Positions 1-64,000 of a DNA stretch of 64,000 bases are shown in pieces. The notes beneath the pieces are model-generated. The model did not search any database, was not told the origin of the DNA, and saw only the letters and a program-made list of their open reading frames with translations. The position numbers and the translations under genes are program-made. Positions within the stretch are counted from its first letter, which is position 1, and each line of letters begins with the position of its first letter. The stretch is from Branchiostoma floridae (lineage: Eukaryota > Chordata > Leptocardii > Amphioxiformes > Branchiostomatidae), in assembly GCF_000003815.2 (NCBI RefSeq), contig NC_049983.1, positions 11,369,491-11,433,490 on the forward strand, read 5' to 3'.

Positions 1-11
1 CTGTACAGCGG
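1..11 (+). CDS. MOXD1: Copy A exon 2, last 11 bases
   Basis: Matches the end of copy B exon 2 (encoding C-T-A plus one phase-1 base), followed by donor gtaagc at 12. It anchors copy A to the left window edge. Confidence 0.8.
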
Positions 12-3000
12 GTAAGCCGAAACAGTCCAGCACGAAAACAACTTTTTAAGCAAAGTTTCAGAGATACGTATAAAGCCCTTAAAGGCGGAGAAATATTTTA
101 GCAGATTTTAAGATCTATTAAAGGCATCGGAAACATACATTTGGCATTTACGGAAGATTTCAGCGTTTGTAAATCTAACTTAATCTGTTGTGTTTCTTTA
201 CGTGAATTTTACATGTATTTTAGTATGCCGAAAAGACAACTTAAATGTCTCGAAAATGTTTTCTGTCAAAACGGACAAATACCGTTTCTCTAGATCTGTT
301 ACAAAATACATGTTAACCGGCTAAGTCAAATGTAATAAAGCTTTGTCTGGTGTTAGATAAAACATTGCGTCATCTGTTTTATACCAGTGGCAAGATTTAG
401 TCAAAACTGAAAATTATTGCGCTTTCTGGTACAAAATGTTATGTTTATACCTCAGCAAATACAAATACAATACAATACAAAGTCAAATACAATAATCTTC
501 TGTGTTTTTTTAGCTATTCCGAAAGCATTTGACGTATTCAAACTTTCTGTGCGCAAGGTTTAATTCGAACAGGGGAGAACCTCTCACGGTTAGCTTATAT
601 GCGCTCTTTTACGTTTTATGAAATGTTGCGTATACCATGGTCAATATTGACCGAAGGATGCCATATATATAATTTATTTCGAACCGTCATTTACGCAAAG
701 AAGGGAAGACCTCCCCCGTTAATATATTTGCCAAGACGTATATGAAATGTTGCGTATTTCTTTTGAACATACGACATGTTTAATCTTTGAATCCGCGCAG
801 TTTAAGCGAACTAGGGGAGACCTCCCCCGTTTAGCTTATATGTTGCCAAAACGTATATGAAATGTTGCGTATTTCTTTTGAACATACCACATGTTTAATC
901 TTTGAATCCGCGCAGTTAAAGCGAACTTAGGGAGACCTCCCCCGTTTAGCTTATATGTTGTCAAAACGTATATGAAATGTTGCGTATTTCTGTTGAACAT
1001 ACGACATGTTTAATCTTTGAATCCGCGCAGTTTAAGCGAACTAGGGGAGACCTCCCCCGTTTAGCTTATATGTTGTCAAAACGTATATGAAATGTTGCGT
1101 ATTTCTGTAAAACATACAACAAGTTTAATCTTTGAATCCGCGCAGTTTAAGCGAACTAGGGGAGACCTCCCACGTTTAGCTTATATGCTGCCAAAACGTA
1201 TATGAAATGTTGCGTATTTCTGTTGAACATACGACATGTTTAATCTTTGAATCCGCGCAGTTTAAGCGAACTAGGGGAGACCTCCCCCGTTTAGCTTATA
1301 TGTTGCCAAGACGTATATGAGATGTTGCGTATTTCTGTAAAACATACAACAAGTTTAATCTTTGAATCCACGCAGTTTAAGCGAACTAGGGGAGACCTCC
1401 CCCATTTAGCTTATATGTTGCCAAAACGTATATGAAATGTTGCGTATTTCTTTTGAACATACGACATGTTTAATCTTTGAATCCGCGCAGTTTAAGTGAA
1501 CTAGGGGAGACCTCCCCCGTTTAGCTTATATGCTGCCAAAACGTATATGAAATGTTGCGTATTTCTGTAAAACATACTTATCTAATCCGCGCAGTTTAAG
1601 CGAACTTGAGGAGACCTCCCCCGTTTAGCTTATATGTTGTCAAGACGTATATGAAATGTTGCGTATATCTGTAAACCATACAACAAGTTTAATCTTTGAA
1701 TCCGCGCAGTTTAAGCGAACTAGGGGAGACCTCCCCCGTTTAGCTTATATGCTGCCAAAACGTATATGAAATGTTGCGTATTTCTGTAAAACATACTTAT
1801 CTAATCCGCGCAGTTTAAGCGAACTTGAGGAGACCTCCCCCGTTTAGCTTATATGTTGTCAAGACGTATATGAAATGTTGCGTATTTCTGTAAACCATAC
1901 AACAAGTTTAATCTTTGAATCCGCGCAGTTTAAGCGAACTAGGGGAGACCTCCCCCGTTTAGCTTATATGCTGCCAAAACGTATATGAAATGTTGCGTAT
2001 TTCTGTTGAACATACGACATGTTTAATCTTTGAATCCGCGCAGTTTAAGCGAACTAGGGGAGACCTCCCCCGTTTAGCTTATATGTTGCCAAGACGTATA
2101 TGAGATGTTGCGTATTTCTGTAAAACATACAACAAGTTTAATCTTTGAATCCACGCAGTTTAAGCGAACTAGGGGAGACCTCCCCCATTTAGCTTATATG
2201 TTGCCAAAACGTATATGAAATGTTGCTTATTTCTTTTGAACATACGACATGTTTAATCTTTGAATCCGCGCAGTTTAAGTGAACTAGTGGGAGACCTCCC
2301 CCGCTTTAGCTTATATGCTGCCAAAACGTATATGAAATGTTGCGTATTTCTGTAAAACATACTTATCTAATCCGCGCAGTTTAAGCGAACTTGAGGAGAC
2401 CTCCCCCGTTTAGCTTATATGTTGTCAAGACGTATATGAAATGTTGCGTATTTCTGTAAACCATACAACAAGTTTAATCTTTGAATCCGCGCAGTTTAAG
2501 CGAACTAGGGGAGACCTCCCCCGTTTAGCTTATATGCTGCCAAAACGTATATGAAATGTTGCGTATTTCTGTTGAACATACGACATGTTTAATCTTTGAA
2601 TCCGCGCAGTTTAAGCGAACTAGGGGAGACCTCCCCCGTTTAGCTTATATGTTGCCAAGACGTATATGAGATGTTGCGTATTTCTGTAAAACATACAACA
2701 AGTTTAATCTTTGAATCCGCGCAGTTTAAGCGAACTAGGGGAGACCTCCCCCATTTAGCTTAAATGCTGCCAAAACGTATATGAAATGTTGCGTATTTCT
2801 GTTGAACATACGACATGTTTAATCTTTGAATCCGCGCAGTTTAAGCGAACTAGGGGAGACCTCCCCCGTTTAGCTTATATGTTGCCAAGACGTATATGAA
2901 ATGTTGCGTATTTCTGTTGAACATACGACATGTTTAATCTTTGAATCCGCGTAGCTTAAGCAAACTTGTTTTATCTATTAGCTAATACCGTCTCAAAGGT

Positions 3001-6000
3001 TTTATGAAACGTTGCCTTTTTCTGCTGAACATACGGCATGTTTGAAGCGCAGTTTATGCGAACAGGAGGAGACCCTTTCCTTTTTATTTTATACCGCATA
3101 TATGTTCTGAAATTCCAGGGTCTAAATCAGGGTGAGGCCGCCTGTTTTCTTTGTGGCAAGTTGACCCTCGAACTAAGAGACGGTAGAAATCCCGACTACT
3201 GCTATGAATATCTCCGCGACTCAACCTCTGCTTGAAGAATAAGGATGTAGTAGGTATACTTATCGCGTTTTGTGTAGTGAGTTGTGTTTTCTCTATAAAA
3301 CGGCAAGCAGTTCTTACTACAGGTAAATGTACGAAATATGTTTATTTCTTTATCTACAAGCAAGCGTCGAGAAAGAACAGTTTGTGCACACAGGCGGTGT
3401 CTTCTAGTGTTGCTCGTGTTTGTTTGGGTTTAATTTAAATATGGTGATATGCGTGGGCAGGCAAGATGTAAATTTATTCAGCGTTACTTCGTACTCGCCA
3501 TGGGGCGCAACCCTCCGTCCGTCCAAGGAGGTTGAACTTCCTTGGTCCGTCTGTGACACAGCTGTGCCATGTGATAGGATGTATCCAATGGCAGAAAAGA
3601 GTGGGGGGTTCAAATTTACGGGTCATACGTACGACAAGGAGCGGTTATTTTCCGGGCGTTCATTTTTGAATAGAAGTATTGAAGAAAGTTTGGGCCTGTT
3701 CTAGCCCGCAAGTTGTGGCCGCGACTCCGCTTTTACCGCCTAGGACCCCCGGTGACGGAATTTGACTCAAAGATACGAGGTGGCTATCATTCTGGACAAA
3801 CTGTTGTGTTGGAAATCGACACAGAATGGAAATCACGGCCCGTGTACCATCCGGATTAATAGAAGCCGAGACTGCAAGCTGAACATGTTTCGCGTTCACA
3901 GAATCCAGGACCATCCAACAACACGAGTCATATCGGCCACTACTCTAGATCTTACCGGATTCTTATTCCTGTGGTGACAAGATGGAACTGTACATGTGTG
4001 CTCTTTTTAACTTACGCCGAGACGCTTCACCCGACACTGGAAATGGGACTGTGGACTGCTGCACGGAATTGCGCAACCGTTGTGATTGTTTCAACTGCCG
4101 ACTACATCAGATTAAAAGGCCACAAATACCTAGTAGGCAGTAGTTTTTTTTTTACCCTTCCATGTAATATTTTCTCGTAATTCAATAAAATTTCAAAGTT
4201 TCATCCATTGTATTTTCTTGCTTTGAAATGTGCTAATGATTATTCTCCTAAAATGGCACTTATCCACACCTTATAATCAACTTAATGCACACGTATATGA
4301 GACGTACAGAGGGAACTTTAAACATGTCTTAAGGGTGTTTTAGTACGTATTTATGACAACTTTAAGCTGCTAAAAAGACACATATATATAGACACATTAA
4401 ATCCTCTTAATTCACACGTATATGAGACGTAAAGAGGCTTTTGATCAAATAAACGTGAAGTTTAAACATGTCTTAAGGGCGTTTTAATAGGTATTTATGG
4501 CGAATTTAAGCTACTGAAAAGGCACCTAAACACGTTATAATCCACTTAATGCACACGTATATGAGACGTAAATAGGCTTTAGATCAAATAAACGTGAAGT
4601 TTAAACATGTCTTAAGGGCGTTTTAATAAGTATTTATGTCAACTTTAAGCTGCTGAAAAGGCACTTAAACACACGTTATAATCCACTTAATGCACACGTA
4701 TATGAGACGTAAACAGGCTTTAGATCAAATAAACGTGAAGTTTAAACATGTCTTAAGGGCGTTATAATAGGTATTTATGCCAAATTTAAGCTGCTGAAAA
4801 GGCACCTAAACATACATTATAATCCACTTAATGCACACGTATATGAGACGTAAATAGGCTTTAGATCAAATATACGTGAAGTTTAAACATGTCTTAAGGG
4901 CGTTTTAATAGATATTTATGGCAACTTTAAACTGCTGAAAAGGCACCTAAACACACGTTATAATCCTCTTAATGCACACGTATATGAGACGTAAAGAGGC
5001 TTTATATCAAATAAACGTGAAGTTTAAACATGTCTTAAGGGCGTTTTAATAAGTATTTATGGCAACTTTAAGCTGCTGAATAGGCACTAAAACACACGTT
5101 ATAATCCACTTAATGCACACGTATATGAGACGTAAACAGGCTTTAGATCAAATATACGTGAAGTTTAAATATGTCTTAAGGGCGTTTTAATAGATATTTA
5201 TGGCAACTTTAAACTGCTGAAAAGGCACCTAAACACACGTTATAATCCTCTTAATGCACACGTATATGAGACGTAAAGAGGCTTTAGATCAAATAAACGT
5301 GAAGTTTAAACATGTCTTAAGGGCGTTTTGATAAGTATTTATGGCAACTTTAAGCTGCTGAATAGGCACTAAAACACACGTTATAATCCACTTAATGCAA
5401 TTGTATATGAGACGTAATGAGGCTTTAGATCAAATAAACGTGAACTTTAAACAAGTTTAAGGGGTTTAAAAATCATTTACGACATCTTTAAGCTGCTGAA
5501 AGACAACGGGAAAACCGGAAAATAAGGACTAACACGGACCTACAGAAAGACCACTTAAAGGCAATATTTACGTACTCGTATAAGTGGTGTATAGATCCGT
5601 AAAGAAGGAAAATACGTCAACATTACGCATGGTTTCAGCACGCTTAAATACCGTTTTTCGTGCCGTGATTCGGAAACATTTCTTTAGGCTTGCGTCACAT
5701 ATCCAAACCGGGGCATGGCCGGGCAACTTTCAATAACGAAAATATGACATAAAAGTCGCCAACTGCACAATACGTAAAGAGACTAGTCGTGGGTATTATT
5801 TGTGTATTGTGTATATAAAAAAGCCCGGCCGGGCCCCGGTTTGGAAATGTGACATTAGTCTCAGTCAGCGAAGGAGCAACGCAAATGATTGGATAAGAAG
5901 GGCAATATCTTTTTGCCAACACTTTGTTTAGCTTTTGCAAAACATGTCACCTTATTGAACATTATTGACATGTGACAAGTATTTACGTGTGCGATTTTGT

Positions 6001-9000
6001 TGTAAATTATCTCAAATCAGGTCTTCCAATTGTTATGTCTATTTGGTATGTTTTCTGAAAAACGGAATCAGGTGTAATAATCAATGAAGCTGTTTGTTTA
6101 ATGTTGACGTTGTGCCCCATAGGCAACGATGTCACCACTTCAGGAGGTGACACCGGTACAACGTCAGGCGGTGGGGACGTCCCGCCATCAGGAGTCCTCG
6201 CATCACCTGGTGAGAGCACAGAAGACCTCTCCGTCAAATTAAGACGAGAGGTTCCACAGTTGACCGTATTGATTTTACGTTTTTTTTGCTTGTGTGTTTC
6301 AAACTTTATGTGTGTGAAATTTGTACACATCAATGTTCAGCATAACGGCATTTTTGTAGAAACAATGGATCGGATACAATGGATGAAAGATAAGAAATTT
6401 TTCTTGGCTTAGCATGAAAGCTCACCTGTGTTAAAATCCATGTAGGACTTTATAAATATCATTCAACACGAATCAATTGCTGACCTCAAATTTTCGGTCG
6501 CACATCATCCAACCATTTTTTCTTGGCTTGTTACTTTATTCAATTCTTTTCAAGTGTGACAGAGGGAAACTTCATTACAATTCTTAAACACAGACAGCGG
6601 AGATTTCACCCACCAGGCCGCTCTAGACGAGTACGACCGCTACACCCTGCTGTGGAAGTTCGACAGTGAGACCATCACGTTCGAGGCGCAGGTGCAGACC
6701 ACGGGGTACATCGGACTCGGCTTCTCACCCAATGGGGGCATGACCGGATCTGACGTCATCATCGGATGGGTGAAAGACGGCCAGGCATACCTGACGGTAA
6801 ACTAACTGGCTTTTTTATTTCTCAAAATTATTCGCATTTTCCTTAGATTAGATCTATGATCTATGTCTTTACTTATTCTACATTTAGTAAGCCAGTCAGT
6901 CTTTATTCAAACATTTTGAAGGCTTTCAGTATTTTTCCACCAGTACAAAGATTTACAATCCATTGGTGATGTTTGTCGTGTTCATTTTATCCCTTATTGT
7001 TTAGTCAGGTATATGGGCAGTCTTTTCAGCACTAAGGCTAGCTCCTTCTCAACATAAAAGATACTATCGAACAATGGCCATTATGTCCAAAGCATGTCGT
7101 ATACAGAAGAACATTGATAGCGGCCTTTTCAGCACAATGTTGTGTTATAGGACAAGATTGCTGAGAGGTGATTTAAGCCAGGACGCTGAATTACTTTCAT
7201 GTTAATAAAAGATATCATAAAACTAGAAAGGCCGACATTTGCTTAGGAGCAAATACAGCATATTGCAATCCATCTTCATCCTGGAAAAAATCCAAAAATT
7301 CAACAATTTGAAGTAATGTTTGCTCAAAGGGAAAATGAAGTACTGTGGGCACTTGTCCTACACACCTTTATGCCGAATTTTAGGTCATTTGGTTTCAATA
7401 GGAGCCAAAAAGATACATTTTTTAGTTAAAAATGGCTAAAAATCCCAAAATAACTCATTTTATAAGTGCTCTATGAAGTAAGTGTTGATGGGGTCCTGTT
7501 GTCATATGTCCAATGCACCTCTGTACCAAATTTCAGGTCATTTGGTGTACATACAAGGGTATAGGGGCCAAAAATATACATTTTTAGTCAAAAATGACTG
7601 AAAACCCCCAAATAACGAATTTTTGAAGTGATCTATGAAGAAAGTGTCGATGAGGTCCTGTGAGCATATGTTCAATGCGCCTCTGTGCTAAATTTCAGGT
7701 CATTAGGTTTTCATACAAGGGCATAGGAGCAAAAAATAAACATTTTTAGTCAAAAATGGCCAAAAACCCTAAAATAACTCATTTTTGGAGTAAACAATGA
7801 ATAAAGCGTTGATGGGGTTCTGTGGTCATATGTCAAACGCACCTATGTACCAAATTTCAGGTCATTTGGTTTTAATACAAGGGCATAGGAGCCAACAATA
7901 TACATTTTTAGTCAAAAATGGCCAAAAACCCTCAAATAAGTCATTTTTTAAGTGATCTATAAAGAAGGTGTCGATGGTTTTCTGTGGTCATATGTCCAAT
8001 GCACCTCTGTACCAAATTTCAGGTCATTAGCTTGTAATACCAGGGCACAGGGGCCCAAAATATACATATTTTGTCTAAAAATGACCAAAAACCCTAAATA
8101 TCATAAATTTTAAGGCCTCTATCAAGAAAGTGAAAAAAAAGTCTGGGGGTATTTGCTATTTCTACCACCCTGCCAATTTTCAGCTCATTTGGCCCAAAAA
8201 TGAAAAAATTAATCCCATTTGAAGATTTGACAGGAGAAGAGACAAAGGAAAAGCAATATATTGCAATCCCATACTATGTATGGATTGCAATATAATAACT
8301 TGCTTAGCCCCCACCCATTCTATGCCTTTAGGAGATAAGTGGTATTTGTCTGAAAAAGCTTACTACTGATTGGTGATGCTTACCCATGGCACAGTGTGGC
8401 AATGATACATGATACATGCATGTACAGTCTGACTGTAAATGACACTGACATATTACACAGATTGTGTTATAAAAAGACGTAACCTTCTAAAGCATGGTGT
8501 AAAGAAAAGTGCCAGCGACCTTATGTGACATCCTGAGTACCGTGTGTCCCACAGGACCGTTACGCGGAGGGATACTTCCAGCCGCGGCTGGACGCCAGCC
8601 AGGACGTGGAGCTGCTGTCTGGATACGAGAACGGCACGCACACCGTCCTCAGGTTCCGCAGGAGGCTCCGGCCGTGCGACACCACAGAGGACAGGGAGAT
8701 CACGGTAAGGCCTAGGTCATATTTCCGAACCGGGACCTGGCTGGGCAGCTTTCGGGAACGGCAAGTATGACATAAAAGACACCAAACTACACAAGGCATA
8801 AATAGAATAGACATTGGCATTATTTTTGTATATTTTTACATGTACGTTTCTAATTTTCGTTCCCGCTAACAGCCCGACCGGGTACCCGGTTTGGAAATGT
8901 GAGGATAGCCTAAAGTTTAACTCATGATGCACTGTTTTACTGTCTTTCTGCTTTTTCAGTCTTTCTCTTCTATAAACACTTTCTGTTTATCAGCGTGGTT

Positions 9001-12000
9001 CGGGTTCATGAAACTCTGAGAAGCTACAAGTTACAGGGATCGTAAGTTTAACAATAGTAAAACACAGATGGTTCTTTCCTTCATTGGAAATGAAGGACTT
9101 TGCAAGAAATATAAAGTTACAAAGGTCTGGGCTTTTGGTGAATTTGGACCCATGCCATGAAATGTAACGTTGTTTTCTTTAAATCTTCGTGGTTCATTCT
9201 GTGCAAGAAGAATTATCTTTCGTCTATTATTGCTTTTATGCATAAACTAGACACGTGACGTCATTGCTTTAGCCCATAAGGCATTGCGATTGTGTACACA
9301 TTCTTGAGTAATGGTTCATTTACTCAAAAGATACATGTATTTACATGTATCAAACAAGTCTTTCCGAGCAAACTCTTGCTTCTGTTGACTTGGTCGGATA
9401 TGACTTTCCTTTCTTCCGTTGCTCTCCAGTGCTCTGCTATTGAAACAGTAGTCGGCTTTAACTAGGTTAGAGGTTATAGCGGTAAATCATATCGCTGTTC
9501 CGTGGATATTTACTGTCAAAACAAGTATTTGCGCAAAATCTCCTATCGTATTGCATAATTATACATGCCATTCCTTCCTTCCTTTCTTCCGCTGTTCTGG
9601 GATGCATTGAACCATCGTCTTTCGGGCAGTAAAGCTCACCAGCTTGTTCGTGATATTGACTGCATTTAGACATCATGACATCTAAGCATGTGGACCATAG
9701 GAAACTCAATATTCGATAGTTATCAAGGACCTGGCTACGGCAAACCACATGGCACATGCAACCCACCCCAAACCAAAAGTCACAACAGTCCCGTCTAAGT
9801 GTACACAGTAAGGACACTCTTGTTTGGAGCAACCACCTTATATTGCCCCCAATCACAACCACTTTTTCCTCAGTCCCTTGCGCGGTTCATTTTCTCAGAG
9901 GCTGGTGAAAAGTATTGCGCGCGCTGATGACACCGCTATGTCCATAAATCAAATGACAACAATGGCTGTAAAAACGCAATGGCGTACTGATACAGAAGCG
10001 CCGCTTCGCGGGCAAAATTATTATTATCATTATTCCAGGTGGAAAGATTTTGATTTCTTATCCGTGATTGGTGAATTTGATAATGTCTTAAGCGTTCTCA
10101 TTGGTAGAGAATGACCAATGGTGACCGAGTAATTTTACACATATGGTAAAATTTACCCTGTTTATCAAGTTAATCTGTCTGCCTTTGGTTAGCTTTGTCG
10201 AATCACATTAACGATAGACTCCGCATTAGCCAATCAAATTCAAGTTCTTTCCTATGTCAACGAAACACCTGCATTTTGCTTTTTGATCACAAGGGGTCGC
10301 TGTGACACCGTGAGCAATTCCAATGAGACCGTGTCGTGAAAACGGCTTCTATGGGTCATATTTTTCTGGTTTAACGTTAAATCTTCAGAAACTCTGTTGA
10401 TTAAGTGGCAAAGTTGGTTAACAGCATATTATCAACTGTTCTAGCTCTGATTTGCTCCTCTGCCGAATTCGGGGCTGGTATTGGATCAATAACATGGGTA
10501 CTCGGCGCTAGTGGCGGAGAGGGGCAGCATTAAATCAGGCAAACCATGTTAGATAGTAGTGTTCATTGTTGCGAGATTTTCTTACTTACGGTCATCACGG
10601 CTACATGTAGATGTATGAAGTTCTTCCTGCATTCATTCATTGTCCACAAACAGCAAATATACCTGTCCTTGGTGCTGAACACTCTCGGTCTTCTGTTCCT
10701 TTTTGGTGAGATATTTTTTCCTCAGAAGTGGCTATTGACAGGCTGTTAAAAAAATATAGCATACGTTCGGCTCACTGAGACGTTACAAAGAATTGGTCAA
10801 ATGGCTCAACTAGTAAGAATATGATCGAGGGATCCAAAGGTTCTAGGCTAAAACCCCAGCGGTGGAACTTTTTTTTACCTTTTTAACGTTTATTGTTTTG
10901 CTTTCAACATCCAATAACTAATCATTCTTGCACTGGAATGTCACAATTTTAATTAGCCTGTCAATATCTAGACAGGCCTGTCAATGGCGGGTGAAAACCT
11001 TATTGATAAATTCAATGCCTTAAACATCATGAAATTTAAGCCATATGAACTATAGGGAAACATTCTTATTTCACGATAGGCTTGCCTGCTTACAGCTTAA
11101 GGAAAAGAAGAAGCAAGCAGTTTATCACTCCACACATTCGGGGACAATATTTGATAGCTATGACGTACACAAAATGTGCTACCCCGTCTGCCCATAACCT
11201 TAGTCAGCCTGTCCTAGCTAATGCATGTCTCCGGCCCCACCCCAGTCCAGCAGATAGAACCAGTAGGCAGTCATGTGATAGCCTTCTCGTGAATCCATTG
11301 TGAAGCAGCCTGGGAGGGGAGAGTCCATTATGGGGTCGGTGTTGGGGTGGGGGGAGACGTACGTCCCGTTCCACGGGATCTTGCAGGTTGGTGGGGAGGC
11401 GTCAAGGACCACGGAGGAATGGAACGTCAAATCCACGGACTAGAAAAAGATGCATCCATGATTATCATGAATGTTAATCTGAGTTGGGAAAATACATTAT
11501 GAAGACATATAAACTGTTCTCCGACTAAAAAAAATGTCACCCACGGGAATTTTCGACTGACTCCCTCAGTCTTCTCCAGCTGGGACGGGGGCGAAATCAA
11601 CTTCCGACAACATTTGACCCATTGCTGACGTCACATGAACAAAACGTCACGTGTCCACAGCGATTGGGTCGGACAGCTGAAGAAGTCCGATTTTTTACTT
11701 TCAGAGCATTTTATCTCTTCATAATGTAACCATAATACTTATCATATCAGAAACTTTAAACCTAGGGCACTTAGCATCTTCCATACCTGATTTTTTCATT
11801 ATTTTGTCAACATCCAATGTTAACATGCCGTTCCTCGCTGAATACCATTTTCAGTTTATGTCCATATTATGCCTTACCCTCACACTCCTTTCACTCAATA
11901 AGTTATTCCCTCACCATCTTATTGGGTGCCTGGCCGGGAGTGACAGTGAAGACCAGCGGTCCGTGATCACATGACCCGACCATGATCTGCTCCGTTTCGT

Positions 12001-15000
12001 TGTACTTCTTGTCAGGGACCAACTTGTCTGTTGCTACGGTAGCAATGCACCTGGCAGTGAGTAGAAGAAATTGATAGATGATTGTAACATACAGTTGATA
12101 CTATCATTTATCATTGTATGTGATTGAAAATGTAATGCATTTTGTCACAATTATTTAAGGGCCTTACTAATTAAGGACAGACTTACAATGTTCAATAACC
12201 CAAAGTCGTGGGTTATTTGCCTACAAGGTGAAGAAATACTTTGCTGCCTCCTTTGTGATAAATGTTTGAACGCGAAGTTCCAGGCAAGGGAAATAACAAT
12301 AACCTTCAGCTGCTGTTCTCCCATTATGCCAGTAGGGGACAATGTATGCATGTTTTCAGTGCTGGGAAGGTACCGGCATCATGTTGCATTATAGCAGACA
12401 TCTATGGGACAATACTGTTCGGAATCGTAGTTGCTTAACCCTTATACACGGGGCCACCTGCACCCACTCTTTTATACACCTTATGCTAAGCTCCTTACCC
12501 ATCCGGATCCCATGTGTCATTCACGGTGACGATGAACCTGACCCATCTGACTTTATCAGGCGAAAATTCGGTGTCGTCACCGAACACCAACAGGTGTGAA
12601 GCCGTCAGAAACAGCAACAGCGGCACTTGACCCGACCACCACGCCATCTTGTTTTCTAAACCTTTGACACAAAAACACAGACGCACTTTGTACAGTGTGT
12701 GTTCTTGATATCGAACTTTTATCAATCTACGTTAATTGTGTTGTTAAGACCCTCATTTTTTAACTTAAATGATGTGCAGTGTACCCGAAGTTATGTATCA
12801 TTGTACAATTATGTTTTGAAATTAGCTATTAACTTAAGGGATCTTTGGTAGCCCCACCAGAGTCTCTCGACTACCTAGCATGTGATGTTTTCGTCCAATC
12901 CAGCTCCCTGTAATACAAACGATAACATTTGTATGAGTGGACTTTGATATCAAATATGTACAGCACGAGATCTGACATGGAAATATGAGCCTCGATCAGT
13001 TTACAAACAATCCACTAGGGGTCGCCTTGCTTCGGGTGACAAAGCAAATGTTCGCCTGTATATGATTGTAGCGAAAAATGTTTGTGCAAAAATTTCTTTT
13101 TGTTTCTTCAGAAGCATAAACTGATAATCTGATATGGATATTTTTTCTGTACCGGAAGATATCTGTTAAGATCAATGTATACGTATCATTTAATGTTTTA
13201 TTACTTTATATTGATCAACGTTTACAAATTTTCATTTGTCCTGACAGGAGGACACTCTGAGAATCATCTGGTCCTTCAACGATGTTGACCCCGTTGCTCT
13301 GGACGGGCCTGACGGACCGCAGTACCACGGCAGTAACCGCGGGAGTAAGAGCGTCATACTGCTGCAGAAGTCCCCGCCAAACCTCGATCTACAGGACGGA
13401 AATGTCATCACCTTTGACATGACGAACCAAAATGTTAGTCTTTGTCCTATTGTACACTGTACGTCATTAGCGTGTAGTAGCAAACGGATGGAATCAGACT
13501 GTAGAAGGGAAGCCATTCAACACTATGATAATGAAAATATTTCATGTGGCAGTTATCACTTATTGAACGACAGAATGAAGAAACATAAACTTTATTTCCT
13601 CATATCAAGACAACAACACTGGCCGCAAACGACGTTTGCCATTGTCGTTGTTGTTGTCACTCCTACAAATGTACAAATTGTATATCAATATAACTGTTTC
13701 CTGTTCAGCTGAGAGTTCCAACCAGGGAGACAACGTACTGGTGTACATCCTTCCAGCTGCCGGTACTGGACAAAAAGCATCATCTAGTCAAGGTAAGACT
13801 TGTAACGATAACCTGCTTAAAATAACTCTTACTGCTTCTACATTTCATTTGGTAATCTGCAGATGAGCGGAACATCATTGGTGTAGGAGCAGGTTACTAA
13901 ATTAGATGGTAGACTGTCAGACACTTGCATTTCTATACTATGCGCCAGTGTGTGCTATGTTATCATACATCTTATCCATCATGACATCCACGATGAAGTA
14001 GTACAACTGACTGTCCCTTCTAATTGCATTGCATCAGTCAGAATGGCTTATCACTTAGGCCCTCTTTACATGCATTTTCAAAAACACCCGAAACCATGGA
14101 GAATCCCCCAGAAAATGCATGTATAGAGAGATAAGGAGACTCGAATTCTATTCACAGACGAGTCTCTGGGGTGCTTTTGGAAAACGCTTAGGTTTTTCAA
14201 TCACAAGCAAAGCAGGTCAATCTTCACGGAAGAAGACTAGTGGTGCCTGTTACTTGCTCAACATGTCATATTACTTTTTGCCCCTCCTTTTGCGTGATCA
14301 GGTTGAACCACTGGTCCAGCCCGGTAACGAGGGCGTGGTGCACCACATCCTGATCTACCAGTGCTCCCCGGGCTCCACCCCGCCCACCGGCAGCCAGGAG
14401 TGCGCCAGCATGCCATGGGGGAACTGCAAAGCCATCATGGCGGCCTGGGCTGTTGGAGGAACGGTAAGAGTCACCAAAGCACTTTACACGACATTCCACA
14501 ACTGTCCTTAGGCCACGTTGATTTGATTTATTTCTATTTATTTATTCTTATTTATTTAGATTTACCACGTTTGTGGAAGGATTGACATAAAAGTTGACTA
14601 TCACTTTTGCAAAATGTCAACCCGGTGACCAGTCTGTAGGTTTGATCAACTCACACCGGGAAGGTCCCCTACTCTTTTCGATAAGTGCGGCGGGTTCTTT
14701 AACGTGCGTGGGATGTGACTGTCCCCAAACACGGGACCTCCATTTAATGTCCTATCTGAGGGACGGCCATCGCCGAAGCTACTAATAGGTACTCATTCTA
14801 ACCTGAGTAAAGTGAGGAAAGCCATGTAAAGTGCATTTCACAAGGCACAATATCGGTAACACGGTAGGATTCGAACTCGAAATGATTGATATGGCTGACA
14901 TCCTCCGGCAACTCCAAAACTGATGCGAGCGTGCGAATTATAAAAAAAAATTGGCAAAAAAAGTTGCCTTCATCTAAGTGGTCTGGAAGGTTGACAAACA

Positions 15001-18000
15001 CAAAGTATTGAACACTGGACAATAGATTCTTAATGTTTGCTTTCACATATTCTTCTGTGGCATTGGAATTGACGTTGACGTTGATACATGTTTTCTGATG
15101 TATATATCTTTATCTATGATATGTATTTGCTACTTTTGCAGATGTTCTGTATATGATAAAGCATGGTTGACAAAATTGACGGGCAAGCGGATACCATCCA
15201 TATAATCAAATCTACAAGGCTTTACTGCCGTAAAACGGCCATGGGCCTTTTCCTTGTACCTACCTTCTTTGCTGTTGATGTACAGGGCTACACATATCCT
15301 GAACATGTCGGATTATCCATGGGGACAGCCGATGATCCGAGCTACGTCGTCATGCAGACGCACTACGACAATCCCCAACGTCTGAACAGTTAGTAAAGCA
15401 ATCAAATGATTGTAGTCATAGCGAGATAGTGCAAGAATAGAGTGCGAATTGCTTCGTATTTTGCAATTGCCCCAAACTTTTATATATGAGACCGTGACTT
15501 CTTTTGATTTTTTACAGATGTTTACGACAATTCCGGAATAAGGTTCTACTACACGCCCGATGTGCGGCAGTACGACGCTGGGATTTTGGAGGTTGGGATC
15601 CAGGTGAACCAAGACCACGCCATCCCGCCCCAGGCAGACACATACGACAGCGCCGCCTACTGTTACAAGGAGTGCCTTGACCCGGTACGTCGACGTCCTT
15701 TTATGTGCCAAATTTTGTGAAGCACCAGTTTCACCTATTGGGCTCTTTGTTTTTCTGCCCTGATCCAGCTTTGCTGTATCGTCCTCGTTTTATCATACAT
15801 CTGCATGCGTGACTGTATGTGAATATGTATGCATATGTGGGTGAGCGTGTCTGTGTCTGTGTGCGTGTCTGTGTGTGTGTGTGTGCGTCTCTCCCTCTGT
15901 GAGTGTGTGTGTATGCGCGAGTGTGTGTGCGCGCGTGCGTGCGTGCTCACTTGCGTGTGGTCTGAATATCTACATCTCAAGAGTAGAACCTCCTTGTGTT
16001 TGCCTGTGTCTCAACAATCCCTTCACCCCCTTAGTACCTACAACAGCTGGGAGAGCCCATCAACGTGTTCGCCTCCATGCTGCACGCTCACAATGTGGGA
16101 GTCGGGGTGCGGACCAAGTTGGTGAGGAACGGAGTTGTGGAGAGTTACCTCGGCCGTGACGACAACTACGACTTCGATCTTCAGGAAACCCGCTTTCTGT
16201 ACCCGGAGGTCGCCATCAAGGAGGTCAGCGCAAACACTTCAGGATCTGTTTGTTTGTTTGTTTGTTTATTCTTTATTTAACCAGGGTGAAACATATCGCC
16301 TGACGGCGTTTTTCAAAGCCCCCTGGGGGGAGAGCCCCAAACATAAGTCATACATAAAGTTCAACAAAAGCAAATCTGTCTTATAATTTTGTCCACTTTG
16401 TGTCATGTAATGTTTTCCTGTCACTCCTGATTGATGAGCCATCGAATATATGTGTGCCCTACACAAATGATTATGTTGATGCATCGTCCAAGTATTTACC
16501 GACATTACATCATCCTTGCCAAATGTTCTTCGATGCAACGCACAACATCACAATGCCATATGTTCGATCTTCTTTGATAAAACTGTTTCTTCATTCCATT
16601 TCCTTCAGGGAGACGAACTTATCACAGAATGCAGCTATCGCACAACCAACCTGAACACGTTTACTTTCGTAAGTAGATTGTGATGCTAACATGCTAAGAA
16701 ATTCGCACCTTACTGGATAAACACATTCTCCTGCGCTGAGCTGAAATCGCGTCCTAAAATCGCTTGAAACTAATGTGTTCTAGGACGCGGGCTCAGAGTA
16801 ATCATACAGTCACTAAATTCTGTTACCTTGACAGTCTAGAGCAGATATCTCATTGGCTGTGTTCTAATTAGATCTGTGCTACCCTTGACTTTATAATGGG
16901 AGTATCATGCAAAACATACAAGTATGACCGAAAGACACAAAAGTGTAAATCTATCATTTTTAAAAGTTCGTTGAGCGCTATGTCATATCGCTCGGTAGCA
17001 GAGGCGCCGCCTTCAGGAAGTTACCCTCTCGAGTACCACGAACACTAATCGATATGGCGATGCAGCGCTTTGGATTGATAGATTTGATAGATCATCGATA
17101 GTGGTCGTGCAATATAGACCTGAACAGGTACATTTTCTTGAACTAGTTGACCTGTAAATTCCAACACATCCTATGATTTACTGCTCGCTGGGTCACGTGT
17201 TTCTATCTGCATAACGTGACGTCACGGCAGCAGTGGATTGTTCCTTGCTTGACAAAGACTGGTGCTGTTCAGTCGAAAATTGAGGATGCTGAGGAGTTTT
17301 GTGTTGGAATTTACAATTCAACTAGTTGAAGAATGACTCCTAACAACACAGATGAACTTTCAAGTTAAGGTACATTTTCCTCATGAAGGGAGGACAGGCC
17401 TCATCGGAGGAGATGTGTCAGAACTACCTGCAGTACTACCCACGGTTCAAACTGGAGCACTGCGACAGCCTGCCCTACATCCTGCATGGTGTGGAATTCT
17501 TCGGCATTACCCAGCTCGATAAGTGAGTACATAGGGCGGTCATGCTGTGCTTTTCTTGGGCTTTCAATGAAGAGTTTAGGCCATCTTTCCACCAGGCGAT
17601 CGCCGTGCGACCGTACAACGAGCAAAGTCGGTTTTGTGTAACCTTTGATTTTATGATTGAAAAATCATTCAATATGTTAAAGTATGATGTAAAAGGCAAC
17701 AAAAGGTAGATCTGTGAAATCAGAGATTGGTGGCCGCAGCGCGGAAGGAGGTGTAACACACAAACACTCCTGGTGATAAACATGTTCTTGGAGCGCTGCT
17801 CAGAAGTAAGAAAAGGTTACAATTCATATTGTATGGTGGAATTTGCCATACTTCTTCTTCTTTTGAGTGCCACATCTCATTAGGTTGAGGGCTCAGGCAC
17901 TGGGGGAAGGGGATCATTTTCTCGGTGCAGGTGCAGGTTGGTGGGTAGTGCCTTCTGGCTTCTCAGTGGGCAGGGGTGTCGCTCCCTGACCGCCACTCTG

Positions 18001-18965
18001 CTGTGTGAACTTGTAGACGATCTGTCTTAGCTTGCTTCTAAAATTTGTATCACACAGCCGAAATCCCCCTCACGTGGTCAAACCAGACAGCATGGCCGGT
18101 ATGAACATCGGTGCCGTCCTGAACCAGCACCCTTGGAGCGTGGAGGAAGCAGAGAGGTTCGAGCAGCACGTGCGCAGTGGGCCCAACGTGGTGAGGTGTA
18201 AGGGGAGTACTGGATTCAACAATCTGGTAAGCTTTCAGAACACAGTCTACTGCAATAACATTGTTATCAGCATGCATTGTCGTGTGCTGTGGTTTTGCGT
18301 CTTTTAGAGCCCTCAATTCAGAACACATGGAGTATTCCTTCGAATAGTTGTATATCTTGTCGCCAAAGACACTAAAATATGTCCGTATCCAAGCTATCTC
18401 TAACGTTACCACGCGGTTGCTTCTGGGTCTGTTTTAGAAATACCTGGAAATCTAGTACCGTTAGTTTAGCACGGCCAACTTTTCTTTAGAAATTTCAAAG
18501 TAGGATGGCAAACAATAACCATTACATGACAAAACGATCTTTATAACTTTTGTAACTGCTTAAAGAAAAATCGACTTTCTCTATGTTTATAAATACTAGT
18601 AGTACATGAGGAAGCATGACTAGACATCAGAAACCCAAAGACTGTACAGTACCAATTTGCCATCATGTAGACGTACATGTACATGGAGTACTTATAGTTT
18701 TGGTTCAGTAGACCTTATTCAAGAATAGTTGTAGAGTTCGTTACATCGTGTAGAAATGTTGATCATTAATGTTACTATACATATAATCATAAATGTTACT
18801 ATACATATAACTATCATCATTATCTCTAGGCTGGCATCAATGGACAGATCTGGGACCCTCTCCCCGAGCCGACTGTCGTGGTGTCCAACTCCACCGTGTC
18901 AGGATGCTGAGGACACGGCGTCAGCAAAGTCACGCACAGGCACGCTGAAGCTATGCACGAATAAA
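1..18965 (+). CDS. MOXD1: DBH-like copper monooxygenase (MOXD1 family), copy A, 5'-partial gene
   Basis: Copper type II ascorbate-dependent monooxygenase; the family hydroxylates small substrates in the secretory pathway, and the substrate here is unknown. Exon numbering follows the complete copy B. Coding exons: <1-11 (end of exon 2), 6123-6209, 6594-6796, 8555-8704, 13248-13433, 13709-13792, 14302-14463, 15286-15388, 15518-15684, 16035-16223, 16609-16668, 17389-17522, 18058-18226, 18830-18910 (stop TGA). Phases match copy B at every junction. A DOMON domain (exons 4-6) precedes the copper domains. Ligands visible are the His-His of [10 protein letters not shown] (exon 8), the His of MQTHYDN (exon 9), His-x-His of MLHAHNV (exon 11) and the Met of SSEEMC (exon 13), so it looks catalytically competent. 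Exon 1 and most of exon 2 lie left of the window. Intron 2 is swollen to 6.1 kb, against 243 bp in copy B. An antisense gene sits in intron 5. AATAAA is at 18960. Confidence 0.9.
540..3075. repeat. Minisatellite array, about 115-bp unit, about 22-23 copies
   Basis: The unit contains ctttgaatccgcgcag, ttaagcgaactaggggagac, cttatatg and acgtatatgaaatgttgcgt. Unit starts at 782, 897, 1012 and 1127 give exactly 115 bp. Some units are about 12 bp shorter (cttatctaatccgcg variant). Outer copies (near 560, 690, 2960, 3060) are degenerate, as expected for array edges. Every unit carries the inverted repeat GGGGAGACCTCCCC. Confidence 0.9.
3082..4190 (+). other. Non-repetitive core of the intron-2 element; small ORFs of unknown nature
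   Basis: No protein family recognised. Several short ORFs exist on both strands. The most gene-like is a 53-codon reading from ATG 3982 to TAG 4143, with a cysteine cluster (DCCTELRNRCDCFNC), followed 41 bp later by AATAAA at 4184-4189. Its frame stays open upstream to a TAG at about 3943, with a possible acceptor (ctctag) there, so it could be a terminal exon. It may equally be chance. Confidence 0.3.
4260..5500. repeat. Minisatellite array, about 141-bp unit, about 9 copies
   Basis: The anchor tttaaacatg recurs at 4318, 4461, 4600, 4741, 4882, 5023, 5164, 5305 and 5446 (spacing 139-143). The unit includes gcacacgtatatgagacgta, caaataaacgtgaag and taagctgctgaaaaggcac. The last copy is diverged. 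Confidence 0.9.
5687..5860. mobile_element. Palindromic MITE (GGCT...AGYC, 3-bp TSD type), copy A intron 2
   Basis: 174 bp with inverted arms GTCACATATCCAAACCGGGG and GTCACATTTCCAAACCGGGG (the latter read on the minus strand). Flanked by tta and tca, where copy B has a single tta-ctca. Same family as 8709-8910: both contain tatgacataaaag. A 3-bp TWA/TNA duplication is typical of PIF/Harbinger elements, so that class is inferred. Confidence 0.75.
6123..6209 (+). CDS. MOXD1: Copy A exon 3: Gly/Thr/Ser/Pro linker
   Basis: 87 bp, phase 1 to phase 1, acceptor ccatag, donor gtgaga. Encodes a low-complexity linker ([20 protein letters not shown] then PPSGVLASP) between the coiled coil and the DOMON domain. 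Confidence 0.85.
6594..6796 (+). CDS. MOXD1: Copy A exon 4: DOMON domain, first half
   Basis: 203 bp, acceptor aaacacag, donor gtaaac. Encodes [20 protein letters not shown] and onward, with [27 protein letters not shown] and [11 protein letters not shown], typical of the DOMON beta-sandwich of DBH and MOXD1. Confidence 0.92.
7241..8340. mobile_element. About 1.1 kb insertion with five 162-bp internal repeats, copy A intron 4
   Basis: Absent from copy B. The inner core 7260-8293 is bounded by inverted ATATTGCAATCCAT. Internal units (anchor catttttagtcaaaaat) start near 7418, 7579, 7741, 7903 and 8065, a 161-162 bp period. They also share gtcatatgtccaatgcacct and aaatttcaggtcatttgg. No coding capacity. 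Class unknown. Confidence 0.65.
8555..8704 (+). CDS. MOXD1: Copy A exon 5: DOMON domain, second half
   Basis: 150 bp, phase 0 to 0, encoding [17 protein letters not shown] onward to DREIT. The donor gtaagg is a hybrid: gtaa is host sequence and the following gg is the first two bases of a mobile element inserted at 8709. Confidence 0.92.
8709..8910. mobile_element. Palindromic MITE inside the exon 5 splice donor, copy A
   Basis: 202 bp beginning GGCC and ending AGCC, with arms around ATTTCCRAACCGGG. Exact TAA target-site duplication: acgg-TAA-element-TAA-agtt, against acgg-TAA-agtt in copy B. The duplication covers donor positions +2 to +4. Confidence 0.85.
8911..11217. other. Copy A intron 5, 5' part
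   Basis: Non-coding and alignable in pieces with copy B (about 25600-30030). It holds no gene I can support. An AATAAA on the minus strand at 10889-10894 could serve the nested antisense gene. Confidence 0.6.
11218..11439 (-). CDS. Nested gene A exon 3
   Basis: 222 bp including the stop. Encodes [20 protein letters not shown] onward to [16 protein letters not shown]. Confidence 0.85.
   Translation of the reverse strand, partial: SVDLTFHSSVVLDASPPTCKIPWNGTYVSPHPNTDPIMDSPLPGCFTMDSREGYHMTAYWFYLLDWGGAGDMH
11218..12647 (-). CDS. Nested antisense gene A: 168-aa secreted glycoprotein, family unknown
   Basis: Three coding exons read right to left: 12499-12647, 11915-12050, 11218-11439 (stop TAG at 11218-11220). 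Junctions: phase 2 with donor gtaagg and acceptor tgccag; phase 0 with donor gtgagg and acceptor ttctag. The protein begins [20 protein letters not shown], a clear signal peptide probably cleaved after VFG. The mature chain has four cysteines and three N-glycosylation sequons (NDTW, NETE, NGTY), so it is likely secreted or lumenal with two disulfides. I do not recognise the family. It lies inside intron 5 of the monooxygenase on the opposite strand, and its paralogue at 30034-31481 is open with identical exon lengths, arguing for selection. Confidence 0.85.
11915..12050 (-). CDS. Nested gene A exon 2
   Basis: 136 bp. Encodes [20 protein letters not shown], then [20 protein letters not shown] and APNKM. 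Confidence 0.85.
12499..12647 (-). CDS. Nested gene A exon 1 (signal peptide)
   Basis: 149 bp from ATG (context aacaagATGG) to donor gtaagg. Encodes the signal peptide and [20 protein letters not shown] then DTWDPD. Confidence 0.85.
12715..12726 (-). promoter_or_regulatory. TATA-like element of nested gene A
   Basis: GATAAAAG on the minus strand about 72 bp upstream of the ATG. Copy B has TATAAAG at the equivalent site (31553-31559). Confidence 0.35.
13248..13433 (+). CDS. MOXD1: Copy A exon 6: DOMON end and connector
   Basis: 186 bp, phase 0 to 0. Encodes [20 protein letters not shown] onward to TFDMTNQN. Donor gttagt is a weaker consensus, shared with copy B. Confidence 0.92.
13709..13792 (+). 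CDS. MOXD1: Copy A exon 7: start of copper domain 1
   Basis: 84 bp, phase 0. Encodes [18 protein letters not shown] and DKKHHLVK. The TTYWC motif opens the N-terminal Cu2-monooxygenase domain in this family. Confidence 0.9.
14302..14463 (+). CDS. MOXD1: Copy A exon 8: CuH His-His site
   Basis: 162 bp, phase 0. Contains [11 protein letters not shown], the paired histidines that bind the CuH copper in PHM and DBH, then [18 protein letters not shown]. Confidence 0.93.
14640..14935 (-). mobile_element. tRNA-headed SINE, copy A intron 8
   Basis: Read on the minus strand: a B-box-like gagttcgaatccta, then gtgccttgtgaaatgcactt, then a long tail with aggtcccgtg, cacgttaaagaaccc and agagtaggggacctt. 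The tail is shared with 51160-51330 and, in part, 49540-49620. Absent from copy B. Confidence 0.6.
15286..15388 (+). CDS. MOXD1: Copy A exon 9: third CuH histidine
   Basis: 103 bp, phase 0 to 1. Contains [15 protein letters not shown] with the third CuH histidine. The donor is gttagt (AAC-A|gttagt), where copy B has AAC-G|gtaggt. Confidence 0.88.
15518..15684 (+). CDS. MOXD1: Copy A exon 10
   Basis: 167 bp, phase 1 to 0. Encodes [20 protein letters not shown] onward to YCYKECLDP. The split codon gives Asn here and Asp in copy B. Confidence 0.92.
15837..15962. repeat. (TG)n-rich microsatellite, copy A intron 10
   Basis: Impure TG/CG tract. Copy B has an equivalent tract at 35950-36085, so it predates the duplication. 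Long open frames through it are low-complexity artefacts. Confidence 0.85.
16035..16223 (+). CDS. MOXD1: Copy A exon 11: CuM His-x-His site
   Basis: 189 bp, phase 0. Contains [19 protein letters not shown], the His-x-His pair of the second (CuM) copper site, and [13 protein letters not shown]. Confidence 0.93.
16609..16668 (+). CDS. MOXD1: Copy A exon 12
   Basis: 60 bp, phase 0. Encodes [20 protein letters not shown], a conserved strand with the family GD-L-T-C spacing. Confidence 0.88.
17389..17522 (+). CDS. MOXD1: Copy A exon 13: CuM methionine
   Basis: 134 bp, phase 0 to 2. Starts [20 protein letters not shown]; the Met of EEMC is the CuM ligand. The acceptor ends in aag rather than cag (catgaag), as it does in copy B. 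Confidence 0.9.
18058..18226 (+). CDS. MOXD1: Copy A exon 14
   Basis: 169 bp, phase 2 to 0. Encodes [20 protein letters not shown] onward to GSTGFNNL. It has two more codons (Pro-Pro) than copy B. Confidence 0.9.
18830..18910 (+). CDS. MOXD1: Copy A exon 15: C-terminus
   Basis: 81 bp including TGA. Encodes [20 protein letters not shown] then STVSGC. No membrane segment or retention motif is visible at the C-terminus. Confidence 0.9.
   Translation, partial: AGINGQIWDPLPEPTVVVSNSTVSGC
18960..18965 (+). terminator. Poly(A) signal, copy A
   Basis: AATAAA 49 bp after the stop codon. The same hexamer sits at the equivalent place in copy B. Confidence 0.7.
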
Positions 18966-19377
18966 GTACTTACAATTTGAGGACATCCAATCCTTTTTTC
19001 GTTCTTTTGATATCTGTGTAGGTATGCTTTTCTAGCCCGGTTTCCATGCGCGCTATATACTAGTACTCTGGCTACAAATCGCTTCTTGTGGATCGAGTCA
19101 GAAAGGGATGCATTGATAGCTGGTTATTGTTGTTCTGGGGAAGAATCGAATATTTGACATGACCGAGAAGATCATTAATGCTGTTTTGTAGATGAAATAA
19201 CCTCAGTTTTTTTTTTTACCAAGCTGTAGTATGGTCTTTTTTCGCAATGGCGAATAGAACTAAACAGACGTGGCTACTTTTGCTATGGTGATGGTCTTAC
19301 CTCCTTCGGTGCAGTTTCCAGTGGTTCCAACAGGTGGCGTCGTAGCACACGCAATTACAATAACATCACTTTTACAA

Positions 19378-20141
19378 GAGTTCGGAGACCTCATAATTCC
19401 ATGAAATATTCTGATTATGCAAATGACTTTCAAATCTGCATAATTTATGCTTGCTGATGTACACCTTTCACTAATTTACACAGGCCACAATGTTGACAGC
19501 TCAATCATTACTACATGAATGAAGAAGAATTAGGACACTTTCACATTAATTATGCAAATTAGGGATTTAATCGCATAATTGAAATCTGCTTATCTTCCAC
19601 CGACATATGTTACATGTATTTGAGTCCAATATTGGAAAACACTATGAATATAGATTTTCCTCATTAAGTATACAAATTAGGTCCAAATTTGCATAATTTG
19701 CACTTCAATATGTACATCTCTGCCACAGGTACCTGCATATCAAATATCATGGAAATTCATCATTCCTATGTTCCGTTATGCTCCTTAGAAGATTTTGACT
19801 AAACCGCTCCTGCAGTTCCAGAGCAAGCTGGTAGGGAGCCCAAACATACAAAACTTATTCCTTACACCATGAGCTATCTGCCACCAGAAATCAAGACCAT
19901 AGCATGTCCAGGTAAAAGGATACAAAAAATTAACTTCTGCTGCAGTACCAAGGTCACACACTAGGGGGCCCAAAATTGACCTTCGTCTTCGCAACCCCTA
20001 CCTACACGCTAAATATCATCGTAGTCCATCAAGAGGTTCTAAAGTTATGCTTACCACCAATATCCGGAAACACAAACAGACACACACACACACACACACA
20101 GACAGACACACCAAAACTATACCTCCATTTTTCATGGAGGT
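19378..20141. mobile_element. Insertion in copy A 3' flank (cattaattatgcaaattag family)
   Basis: Absent from copy B, where the flanks join as ttttacaatgaaaagcc near 39240. Ends are imperfectly inverted (cctcataattccatgaaat and acctccatttttcatggagg). Contains attatgcaaatt motifs, gtagggagcccaaa and a (CA)n run near 20080. Related to 20610-21430 and 26304-27669. Confidence 0.6.
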
Positions 20142-20609
20142 AATGAAAAGCCAACACCTCGATCGACAACAGTCAATGAAAAAGCAGCAAGGGAGGGAGG
20201 GATGAAATAAAGGCGTGAAGAGAAACAAAAGGCTACAAACCAAATCAACCACAGGATTCACAATTACAAGTGCACCTCACTTGATTTACATTGATTTGGA
20301 TCGTAACATTGCAGTGTAAAATGTAACTGGACCACAGACATCGATTTATTGAATCACGCACCACAGAGCACGTTACAGAAACATTCGAACCAAAAATGGC
20401 AATAGATACACTACGATACAATCTAAAAATCAGCACAATAGATACTTATTGATACCATAGATAAAATAGCACAATAGGATATGCTAACAACCAGCCCATT
20501 CCGTAACAATTGAATCATGAGTATAAAATCGTCGGTACCATCTATTGCTATCCTATAGTACCATCTGGCATTTGCGGGAATTACTAAGTAATCCATTTCC
20601 CGTCATACT

Positions 20610-21430
20610 TTATAATTTCCTCATTAATTATACAAATAATGCCCTCATTTGCATAACATGAAATTCGTTATGAACAACTTTGCCTAAACTATCTGCATGC
20701 CTAAAATGATGGCAATCCATCGTTGCTCTCTGCAGTTATCCTCTTTGGAATGTCAAAATACCCCTGCAGTTCCAAAATTAACTGTTATAGGGGGCTGAAA
20801 CTTGGCCCACTATGTCATGACGCTGAAAGCTGTCTACCATCCAAATGTCAAGACCATATCATTACATGTCCGGGACAGGAGATACATTGAAAAAACTGCT
20901 ATGATAGAATTCTCATTAATTATGCAAATGTAATCTAATTTTGCATAACTAGTACAACATTGTCTACTTAAGGTATCTACATACCAAAAATCATGAAAAT
21001 CCGTTGTTCCCTTCTTGAGTTACCGTCTTCAGAAGTTTTTGACAAAAATGCCCCTGCTATCCCAAAACTAGTCAATAGGGGGCCCTTAACTTATGTCACT
21101 TATTTCTGAGCACAAGAGCTATCTAACACCCCAAAATCGTGACCATAGCTTCTTCAGAACACGACATGGGAAACCAGGAAGTTGCGCTGCAGTACGAAGG
21201 GAAGCCGCTAGGGAGCCCAAAATCTAATCATTTCCAGCTCTCATCACACCCTACCAACAGACCAAGTATGAAACCAATTTACCCAGCCGTTCTTGAGTTA
21301 TCTTGTTTACACACAAACACACAGACAGACAGACAAACGCAGGGTAAAATATAACCTCCATGACATTTCATTGGGGTAATGACATTTCATGGGGGTAAAT
21401 ATAACCTCCATAACATTTCATGGAGGTAAC
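20610..21430. mobile_element. Second member of the cattaattatgcaaattag family
   Basis: Shares attatgcaaat, catgaaaatccgttgttccc, atagggggccc, acagacagacag and a terminal acctccataacatttcatgg. The left end appears truncated. At this place copy B has unrelated sequence (39710-40320). Confidence 0.5.
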
Positions 21431-21508
21431 AATGTTGTGTTTTGTATCGTCTTGGCCAACATCATAAATCCTTTTGATAAATCCTGTAAATGGCGCATCT
21501 TGTACACG
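21431..21508. other. End of the segmental duplication, copy A side
   Basis: Sequence around gttttgtatcgtcttgg and aacatcataaatcctttt matches copy B 40333-40397. Similarity then stops, giving the 3' boundary of the duplicated unit. Confidence 0.6.
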
Positions 21509-21588
21509 TCATAAAGTGGATCTTAGCTCGAATGGTAGTGCATGTCCTTAACCATGCATGGTTCAGTGACCGTATCAAGTGAATCTGT

Positions 21589-22400
21589 ATGGTCTGTGAC
21601 GCTATTTATCCTTCAACAATACCTTCATCAGATCATCAAAATGGGCATATCTTTGTTATAGATTGTTCACGATATAATGATAAGCGCACAAGGCTGTTCA
21701 CATTTCTTTCCGCTTGGTGTAGAGATATTGCTACTCTAGATAAATTCATTCTGGGAGGCGATAACCCTTACTGTGTACATATAGAATACAACACGGTGTA
21801 TTCCGTATCGCCCAAGGTATCAGCCCGACCGCGGGTCGGATCGCCGAAGGCCGGAGGCTGATCCGACCCGCGGGAGGGCTGAGACCGAGGGTGATGCGGA
21901 ATACACCTGTAGTATTTTATCTATGTCATACCCACCTGAGAAAACCCATGTTTTGATGCGAAATGCGCCAGAAGTTTAACAAATTTGGTGCCCTCGAACT
22001 AAAAGTGTTGCAACAGCAATGTTCCAACGTCCGAATCAGGTATTCGAATTGCCAATCGGCCCGCTCGAAATGGTTTGATTTATTCGAATGGAGCCTGTGT
22101 GATACGCCTTTCGAACCTGTGCGATACGGAAGAGTACGGCCCGGTCCGGAACACCCGTATCGAACGTTTTCGCGTCACAGGTATGACATAAAAGTAGGCA
22201 AATATATCCACGAATGCTTATACAGTAGAACCAATAGTGTAAATGACATGCTAAATGACCCAATATGTTGATTTATTCATACCTATAGATATCCATATAC
22301 ATGTATGTCTGTTTAGTTGTATTGACTATTGTAAGTAGTTGTTATACGTGTAGACCATACGAAAGTCGCTGTACTTTTGTCGTGTCAATGAATAAAGATT
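21589..22400 (+). pseudogene. LINE 3' end remnant (C-terminal tail of a reverse-transcriptase ORF)
   Basis: Encodes GHIFVIDCSRYNDKRTRLF and LDKFILGG, a pattern resembling the H-x-x-x-x-C-x-x-Y-x-x-x-R tail of non-LTR retrotransposon proteins. Further on comes VGKYIHECLYSR, a common end of such ORFs, followed by AATAAA at about 22391. The reading is split by a hairpin insertion at 21794-21908 and probably a second at about 22092-22180. Assignment is by motif resemblance only. Confidence 0.5.
21794..21908. mobile_element. 115-bp hairpin MITE inserted in the LINE remnant
   Basis: Arms GGTGTATTCCGTATCGCCC (left) and GGGTGATGCGGAATACACC (right) are near-perfect inverted repeats. The inner arms cgaccgcgggtcggatc and gatccgacccgcggg continue the palindrome, so the whole element can fold into one stem. 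Confidence 0.75.
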
Positions 22401-22670
22401 TCTATATAGTTCATGTATGGAGGAAATATAGGGAATATTACAAAAGTCTTCAGTAAATGACCTTTTTTCATTATCCATACATACTACATTTAGAGTAAAT
22501 AGAAATGACGGTGGAAATTGTCCACCTGCTATATTCTCATCCAGCTATTTGTGTAAAGCCTCGCCCGACAGGAAGCTGGTGCTGTATATATTCAAATACT
22601 TTCTCCGACTTCAGGACACTTGGGCATAGTCGCGAGGGTCTTGTACTAACGTGTAACCGTAATCGACAAG
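22401..22670 (+). promoter_or_regulatory. Upstream region and possible TATA box of copy B
   Basis: TATATA at 22585-22590 lies 80-86 bp upstream of the ATG at 22671. No other clear motif. The first exon may start within 22610-22640. Confidence 0.35.
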
Positions 22671-22748
22671 ATGACGGCCTTCGCTGCCTTTCTGCTAGTA
22701 TCTGCTAGTATCGGGTTCCTCTTTTCTAACGTGGGGGCCCAGGATCAG
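22671..22748 (+). CDS. MOXD1: Copy B exon 1: signal peptide
   Basis: Encodes [20 protein letters not shown] then VGAQDQ, with a hydrophobic core and an Ala-x-Ala-like cleavage region. Donor gtaagt, phase 0. This ATG was chosen because it alone gives a signal peptide in frame with exon 2. Confidence 0.88.
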
Positions 22749-25700
22749 GTAAGTTTTTTTCCTTTACATGTAAGTATAAACAATTGTCACAGTTGTAAAG
22801 TCAATGGCCATAGACTACGTAGAATGCATTTTGAAATGAAGCTTGGATAATGTTTTGTGCTTCAAAAGCAGTGCAGATAACGGGGACTCCATCATTGCTA
22901 AAGACTGCATGGCTGTATACCTCGACAAACTTGAAATAAACCTGCCCGTGATAATATTGCAGCCCAGTCCAAGACTTACAGAATATCAATACAGATAAAG
23001 ACTCTTCTAGTCTGTATTTTTTTTTTTGTTTCTCCTGTCGATTCGACAGATGAGCAGGCAGACAGGCATTTTACCTGTAGCCTGACCTGCACATGACTTT
23101 TTATGGTGAAGGAGGTGTGTGCAATTCTTGCTCCACCCTCTCGTCTACTGGAGCACTAAGTCTCACAGGGACAGAACTGTATGACACGTGTGAGGCAGCT
23201 GTATAACACAGTTTTAACACGAACTCTGATGTCTAGGGCTGTAACTGGCCCCTCCCGGCCGGATGTTGGACGGGCTGCTATAAGCGAGATTTGATCAGGC
23301 TGAGACTCTTCGAGAAGTAGAGTAACGTTAGCCAAGTAACTGGATATGATTTTGGAAACGGTCAGACGTTTCAACTAGCTAGCATCCACTAGTTTTTGTC
23401 AGTGACACTGATGTTACAAAATCATATCGAGTTGCTTGAGTAACTGCGTGTTGGCGTATCTTATTAAGTCTGATATGCATCGATGATGAGATAGTGAGTG
23501 AGATTACCTGGATGTCCAGCCTTCGTCGATGTAGAGTAACGTTAGATTATTGGAGTGAACAGCCCGACATGTTGATGATGATGATGATGTGCGTTCTGTT
23601 GCAGTACCTGGATGCCTTGAGCAGCCTTCAGCAGCTGGTGACGTCCATGGACGTTACTTTGCAGGACCTGAAGTCTGACGTACAGGACATCAAGGCCATG
23701 TTACAACAGGGCGGCTGTACAGCGGGTGAGCAGGAAACATTCGGAAACATTTCATTACTCAACATGAAGGAGCAACACGGATGGTTGGATAAAAATAGGG
23801 TTGAGGCCAATGTCTTTTTACCAACAATTTGTTTTTGCCAAAAATGTTTTAATGTATTTCTTGCCTTGATTACAGTGGCAGGTATTGCGTGTGCGATATT
23901 TTGTAAACCATCTCAAAGCAGGGCTTCCAATCGTAATGTCTCTGTTTGTTTAATTTTGTGTACCATAGGCAATGATGTCACCACTTCCGGGGGTGACACC
24001 GGTACAACGTCAGGCGGTGGGGACGTCCCGCCATCAGGAGGGCTCGCGTCACCTGGTAAGAGCAAGGAAGATATCTGAGTCAAAATGACAAGAAGAGGGG
24101 TGAACAGTATAAGTCTTACATTTTTGTTTGTGTGTTTCAAACCTTTATTTTTTTCTATTTGCTTTTGGACAGACGGGGACAATGTGGCACTGTACTCAAG
24201 TTTTTGTAACTTATATTAACAGTGCCACATACACGGTACAGACAGAAGGTAAAGGTAGTCCTTTTACCTCCCCGACCGAAGTCAGGTACCCATTTTTACA
24301 CCTTGGTGAAGTGAGGAAGGTCGTGTAAAGTGCCTTTCCTAAACACCGGAGCGCGGCACAGTTGGGATCAAACTCAGAACCTCTAGGTTCCGAGCCGAAC
24401 GCTCTACCAGTTACGCCACGCCCGACGCCACAAAAGACCTTTATGTGTGTAAACTGTGAAATGTACATGTACTATCGGACTTATTTCACTATTGTCTCAT
24501 TTTGTACAGACAATTATGGGAGATACTAATAAAAGATATTGGCTTGTTACTTATTCAAATCATCTAGGGTGTAATATAACGCCAAGTCACTCGTTCTTTT
24601 CAAGTGTGACAGAAGAAAACTTCATTCCAATTCTTAAACACAGACAGCGGAGATTTCACCCACCAGGCCGCTCTAGACGAGTACGACCGCTACACCCTGC
24701 TGTGGAAGTTTGACAGTGAGACCATCACGTTCGAGGCGCAGGTGCAGACCACGGGGTACATCGGACTCGGCTTCTCACCCAATGGGGGCATGACCGGATC
24801 TGACGTCATCATCGGATGGGTCAAGGACGGCCAGGCATACCTGACGGTAAACTGACGTTTTTTTCTCAAAATCATTCACATTTTCCTTTTGTAGATTAGA
24901 TCTATGTCTTACTTTACACTTAGTAAGCCAGTGAGCCTTTATTCAAACATTTCGAAGGCTCAGTATTTTTCTACCGGTACAAAGACAATCTATCGGTGAT
25001 GTTTGTCGTGTGAATTTTATCCTTTAGTAATTAGTCAGGCATATGGACAGTCTTTTCAGCACTAAGGCTAGGAAGGTGCTCCTTCTCAACACACAAGGAA
25101 AATGCTATGATACTGTCGAACAATGGTTCGTATTTCCAAAGCATGTTGTATACAGAAGAACATTGATAGCGCCCTTTTCAGCACAATGACTAAGGTGTTA
25201 TAGGACATGTTCGCGGAGAGGTGCTGAATTACTTTCATGTCAATAAGAAATAAAAAATATCAGGTTTTCTGAAATCCGGCATTTATCTACAAAAACTTAA
25301 TATTGATTGGTGACGCTTATCCATGGTACAGCAACTTGGATAAGACGTAACTTGCAATTGGTGTAAAGACGACAGCAACCATGTGACCGTGTTTCCCGCA
25401 GGACCGTTACGCGGAGGGATATTTCCAGCCGCGGCTGGACGCCAGCCAGGACGTGGAGCTGCTGTCTGGGTACGAGAACGGCACGCACACCGTCCTCAGG
25501 TTCCGCAGGAGGCTCCGGCCGTGCGATACCACAGACGACAGGGAGATCACGGTAAAGTTACCTTTTTTATTATTATATACTATTTCTAATTTCTAAAAAT
25601 CTTTTTAGTCTTTCTCCTCTGTCTCTATAAACACTTTCTGCTTCATCTGCGTCGTCCATCGTGCACGAGACTGAGAAGTAACTGAGATTATAAGTGAGTA

Positions 25701-28700
25701 GTAAGATATGACTCTTTCCTTTATTTCAAATAATAGTTCTTTCCTTTATTTCAAATTTGTAAGTAATGTAATGTTACAAACGTTTGGGCGTTTGGTGAAT
25801 TTGCACTCATGAAATGTAACTTTTTTTCTTTAAATCGTCATGGTTCACATCTATTCTTTCTTGTATGCAGAAACCCCTTAGCCCACAAGGCGTTACGCAC
25901 ATGTACACATTCTTGAGTAAAGCTTAGTTCACTCAAAAGATACAAGTATTTACATGGATCAAACATGTCTTTCCGAGCAAACTCTTGCTTCTGTTGACTT
26001 AGCAGAATATGACTTTCCTTTCTTCCGTTGCTCTCACGTGCTTTGCTATTGAAACAACAGTCTGCTTTAACTAGGTTAGAGGTTAGAGCGGTAAATTGTA
26101 TCGCTGTTCCGTGGATATTTACTGTCAAAACAAGTATTTGCGCAAAAGCCTCTGTCGTATTGCATAATTATACATGGAATTCCCTCCTTCCTTCCTTCCT
26201 TCCTTCCTTCCGATGTTCTTCCGATGTTCCGATGTACATTGAAACACCGACTTTCCGGCAGTTAAACTCACCAGCTTGTTCGTCGAATATTGACTGCATT
26301 TAGAAACTAGAGTTCCACGAACACATACCTTTGCCAAATAAACCAGGTTTGTAATGTAGAATGATGTCTGTAGACAAATGCGTTACTCATTTCATTTTCT
26401 TCATAATTATATGCTTGGAGTTGGTTCATAAAATTTCGGCATTGATTATGCAAATTAGATCCCAAGTTACAAGTAATTGATATCAAATTGTGTCAAGCAT
26501 AACTTAAGCTATCAGCATACCAAAAATCATGATGATCCTTTGATCCATTCTTGACTTATTCTCTTTCAAAGTCTTTAGATACACCTCTTACTCTCTTCCC
26601 TCTTTCTCAGTTACATATGTGACAACTTTCATGAAAGTACTATAATGGAATGCAGTGGATTTATAAACTTTTCCTCATCAATTATGCAAATTAGCTGTTA
26701 ATTTGCATAATAAGTAAATTAACAGCTAATTCGCATAATAAGTATCACATTATATAAGTCTTCACTTAGGCTATCTACATGCCAAAAATCATGACGATCC
26801 GTCAACACGTTCATATTTTCTCATTAATTATGCAAATGAGATCATCATTTGCATGATAAATATGTATTGACATTTCTCTCTTTCTCAGCTACATATGTGA
26901 CAAGTTTTAAAGTCCTATCATGGAACGTAGTGAATTTATAAAATATCCTCATTAATTATGCAAATTAGTTGTTGATTTGTATAATTGGTATCTCATTATG
27001 TTTGTCTTCACTAACGCTACCTGCATACCAAAAAACATGATGATCCGTCAACATCTTCATATTTTCTCATTAATTATGCAAATGAGATCATCATTTGCAT
27101 GATAAATATGTATTGACATACTTTCTTTCTCAGCTACATATGTGACAAGTTTGAAAGTCCTATCATGGAATGCAGTGGATTTATAAATTTTCCTCATTAA
27201 TTATGCAAATTAGCTGTTGATTTGCATAATTAGTATACCATTATGTAAGTCATCACTCATTCTATCTACATACCAAAAATAATGACGATCTGTCAACACG
27301 TTGTAGAGTTATTCTCGTCCAAAGTTTGAAAGGAAACCGGCGCCTGCAGTTCCAAAAAAGCCGCTAGGGGGCTCAAACTCACAGCACTTACTCTCTGCCT
27401 TGAGGGCTATCTACCACTCAAAAATCATGATCACAGCATGTCCAGAACAGGAGATATCAAAAATTGAGGTTCTGCTGCAGTACCTTAGCAAGCCGCTAGG
27501 GGGCCCATTATCGAACTTGACCTTCGTTTTCCCGACCCCTACCCACCTACCAAATATCATCGGGATCCATCCAAGGCTTCTCGAGTTATGCTGTTAACAG
27601 ACAGACACACAGACACACAGACTCACAAGCCCAAAACATAACCTTAGCCATTCTGGCAAAGGTAATCATAACATTCAGACATGATGTGAACCATAGGAAA
27701 CTCATTAGGATCAATATTCGATAGTTGTTAAGGACCTGGCCAACAAACCACGTGGCACAGGCAACCACATCCAGCCACAAGCCACGTTAAAACAGTCCCG
27801 TACAAGTGAACATAGCAAAGACCCTCTTGTTTGCAGAAACCACCACCAGTCACCAACCAATTTTTCCTCAGTCCATTGAGCGGTTGTTGAGACCAGATAA
27901 GTGCAGTCTGTGCTTGTACAAAACGTGCTCATAACATTAATAACCACATTTTAATAACTTTTTAGTCTGTGACCAGAACCTCTTTACGCGTTCGCAGCTG
28001 TATCTATATGTTCCCATTGTCTGAATTCTATGTCGTTTGGCAGGTCCTCTGTACTGAGGTTGACGATGATGCACGTGATTTTTTTTGCGGCAGGTGGTTT
28101 TATTATGGATGTTATAAAAATAGCACCCCTACAATTTGTTCGTCTTGCGGTGTTTTGGTCCAGATCCTCTGCATGTGGGTCATGATGTAATCGGATATTG
28201 TCAAGCAGATGCGTGGTTTTATCTGATCGTCAAAGTTATTCGCGTTCGCACCTGTAACTGCATGTTCCCGTTGTCGCATACGTACGTTAATTGGCAGGTC
28301 TTCTGCACTGAGGTTTACGATGATGTACGTTGTTTTTTTTCCGTCGCTGCTGGTTTTATTATGGATGTATAAAAATATCACCCCTACAATTTCTTCGTCT
28401 TGTGGTGTTTTGGTCCAGGGCCGCTTTGTTTGAGCCTTGCCATAATAAAATATAGCAAGCAGATGCGTGGTTTTATCTGATCGTCAAAGTTATTCGCGTT
28501 CGCATCTGTATTTGCATGTTCCCGTTGTCGCATACGCAGGGGTGCCTAAGCATTTGCACGAACCCTATGAAATTCGTACGAATATTATGTGATACACACG
28601 AATCACTATGCGAAAACGCACGAATATTATGAAATTCGCACGAATCACTATGCGAAATCGTACGAATTTTATGAAATTCGCACGAATCACTATGTGACAC

Positions 28701-31700
28701 ACACGAGCCTTATGTGATTTGCACGATCCTTATGCAAAAACGGCGGCCGTGTTGGAGGCATGATTTTGTGCGTGGAGACCCGAGATATAGATATTGCAAG
28801 GCATGGAATGGACATTGACCGTCGCAAAGATGTATCTGATAGCCTGTGAGCTACTGTTTAGCTTCAATTCGGCGTGTTACATCGTATTTTCAGTCACCGA
28901 AGCGGCGAAGCCGCCATCTTGAAAATCCCGCTCCGTTTGTCACGTGACCCCGCCAGTGGTTGCGCAATTTCGCATAAGGATCGTGCAAATCACATAAGGC
29001 TCGTGTGTGTCACATAGTGATTCGTGCGAATTTCATAATATTCGTACGATTTCGCATAGTGATTCGTGCGAATTTCATAATATTCGTGCGTTTTCGCATA
29101 GTGATTCGTGTGTATCACATAATATTCGTACGAATTTCATAGGGTTCGTGCAAATGCTTAGGCACCCCTGATACGTACGTTGTTTGGCAGGTCCTCTGCA
29201 CTGAGGTTGACGATGATGCACGTTTTTTTTCTTTTTCGCGGCAGCTGGTTTTACTATGGATGTATAAAAATATCGCCCCTACAATTTGTTCGTCTTACGG
29301 TGTTTTGGTCCAGGGCCGCTTTGACAGTTGTTCACCTTTCTCGAAATATGTTGGATTATGATTTTATGATTTATCTCATCTGAGCTGGTAAAATACTGGT
29401 TAACTTTGTCCAATCACATGAACGATAGACTCCGCTAAAGCCAATCAAATCCAAGTTCTCCCCAATGTCAGCGAAACAGCTGCATTTTCCTTTTTGGTCA
29501 CTAGGGGTCGCTGTGACACCGTGAGCAATTCGAATGAGACCTTGATGGGGAAACGGCTTCTATGAGTCATTTTATGGTTTTAGACCCCCGGAACTCTGTT
29601 GGCAAAGTTGGTGACTAGCGAGGTATCTACTCTATGCTAGCCCTGATTTGCTCCTCTGCCGAATTCGTAGCTGGATTTGGGTCAATATTGTCATGGGTAT
29701 GGCAGTGGCGGAGGGGGAACCATGTTAGATAACCGTGTTGACTGTTGCAAGGTTTTCTTACTTACTTCTATGGTCGCCATGGCTACATGTATAAAGTGTT
29801 TCCTGCATTCATTCATTGTCCACATATAGCAAATATACCTGTCCTTGGTGCTGAACACCATCCACATCATTCAGTGTGCGCTTATAATTTCAGTTTTGAT
29901 GGGTTATTTTCCCTGGTTTCAGCTTGAGTATGGGTGTAACAAGTTTGTGACATTTTCCCCATTATCAGCTGGAGGGTACAAAAATGTCTAATTTTGTATA
30001 GCTACTCACATAATGTACCTAAGTCACCCAGTCCTAATGCATATCTCCGGCCCCACTCCAGTCCAGCAGATAGAACCAGTAGGCAGTCATGTGATAGCCT
30101 TCCCGTGAGTCCATGGTGAAGCAGCCCGGGAGGGGAGAGTCCATCATGGGGTCGGTGTTGGGGCGTGGGGACACGTACGTCCCGTTCCACGGGATCTGAC
30201 AGGTCGGCGGGGAGGCGTCCAGGACCACGGAGGAATGGAACGTCAAATCCACGGACTATGAAAAAAATGCATCCATGATTATCATGTGAATGTTCATCTG
30301 AGTTGGGAAAATACATATAGAAGTGATGAACTATTCTCCAACTAAAAATAACTGCACCCAAAGGAATTTTCGAGTGACTCCCTCAGTCTTCTCTGGGACA
30401 GGTGGCGATATCGACTTCCGACATTTGACCCATTGCTGACGTCACATGTACAGAAAGTCATGTGTCCACAACGATTGGGTCAGACAACTGAGGATGACCG
30501 TGCGAAAAGTCCGATTTTTTTCTTTGCTGGAGAGCAGTTTATCTCTATATAATGTAACCATAATACGTATCAATTCAGAAACCTTAAAGCCAGGGCATTT
30601 AACATTTTCTGTACCTGATTTTTCGTTATTTTCTCAACATTTAAGGTTTACGCGCGGTTCCTAGCTGAATACCATATCCTTTTTTAATTCTATATAATAT
30701 TATGCCTTACTCTCACACTCCTTTCACTCAATAAGTTACTCCCTCACCATCTTATTTGGCCCCTGGCCGGGAGCGACAGTGAAGACCAGCGGCCCGTGGT
30801 CACATGACCCAACCATTATCTGCTCCGTTTCGTTGTACTTCTTGTCAGGGATCAACCTGCTTGTAGCTATGGTAGCAATGCACCTGGCAGCGAGTAGAAG
30901 ACATTGATAGATAATCGTAACATACAGCTGATACAGGGAGTAACTGTCGTGTATCTTTGTATGTGATTGAAAATGTAATGCGTTTTGTCACAATTATTAA
31001 ATGGCCTTGCTAAGTAAAGGTAGACTTACAATGTTCAATAACCTAAAGTCGTGGATTATTTGCCTACAAGGTCAAAAATACTTTGGTCAAACTTTAGTAC
31101 AATCTGTGACGGCGAAGGGCAAGGCAAGGGTAATGGCGATAAACTTCAGCTGCAGTTCTCTTAGTATGCAAGTATAGGCGACATTACATGCATTTTAGTG
31201 CTGAGAAATTACAATCGCAATGTTGAATCATAGGAGACATCTACTGTCGGGAATCGTGGGTGTTTCTCTTAACCCCAATGCTCAGGGCCACCTGCACCTA
31301 CTCTTTTATAAACCTTATGCTAAGCTCCTTACCCATCTGTGTCCCACGTGTCATTCACTGTGACAATGAACCTGACCCAACTGACTTTCTCTGGCGAAAA
31401 TTCGGTGTCGTCACCGAACACCAACAGGTGTGAAGCCGTCAGAAACAGCAACACCGGCACAAGGCCCGACAACCACGCCATCTTGTTTTCTTGCACTTTG
31501 ACGGAAAACACAGACAGACGCACTTTGTACAGTGTGTAATCAATATATCAAACTTTATAATTCATATGTTAAATGTATTGCCGAGAAGCTCAATGTTGAA
31601 ATTACGTGATGTGTAGTATACCAAAAAGATGTATCATTGTATAATTATGCTTCCAAATTAGCTATCACACTAGGGATCTTTCATCATCTAGGGATCTTTG

Positions 31701-33469
31701 TCAGCCCCATCAGCTTGACTACCTAGCTTGGGATGTTTTGGTCCAATCCAGCAACCCGGCATTACAAACGATAATAGAAGTGGACTTTGGTATCAAACAT
31801 TAAGAGCACGTGATCCGATTTTGATTTCAGTTTACCAACGAATCACTAGGGGTCGCCTTACTTCGGGTGACAAAGCACGGGATGTCTTGTATATGATCGT
31901 ACAAAAAAAAAACGTTTGCGTTTAGATACCACTTTATTATTTCTTTAGAAGCATAAGCCGAGAACTAATCTGATGTTGACGTTTTTCTGTGACGGCAGAT
32001 CGGTTTAGAACAATGCATACACCAATGCATCAATGCTTTCCTACTTTGTCCCGACAGGAGGACACCTTGCGGATCATCTGGTCATTCAACGATGTTGACC
32101 CCGTGGCTCTGGACGGGCCTGACGGACCGCAGTACCACAGCAGTAACCGCGGGAGTAAGAGCGTCATCCTGCTGCAGAAATCCCCGCCAAACCTCGATCT
32201 ACAGGACGGAAATGTCATCACCTTTGACATGACGAACCCAAACGTTAGTCCTTGTCCCACTATATCAAATACTGTCGTTAGCGTATGGTCGCAATTGAAT
32301 GAAATCAGACGAAGGGAAACAATGACACCATGAAAATGAAAATATTTTGTGGCAGTTATCACTAGCTTATCGAACGACAGAATGAAAGACATTAACTTTA
32401 TTTTATGTCCATTACCATTTCCACATAGCAATTGCTGCAAGTGACGTTTGCTCATGCTGTTGTTGTTACTCCTACAGATGTACAAAATGTATTTCAATAT
32501 AACTGTTTCCTCTTCAGGTGAAAGTTCCATCCAGGGACACAACTTACTGGTGTACATCCTTCCAGCTGCCGGTACTGGACAAAAAACACCATCTAGTCAA
32601 GGTAAGACTTGTAACGACAGTCTGCTTAAAACAATTCTTACTGCTTCTACATCACCTTTAGGGTCACTCTGCAGACGAGTGGAACATCATTAGTGTAGGG
32701 GTTACCAGATGGCAGTCACTTGCATTTTATACTATGCGCCAGTGTGCAGTGCAGTGTCATCATAGATCTTAGCCATCATTACGATGGAGTGGCATAACTG
32801 ACTGCCCCTTCTAATTGCATTGCACCAGAATAGCTATCACTTAGGCCCGCTTTACATGCATTTTTAAAAGCACCCGAAAAAACACTTTCAAAAACACCCC
32901 CAGAAAGAGAAGATTCGAACTCTAGTCGGAAACGCGTCTCTGGAAGTGCTTTAGAAAACCCATTGGGAGTGTTTTTCAATCGCACGTAAATTGGTATTCA
33001 CTTCATGAAGACTGGTAACGTTGCGGCGCTACTTGTTCCTCGCTCAACATGTCATGTTCTTTAATTTTGCCCATCCTTTTGAAATCTTAAACTAAACTCT
33101 GTATTTTGTTGGGTACGTGATCAGGTTGAACCACTGGTCCAGCCCGGTAACGAGGGCGTGGTGCACCACATCTTGATCTACCAGTGCTCCCCGGGGTCCA
33201 ACCCTCCCAGCGGCAACCAGGAGTGTTCCAACATGCCGTGGGGGAACTGCAGGGCCATCATGGCGGCCTGGGCTGTTGGAGGAACGGTAAGAGTAACCAG
33301 GGCATTCCTCGCGCTTTCCATACTGTCCTTAGGCCATGTTGACTTCACTATATGGATGACGTCCGCGCATGCATCAATTTTCAGCCGTTTGAAAGAACGT
33401 AAGATTTAAAAACATACTGTAAGTCCTACAAAGCAGCTGTAAAATGTGCGAATATATATTCTGCATGTG

Positions 33470-33518
<49 letters not shown>

Positions 33519-36500
33519 TAAAACATATGCAGTAAAACATATACTAGTGTCATACAATTCTAGTGGCAATTCCAAGGTCAAAAATGAAGAATATATCTGT
33601 ACTCTGTGTATAGTCGAAGGGCCAAGCATCGAATATTCGGTTCTACTTCCGGGGTTTTCTAAAACGGCTCAGATCATATAGAACGCGTTATTCTCTGAAG
33701 ACACGACGCACGTCGGGGCACAGCTTGAGGCCGTTGCATGGATGTAAACAACTGTCTGTGGTGCAACAAAGAGACCTTAGACTTGTATAATGTTTATACT
33801 TTTTCATATCTACAGGATTTTTCCAGCACAACTATGTACACATTTTGCGCGTTACAAAATGACATCTGGCACTATGGCTTTTGAAACTTTAGCAATTTTT
33901 GTCCAGTCTACTTGTGCTTGTCTGTTTTAAAATTCACCTAGATCCGATTATCTAATGCCACAGTGTAATAGTCCATTTCATTGCCTTTACAATGATACCA
34001 AAGTTCCCTGGTTAATTTCAGGAGCAACGAGTTTACACCAGAAAACCTGCGACAACACGTTGGGCGACCTCGTTCCACGGTAGAACGTACGGGGCGCAGC
34101 GTCTTCAACAGAGTGAAGATTTTTATATGCCAGTACTATGCTAGTAACCAATAGCGTCGACAATAAATTATACATCAAATGAAAGCTAAGGTTTCCGTGA
34201 GCCAACACAGAAATTTCAAGAGGGATAGAGAACTCATCATGACTGTAACGCCGTTACAAAGATGACTGTCAAGTTCTACAGCTATACGATGAGATACTGC
34301 GCTCCGCGGTAGAATGCACGAGGAGCAGCGTACTTTATAACGGAGTGAAAATCTTCTATTTGGGTGCTGCGCTATCAACCAATCAAGTCGACAAAAAGCT
34401 ATACATCAAATGAAAGGAAAGGTTTCTAGAAATCATTACACACATTTTCAAGAATTTTCATGAACTCTACGTGCTTACAACACCGTGACAAATTTGACCG
34501 TCTAGTTCCGTGATTGTATGCAGAGCGACCGCGTTCCGAGTTAGAACACGCTAGGTGCCGCGTCTGTATAACGAGGTGACAATTTTCAGCGTTGTACCAT
34601 TCTGCAACAAACCATTTAAAGAGACATATAGATGTATATCAAGTGAAAGCTAAGTTTTTGGAGAATCATCATATCAACTTTAAGACGGATGGAGAATTTT
34701 AGGAGCTTACGATCCCGTGACAAAGATTAACATAAGTCCCGTGCTTTCTACTGGGCCGACGCGTTCCAATTGTGTTCGGAACGCGCGCGGCGTGGCGTCT
34801 TGATTTCAACAGAGTGGCCATTTTCTATTTGGGTGCTGCGCTATCAACCACTCCAGTCGACGATAAGCTATATATCAAATGAAAGGTAATGTCTCTGAAA
34901 ATCAGCACACCGATTTTCAAGAATTTTCATCAACGTTTTATGCTTGCTAAAAGCCAACAAACTTCCCGTAAAGTGTGCGATGTTCATGGAACGATTTTTC
35001 AAAGTGAAACTCAACAAACACCAATGATTTGACCATGATGAGACGCGCTGAATCCTGCGCTTTCAGCATGCCAAATTTCATGGACCTGTAGCTAACCAAC
35101 TTTATGCTATGAGTACTTAAGTAAAGGCTAGTTTCACGGGAGAGGCGCGTGGTGACGTTTTCGCTGTTTTGTAAAATAAGCGTGTTCTAGAGCATTGGCC
35201 CTTCGACTATTTATGCCTTTGTTGAACCTTCCTGGCCAATTAGATTCCATGATGAAGGCAAGTTATTTTTGTTCGCACGCTCGCACCATTTTGGGGGTTC
35301 CAGGAAGATATCATCCATATAATCACATTTAATAAGGTAACCTTACTGCCATTGAAGGCCATTGACCTTTTACTTGTACCCACCTTCTTTGCTATCCATA
35401 TAACATTCCTCTGACCAAGAAGCAGAAGCAATGCAGGGCCTTCCATAATTCACATTGCTATTGTACTATATAAGGATGTTTTTTGGTTGTTGATGTCCAG
35501 GGCTACACCTATCCTGACCATGTCGGGTTCTCCATGGGTACGGTCGATGATGCGAGCTACGTCGTCATGCAGACCCACTACGACAATCCCCAACGTCTGA
35601 ACGGTAGGTCACACATGGTATCAGTAAAGTCATCAAATGATTTGCAGTCATAGACTGATAGAGAGTGCAAGAATCCAGTGCAAATTGCTTCGTATTTTGC
35701 CCCAAACTTGTATGACATGGTGACTTCTTCTGTAGATGTTTACGACAATTCCGGATTAAGGTTCTACTACACGCCCGATGTGCGGCAGTACGACGCTGGG
35801 ATTTTGGAAGTTGGGATCCAGGTGAACCAAGACCACGCCATCCCGCCCCAGGCAGACACCTACGACAGCGCCGCCTACTGTTACAAGGAGTGCCTTGACC
35901 CGGTACGTCCTTGATACTTTATGTCCTGATTCTTTCCGTCAAACTTTGGTATATGTGTGTGTGTGCGCGCGAGCGTGTGTGTGTGTGTGTGTACGTAGTG
36001 CGTGTGTGTGTGTGTGCGTCCGTGTGTGTATGTGTATGCGTATGCGCGCGTGCGTGCGAGTTTGTGTATGTGTGTGTGAGGGTTGGGTGGGTTGGTGCTT
36101 GCCTGTGGTCTGCATCTCCATCTCTTGAAAGAATAGAACCTCCTTAGCCTGGAGTATATATATGGTTACAATAACAATAGCTGCCTGTGACTAAACAATC
36201 CCTCTGCCCCCCTCAGTTCCTACAGCAGTTGGGAGAACCCATCCACGTGTTCGCCTCCATGCTGCACGCTCACCAGGTGGGAGTCGGGGTCCGGACCAAG
36301 TTGGTGAGGAACGGAGTCATGGAGACTTACATCGGCCGTGACGACAACTACGACTTCAACCTGCAGGAAACCCGCTTCCTGTACCCGGAGGTCACCATCA
36401 AGGAGGTGAATATCTTTCCTGAGCAGCTGGTTGATCTTTAAAAAAGGAGCCATCATATATATGTGTGTTCTACACGAATGATTATGTTAATACACCGTTC

Positions 36501-38844
36501 GATTTGAGTATGTCGCCGCTATATTTACATCACCCTTGCCAAAGGTTCTTAGACTTGGTACCATCCGATTTCTACCGAGACTCCTTAATTTTGTTAGGTA
36601 GCGAGTGTAAGGAGCCCCTATAGAAATCGGAAGGTACCCAGGCTAAACGGTTCTCCGATACAACACTCAACATTATCATGTCTTATGTTCCTTCTTCTTT
36701 TCCAAACCTGTCATATTTCCATTTCCTTCAGGGAGACGAGCTCATCACGGAATGCAGCTATCGCACAACCGCCCAGAACATCTTTACTTTCGTAAGTTAA
36801 ATATGATGCTAACATCAAGAAATTTGCACCTTGTAAACACATTCTATTGTGCTGAGCTGAACTCGCGTCCTAAAATTCCTTGAAACTGATGAGTTCCAGG
36901 ACGCGGGTTCAGAGGTAATCATACATTCACTAAATTCTGTTACCATGCACAGTATCTCATTGGCTGCGTTCTAATTGGATCTGTGTTACCCTTGACTTTA
37001 CATACAAGTATGACTAAAAGACACAACAAAACATACAAAGCGTGAAAAGATCATTGTCTGTCAAATCGCTCGGCCACAGCGAGGACTTCAACGTGCTGCA
37101 GCTTTAGTGTCAATGAGATACCCGTGCGAGCAACACGACATGATATGGCGATGTAGCACTTTGGATATCCGTACGATTCTATATATTATCGATAAGGTCG
37201 TGCATTTTAGACCTGAACGGGTACATTTTCCTTACGAAGGGAGGAGAGGCCTCGTCGGAGGAGATGTGTCAGAACTACCTGCAGTACTACCCACGGTTCA
37301 AACTGGAGCACTGCGACAGTCTGCCCTACATCCTGCATGGTGTGGAATTCTTCGGCATTACCCAGCTCGATAAGTGAGTACATAGAGCAGTCATGATGTG
37401 CTTTTCTTGGGCTTTCAATGACCAGTTCAGGCCGCCTTTCTACTATGGCGATCGTCGAGCAAAGGTACAACGAGCAAAAGTTGGATTTGTGTAAGGCCAC
37501 ACTGACTTTCATGGATGACATCCGCGCGCGCATTGATTTTTGTCTGGTCTCAAAAAAAAAAAAAAAAAAAAAAACTGTGGCCACATGTCAGTCCATATCG
37601 TCAATCAGAATTTGATGCTTACTGAAGGACCTGCTCTCCATGGTAGGGGCACATGTTCAGGGCATGGGGTTTAAACAAGAATGGCAATTTAAACACAAAT
37701 GAAATTGCGACGCTATGTGATCCGGGGGTGTATCACACAAACATGTTCTTGCAGGCTGCATAGAAGGAAGATGATAAAGTTTATGTGGTCTTGTGTTCAT
37801 ATGGTGCAGATGATCTGTCTAAACTTGCTTCTAAAATTTGTGTCACACAGTCGAAATCACGTGGTAAAACCAGACAGCATGGCCGGTATGAACATCGGTA
37901 CCGTCATGAACCAGCACTCTTGGAGCTTGGAGGAAGCAGAGAGGTTCGAGCAGCACGTGCGCAGTGGGCCCAACGTGGTGAGGTGTAAGGGGAGTCGAGG
38001 GTTCAACAATCTGGTACGTATTCAGAACACAGTCCACTGCAATGACGTTGTCATCAGCTTGTATTGTGTTGTGTAGTGGTTTTGCGTTTTTTTCCTCAAT
38101 TAGCAACATGTGCATGAAGTGTTCCTTCGAATACTCGTACATTTTGTCGCCAAAAACCATAAAACATATCCGTATCCAAGCTATTTCTACCGTCTAACGT
38201 TAACGTTACCACGCGATTGTTTCGTGGTCAGGTTTGGCATCGTTAGTTCAGCACGGACAGCTTTTCTTTAGATATAAGAAGAACAATAACTATTACATGC
38301 AAAAATGAGCTTTGTCACATGCTAACTGCTTAAAGAACCATGAAACTACTGTTTATAATGAATGAATGAAGACCGTTACTGTACATATACACCCATGCAC
38401 TGGGTTAAGTAGTACAGATCGCAAACTCGCAATAAAATTGTAGATTGGCAGGTACATGAAATATTACCAATGTCAACCAACACAAGAATTATATTCTACT
38501 AATTGAGTTCAACTTCTTTAAGTAGTACATGACAAGGCATGCCTGAATATCAGAAATCCAAATACAGTACCAGTCGTTCATCATGTAGACGCAGTACATA
38601 GTTTTTGTTTGAGTAGACATCTTTAAAAAATGGTTGTAGAAGTTGCCTCATATACAAATGTTGATAATTAATGTTACTATGACTATCATCATTATCTCTA
38701 GGCTGGCATCAATGGACAGATCTGGGACCCTCTCCCCGAGCCGACTGTCCTGGTGTCCAACTCTACCGTGTCATGCTGAGGTTTTCGACATCCGCAAAAT
38801 CATGCAGAAACACGCTGAAGTTCACACAGCTATGCACGAATAAA
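22671..38844 (+). CDS. MOXD1: DBH-like copper monooxygenase (MOXD1 family), copy B, complete 654-aa gene
   Basis: Fifteen coding exons: 22671-22748, 23605-23725, 23969-24055, 24644-24846, 25402-25551, 32058-32243, 32518-32601, 33125-33286, 35501-35603, 35736-35902, 36217-36405, 36732-36791, 37240-37373, 37851-38013, 38702-38779. These sum to 1965 bp (654 aa plus stop), close to the 613 aa of human MOXD1. Order: signal peptide (1 to about 22), coiled coil (about 27-62), Gly/Thr/Ser linker (67-95), DOMON (about 100-235), then copper domains 1 and 2. Ligands: His317, His318, His383 (CuH) and His464, His466, Met539 (CuM). All are present, so ascorbate-dependent hydroxylase activity in the ER or secretory vesicles is predicted; the substrate is unknown. 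No C-terminal membrane segment. Intron 5 contains the antisense gene B. AATAAA is at 38839. Confidence 0.92.
23328..23445. mobile_element. Palindromic repeat in copy B intron 1
   Basis: Inverted arms caagtaactggatatgatttt and the complement of aaaatcatatcgagttgcttg, around gacgtttcaactagctagca. A relative lies at 52675-52825. Confidence 0.6.
23605..23725 (+). CDS. MOXD1: Copy B exon 2: coiled coil
   Basis: 121 bp, phase 0 to 1. Encodes [20 protein letters not shown] and onward, with Leu/Val/Ile at 3-4 spacing (L, L, V, I, L in [13 protein letters not shown]), followed by GGCTA containing one cysteine. Probably an oligomerisation segment. The acceptor follows an ATG microsatellite (23571-23589). 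Confidence 0.88.
23969..24055 (+). CDS. MOXD1: Copy B exon 3: Gly/Thr/Ser/Pro linker
   Basis: 87 bp, phase 1 to 1. Encodes [19 protein letters not shown] and PPSGGLASP. It differs from copy A by Gly for Val near the end. Confidence 0.88.
24148..24440 (-). mobile_element. tRNA-derived SINE in copy B intron 3
   Basis: On the minus strand the head has an A box TGGCGTAACTGG (24406-24417 region) and a B-box-like gagtttgatccca, then aaaggcactttacacgacc and an A-rich 3' end. Flanking acctttat duplications lie at 24140 and 24441. Copy A intron 3 (gtttcaaactttatgtgtg) is the empty site. Confidence 0.75.
24644..24846 (+). CDS. MOXD1: Copy B exon 4: DOMON first half
   Basis: 203 bp. The protein is identical in length and nearly identical in sequence to copy A exon 4 ([27 protein letters not shown]). 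Confidence 0.93.
25402..25551 (+). CDS. MOXD1: Copy B exon 5: DOMON second half
   Basis: 150 bp, encoding [12 protein letters not shown] onward to DDREIT. The donor is gtaaag, uninterrupted by the element seen in copy A. Confidence 0.93.
26183..26213. repeat. (TTCC)n microsatellite
   Basis: Tandem cttcc/ttcc units. Copy A has a shorter tract near 9570. Confidence 0.85.
26304..27669. mobile_element. 1.37 kb insertion in copy B intron 5
   Basis: Absent from copy A. Flanked by catttag and cattcag (7-bp near-duplication; copy A has one). Near the ends are inverted ACCTTTGCCA and TGGCAAAGGT. Internally, blocks with cctcattaattatgcaaatt recur at 26676, 26947 and 27192, and the 3' third shares gccgctagggggc and tgcagtac motifs with 20610-21430. 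Confidence 0.65.
27960..29335. repeat. Three tandem copies of a 254-bp segment, copy B intron 5
   Basis: The anchor ttcgca falls at 27991, 28245 and 28499, exactly 254 bp apart. Units share tggcaggtcctctgcactga, ggttttattatggatg and cttgcggtgttttggtccag. The third unit is interrupted by the foldback element 28540-29169. Not seen in copy A. Confidence 0.7.
28540..29169. mobile_element. Foldback element with about 200-bp inverted arms
   Basis: The left arm 28540-28738 and right arm 28968-29169 are near-perfect inverted repeats, starting caggggtgcctaagcatttg. Each arm is itself made of about 9 degenerate 20-22 bp units (gcacgaatcactatgcgaaa type). Flanks ATACG on both sides form a 5-bp target-site duplication; the uninterrupted sister unit at 28277 reads gcatacgtacgtt. 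Confidence 0.85.
30034..30255 (-). CDS. Nested gene B exon 3
   Basis: 222 bp including the stop. Encodes [20 protein letters not shown] onward to [12 protein letters not shown]. Confidence 0.85.
   Translation of the reverse strand, partial: SVDLTFHSSVVLDASPPTCQIPWNGTYVSPRPNTDPMMDSPLPGCFTMDSREGYHMTAYWFYLLDWSGAGDMH
30034..31481 (-). CDS. Nested antisense gene B: 168-aa secreted glycoprotein, family unknown
   Basis: Paralogue of the gene at 11218-12647, again antisense inside monooxygenase intron 5. Exons right to left: 31333-31481, 30748-30883, 30034-30255 (stop TAG at 30034-30036); lengths 149, 136 and 222 bp, identical to copy A. Begins [20 protein letters not shown]. All four cysteines and the sequons NDTW, NETE and NGTY are kept. 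Differences are scattered substitutions (for example EKVS for DKVR, TSRLIP for TDKLVP), with no frameshift or stop. A conserved TATA-like motif lies about 75 bp upstream. Function unknown; most likely a secreted protein with two disulfides. Confidence 0.85.
30748..30883 (-). CDS. Nested gene B exon 2
   Basis: 136 bp. Encodes [20 protein letters not shown], then [20 protein letters not shown] and GPNKM. Confidence 0.85.
31333..31481 (-). CDS. Nested gene B exon 1 (signal peptide)
   Basis: 149 bp, ATG context aacaagATGG, donor gtaagg. Confidence 0.85.
31553..31559 (-). promoter_or_regulatory. TATA box candidate of nested gene B
   Basis: TATAAAG on the minus strand, 72-78 bp upstream of the ATG. 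Confidence 0.45.
32058..32243 (+). CDS. MOXD1: Copy B exon 6
   Basis: 186 bp, [20 protein letters not shown] onward to TFDMTNPN. Donor gttagt. Reached across a 6.5 kb intron holding the antisense gene. Confidence 0.92.
32518..32601 (+). CDS. MOXD1: Copy B exon 7
   Basis: 84 bp, [20 protein letters not shown] then DKKHHLVK; start of copper domain 1. Confidence 0.9.
33125..33286 (+). CDS. MOXD1: Copy B exon 8: CuH His-His
   Basis: 162 bp, with [11 protein letters not shown] (His317, His318) and [18 protein letters not shown]. Confidence 0.93.
33474..33516. repeat. (AT)n microsatellite
   Basis: Pure TA run of about 40 bp in copy B intron 8. Confidence 0.9.
33613..35212. mobile_element. 1.6 kb TIR element with four 230-bp internal repeats, copy B intron 8
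   Basis: Ends TAGTCGAAGGGCCAA and its inverse TTGGCCCTTCGACTA, consistent with a TA target site. Internal units start near 34070, 34300, 34530 and 34760 (gcgttccacggtagaac-type anchor), each with tatacatcaaatgaaagc and gggtgctgcgctatcaacc or a variant. Absent from copy A. No transposase seen. Confidence 0.75.
35501..35603 (+). CDS. MOXD1: Copy B exon 9: third CuH His
   Basis: 103 bp, [15 protein letters not shown] (His383). Donor gtaggt, phase 1. Confidence 0.92.
35736..35902 (+). CDS. MOXD1: Copy B exon 10
   Basis: 167 bp, [20 protein letters not shown] onward to YCYKECLDP. Confidence 0.92.
35950..36085. repeat. (TG)n-rich microsatellite, copy B intron 10
   Basis: Equivalent of the tract at 15837-15962 in copy A. 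Confidence 0.85.
36217..36405 (+). CDS. MOXD1: Copy B exon 11: CuM His-x-His
   Basis: 189 bp, [19 protein letters not shown] (His464, His466). Confidence 0.93.
36732..36791 (+). CDS. MOXD1: Copy B exon 12
   Basis: 60 bp, [20 protein letters not shown]. Four residues differ from copy A, all in the last third. Confidence 0.88.
37240..37373 (+). CDS. MOXD1: Copy B exon 13: CuM Met
   Basis: 134 bp, [20 protein letters not shown] (Met539). The acceptor ends tacgaag. Confidence 0.9.
37851..38013 (+). CDS. MOXD1: Copy B exon 14
   Basis: 163 bp, [20 protein letters not shown] onward to GSRGFNNL. Two codons shorter than copy A. Confidence 0.9.
38702..38779 (+). CDS. MOXD1: Copy B exon 15: C-terminus
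   Basis: 78 bp including [23 protein letters not shown] then STVSC. One codon shorter than copy A. Confidence 0.9.
   Translation, partial: AGINGQIWDPLPEPTVLVSNSTVSC
38839..38844 (+). terminator. Poly(A) signal, copy B
   Basis: AATAAA 59 bp after the stop codon, in the same context (gcacgaataaagtactt) as copy A. Confidence 0.7.
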
Positions 38845-41219
38845 GTACTTACAATTTGTGGACATCCAATACTTTTTTCCGTTCTTTTAAAATCTGTGTA
38901 GGTTTGCGTTTCTTGCCAGGTATCCATGCGCGCTATATACTAGTACTCTGGCTACAAATCGCTTCTTGTGGATCGAATCAGAAAGGGATGCATTGATAAC
39001 TGGCTATTGTAGTTCTGGGGAAGAATCGAATATTTGACATGACCGAGAACATCATTAACCGGTTTTGTAGATGAAATAACCTCATTTTTTTTTACCAAGC
39101 TGTAAGATGGTCTTGTTCACAATGGTGAATAGAACTAAGCATGTGGCTACTTTTGCTATGATGATGGGCTCGCCTCCTCGGGTGCAGTTTGCAGTGGTTC
39201 CAACAGGTGGCGTTGTAGAACACGCAACGACACTTTTACAATGAAAAGCCAACACCTGATCGACTACAGTCCAAGATGAAGTAGCAAGGGAGGTAGGGAT
39301 GAAATAAAAGACGTGAAGAGAAACGAAAGGCTACAAACCGATGATGACCAAATCAACCACAGGATTCACAATTACAAGTGCACCTCACTTGATTTACTTG
39401 GATTTGGATTGTAACAATACAGTGTAAAATGTAACTGAATCATAGAGCGATTTATTGAATCCCGCAACGCACATAAAGTATAACAGAGTATGTTACAAAT
39501 ACATTCGAACCAAAAATGGCAATAGATACACTTCCACACAATCTAAAAATCAGCACAATAGATACTTGTTGATACAATAGATGAAATAGCTATATATAGG
39601 ATATGCTAACAGTCAGTCCATCCCGTAATAGTTGCATCATCTATTGCTATCCTATAGTACCATCTGGTATTTGCGGGAAATACTAAGTAATTCATTTCCC
39701 GTCATACTTCCGACCTAAGTTGGTGTCGGTGCGCACTGCTTAATGATCAAACGCTGGGGTTTATTTATGCCACAGCGTCAAACTGGTTCTTAGAAATCCA
39801 ATATATTCATCAGATTCAAGGTAACCAAATTAGAGTGGGTAGGCTTCATAACTTGTAAAAGCCGACCCGCGTCGACCGCCTGGTTCATACAGAAATGTCG
39901 TGCACTTAATTTTCGTCCACCGCTAAGTCAATAGATAGCGTGATACGCCCATAGTTGATGATAGGTGTCCTCGCGGTGTGACCTGAGGCAAATCAACACG
40001 CCACACGGAATGCCCTTGAGCCCAATCACGGCCAATTTAGACGATGTCAATGACAACAAGTATAGAGTAGCTAGAAGTTACAGCAATTTTGACACTGGAA
40101 TATAAATAGCCGATCAGGGAATAGATTTACACCCGTGTCCTGAAATCACCTCTGTTTCCAATGTTTTGGCAAGAGCCGGCAAATTTTGTTTGCATATCAA
40201 GAGAAGACATACATCAGCAAAGGGTTCAAAGAAAACTTCCAAAACAAGTTCGCGTGACAAAAAATGTATTGAAATCCAGAAGAGTGATATGATAATAATA
40301 GCAATAGTAGTGATAATGATATACAACAATGTTGCGTTTTGTATCGTCTTGGCAACATCATAAATCCTTTCTGTAAATGACGCATCTCGTACATGTACCA
40401 TTGAACATGATTTGTATTGTATCATTTTACTGTTATTAAGTAACAATCGTTTTCACGAGATAAGCCCACCCACAAGGGAGCTGTTTATCAAGCTACTATT
40501 AACACACGGTATTTTTAAGACATGGATTATAGTATGCCACTGTACCTGAATCAATTCAAGCTCATATTACCTCCTTGATCAATCTAGACACTAAAACAGG
40601 GTTATAATTTCTTCCGAATTAATATTGCCCAATTCATTCGCGGGTGTGATGTTCATTTACGAAGCTACGAAAATAACCGTAACAGGATGTACCGACAGAG
40701 AACATAACTTACCTCATTTATCTGAGGTTCTATATTTTGCATCCCCTAAGGATAGGGATGTGTTGCAATCTGATTTACTCAATGTACGTCATTTGGTTTG
40801 AAGTGGAAAGCTGGGTTGTTGATAATGATGCATTGGCTTATGCCATGCGACGTGACACGTGCTGTTTTGCGGAACCTGAAGTGAAACATGAGGCATTGAG
40901 ATGTAGGGTTGCTGTGTTGGCCTGACTGAGAGTGAATTCTGGGTACCCCATCAACCACAATAGCAATCTCTTATTACTAGCTATATAGTGCGTGCGGCCC
41001 AGAAGTCAGAAGGGTGCTATTGAACTAGTAATAGTGTACGTAGCACTAGAGGCTAGGATGGAGAGTGTATCCTCTCACGTCGAACATTTGCACCTGTACT
41101 AGTTGCATCCTCTATAACTAAGACGATGTTATCCGTGGTTCGCTCTTATTAGGGATATGGAACTTGACTTGCCCTGGTACATGAGCCAACCCTTCATCTC
41201 AGTCACGACCAGTGAAACT
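38845..41219. other. Intergenic region between copy B and the kinase gene
   Basis: Up to about 39710, and again at 40333-40397, it matches the 3' flank of copy A. 39710-40320 is unique to this side. From 40398 to 41219 I see no gene, repeat or RNA I can support. Confidence 0.6.
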
Positions 41220-41591
41220 TAAAGATGACTCATTTTGACTTTCCCGCGCCTTTAAGAGGGCAGGAGACCGATGGGCGTGGTCTATCATCACGTGACAGCG
41301 CGGCAGTGTGGAGACCGCTGTGTTGACTGGTGCTGCATGTTGTCGGTGCCGCCGAGCTGTTGTCTACTCTCCCCGGTCAGAAAGTCTACAACTCGCGTGG
41401 AGAAATGGTAGCGAAGGTCGCACACAGTCTGTTGATCATTGATTCCATGCGCTAGCCGCTCGCCGCGGTGTTTTTGAGTAAGAGATCCAGCTACGCCCTT
41501 AGCAAGCTCCTTACGTTGAAGGGGCCGAGCCGCGCACCAGTTGCCTTCGGTGGAAAGAGCAGTTTGACCCGAAGACCTCCCAACAGCAAAC
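41220..41591 (+). promoter_or_regulatory. Promoter and 5' UTR region of the CaMKI gene
   Basis: Relatively GC- and CpG-rich. Visible motifs: TGACTCA (AP-1-like) at 41226-41232, a GGGCGTGG box near 41273 and the palindrome TCACGTGA (E-box) at 41288-41295. No TATA box. The transcription start is not resolvable. Confidence 0.45.
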
Positions 41592-43270
<1,679 letters not shown>

Positions 43271-46200
43271 GTAAGTATTGTGTTTCTTTGATCCTTCTGT
43301 GGTAGGTCTAGGTGTGTGGCTGACCTTTGACCACTGTGTGGCCTTTGACCTCTATACACACCTGGTGATGAATGGTATCAAACATTGCATTGAAATCAGG
43401 TCACAGATATATTTTACATTACTGTGCAACTAGCCTACCCTACAGTTTTAGCATTTCTTTAATATATACAGACATTTGCAACAGCTGGTACTATCATTTC
43501 TATCATCATTGTGACTAGTGTTTTTCTAGCAGCTGGAAATGAAAACAAGCAATATGGTACCTAACAAGGCATAGCCAAAGTCCAGTCCCACAATTTACAG
43601 CCCAATTATTACCTATTTACCTGGGCACAATTGCAGTTTCATGAAGCGTGACACCACAGGTCAATTTGTAAATTAGAAAGTCCTGAGCTTTACAAAGTAG
43701 TCAGGTATGCAGTCACTGTGATAAGTGTTGATTACATGTGGGCCCCCACCTGTTCTTTATACATGGACAGTTGCGCCACATTTCAGATAATGTTAGTGCC
43801 CGCTAATTTATAGGGCGTTTGGATATAGCTGGGGCCAATAAAACACTAAATTTTATTGTTTTGTGTGCAATGAGCAAGAAGAACTAGGTTAGATGAATAA
43901 AGAAATATGAATAAATAAAAAAGACATATTCTATATTTAGTAGAGAAATTGTTTCTTGAAACTTCAATTACATAATTGTCCAAACATTTATCCCATGATT
44001 TATGGGCCATGAATGATCCTCGGCAAGCATCCGATAACTCTAGAACTTCTAATAGGCATTGATTACAAATGCTCACACATTAAAAGTTCATTCCTTACCG
44101 TGTGAATTTAGACACTTCAAATCAAAGCCCCATTTGTTACATTAGTATCACTCTAGATCAGACAGTCTAAGAATTTTGTTTGCCTCACTCTATCAAGCTT
44201 ACAGGTACTTACAGGTTAAGTAGAGATTTAGAATGGCCAGGCTGAGGTGATAGGGAGGTATCAATTTCCATTCCTACCTGGGGACCCCATCTGGCCATGA
44301 CCTGCCTCTGGTAATTTACCAGGTAATGCTATACCATTAGACTTGCTTGGGCAATCCTTATTACATAGGCCAGAGCCGAACTGTTAGTATTCTGGGAAAC
44401 CCGTTGCGCCGAAAGCTTTGTGCTATATACAGGACTCAGGCCACGGATCCTGAGTTGAAAGCATTTCGTGATTGATGCTGTTCTGTAGAGGTACTTGCTT
44501 TGCCCTTCTAGTTCACTTTGGAGATATGGATGCTGTTTCTGTTGTAGAAAACTGGATACTGTAAATGTTGAAAATTTTTGAGCAGTGTTTTTAAGTTTGC
44601 TGTACATTAAAATTGTTTCAGTGGCAAAGATATAATACAAGGGAATTATTAATTTTCATTATGCCAGGAAATGTAACTGCAGTATTTACAGTTAAACAGC
44701 GACAGGCAAATCTGAGTTCTAATCCATTGAAAGGTTTACTGTGAGACAACTGTGCATTATGGAGCTCTATCTAGGACATGAGTGACATTTACACAGTGCT
44801 TTAAGTTAAACCCCACAAACCCCAACACAATCCAATCAAACTTCTCCCGTGTATGTAAAGCAGACTGTTTGCCTTTGTAAGTATAGGTGTTCCACTTAGA
44901 TTAGGGAGGAATATCAGTTAGCATTACCAGACCTCCATCCCACTCCAAGCTAAAACAGAATTTCTTGACTGACTAATGCCAGAATAAGCCGAACTTGAGA
45001 AGAGTTAAGAAAGTATGCATTAGACAGTCAAGGATTATGCCTTACATTGTAAGAGTTGGTGTAAATGTTTTGTCTAGGTTTGTTAGAAGCCTTGGTAACT
45101 GTGTATATAACTATTGGATTTGATTTAGTATTGCTTAGAGGTCAAGGTGCTGCACTACACCCTCATAAGAAGGAGAGCATAATTTTTAAATCATTGGTTT
45201 CAGGTTGTAAATGCGTAACTGTAATTCGCACATATGTATGGAATGGGGTGTATGATTATTGCATCATTTGGCTCTTATAATTTTTATAGAATTGTACAAG
45301 TCATGGAGAGAAGCATTCTTTTTTTTGTACGTGAGAGTGCTTCAGAAAGTACTGATTTACCTGTATCAAACAGGTGAACTTTAATAGGCTCATGTTACAA
45401 AGTCACATGAATAGAAGACCACCCCTATAGGTACCTGTGATGTTTGTTAAGACACGCCCCTCTTGACTATCAATTTATCAATAATTTAATATTCAGCACT
45501 GGCTGTGCTATCTGATCAGTTCTAACATGACATTGTATGGAACAAATTTATTACTGTCTTGTGATCTAGACTTTTTTGGCAGGCTTCTTGATTAATTGAG
45601 CAGACAGCAACAATGTAGTAATTGAAATGCAGACATGAGCACTGGTTGATTTTCTGTTTGTTTGTTTGTTTATTTTGCACAAAAACAATACAAAAGTAAA
45701 TAAATGTGCCGGAGGAGGGAAGAAGCATGTTGCAGAACTGAATGTGAATGTCTATGTTTAAATTTCACATTTGAAAAAAGAAAAAAATTTAATTTTCCTG
45801 CAATTGAATAGTACATTATTAGGCATCACAAGAAAGGGGGCTAGTCGGTGTTTTACTTCCACATTGATAGCATTGTTACGTTCTAAAGACTTAAATCAGC
45901 CGAATTTTTTATTGAAGTTACAAGACTTTTAACCCAGGACACCACTAAGTGTTTGATGGTGACATGGGTGACTACTCACCAATCCAATGGCCTGTTGCCA
46001 AATGGATGTCTAGCATAGCAGTGACATACATGATTTAGTTGTAGATTTAAGGCAGGGTGATTTTAGTGGTAATGTTATGAACATTGGTGAAAAGAAGGAT
46101 ATCTTACATTGTAAACAGAGGACAGCTACCACTTTTCCTGCACCATTGGGTTATTGGAGGTCATTGACATACATGTAAAAGTTGGTCCATTGCCTATGTA

Positions 46201-49200
46201 TAAATTCATAATATATCATAGGTTTGTTTGCTATGGCCCCCTCTGTATCAATGTATGTATCTAAGGCTAACTTATGATGATACACATGTAATTTTATTTT
46301 TTTTATCTTAAGAGGAAATTTAAGCTTAAAAGGGGTACGGTATAATTTGTAACAAAACTTTTGTTTTAAAGACAAGAATTATCGGAAGTCTCATTATTAT
46401 GATTTTAGTTGCTGCATTAATGTCCTCAGTGCAAGTCAACATTCTTGTTGTAGTCTTGACTTCCTCATACTTGCAACTACATACTTAAAGAGGTTGACTG
46501 TCACAATGGCATTTTTGCAAACAATAAAAAATTTGTTGAAGACAGTTCAAAGTCCTACCACTATGTTAGGGAGAATGCAGGCTTGTGGTAAAAGCTGACC
46601 GGGATCTGGCCTCAAACAGGTGGTGTGTTGACACAATAATGCCAACCATTCCTGAGTGTGTAGCAGAGATTCTGGGTCAAAGGTCAGCCTTGTTAACTGT
46701 GTTGATTGACGATTCCAGAAGGGACCTGTCATTCCTAATGAATGACTGGTGAGAAGACCTTTAAATTATAGATGTCTCTCTTATTAGTCTCAAGATGCTA
46801 AGTAGAATCTACAAGCAAGATCATACAATTACATCATCTTGCCTGGATAAGAATTGCTTGCAAGACTTGAAAGTGATCGTCTGTAGGTTCTTTAAGATGT
46901 TTGGATTTTCAGAAAGCTGGCTCAATCATCAATGAAAGAAAGCTTTACAGTGGTGGGGTGATTATTCACCATGTTTGCGCTAATTATCTCTTGACTTCAA
47001 ACACTAGCTCCAGAAATCTGGTGGGTAATGTCATGCCCCAAATGTGTATTGGTTACAAAGTTATCTGGCACAGATAAGATTAAGTAAGGTGTATTAGATG
47101 TCTTAAAAAGATAAGGATGTCTACTAGTAGTTAGTAAAATTCCCTGAATTTTTGCCTCATATCTTGGGCAAAAACAATCTAAGGCGAAAATCTTTATCCT
47201 ACAAAACGTATTACAGGTGTTAGACTTTGAGACAGTCTAGGACTAGGAGAATTGATGGAGACTTTTAAATTCAAACTTATCAGAGGTTACACCTGCTTAA
47301 GGTGGCAGTTAAGTGTGTTTGAAAGACTGAAAGGCAAATGTTGATCTATGTTAACAGGTTACTGGCTGTTACACTTTTGACCTATGGATGTACAAACACA
47401 TGTGTCGAAAACTGTTCTGGCTGTTGACAGGGGTGTATCCCTGTTCCATTCACACACTGAAAGCAGGGTAACTCACATGTATTTGCTGATGTAAAGGTTG
47501 CGTACTTGTGTTTGTGGAACCAATCTAAACTATTTTCCCAGCAAATGTTTGAACAAACCCAGGGTAGAAGCTTTTTGTGTAGATTGTAGGTATAGCCTAA
47601 ACATGTTTTTGAGTGTTACCAACAGTAGCAAGGTCAGTGTACCATGTATATTGAACTGCAATGTTACATATATAAACTTTGTAGTAAATAAATCTCATGG
47701 GTAAAGAAAGCATATGGCAATGCATCAAAGGCATGTGATCTGTCTTTTAAAGCACTTATATTACAATATACGTCAACAGTTACAAACTGCTATCTTTCTC
47801 ACTGCCGTACCATTACTGCATTAGTAATAGTAGCCTGTCTTCAAGAACGTTTGAAAAGATAAGAATGGAAAGAAGACAAGTAAAGCTTTTGTATTGTTAG
47901 ACTATTTAGAGCTGTCCTGTAAAAGATCCATTCTGATATCGTTGTCTCTACTATCATCCTAATTATCACTATCATTGTGATAATAATAGTATGTAGAAAA
48001 AGTATCTAAAAATTATTTCTTACTGTTTTTTTTTATATTTTAATTTCAGTTTGCTGAAATGATGAAATATGGCATGACAGATTTTCTGGGTTGTTAAAAA
48101 AAAATTTAATGTAATTTCTGCTTGCTACATGTTTTAGACAGATGTAGGCTTGAAAACTTGGAGCAACTCTAAGGTCTTTATGATCATGGCTGAGCTTTGT
48201 TCTATACCAGCATGTCCCGCATAATCTCCTCTGGTTACCTTTTCCTGCTTCCTTGTAATGCTAATTTACCACCTGGGACCGTCAGAGGCAGCCTGTGGCT
48301 ATAGGTAAGGAGAAGACTTTCCCAGGGGCACCTGCAGCTACAAAGGTTTGGGTTCCAGAAATCACCTGCCACACATGAAAGCTGAACTGCCATTACAAAG
48401 GACAGACACTTGAAACAGGTTGGACATTAAGAACAAACAAAACATGCCACTGCAACAGTGTTCCAAGAAACAGTATAGCTTAAGGACTAACATGTACACC
48501 ACGGCAGTTTCTTTTGATTGCCTTTTTTCAGTGCCTTTTAGATTTGTCTTAAAGTTTTTATCAGAAGGAAGGAAGGTCACAGTGCTAAATTTTATATTTC
48601 GGTGAAATTAATCGAAATAAGAAACTCCATGTAAGGTGTCCTCAAACATAAATTTAAGTTTTGTAGAGGTGCAACATTTCTGCGTTCTTGGGTATTTGTT
48701 TTCTAATTGATGGTAAAGTGGGATGATGGCAGCCTAATCCATGCTAATTAAGTATATATCACTGAGATGATATTTTTTTAGCAATGAGGGTGTGCATCTG
48801 ATTATAATTATTGCATGAAAAATGGATTGTCTCTGTTACTAATTGTCTTATTGACAGACTGATTAGGTTGTGACATTGGGGGCAGCTCTTCATTCATTAT
48901 TGATTGTCAGTAAACCTAATTCCCCTAATGTTTGTAAGGTCTGTGGGAGACAGCAGCTTCCACTCAAGTCAATAGACGTGTCAGATTCAGTTGGTTAATT
49001 CAGCCGATATGAGTTCCACATTGCCAGCAGTAATGCTCCTCATATCCCTTTTCTGGCCTCAGGTTTTGTATTGTGCTCGTTATATTTTCTTGTACGAAGT
49101 CAAGTGAAATACATAATTTTGTGTTATGTCCTGACCCATTTTCTCCTTTGTGTGATTATCATTTTTTTGCAAAATGCAACAAATTCCATCCATCCATCCA

Positions 49201-49319
49201 TGGAGATGACGTCAAATCTTCATCTTTTTTCTGGTGAAAATATTTTGAGAATTAAAAGTGGTGGTGGGACCCCAACTGACCAATGTTAGGGACTGTATGG
49301 TACTTAGCGTGCCGGTCAT

Positions 49320-49348
49320 GGGGGGTGGGGGTTGGGGTTGTGGGGGTG
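49320..49348 (+). other. G-quadruplex-forming run
   Basis: Four runs of at least four G separated by 1, 2 and 4 bases (GGGGGG-T-GGGGG-TT-GGGG-TTGT-GGGGG), on the coding strand of the CaMKI intron. Confidence 0.6.
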
Positions 49349-49505
49349 GCCTAGGAAAAAAATGTTTGACCTGGGGGGAGGGCCCAGGGAAAAATTTTAA
49401 CCCGACCCTATGACGACCAACCCTACCCCCACTAAATATCCACCAGACCCTTAATATTTCTAAGCAGTCTTCCGGAATTTATCCTTAATTTGATTGTAAT
49501 AATAA

Positions 49506-49790
49506 TAATAATATCGGGTGTATTTTGCAGCCACTAGGTACCCAAAGTGTGGGTAATGAGGCTGTTTAACGTGGTCGAGGCACCTCCTCGAGCATGGGAC
49601 CCCCGTTTTACGTCCCTCCTGGAAGACGATTTCGTGGAAAGCTTCGTGAGGCTACAACAATCCGGACGTCCTTGGTTAAGTACTGTCCGGACCGTGCGTT
49701 GCTTAACTACCGAAATCGAGGGATCGGGTGTACCAACGCGCCACGCGGTCGTAGCTTGCTACTTTTTAGATTGATTTTAGAATATGTGAT
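49506..49790 (-). mobile_element. 5S rRNA-headed SINE
   Basis: On the minus strand, 49760 to 49650 resembles nearly full-length 5S rRNA: CCCGATC, ttcggtagttaagca (5S: tcggaagctaagca), cagtacttaacc (5S: tagtacttgg) and a terminal tGTAGCC. It is followed by a tail with gggacgtaaaacgggggtcc and ccacgttaaac, related to the SINE tail at 14640-14760. Bounded by (AAT)n at 49498-49513. Confidence 0.65.
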
Positions 49791-50098
49791 TTATGAGTCA
49801 CTGTGTCTGAAACTAAAAATGATGGCCGGAACTAAACTGTACAGCCCTGGGGGACAGCTACCTTGACCTCTGTTCATGGAGGTGAAGGACCAGTGAACAT
49901 TTTGTTCTGGCCTGATTTAGGAGATAAAAGCATGGAAGGGACATTAAGGTTAACATTGCGGAAATAACATGGACTTATATATAATTGCAATGAATAATGC
50001 AGTAGAGTGAAAAAAATTATTTTCATTGCCTCGGTTGTTGATTGTGCAACATGTTCGTCTTGCATGTTTTATATTTTCTATAAACCCTAAATACATGT

Positions 50099-50200
50099 AA
50101 CGCTAGTTCACCTTTATCCGGGGGGTGACCTTTATCCGCTATCTTTAAAAACAGCACATTTAGGTGTATTAAATCTGCAGACAGTGGTTTCAAATTTGCA
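50099..50200. mobile_element. Truncated copy of the ttcacctttatccg MITE
   Basis: Matches the left half of 57729-57947: gttcacctttatccggggg, tgacctttatccg, cagacagtggtttcaaattt. The right half is missing. Confidence 0.6.
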
Positions 50201-51149
50201 ATTTATTCGGTGGTTATCGCACCTGACCAGGGATTATCTCACCATATACACCTCGGGGCGGGGCATTAACCCTTTATTAAACAGTATAGGATTGCATAAT
50301 GTTTACCAGGAAGCTGTTAAGAAAATAAATACAATGTATGTGTACCATGTTTATACAGACAAACAAAGCACCTGTTACAATGTTTATTTTTGGCTGAATT
50401 GCCCTGCAGCTGTACAAAAATACATAACTACCATTATCACATAATTGCATCTATTGGAAAGAGCAATTGCTAAAAATAATCCTAGCCAGTACTTGCCCCG
50501 TTTGGGTGAGGGTGTTCTATACCTAATTATTATGTGTTCCAAGGGGCTAAGTAAATAAATTTCTGACAACATTGTGTGATTGACCCAATCTTCTTGAGTT
50601 GGGCCCCATTTATGTTTCTGTACGCCTTTATTTGTTGCTGAAGAAAAGGTTAGCAGTCATTAAATGTAGATTCCTTGAAAAGAAAAATGTATCATGTCTG
50701 GAAAATTAGATCTGTAATTTTGAGTTGATTTTAGAGTCTGCCAATGTGTGTGACTCTTACAAATTTGAGAATGCCTGCCTTGACCTTCTAAAAACACTAT
50801 ATTTTAGAATTCGTTAGGCATACTTTCAGTTGTTCCCACCAGATTGGGTCGGCACCATACAGAGTTCGGTCTGGCATGTAGACATTATCGTAGCAGCGAG
50901 ACCATTAATCATATCCTATCAAGTGTGTGAATGATGCGTTGTCCGTGATGAATCAAGAAACTGGCAATCTTACCTTAGTCTGAGTTAGTCATGATTTACG
51001 AACTTGCTGACTGGTTTCAAAATTGGTCTGCTTGTTTGTTTGTTTGTTTGTATTGTATATTGTTAACTACCTCATAACAATAAAACACTGGGTTTGCACT
51101 GAACACAACTTACAAGCTGCATATCTTGACAGTTTTATTTTATCCATAC

Positions 51150-51330
51150 ACACCAGGAAGGATGCCTACTCTTGATTGTGAGGTGGGTTCTTTCACATGC
51201 TTTTCCTAAGGGCACTAGTGTGTTATAAGTGCCTTTCACAAAGGCACAACGTTGGGGCATGTCAGCAGATTTTAAACCCAAACACCTATCTGTTTTGTTC
51301 CAAACACCTTTATCATTACACCACAGCAAC
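51150..51330 (-). mobile_element. SINE, truncated tail type
   Basis: On the minus strand: tggtgtaatgataaaggtg (A-box-like), gtgcctttgtgaaaggcact, gtgaaagaacccacc, then aagagtaggcatccttcctg. This is the same body and tail as 14640-14935, with an internal deletion. Confidence 0.55.
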
Positions 51331-52674
51331 CTCCAGTGATAATCTAATTATAACGTAACTGAGTCAAATTTAGAGATTCTCATAGACCATTGAAAGTTGC
51401 ATACCTTTTTGATTTCCTTCTAGTTTATTGTGGAATTGGTGTAGATGACAGTTTGAGAGACTTTTTGTATTGTTCATAAAGTTTTCTAAATGTTTGCATC
51501 ATTAATAATTATAATAACTACATCGCTAATAACTACAATCATAGCTACCACCATGTCATTATAGATTCTCATAAATAATATGATATAATTATGCAGTCTG
51601 CAGTTTCATAGTACTGTAAAATCACTGCTGATTGTATTTGGCAGACATGAGATTATTGCACTTACTCATGAAATTGGTTCAGATCAGCTAAATGAGGCTT
51701 TCCCAAAGGATTCCTACTGGTATTTCCTAGCAGAATCAGAACAGACTTTCTGTGGCTTTCTTTGCACGATTAGTCTGTATTGTCGGGAGCACCTGCCAGC
51801 ACGATAATTACTTGGGGAACCCCCATGTTGATAGAAGTTGACTCAGAAAAATGAGGCAATCATTGTGACTCTATTTTGGGAGCATGTATTAGATTGCCTA
51901 TTGTGTAAATGCTATTGAGAGGGCCAGGTCTTCCAATTGAACTCCACAGGTGGTTTTGTAGTAGATAGGTCATAACAGTTATAAACCTGCCTTTTTTTTT
52001 CTCCATACAGTTGTAGTATAGAATGTAGTCTGTCAGCCGCTCTACTTTTCGGAATAAATCAGGATAAAGCTAATAATACATCACAAAAGGCTTTTAGTCT
52101 TTGTTTACATTGTCTATTATGCCACTAACACATGGCTGAGGACGTTGAATCCAGGTTGCTTTGCCTAAAACATGTCGAATATTGGTAAAACATCCAAGAA
52201 TTGTTGCCTTGACAGTTGCAGGACAAAAGACACACATTTTCAAACCTGTCCATGTGACATTATACCTTGTGGAATGTATGATTGCTGATCAGGAACAAAC
52301 ACAAAATGGCTGGAGAATAATGACTGTAATTAGAGCAGGTGATAATTTCCTTGAAATGCAATACTGGATTGGCACCTGTCCATATGTTACACTAGGTTTT
52401 CTAAACAGGTAGCCCTTTATGTTAAACTGTTTGCTAATAAGAGTACACCATGCATATATGCATCACACCAACATTGTATGGGGTACCTGCTGTGTTAGAT
52501 ATACAATGTAGCTTTGGTTGACTCAGAGGAAGAGTTGATTCATGAGACCATTCGTGACATTTGGTAGGCTATAAAACTGCATGCATAGAGTGGTCGGCAT
52601 AGACAGATTTGACTGATTATGTTATGTCGATGAAGGTTAGACACCCAGTTTAAAAGATTTGTGAGGTAATCATA

Positions 52675-52825
52675 TTTCTCAAGTAACTGACAGAACTTGG
52701 AAATTGCCAGACGTTTCAGATAGCATCTGCAGTCTTTCATCCATGGCTGTCAAAAGTCAGTGACGAAAAAGGCTGATACAGTCTGAAATGTCTGGCCATT
52801 TCCAAATCAGTTGCTTGAGTGACGG
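52675..52825. mobile_element. Palindromic repeat
   Basis: Arms ctcaagtaactg plus acttggaaattgccagacg, inverted to cttgagtgac and tctggccatttccaaatca. Same family as 23328-23445. Confidence 0.6.
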
Positions 52826-54646
52826 TTATGTTGGTTTTATGTAGCATTTTTTGTGGTCCACCTCTCATCAATTTTTCCAGCACATATGTAGCATTGCCAA
52901 GTGATGACATGTTTTATGAACTATGTTTTGTGTTAACTAGCTTTCAATATTGCAAGCACAAAAAAATTGTCATCCTACATTGTTTCGAGTGACAAAAAAA
53001 GAATCAAAGCATCATTTCATGCCCGGAAAGAATTAGGTGACTTTTCCTTTACAGCCTTTATATCCCTTCCTACACATTAGTGGGAAGTTGGTGTTGCCTT
53101 GGTGATCCATGTGACACTATTCAGGCATCTGCCTTCATCCCAGCAGGAGTCAGGGAAAAGTGTTTCCGTCTACGTGCCGACTGGCACAGGAAGGGTCTCA
53201 AGTTTGATGGTCTCAGTTGTTATGCCGCCAAAGATCTTCTTGGAAAGAGAATGAAGTTTGCAATATCTTGTGTAGGCTGCAACCAACTTTAAGAACCAAA
53301 AGATTCAAGTTAGCCTTGAAATGTTGAATCCTGTTTCTTTGCTTACTCTGTTCACATACATTCTCGGAAATCAATTTTTATCTAACAAAATTTACACTTC
53401 TAAGTTAACATTTTGGCCCAGTTTTGTTAGTGATTTATGCATGACATTACCAATGGTGTCTGTGTCTGTGGCTAGTGAAACTTGGAAGGGAAAAGGCTTC
53501 TAACAACTGCCATTTCAGCACTCAGAACAGTTCCTTTTGAAATAAAACTTTTCCTCCCATAGCTGAAGGGGGAATGAGATATATGCTTTCTTGAAGTTTC
53601 TTTCTTTTGGGAAATTGAGACCAAATTTAATACAGACCCAGAGGGCACCATACTATGATGTTGGCAAATTGTAGGAAAATTGCCATGCAATTTGTCACGC
53701 ATCGTCAAAAGGCTTTCCTTATTTTTGCTAAGGCCATTTTTAAAACAGGAAAGGTACTCAGTGCAAGAAACATATGTAGCATATATGGCTGCTAGTGCTA
53801 CACATACATTTTGGTCCTTTCAGAACATTTCACTTGATGATTGTATCTGCTAGAACACTGTTGGAAACCATAGGGAGGGGAATACTTTATGTATTTCTAT
53901 TTTCAAACCCCCATGGTCTGACCCTAGTACTTCCTTTTTCTGCATGCTAAAAAGAGATGGATGGAATGGTAGTAGCCATTATCTGATTACTTTCCAAGTG
54001 ATTTAATTCGGCACTCTTCCCATTAAGGGCTGAGAGTAAGCCTGGAAGATGGACAGCGCCTGATAACACAGACACAAGATCCTGAGCCTCATGGTGCCCA
54101 GGCTGGAAATAACACTTTATTGTGGAGACCAATGCTATACTTTAATGTTGCGCCATTCTACTGTGATCTGGTATTATATTGTATATCACTGATTTTTTTA
54201 TCAGGCATGCTAGAAAGCTGTGAACTAGACATCCACAAATATCCTTTTGTCCATTTGGAGTTGGGCTGTATTGCTGAATGGTGAACAAAACTGAGACGGA
54301 GAATATATCACATGTAATGTTAAAACTAAGTGAAAACTATGAAATATTTCCTGTGATATTTGAACTCCAGACCTGTATTCCTGCAGTGCTTACAGAATGC
54401 ACTGCAACTCAAGACATGTAACGTTACATGTCCAGAATTGCAATTTGGCTGAGGCGTGTCTATAATCATGTTATATGCTATAAGTTAAGTGTATTTATTT
54501 TCAAGAAGGTAGCATATCTAACAAATAAATTGGATGTACTGTAATTTGAAATGTCTAATTGTGTATTTAGTCCATGATATTGAATGGAGAATACCCGGAA
54601 AAAGGAAGTCCCCATGGATGTACAGAAATAACTTAATGGAAAGATC

Positions 54647-55036
54647 AGGCCTAGGGAAAAAAAACGTTGTGTTTCCCTACCTACCCTAGAAAAACCTACC
54701 GACCCTAGACTTTGTTTTGGGTGGGCAGTGGAATCACATACAGTACTTTCCAGTTACAACTTTTATTTAGCCTGCTTCCTTATTCAAGTAAAATAAATTG
54801 CTTGACCTATCCAATGAAGAACAAATGTATCCACAATTTGTAACCATTATGCACAAAATTAAAGTTTGGCATCAAAACAGTTTAAGTGTCCTCATGCATT
54901 CCAGGTTTAATTTGTTTAACTGTATTACATCACTTTAGTTTTGGCAAAAGCCTTTAAAAAAAGAGGTAACCCCTACCTAATGACCCTGATTTTTTCAGGA
55001 CTGAAACAGGAAACACAACATTTTTTCTCAAGGCCT
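54647..55036. mobile_element. 390-bp element with 28-bp terminal inverted repeats
   Basis: The left end AGGCCTAGGGAAAA and acgttgtgtttcc are mirrored by ggaaacacaaca and ctcaaggcct at the right end. A related fragment (ggcctaggaaaaaaatg, cccgaccctatgacg) occurs at 49350-49430. Confidence 0.6.
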
Positions 55037-57728
55037 CAGCAGTAGAAAAATCAACATTAAGTTATACAGTTATTAACGGCCCCTTTCAATGGTGCTGGTA
55101 TCACTGCTAAAAGGAAAAGGTGAAAATGGCCCTTAATCCCCAATTGTACCATTTATGTATCCTGCATTATATCAATAATTCAATTATCTCCACGAAACAG
55201 GACCTACTTGTACATGTAAGTCTGCAAATGCAGTGTACTCAATCTTATTCCAAAGGCTGATCGATTGTGCAGTGATTACGTCTATTATGTCCAACCTAGC
55301 AACACTAAATTAACTTTAGGAAAGTAGGCCTCCTGTGAAAAAGCAGACATAATTATTGTGGCAACATGCTTGTATTTGCATACTAGGCCTGTGTACTGTG
55401 GCATGGTAGTGAGGAAATAGGGTTTGAATTCAGGGTGTTTCTGTGTCACTTGTTGAGCAAGTTTGATGTTTGCTCGCTCCCTTTCTTTGCCGAGTGTTTT
55501 TCTTTCTCCAGTCTTTGCACAGGAACAGCAGGTAACAGATTGTGTGGACATGAAAACAAAAGGTCTCGTGATCCTGCAACGGCCCCTTTCAATGGTGCTG
55601 GTAGGCCCTTTTCTCTGCACATTATGTAGCCTAGCAAACCAATATGTCTATGGCATTCATGAATGAAATGGATACATGTTGCATCCGATTTCGTCCGAAG
55701 AATGGCCCTACCTGTTCTGACAAAGCAGCCACAATATAGGGATAATGCATACAGGCATTGCACCCTGACCTTGATAATGATACCTTATTTTTCTTGTATG
55801 CGGTGTCAAGGTTTAATGCCGGGCTTACAGCTAGTAATCTGTCAAAAGAATGGGAATGGTTCTATGTTGTCTTATGTTTGCTTAGACGGGCACTTGTTGT
55901 GCATCAAGCTGAAGTAATGACCTGAAGTAACCCCTAGCTACACAGAGTACTGCAGCTCTCATCAATATTCCCCAGCAAAACATTGAGTGTATAGCACTTT
56001 GGGATCTTATACCTTAGATTACCATTGGACAGTTCCATGGCTTTCTGAGTCCTGAAAGATGACAACTATGGTGTGCACTACCTGGATTGGATCATTATTG
56101 GGGCATAGTAAATTCTTTAACATTACAATGACATGGCTATTATTGTATTAATAAGCCAAACCTTCTCCACTATAGGCGGTGATCACTTTAGTAACCAAAT
56201 TGGATTGGTGCTGATTTCTATGATTTTATGAGTGTGTGATGAAAAAAGTATAATCTAAAAGACAGCAAAACAGACTCATCAAAAGGTAAAAATCTTGTTC
56301 TTTATCTACAAATACTTGACATTATTTACTTATTCTTGTTTAGTGATCTGTGACCCGTCCAAGTTTTGGTCACTCATCAGTGGCAGTCTGAAGTAGAAAG
56401 GGAGTGTAAGGACAAGCAAGGTTAAACCTGCTTGTTCCAGAAATAGATTCTGTCAACAGCTTGGTAGCTTTCAGGTCATGTTGTGACCTAGCTTTAGCTG
56501 TGGGCTGGTATATTTTTGGAAGACTCCATGTTTAGAAATACAAAGCTCTGCAAGTAAGTCGATGCAATGTATAGTAAGTTAGACTTACATTTTAGGGTAG
56601 ACATCACGATGCATGCCCACATAGAAGTCAAAATATTTGTCCTGCCAATATATGGCAATGTGTTTTAGTTGTTTAGGCTACATTGTACAAAAAAAATTGG
56701 TCAGTAACTGATCAACGAGAACACAAGTTGACTGCTGAAGTTAGAGATTATTTCAAAAGAGGTGTCCATTCCTGTGACAGGGAAGCGTGGCGGACAAACA
56801 TGCACTGCTATTTTGGGCTGTCCCCCTTTTGTGTGCTCATCATTACAACAACAAAAGGTGTCCTTAAAAGTTCCCTGAATACTTCCTTATTGTATCCAAG
56901 CCACACACAATGTACAGTGTTGATGGACATGTGGATCAAGTTACAGAGTGTATAATTAGCTGAGTCACCTGGCTTACCCTGCATTCCACTTTGTACATCC
57001 TCACACTTATTCTTAAACTTTAAGTATTACTAAGTAGTAAAGCAAATAAGGGTATACTTAATGGGAGGTTACAGTCTGCACCTCTGTGTACTTTTCTTGG
57101 TGGTTTAACCCAGTGTGTCATGTAAATTCTGCTTAATGTGTTCTAAATTTGATATTTTTATAAAACTGTTATCTGGAAATGGGAGCCAGCGGGCACATTT
57201 AATTTTTTAAGTATGTAATATCCTTTTTTAATCACAAGGGAAATCTCCCAGTATTGCTAGGATCTAATCTGGAAGCCTGGATTAGGAGTTGATGAAGAGG
57301 AATCCTTGCAAAATCCTGATAGCTGGCACAAACACATTGGGATCAGGCAGTTATAATGTTTCAATTATCTTAATGCATTCTGCCAGTGTTTTCACAATGA
57401 ACAACTTACCTCTGCAATAACTAGGCATGGTGGAATTGTACCATGTTGCTATTGATAGCTACAGGTTTGATAATGATGATGATTACCATTGATAGCAGTA
57501 GAGTGTGGAGAAGTCTACAGTCTATTGAAAGTAGAGGCTTATGCAATGTACACCCTGTCATTTGACTCAAAGGTAGATTTATCTGACAATGTCTGACCAT
57601 TTAAATGTGCTCAAGAGAAGCCACCCCTTATTTCAATGGTAGGTAATTTTATTTCACAGAACAGCCTCAGCACAACGTTATAATATAGTCTAGATGTCTA
57701 TCGCTGTGATGTACACTGTGCATTATAT

Positions 57729-57947
57729 GTAACGCTACTTCACCTTTATCCGTAGGGTAACCTTTATCCGTTCTTTTTACGAACAATGTATTTAGGGGTA
57801 TCAAGTCCACAGATGGTGGCTTTAAACTGCAATATTTTGAAAATATTACAATTTGAAACTACCGTCCATCGACTTGATATCCTTGGAGACCCTATTTCGA
57901 AGCACAACGGATATAGGTTTCCCCATGGATAAAGGTGAACTAACGTT
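57729..57947. mobile_element. 219-bp fully palindromic MITE
   Basis: Left ttcacctttatccgtagggt mirrors right ccatggataaaggtgaa. Inner atcaagtccacagatggt mirrors ccgtccatcgacttgat. The centre is aatattttgaaaatatt. The whole element can form one long hairpin. Confidence 0.8.
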
Positions 57948-60710
57948 ATGTCATGGCATAAATCTGCTGAAATATTTTGGTAGCAAGCCAAACTCAAACC
58001 TATTTGCTTTTTAGATGAGATTTTCATGTCTCAGTCTTTTTAACGTGATGCCATTAATCAAGCAATCACATTTTAAGCATGTATGTTGCCAGACAAGCAC
58101 TTGATTACTAAGTAATTTTCCACCCTTCCAGTTTACATTGTGGATCTGATTATCAGCCCTCAGGCTGCTTTTAACAGTTTAGCTCTGTTGTCATGGATAC
58201 TTAGTCTTTGTTATAACTGTTTGTTGTTACACATGTCCTCAAGGCTTGCAGATGTCCTGTATTCTATAAGACTAAACCTTGTGATAATCTCTTCTGCAAT
58301 GTAGACAATGCTTTATTAATGCTGTGGGATTAAAAAATCGCTAATCTAAAGATAGATATTAGATATTTTGGAAATTGAATGTGCCAGCCAAGTCCAGATT
58401 CTTTTGTTCAAATCTTTTACTGTTTTCAGTTGGAATGAAAATAAATTGACAATGACATTCTGCATACCACCCTGTCCGTGGTACTGAAATATAGCAATTT
58501 ATTCATAAATTATGAATTGAATATTCTGTCCTCAGAAATGTTCCGTTATATCCAGTGAGAGCTGCAATTACTGAAAACATGTCTTTTCCCTCCCAGCAAA
58601 ACATGTATAGTTAATGATTTATAAATTGTGTAATAATTTTGTTACCACTACTTAGCGTAAATGGTATGGTTGTTTGAGGCAGAAAAAACAGAGAACATGA
58701 ACTGACATGTACCACATGTTTGTTTCATGGAAAACCATCTGCTCTCAAGTAAAACCACAGCCTGATTTGTTATAGTCAGGTGTCTGAAGGCTATGGGACT
58801 AATTCAGGACTATGTGCCGCAATAAGAGCATTAAACATTTGGCCATCAATAAGTAATGAACCAAATAAAACTCCATGGATTTTTTATAAAACTTTTCAGG
58901 TGGTACCAGGTAATTTGATAATTGTGTAACCGTAGTACTTTGAATTAAGAAATTGTATACAGGGAATTCAATTTCCCAGTTGTATTCAACCATTGTGTAA
59001 GTGGGGCTTTATTCAGGCCATAACAGAACCAAAGTGGCACTTAACAGCCCAAATCCACTGAAGCATGAGCTTTAAATGGTAATTGGGAGACAAATAGTTT
59101 CTTCAGAGAATAGCCAAAGTAGGGCAATTGCAGGGATTTGAATTAATAAGATATATAGACTGTCTCTAATTCTGGAGCATTTGGCCAAGTAACCCACCTT
59201 TCTAACTTGAACAAAACCATGAAATTTGCATGTGATGGGCTCTTTTCCATTGACAAGATGCAATAGGCTTATAGTTAGAATCATATGACGAAATGTTCTA
59301 GATTTCTGTTGCAAGCAACATTACTGTTCATTTCTACATAATATACTCTGAGAAAGATCTTTTGTAGAGCACAAACGTTTGCAAAAGTTACATGACAGAA
59401 ATAGAAGAGCTGCTTTAATTAAGCTGACTTCTAAACTCAAGTTTCAAAGTGCAGAACCCATATCTTGTATCACAGAGTCAGCTTTAAAGTCCAACCTGGG
59501 ATTTTGTGGCATTGTTTGTACCGTACACCCTACGGAGTTCTTTCCTGCCTTTGTAATATAGTAGTCTTAATGTCGTGCCTTTTCTTTTGCCCAGAACTAC
59601 AGTTACTATTACTTTTTGGCAATCCTTTGACTTATAAAGAACAAGTAGTTCGTCACTTATGGGGTTACATCAGATTTGGGAACAGGTGCATGTATGTACC
59701 AATTTCTTTGACCCAGTAAAAGCTATGATTTCACCACTTTAAGCTACAACAGAACCAGGAGTGTTACTGTTGCTCTGTCCCATTTTCATCTTGATGGTCA
59801 GGGACAATGGTTGCTTCCTACACCAGCTTCTTCCATCCTTCCCTGTTCTCTGCATGCCAGTAACTTGCCTGTCCAGTCACTGATGTGCAGTGCAGACATT
59901 AAATGTTCATCTGAAATTATCCAAAAGTTCTATATGCTGTCTGCAGTCATCTCAATCTGCAGTATCTATATGTTAGCAATCAGCAACTCTGGTTTTTAAC
60001 CCAAAGGCCAAGGTTGTAAAAACCTGGCTGTCAAAGCAATAAAAAGATAAAATATATTGCTAAAAGATTGATGATGATGGCGCCAATGAAGACCTTTACT
60101 TCGATATCAGTCGCCCTTGCTATCAGAGTAACATCAGACGAATTGCAAGGCATTAGCACAATGCATATGTGGACAAATTAATGTGCAGACTTTCATATGG
60201 TTTTATCTGTAGAGGCCACATCAAATGGTACAGGCAGTAGAGAACTGAATATGTTGCAACAGGGAGACTGATACTAAATGAATTATAAGGATTACTTTTT
60301 TACAGGATGGGTTTTACCCATCACGGCATTGAAACGATGTCTAAAACTCTGTATGTCACCCAGGGTGATGGGTTCTATTGAGTCTCGTCCAAAGAGAACC
60401 AAGCAAGAATAGATTCTGATGCTGATATGATAGAAGTCCATTTGAATCAGAGTATACCGGATGAATAGACATTCAAATTCCTGCATGCACAGTATTAGAT
60501 TTAAATCTTCCAATTCTGGATATTACCCTAGGCATTTATCTTTTATCAGACATTGAGCTGAATCAGATGCAGCTACTCCTATCTATAGGGTCCATGATAA
60601 ACTGTGTGAATTTATGAATATTTCTGGGGTGTGTAATTAAGTGTTAAACCATTCCTTTAAGCAAGTAGATGTAAAGTGGATAAATCCTTTAGGTGACTGA
60701 CCTTGTGGTG

Positions 60711-60745
60711 GCATTAGTGGTTCAGTGGTAGAAAGATGTTGGTTT
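60711..60745 (+). pseudogene. tRNA-Gly-like 5' fragment
   Basis: GCATTAGTGGTTCAGTGGTA then GAA matches the first 23 bases of tRNA-Gly (D-arm and A box) with one difference. The anticodon arm and B box are not found downstream. Confidence 0.5.
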
Positions 60746-63700
60746 GCTCGTCTACCAAGACTTTTTTGCCATTTCCATACTCTCCGTCCTTTACCTTTTA
60801 CTTCTTTAGCATCAGCTGAGCTAATGATTTTCCATGCAGTTTACAGCATTGCTTGTTCCAGATGAGAAGCAGCGCTGCCATTACCTTGTAGACAGTGCGC
60901 CCTTTGAGTCTTGGATCATTTCCAACTGGTGTAATTTGACTCCAATGCAGAGAAATTATGGCCAGTTATGACATGTTCAGTTGAAAGAAAACTGTCTCGG
61001 AGTGTCTCCTCTGTAGATACCTGGATATCTTAATAGTTTCTCCACTAATCAAGGCTTGCAAAACTTTAGGCTACTCTAAAAGCAAATTTGCAAGATGCAA
61101 AACGGTACAGAGCTTTACCTCTTCATCTGTGCTGACAGCTTATGTTGGCAACAATGATAGATGAGGGGTGAAGAGAGATAAGCCTGATGCGCTTACAAGC
61201 ATCAGCAGTTGATAGGTCTTATCCCCAAACTGCAATCTTTCCCAGTGCTGATGGATGCTTGGCTGTGGCAAAATTACAAAAACTATTATGCCTGGTCACA
61301 AAGCACACAACCAAAGTGAAGGATAGTTGGTATTTGTTCAAGTTGCCACTTATACACACTCCCCCAAATGTCTAACTTGTCATCTAACTACTTTCCATCT
61401 TTGAAACTTTGTGCAGTTAGCATTTTGATGAGACAGCATCTAAAAAGTACAGAGCATAACTGTGAATTATTTGACATCTACTTGAAAGCTTGCTAGCAGC
61501 AACTGCGCCACATGTGCTGTTCATCCTTCTTTAACATGTCAAATTATCCTTAATTACTTTTTTTTTTTGTTATCTCGTTCCTGATTCTGGTTTGTTCTTC
61601 TCTTCCTCTCTTTTTGTTCTGACGGCAGTTGCACTGAGCAAGAGCAGTGAGTGATGATAGGTTTTAGATAATCTGCTCATAACCAGATAAAGTTGCCTAT
61701 TATCGTCCACAGTTAATATCATTAATCCCAACAACCTGTTCATCATAATGTCAGCTACGCACAGATATTGCAAAGTTGGAAATGTTCGGTCATCATAGTA
61801 ATTTTAGAAAAGTGTGGAGCCAATTTTCTCAATTTCAGTATTATCTTGAATCCTAAAATTACCTCAAGAGTGTAGAAGTTGTTTTCAAGCACATACTGAG
61901 TTGAATAATGAAATTAGACCATAGTTACCTACTGGTTGTGTAATAAGAATTCTCCTTCAACCTATATTCTACCAACCTGATGAAACTATTTTCGGAAGTA
62001 CATCATAGTTGTTTGTGTTATACTGAATCTCAAGATGCAAGGACAAATCGGCACATTTTCTTGTTTTAAGATGAAGGCAGTGTTAATGAGTGCAGATTCA
62101 ACAAGTACAGAGATGAGTGCTTGCTTATTAGCAATTAGTATTGATTCCTCTTGCACAGGTGAACTCAGTCTTGACTTGTCTCTTATTTCTGCGTCTTCAA
62201 AGTGTCTTTTGCATGCATTCTTATTAGCCTTGAACACAGGAATCCTTAGAAGTGACATAATTGGCTGTACTGGGACAGTTCTCCCAAGCTGACCATCAAG
62301 CAATGCTCCCTCATTGCTCATTAGCTCATGTCAGGATGTTGAATTATGGGGGAACCAACAATTTTTTGAAGCTGCATTTGTAGCACCGCCATTGACTTGG
62401 ACCTCTTGATATTGACACTCAGAAGAGCAATATCTTGTTACGTATGCAGGCTGTATGGTTTCTATTGTCCTGTGGGTTTAAAAGAAGGCAGCTTTGAAGT
62501 TCTTGAAGAAATATCGATGGTCATTATTATTAAGTTATTCTATTTTGATGGCATATGGTTGCTTTTACTGCCCAATGCTGGGAATTTCTGTGGTGTATCC
62601 TGCCATGATATTGTGGTTGAAATACATGCCTTACATTAGAATGGTGGTGCATGTGTGTGTATTGATTTGTACTCAATATGTCAAAGCCCATAGGAAAGTC
62701 AAAGTCACCATCAAAACCAGTGCTATTATTTTGTTGCATAATTGATGATATTGCTGCAATTGAGTCATATTTCTAAAGCGATTGGTCCACTCCCATTTAC
62801 AGCTGACTGAAGTAATGTCACACCCAGTGAGAATGTGTGCAAACATAGACTGTATGCTTGAGTCTAGGTTTACCAGGTTGGTCATGGTATCATGGATCTC
62901 TACTGTTATGGCTGGTTGGCCTGCCAAGGTCACTGCCGTCATATATTTCCCATGGTAGATGTGAATTATTAAATCCACAGAGCGTGACATGATTGATAGA
63001 GGAAGGATTATATTCATATCAGAAATGATACACCCAAGTCAACCATGAATGCAAACCACATGTGGGTAGTTGTTATTGCAATGTCTGTTGCCGCGGAAAG
63101 TTATCCTAGCTTTGACGTCATCCGGTACGGACATTTTTGTTCAACGTACTGCAGGATCCTCTTTGAAAGCTTTTAAGTAGCCTATTAGTCAAAGGCTTTG
63201 TCTTGTTGAGTGGAGCAAAATCATTTGATTGGCTCTGAGCTGTTTGAGAGGAAGTTATGCTTATGGGTGTTATGAAAAGGATAGGAAAGTTTTTATGTTA
63301 TGGCTACATTGTATATTAACAGCTTGGCAGTTTATGTGATTTAGACCAGGCAACAAACTGAACTGAGAAAATATCAGCTGCCTCTTTTGTTGTTAATGTA
63401 TTTGTGACATAGAAATCGTAAGAGGCAGAAAAAGCTTTGAATGTTGAGGAAACATTAACTCTCATGATTCCACTGGGTGCCATAATACCACCACATCAAA
63501 AAAAGATGTTGCTATAGAGGCCTTCTGAAGACTGTCTTGAACACCTTGATACCTGAAGTGTTTATACCTCAGGATTACTGATGGTTCATTGGTACATCTG
63601 TTGAAATTCTTTTAAATCCATGTATTTTTCTTATCTGGCAGTATTACTATTATGATATCCTGTGGAATTATTTATGAAGAATATCCATACATTCAGCACC

Positions 63701-64000
63701 ACGGACAGTGCATGTTCTTATGTCTACTTCTTGCATGGCAAAAGATTATGATAATAAACTACAGTTGTAACTGGAAAACAGGCATTATCCAAGTATTACT
63801 CTTTGACAGTGGCAAAAATAACCCACATCAACGAGTCTTTAAACATATTTATATGACTGTATACAGTATATATGTCATATTTTTTCTATCACAAACTACA
63901 ATTTTTTCTTTCCTCTTCTACTCCATTCATTAATGGCTCATGAAGTGTACACATGCCGTTCAAATCATATTCAGCTGCTTGTGACAGCCAATCATTGGCC

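Follow-up and report, generated by a model that had tools for sequence, protein, structure and literature searches.

Some CACTA-like elements of C. quinoa carry an array of a 171-bp satellite near the 3' end (PMC8978399). In Galileo, a member of the P superfamily in Drosophila, the repeats hold extra binding sites for the THAP domain of the transposase (PMC3688188). Amphioxus genes, in turn, harbor "mirage" minisatellites, which are unstable and made of duplicated exon-intron boundaries (PMC3087553). Here, we describe an element within a 64,000-nucleotide stretch of Branchiostoma floridae DNA (the window) that very probably represents one copy of a family of non-autonomous cut-and-paste DNA transposons with at least several dozen copies. 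It lies in an intron of one member (copy A) of a tandem pair of DOMON genes, and its parts and surroundings are as follows.

12-6122, plus strand: intron of copy A that holds the element; 6111 bp long, GT..AG, its first 15 bases preceding the element
24-26, plus strand: left copy of the target site, AGT; the empty site and the right side have ATT
27-5667, plus strand: whole element, 5641 bp, delimited by the aligned family ends and the empty site in copy B
27-38, plus strand: left terminal repeat, CCAGCACGAAAA where the family has CACAGCACGAAAA (alignment of family ends)
39-560, plus strand: left unique stretch, with a match in 19 of the 20 fetched copies L009-L028 (L015 partly; L012 not)
561-2966, plus strand: left array, opening with a degenerate lead-in and continuing as a 115-bp unit repeated 20.0 times (702-2966)
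2967-4312, plus strand: nonrepetitive core, without a Pfam match or a clear coding signal
4313-5501, plus strand: right array, a 141-bp unit repeated 8.4 times
5502-5654, plus strand: right unique stretch, with a match in all 20 fetched copies (L021 partly)
5655-5667, minus strand: right terminal repeat, reading CACGGCACGAAAA on that strand
5668-5670, plus strand: right target-site copy, ATT
23726-23968, plus strand: matching intron of gene copy B (the empty site), 243 bp, GT..AG, with ATT at 23739-23741

The original prediction, made from the letters of the window, described two different tandem arrays, and both were recovered (period 115 at 702-2966 and period 141 at 4313-5501). Together, the arrays occupy 3454 of the 5641 bp of the element, or about three fifths. 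The prediction also took copy B as the empty site, with a 243-bp intron, and held that insertion had enlarged a small intron to about 6.1 kb. Comparison of the exons and introns of the two copies agrees on both counts, the intron measuring 6111 bp in copy A versus 243 bp in copy B. Copy B continues from the exon end CTGTACAGCGG with GTGAGC...GAAAC-ATT-CGG; copy A continues from this exon end with GTAAGC...GAAAC-AGT-[element]-ATT-CGG. The empty site, with no element and a single target copy, comes from this one locus and is a paralogue of copy A, not an allele. It upholds the insertion that had been bounded at 28 and 5665, but alignment of the family ends moves the exact limits to 27 and 5667. 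The left tip of the window copy reads CCAGCACG, and family ends read CACAGCACGAAAA...TTTTCGTGCCGTG; judging from these letters, the simplest reading is that a single base has gone missing from the left tip of the window copy. The first 100 bp of the element contain TTTAAGC and ACGTATA once each.

Both the alignment of family ends and a genome-wide end search indicated that the 13-bp terminal inverted repeat, CAC[A/G]GCACGAAAA, is common to dispersed copies. With up to 2 mismatches allowed, the search retrieved 141 left ends and 142 right ends, compared with 0 control matches. It had been considered that the two ends might never occur together elsewhere; among the matches listed (100 of 141 left ends), 74 of 100 left ends were paired with a listed right end, the pairs spanning a median of 4280 bp (range, 2471-6711 bp; n = 74 among the ends listed). 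Pairwise identity among the 20 cores compared was 96.4-99.9%, and older relatives (80-84%) kept the same plan where they were read through. Outside the window's subfamily, most of the fetched copies had TTTAAGG in place of TTTAAGC as their right-end motif. Both ends could be read in 18 fetched copies, of which 17 were flanked by an exact 3-bp target duplication, L009 being the sole exception; duplications of 2 or 4-8 bp were found in none of the 18, and flanks mispaired as a control matched over 3 bp in 12 of 306 cases. The 17 exact duplications, which included ATA, CTA, TAT, TAA, GAA, TGT, GTT, CAT, AGG, AAT, AAG, and CCA, showed no fixed target motif. The older copy L032 also has a target duplication (GGG/GGG). 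With both ends co-occurring at dozens of loci and a 3-bp target duplication, the predicted transposable element with long subterminal minisatellites finds support, and the check proposed for it, a search for shared ends, a common target-site length, and a variable array number, yielded all three.

Unstable exon-intron-boundary minisatellites do occur in amphioxus genes (PMC3087553), and the tract could be imagined as two minisatellites grown in place in the intron, like the mirages, rather than as a transposon. We regard this as negligibly probable: many contigs carry the same core and ends, which recur at dozens of loci and, wherever this was tested, come with target duplications.

The arrays belong to the element, because the order of variant units is common to dispersed copies and because the closest unit mostly lies in another copy. 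Variant units follow the same order in runs across these copies, and the nearest unit (ties included) lay in a different copy for 164 of the 179 units of 115 bp and for 109 of the 111 units of 141 bp. The suspicion that the arrays occur mostly without the ends was not borne out: 21 of 23 array clusters, which comprise the 100 array matches listed of 638, had a listed family end within 6 kb, and 13 had both ends. All 20 elements split into units contained both arrays, with 5-18 intact units in the 115-bp array and 4-8 in the 141-bp array (n = 20). Both arrays were also present in the older or degenerate copies L030, L032, L033, L034, and L035; L029 and L031 showed the left array only, up to where the match ends. 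Both arrays are presumably old and lasting parts of the element. Each jump would copy them whole, and blocks of units would be gained or lost afterwards.

With regard to a possible role, both array units and the vicinity of both ends contain parts of TTTAAGC and ACGTATA. Neither motif is present in full in the core of the window copy, and the right end lacks an intact ACGTATA. Four hexamers are common to both units and both ends, a number equaled by 0 of 1000 shuffles in a test designed after inspection of the sequence. Local alignments among units and ends mostly did no better than shuffled sequences: of the 12 made, one scored above every one of 300 shuffles, two were equaled by 4 shuffles in 300, and the other nine were unremarkable (45-208 in 300). 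Because short motifs are common to the units and the ends and the full motifs are missing from the core, we propose that the likeliest role of the arrays, if they have any, would be that of multiplied subterminal binding sites for a transposase. Tentatively, the two end-specific arrays might serve as landing platforms, with unit number tuning the capture of each end by a borrowed transposase, although we consider this rather doubtful. No greater credence attaches to the broader possibility that such platforms represent asymmetric, copy-number-tuned synapsis in a parasite of a parasite.

We give even odds to the arrays being passive passengers, that is, minisatellites that grew once in an ancestral transposon by slippage or unequal exchange and have been carried along since, with no role in transposition; such an origin disputes the role of the arrays only, not the identity of the element as a transposon. 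Consistent with passengers, copies whose cores are very similar differ in unit number (5-18 and 4-8), and the array units display no clear protected block, with mean conservation per position of 0.96 and 0.95. The shared motifs were not visibly better conserved than the remaining unit positions. The presence of both arrays in all 20 split elements, as well as in L030 and L032 to L035, points the other way, as do the hexamers that units have in common with both ends and the lack of full motifs in the core.

A Pfam scan of the core consensus built from 20 copies gave no match in any of the seven frames examined (0/7), and frame-breaking indels are present in core reading frames. For four core frames, the observed/expected ratios of amino-acid-changing to silent changes were 2.36/3.10, 1.55/2.82, 2.86/2.89, and 4.6/2.63, each resting on 27-37 changes. 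A coding core was set aside, as there was no Pfam match and the ratios in these four frames gave no clear signal; the first two tested frames may be under weak constraint. Since the core is without a Pfam match or a clear coding signal, the family appears to be non-autonomous.

An autonomous partner was sought among odd copies. These comprised loci with the variant left end, either lacking a listed right partner (L029-L031) or having one (L032); right ends for which no left partner was listed (L033-L035); and the middles of the two long end pairs in which the core had no match (L036 and L037). Arrays and core were present in L030 and L032-L037 as far as they were read. In L029 and L031, the match ends within the core, followed by only short scraps (10 kb read). 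Pfam scanning retrieved nothing above the cutoff for nine open frames of L029 and L031, the one weak match (GON, E 0.035) falling below it, and matched neither of two frames of L037 (0/2). These candidates were rejected, as they contained arrays and core or partial core and no enzyme was recognized in the frames scanned. We infer that a transposase made elsewhere in the genome would recognize the 13-bp ends, CAC[A/G]GCACGAAAA, and insert the element through a 3-bp staggered cut.

The likeliest source of such a transposase would be a CACTA (En/Spm)-like enzyme. The 3-bp target duplication agrees with this assignment; the termini, CACAG and CACGG, depart from the CACTA motif at the fourth base (A/G, not T). 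CACTA transposase genes with long open frames exist in the genome, with 28 Transposase_21 matches, but a CACTA source with identical ends was rejected because none lay near a listed end: 0 of 28 were within 10 kb of a family end among the matches listed (100 of 141 left and 100 of 142 right ends), the nearest being at 17.3 and 18.8 kb. The pattern CACAGCACGAAAAD, which gave 25 matches versus 4 for the control, was included in this comparison where it matched on Transposase_21-bearing contigs. The available part of a paper on amphioxus transposons and opsins makes no mention of CACTA or EnSpm (PMC5802833).

Alternatively, the transposase may stem from a different superfamily that makes 3-bp target duplications, for instance PIF/Harbinger; we deem this unlikely. 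Harbinger elements prefer TWA as a target, whereas TWA accounts for 2 of the 17 exact duplications here and there is no fixed motif; CAC-initial ends together with subterminal repeats are also a better fit for CACTA. In favor of PIF/Harbinger, the element ends are not CACTA/CACTG, and terminal inverted repeats with 3-bp duplications are likewise found in that superfamily (PMC2213677).

Elements of this kind offer a route for spreading ready-made minisatellites across the genome and into genes, as in the present intron, which went from 243 bp to 6.1 kb. Near-identical copies and common unit orders make minisatellite turnover traceable from a starting state that is known. Should transposase bind the arrays, the family would amount to a natural experiment in which the number of binding sites is titrated against mobility.

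The element is of a transposon type already known, non-autonomous with internal tandem arrays (compare Galileo, Tetris, and Jozin); its family may be new. Like the amphioxus mirages, it places unstable minisatellite-type arrays at amphioxus introns, but mirages are exon-intron boundaries duplicated in place and this is a mobile element; identity with mirages was dropped because the published description differs (PMC3087553). Tetris, a foldback element of Drosophila virilis, is likewise non-autonomous, its autonomous partner not having been found, and has a variable number of ~220 bp tandem units inside its ends (PMC4079207). A Tetris-like element, whether foldback or Mutator-like, would account for variable tandem arrays inside the ends and for the absence of apparent coding capacity; we nevertheless judge it very improbable, as Tetris has target duplications of 8-10 bp, not 3 bp as here, and arrays in long inverted repeats, not a 13-bp terminal repeat with two unlike arrays (PMC4079207). 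Tetris units also form separate satellite arrays (PMC4079207), whereas 21 of 23 listed clusters here lie near a listed end. Galileo likewise has tandem repeats inside its ends, but these are within long terminal inverted repeats and some copies hold non-functional transposase coding regions (PMC3688188); here, the left and right arrays differ and no coding region for a transposase was recognized. CACTA elements, including Jozin of Chenopodium, have CAC-initial ends and a 3-bp target duplication, as here, and carry subterminal repeats (PMC8978399). Compared with these, the present element has A/G instead of T as its fourth base, no recognized transposase gene, and two different arrays, one per side. 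Whereas CACTA subterminal regions consist of closely spaced short repeats, direct and inverted, over several hundred bases, this element carries two long direct arrays whose units have motifs in common with the ends.

The element lies in an intron of gene copy A, the first of two tandem gene copies in the window, each of which has a DOMON-domain exon.

Gene copies, introns and arrays (window coordinates)
1 to ~21.5 kb: gene copy A, tandem copy; the element sits in one of its introns
~23.7 to 40.4 kb: gene copy B, tandem copy, without the element
12-6122: host intron of copy A, 6111 bp, GT..AG
23726-23968: matching intron of copy B, 243 bp, GT..AG; exon end the same as in copy A
702-2966: left array, 115-bp unit, 20.0 copies (Tandem Repeats Finder)
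4313-5501: right array, 141-bp unit, 8.4 copies (Tandem Repeats Finder)

Across the site, copy B reads GAAAC-ATT-CGG and copy A reads GAAAC-AGT-[27..5667]-ATT-CGG; the insert is therefore 5641 bp long and flanked by 3-bp target copies, the left one carrying a 1-base change. With ATT present once in copy B and the element lying between AGT and ATT in copy A, the original prediction that copy B represents the empty site is borne out, as is the expansion of a small intron (243 bp) into one of 6.1 kb (6111 bp). Most aligned blocks of the two gene copies, including those of exons, are ~70-85% alike, and copy B has no element; we infer that the gene duplication came first and the insertion later.

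In the genome searched (513 Mb, 431 contigs, with the window at C5:11369491-11433490), the core (3090-4260) gave 43 scored matches at 92-100% identity (376 candidate places, 40 scored). Twenty places were fetched at 10 kb each; these were the best-scoring copies, the window's own left out, and the sample is therefore biased toward the young end. The left end was matched in 19 of the 20 copies (partially in L015), the exception being L012, which is gapped in the left-array region, while the right end was matched in all 20 (partially in L021). The family ends are CACAGCACGAAAA...TTTTCGTGCCGTG. After omission of L012 and L013 because of gaps, an exact 3-bp target duplication was found in 17 of the 18 copies with both canonical ends, all but L009. 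Six of these 18 matched at 1 bp, and none did at 2 bp or at 4-8 bp; mispaired flanks matched at 3 bp in 12 of 306 combinations. At up to 2 mismatches, the genome contains 141 left-end and 142 right-end matches (control, 0). Among the 100 of each listed, 74 left ends were paired in the right orientation with a right end within 10 kb, spanning 2471-6711 bp (median, 4280). Three of the longest copies contain nested insertions (L009, ~1753 bp; L025, ~2137 bp; L026, ~2525 bp); that in L009 has TATCCA on both sides.

A 29-bp array motif returned 638 genome matches (control, 0). The 100 listed fall into 23 clusters on C1-C4, 21 of which have a listed family end within 6 kb (both ends in 13; none in two). 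Arrays with no listed end nearby are the minority among these clusters. Intact units per element ranged from 5 to 18 (115-bp) and 4 to 8 (141-bp) across 20 elements, as counted from the assembly, where collapse may affect them. Common ends, a common target length and variable array number, as anticipated for a transposable family, are all observed. Elements located on separate chromosomes share the same runs of unit variants, and the nearest relative (ties included) lies in another element for 164/179 115-bp units and 109/111 141-bp units. On these unit comparisons, we conclude that the arrays were copied with the element, not grown afresh at each locus. Unit blocks repeated within the window element and within L018 appear to have been gained later.

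The cores of L009, L010, L011, and L013 match the window core at 99.3-99.6% identity, and those of the remaining 15 copies in the comparison match it at 96.9-97.4%. Left end GCACGAAAACAACTATTTAAGC marks an older subfamily with at least 16 copies among the matches listed. Four of its members were read, and their left part shows 80-84% identity; L032 is a complete member with target GGG/GGG. L013 (C5:11362563 to ~11367083) lies ~2.4 kb upstream of the window element in the opposite orientation, the left ends facing each other with runs of N in between. The L013 core is nearer to the window core than any other compared (99.6%), and unit variants N and O are confined to this pair among the 20 elements, which suggests a local jump linking the two; fewer right-array variants are common to both.

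The core contains frame-shifting indels, matched nothing in Pfam in the frames scanned and gave no clear signal in a coding test. In copies picked for looking odd, the stretch that was read shows the same core and arrays; the exceptions are the older copies L029 and L031, in which the family match stops inside the core. The frames scanned beyond that point had no Pfam match over the cutoff, and these copies may be truncated, carry a nested insertion or represent a longer relative. Transposase_21, the CACTA-type transposase domain, has 28 matches in the genome, several of them in open frames 760-956 aa long, and was found in 0 of 14 control genomes; no listed family end is within 10 kb of any of the 28. 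Because no enzyme was recognized in the core or odd copies and no Transposase_21 lies near listed ends, the family appears to be non-autonomous.

At C5:21353424, C13:1223407, and C19:6373362 of the genome searched, the Transposase_21 matches have the same score and an open frame of 884 aa; these three are possibly recently active CACTA elements. Within the left array of the older copy L030 is a 283-aa open frame (1751-2599 in the orientation read) that, by eye, resembles part of a reverse transcriptase and likely marks a nested retroelement. In the window, a near-perfect inverted repeat at 28537-29170 (203-bp arms, 99%, ends CAGGGGTGCCTAAGC, 20/42-bp repeats inside) is inserted in copy B's 254-bp tandem repeat with ATACG on both sides; it resembles a foldback or hAT-type miniature element. 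Copy A also has a 162-bp array (4.3 copies, 7398-8098), and the gap between aligned blocks of copy B is ~1.2 kb shorter at the matching stretch; this may be another array that was inserted.

Four hexamers contained in TTTAAGC and ACGTATA occur in the 115-bp and 141-bp units alike and within the outer 100 bp at each end; 0 of 1000 shuffles did as well (mean, 0.18), in a test run after the motifs had been noticed. In the window element, TTTAAGC occurs 17 times in the left array, 7 in the right array, once per end and never in the core, and ACGTATA is present 20 times in the left array, 10 in the right array, once at the left end and never in the core, with the whole motif absent from the right end. 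Multiplied binding sites would look like this, and the THAP domain of the Galileo transposase binds such repeats (PMC3688188). Against a putative binding-site role stand the post hoc nature of the test, the ordinary quality of 9 of the 12 alignments that compared units and ends with one another, motifs not visibly better conserved than the rest, and a right-end motif that, in most copies belonging to the other subfamily, differs by one base. We consider such a role less likely than not and give passive carriage of the arrays roughly an even chance.

Tandem arrays within transposons are described for CACTA-like elements of Chenopodium (PMC8978399), Tetris (PMC4079207), and Galileo (PMC3688188). 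No precedent for two different arrays, one per side, kept across subfamilies was found among the open-licence papers that the searches listed; a repeat-database entry for the family may well exist already. Because the element does not match the named CACTA terminal motif and no CACTA source element with the same ends was found (28 Transposase_21 matches against the listed ends), we stop short of classifying it as one. Nevertheless, its 3-bp target duplication, its ends beginning with CAC and, less clearly, the repeats within those ends point toward CACTA transposons, and it most likely works like them.
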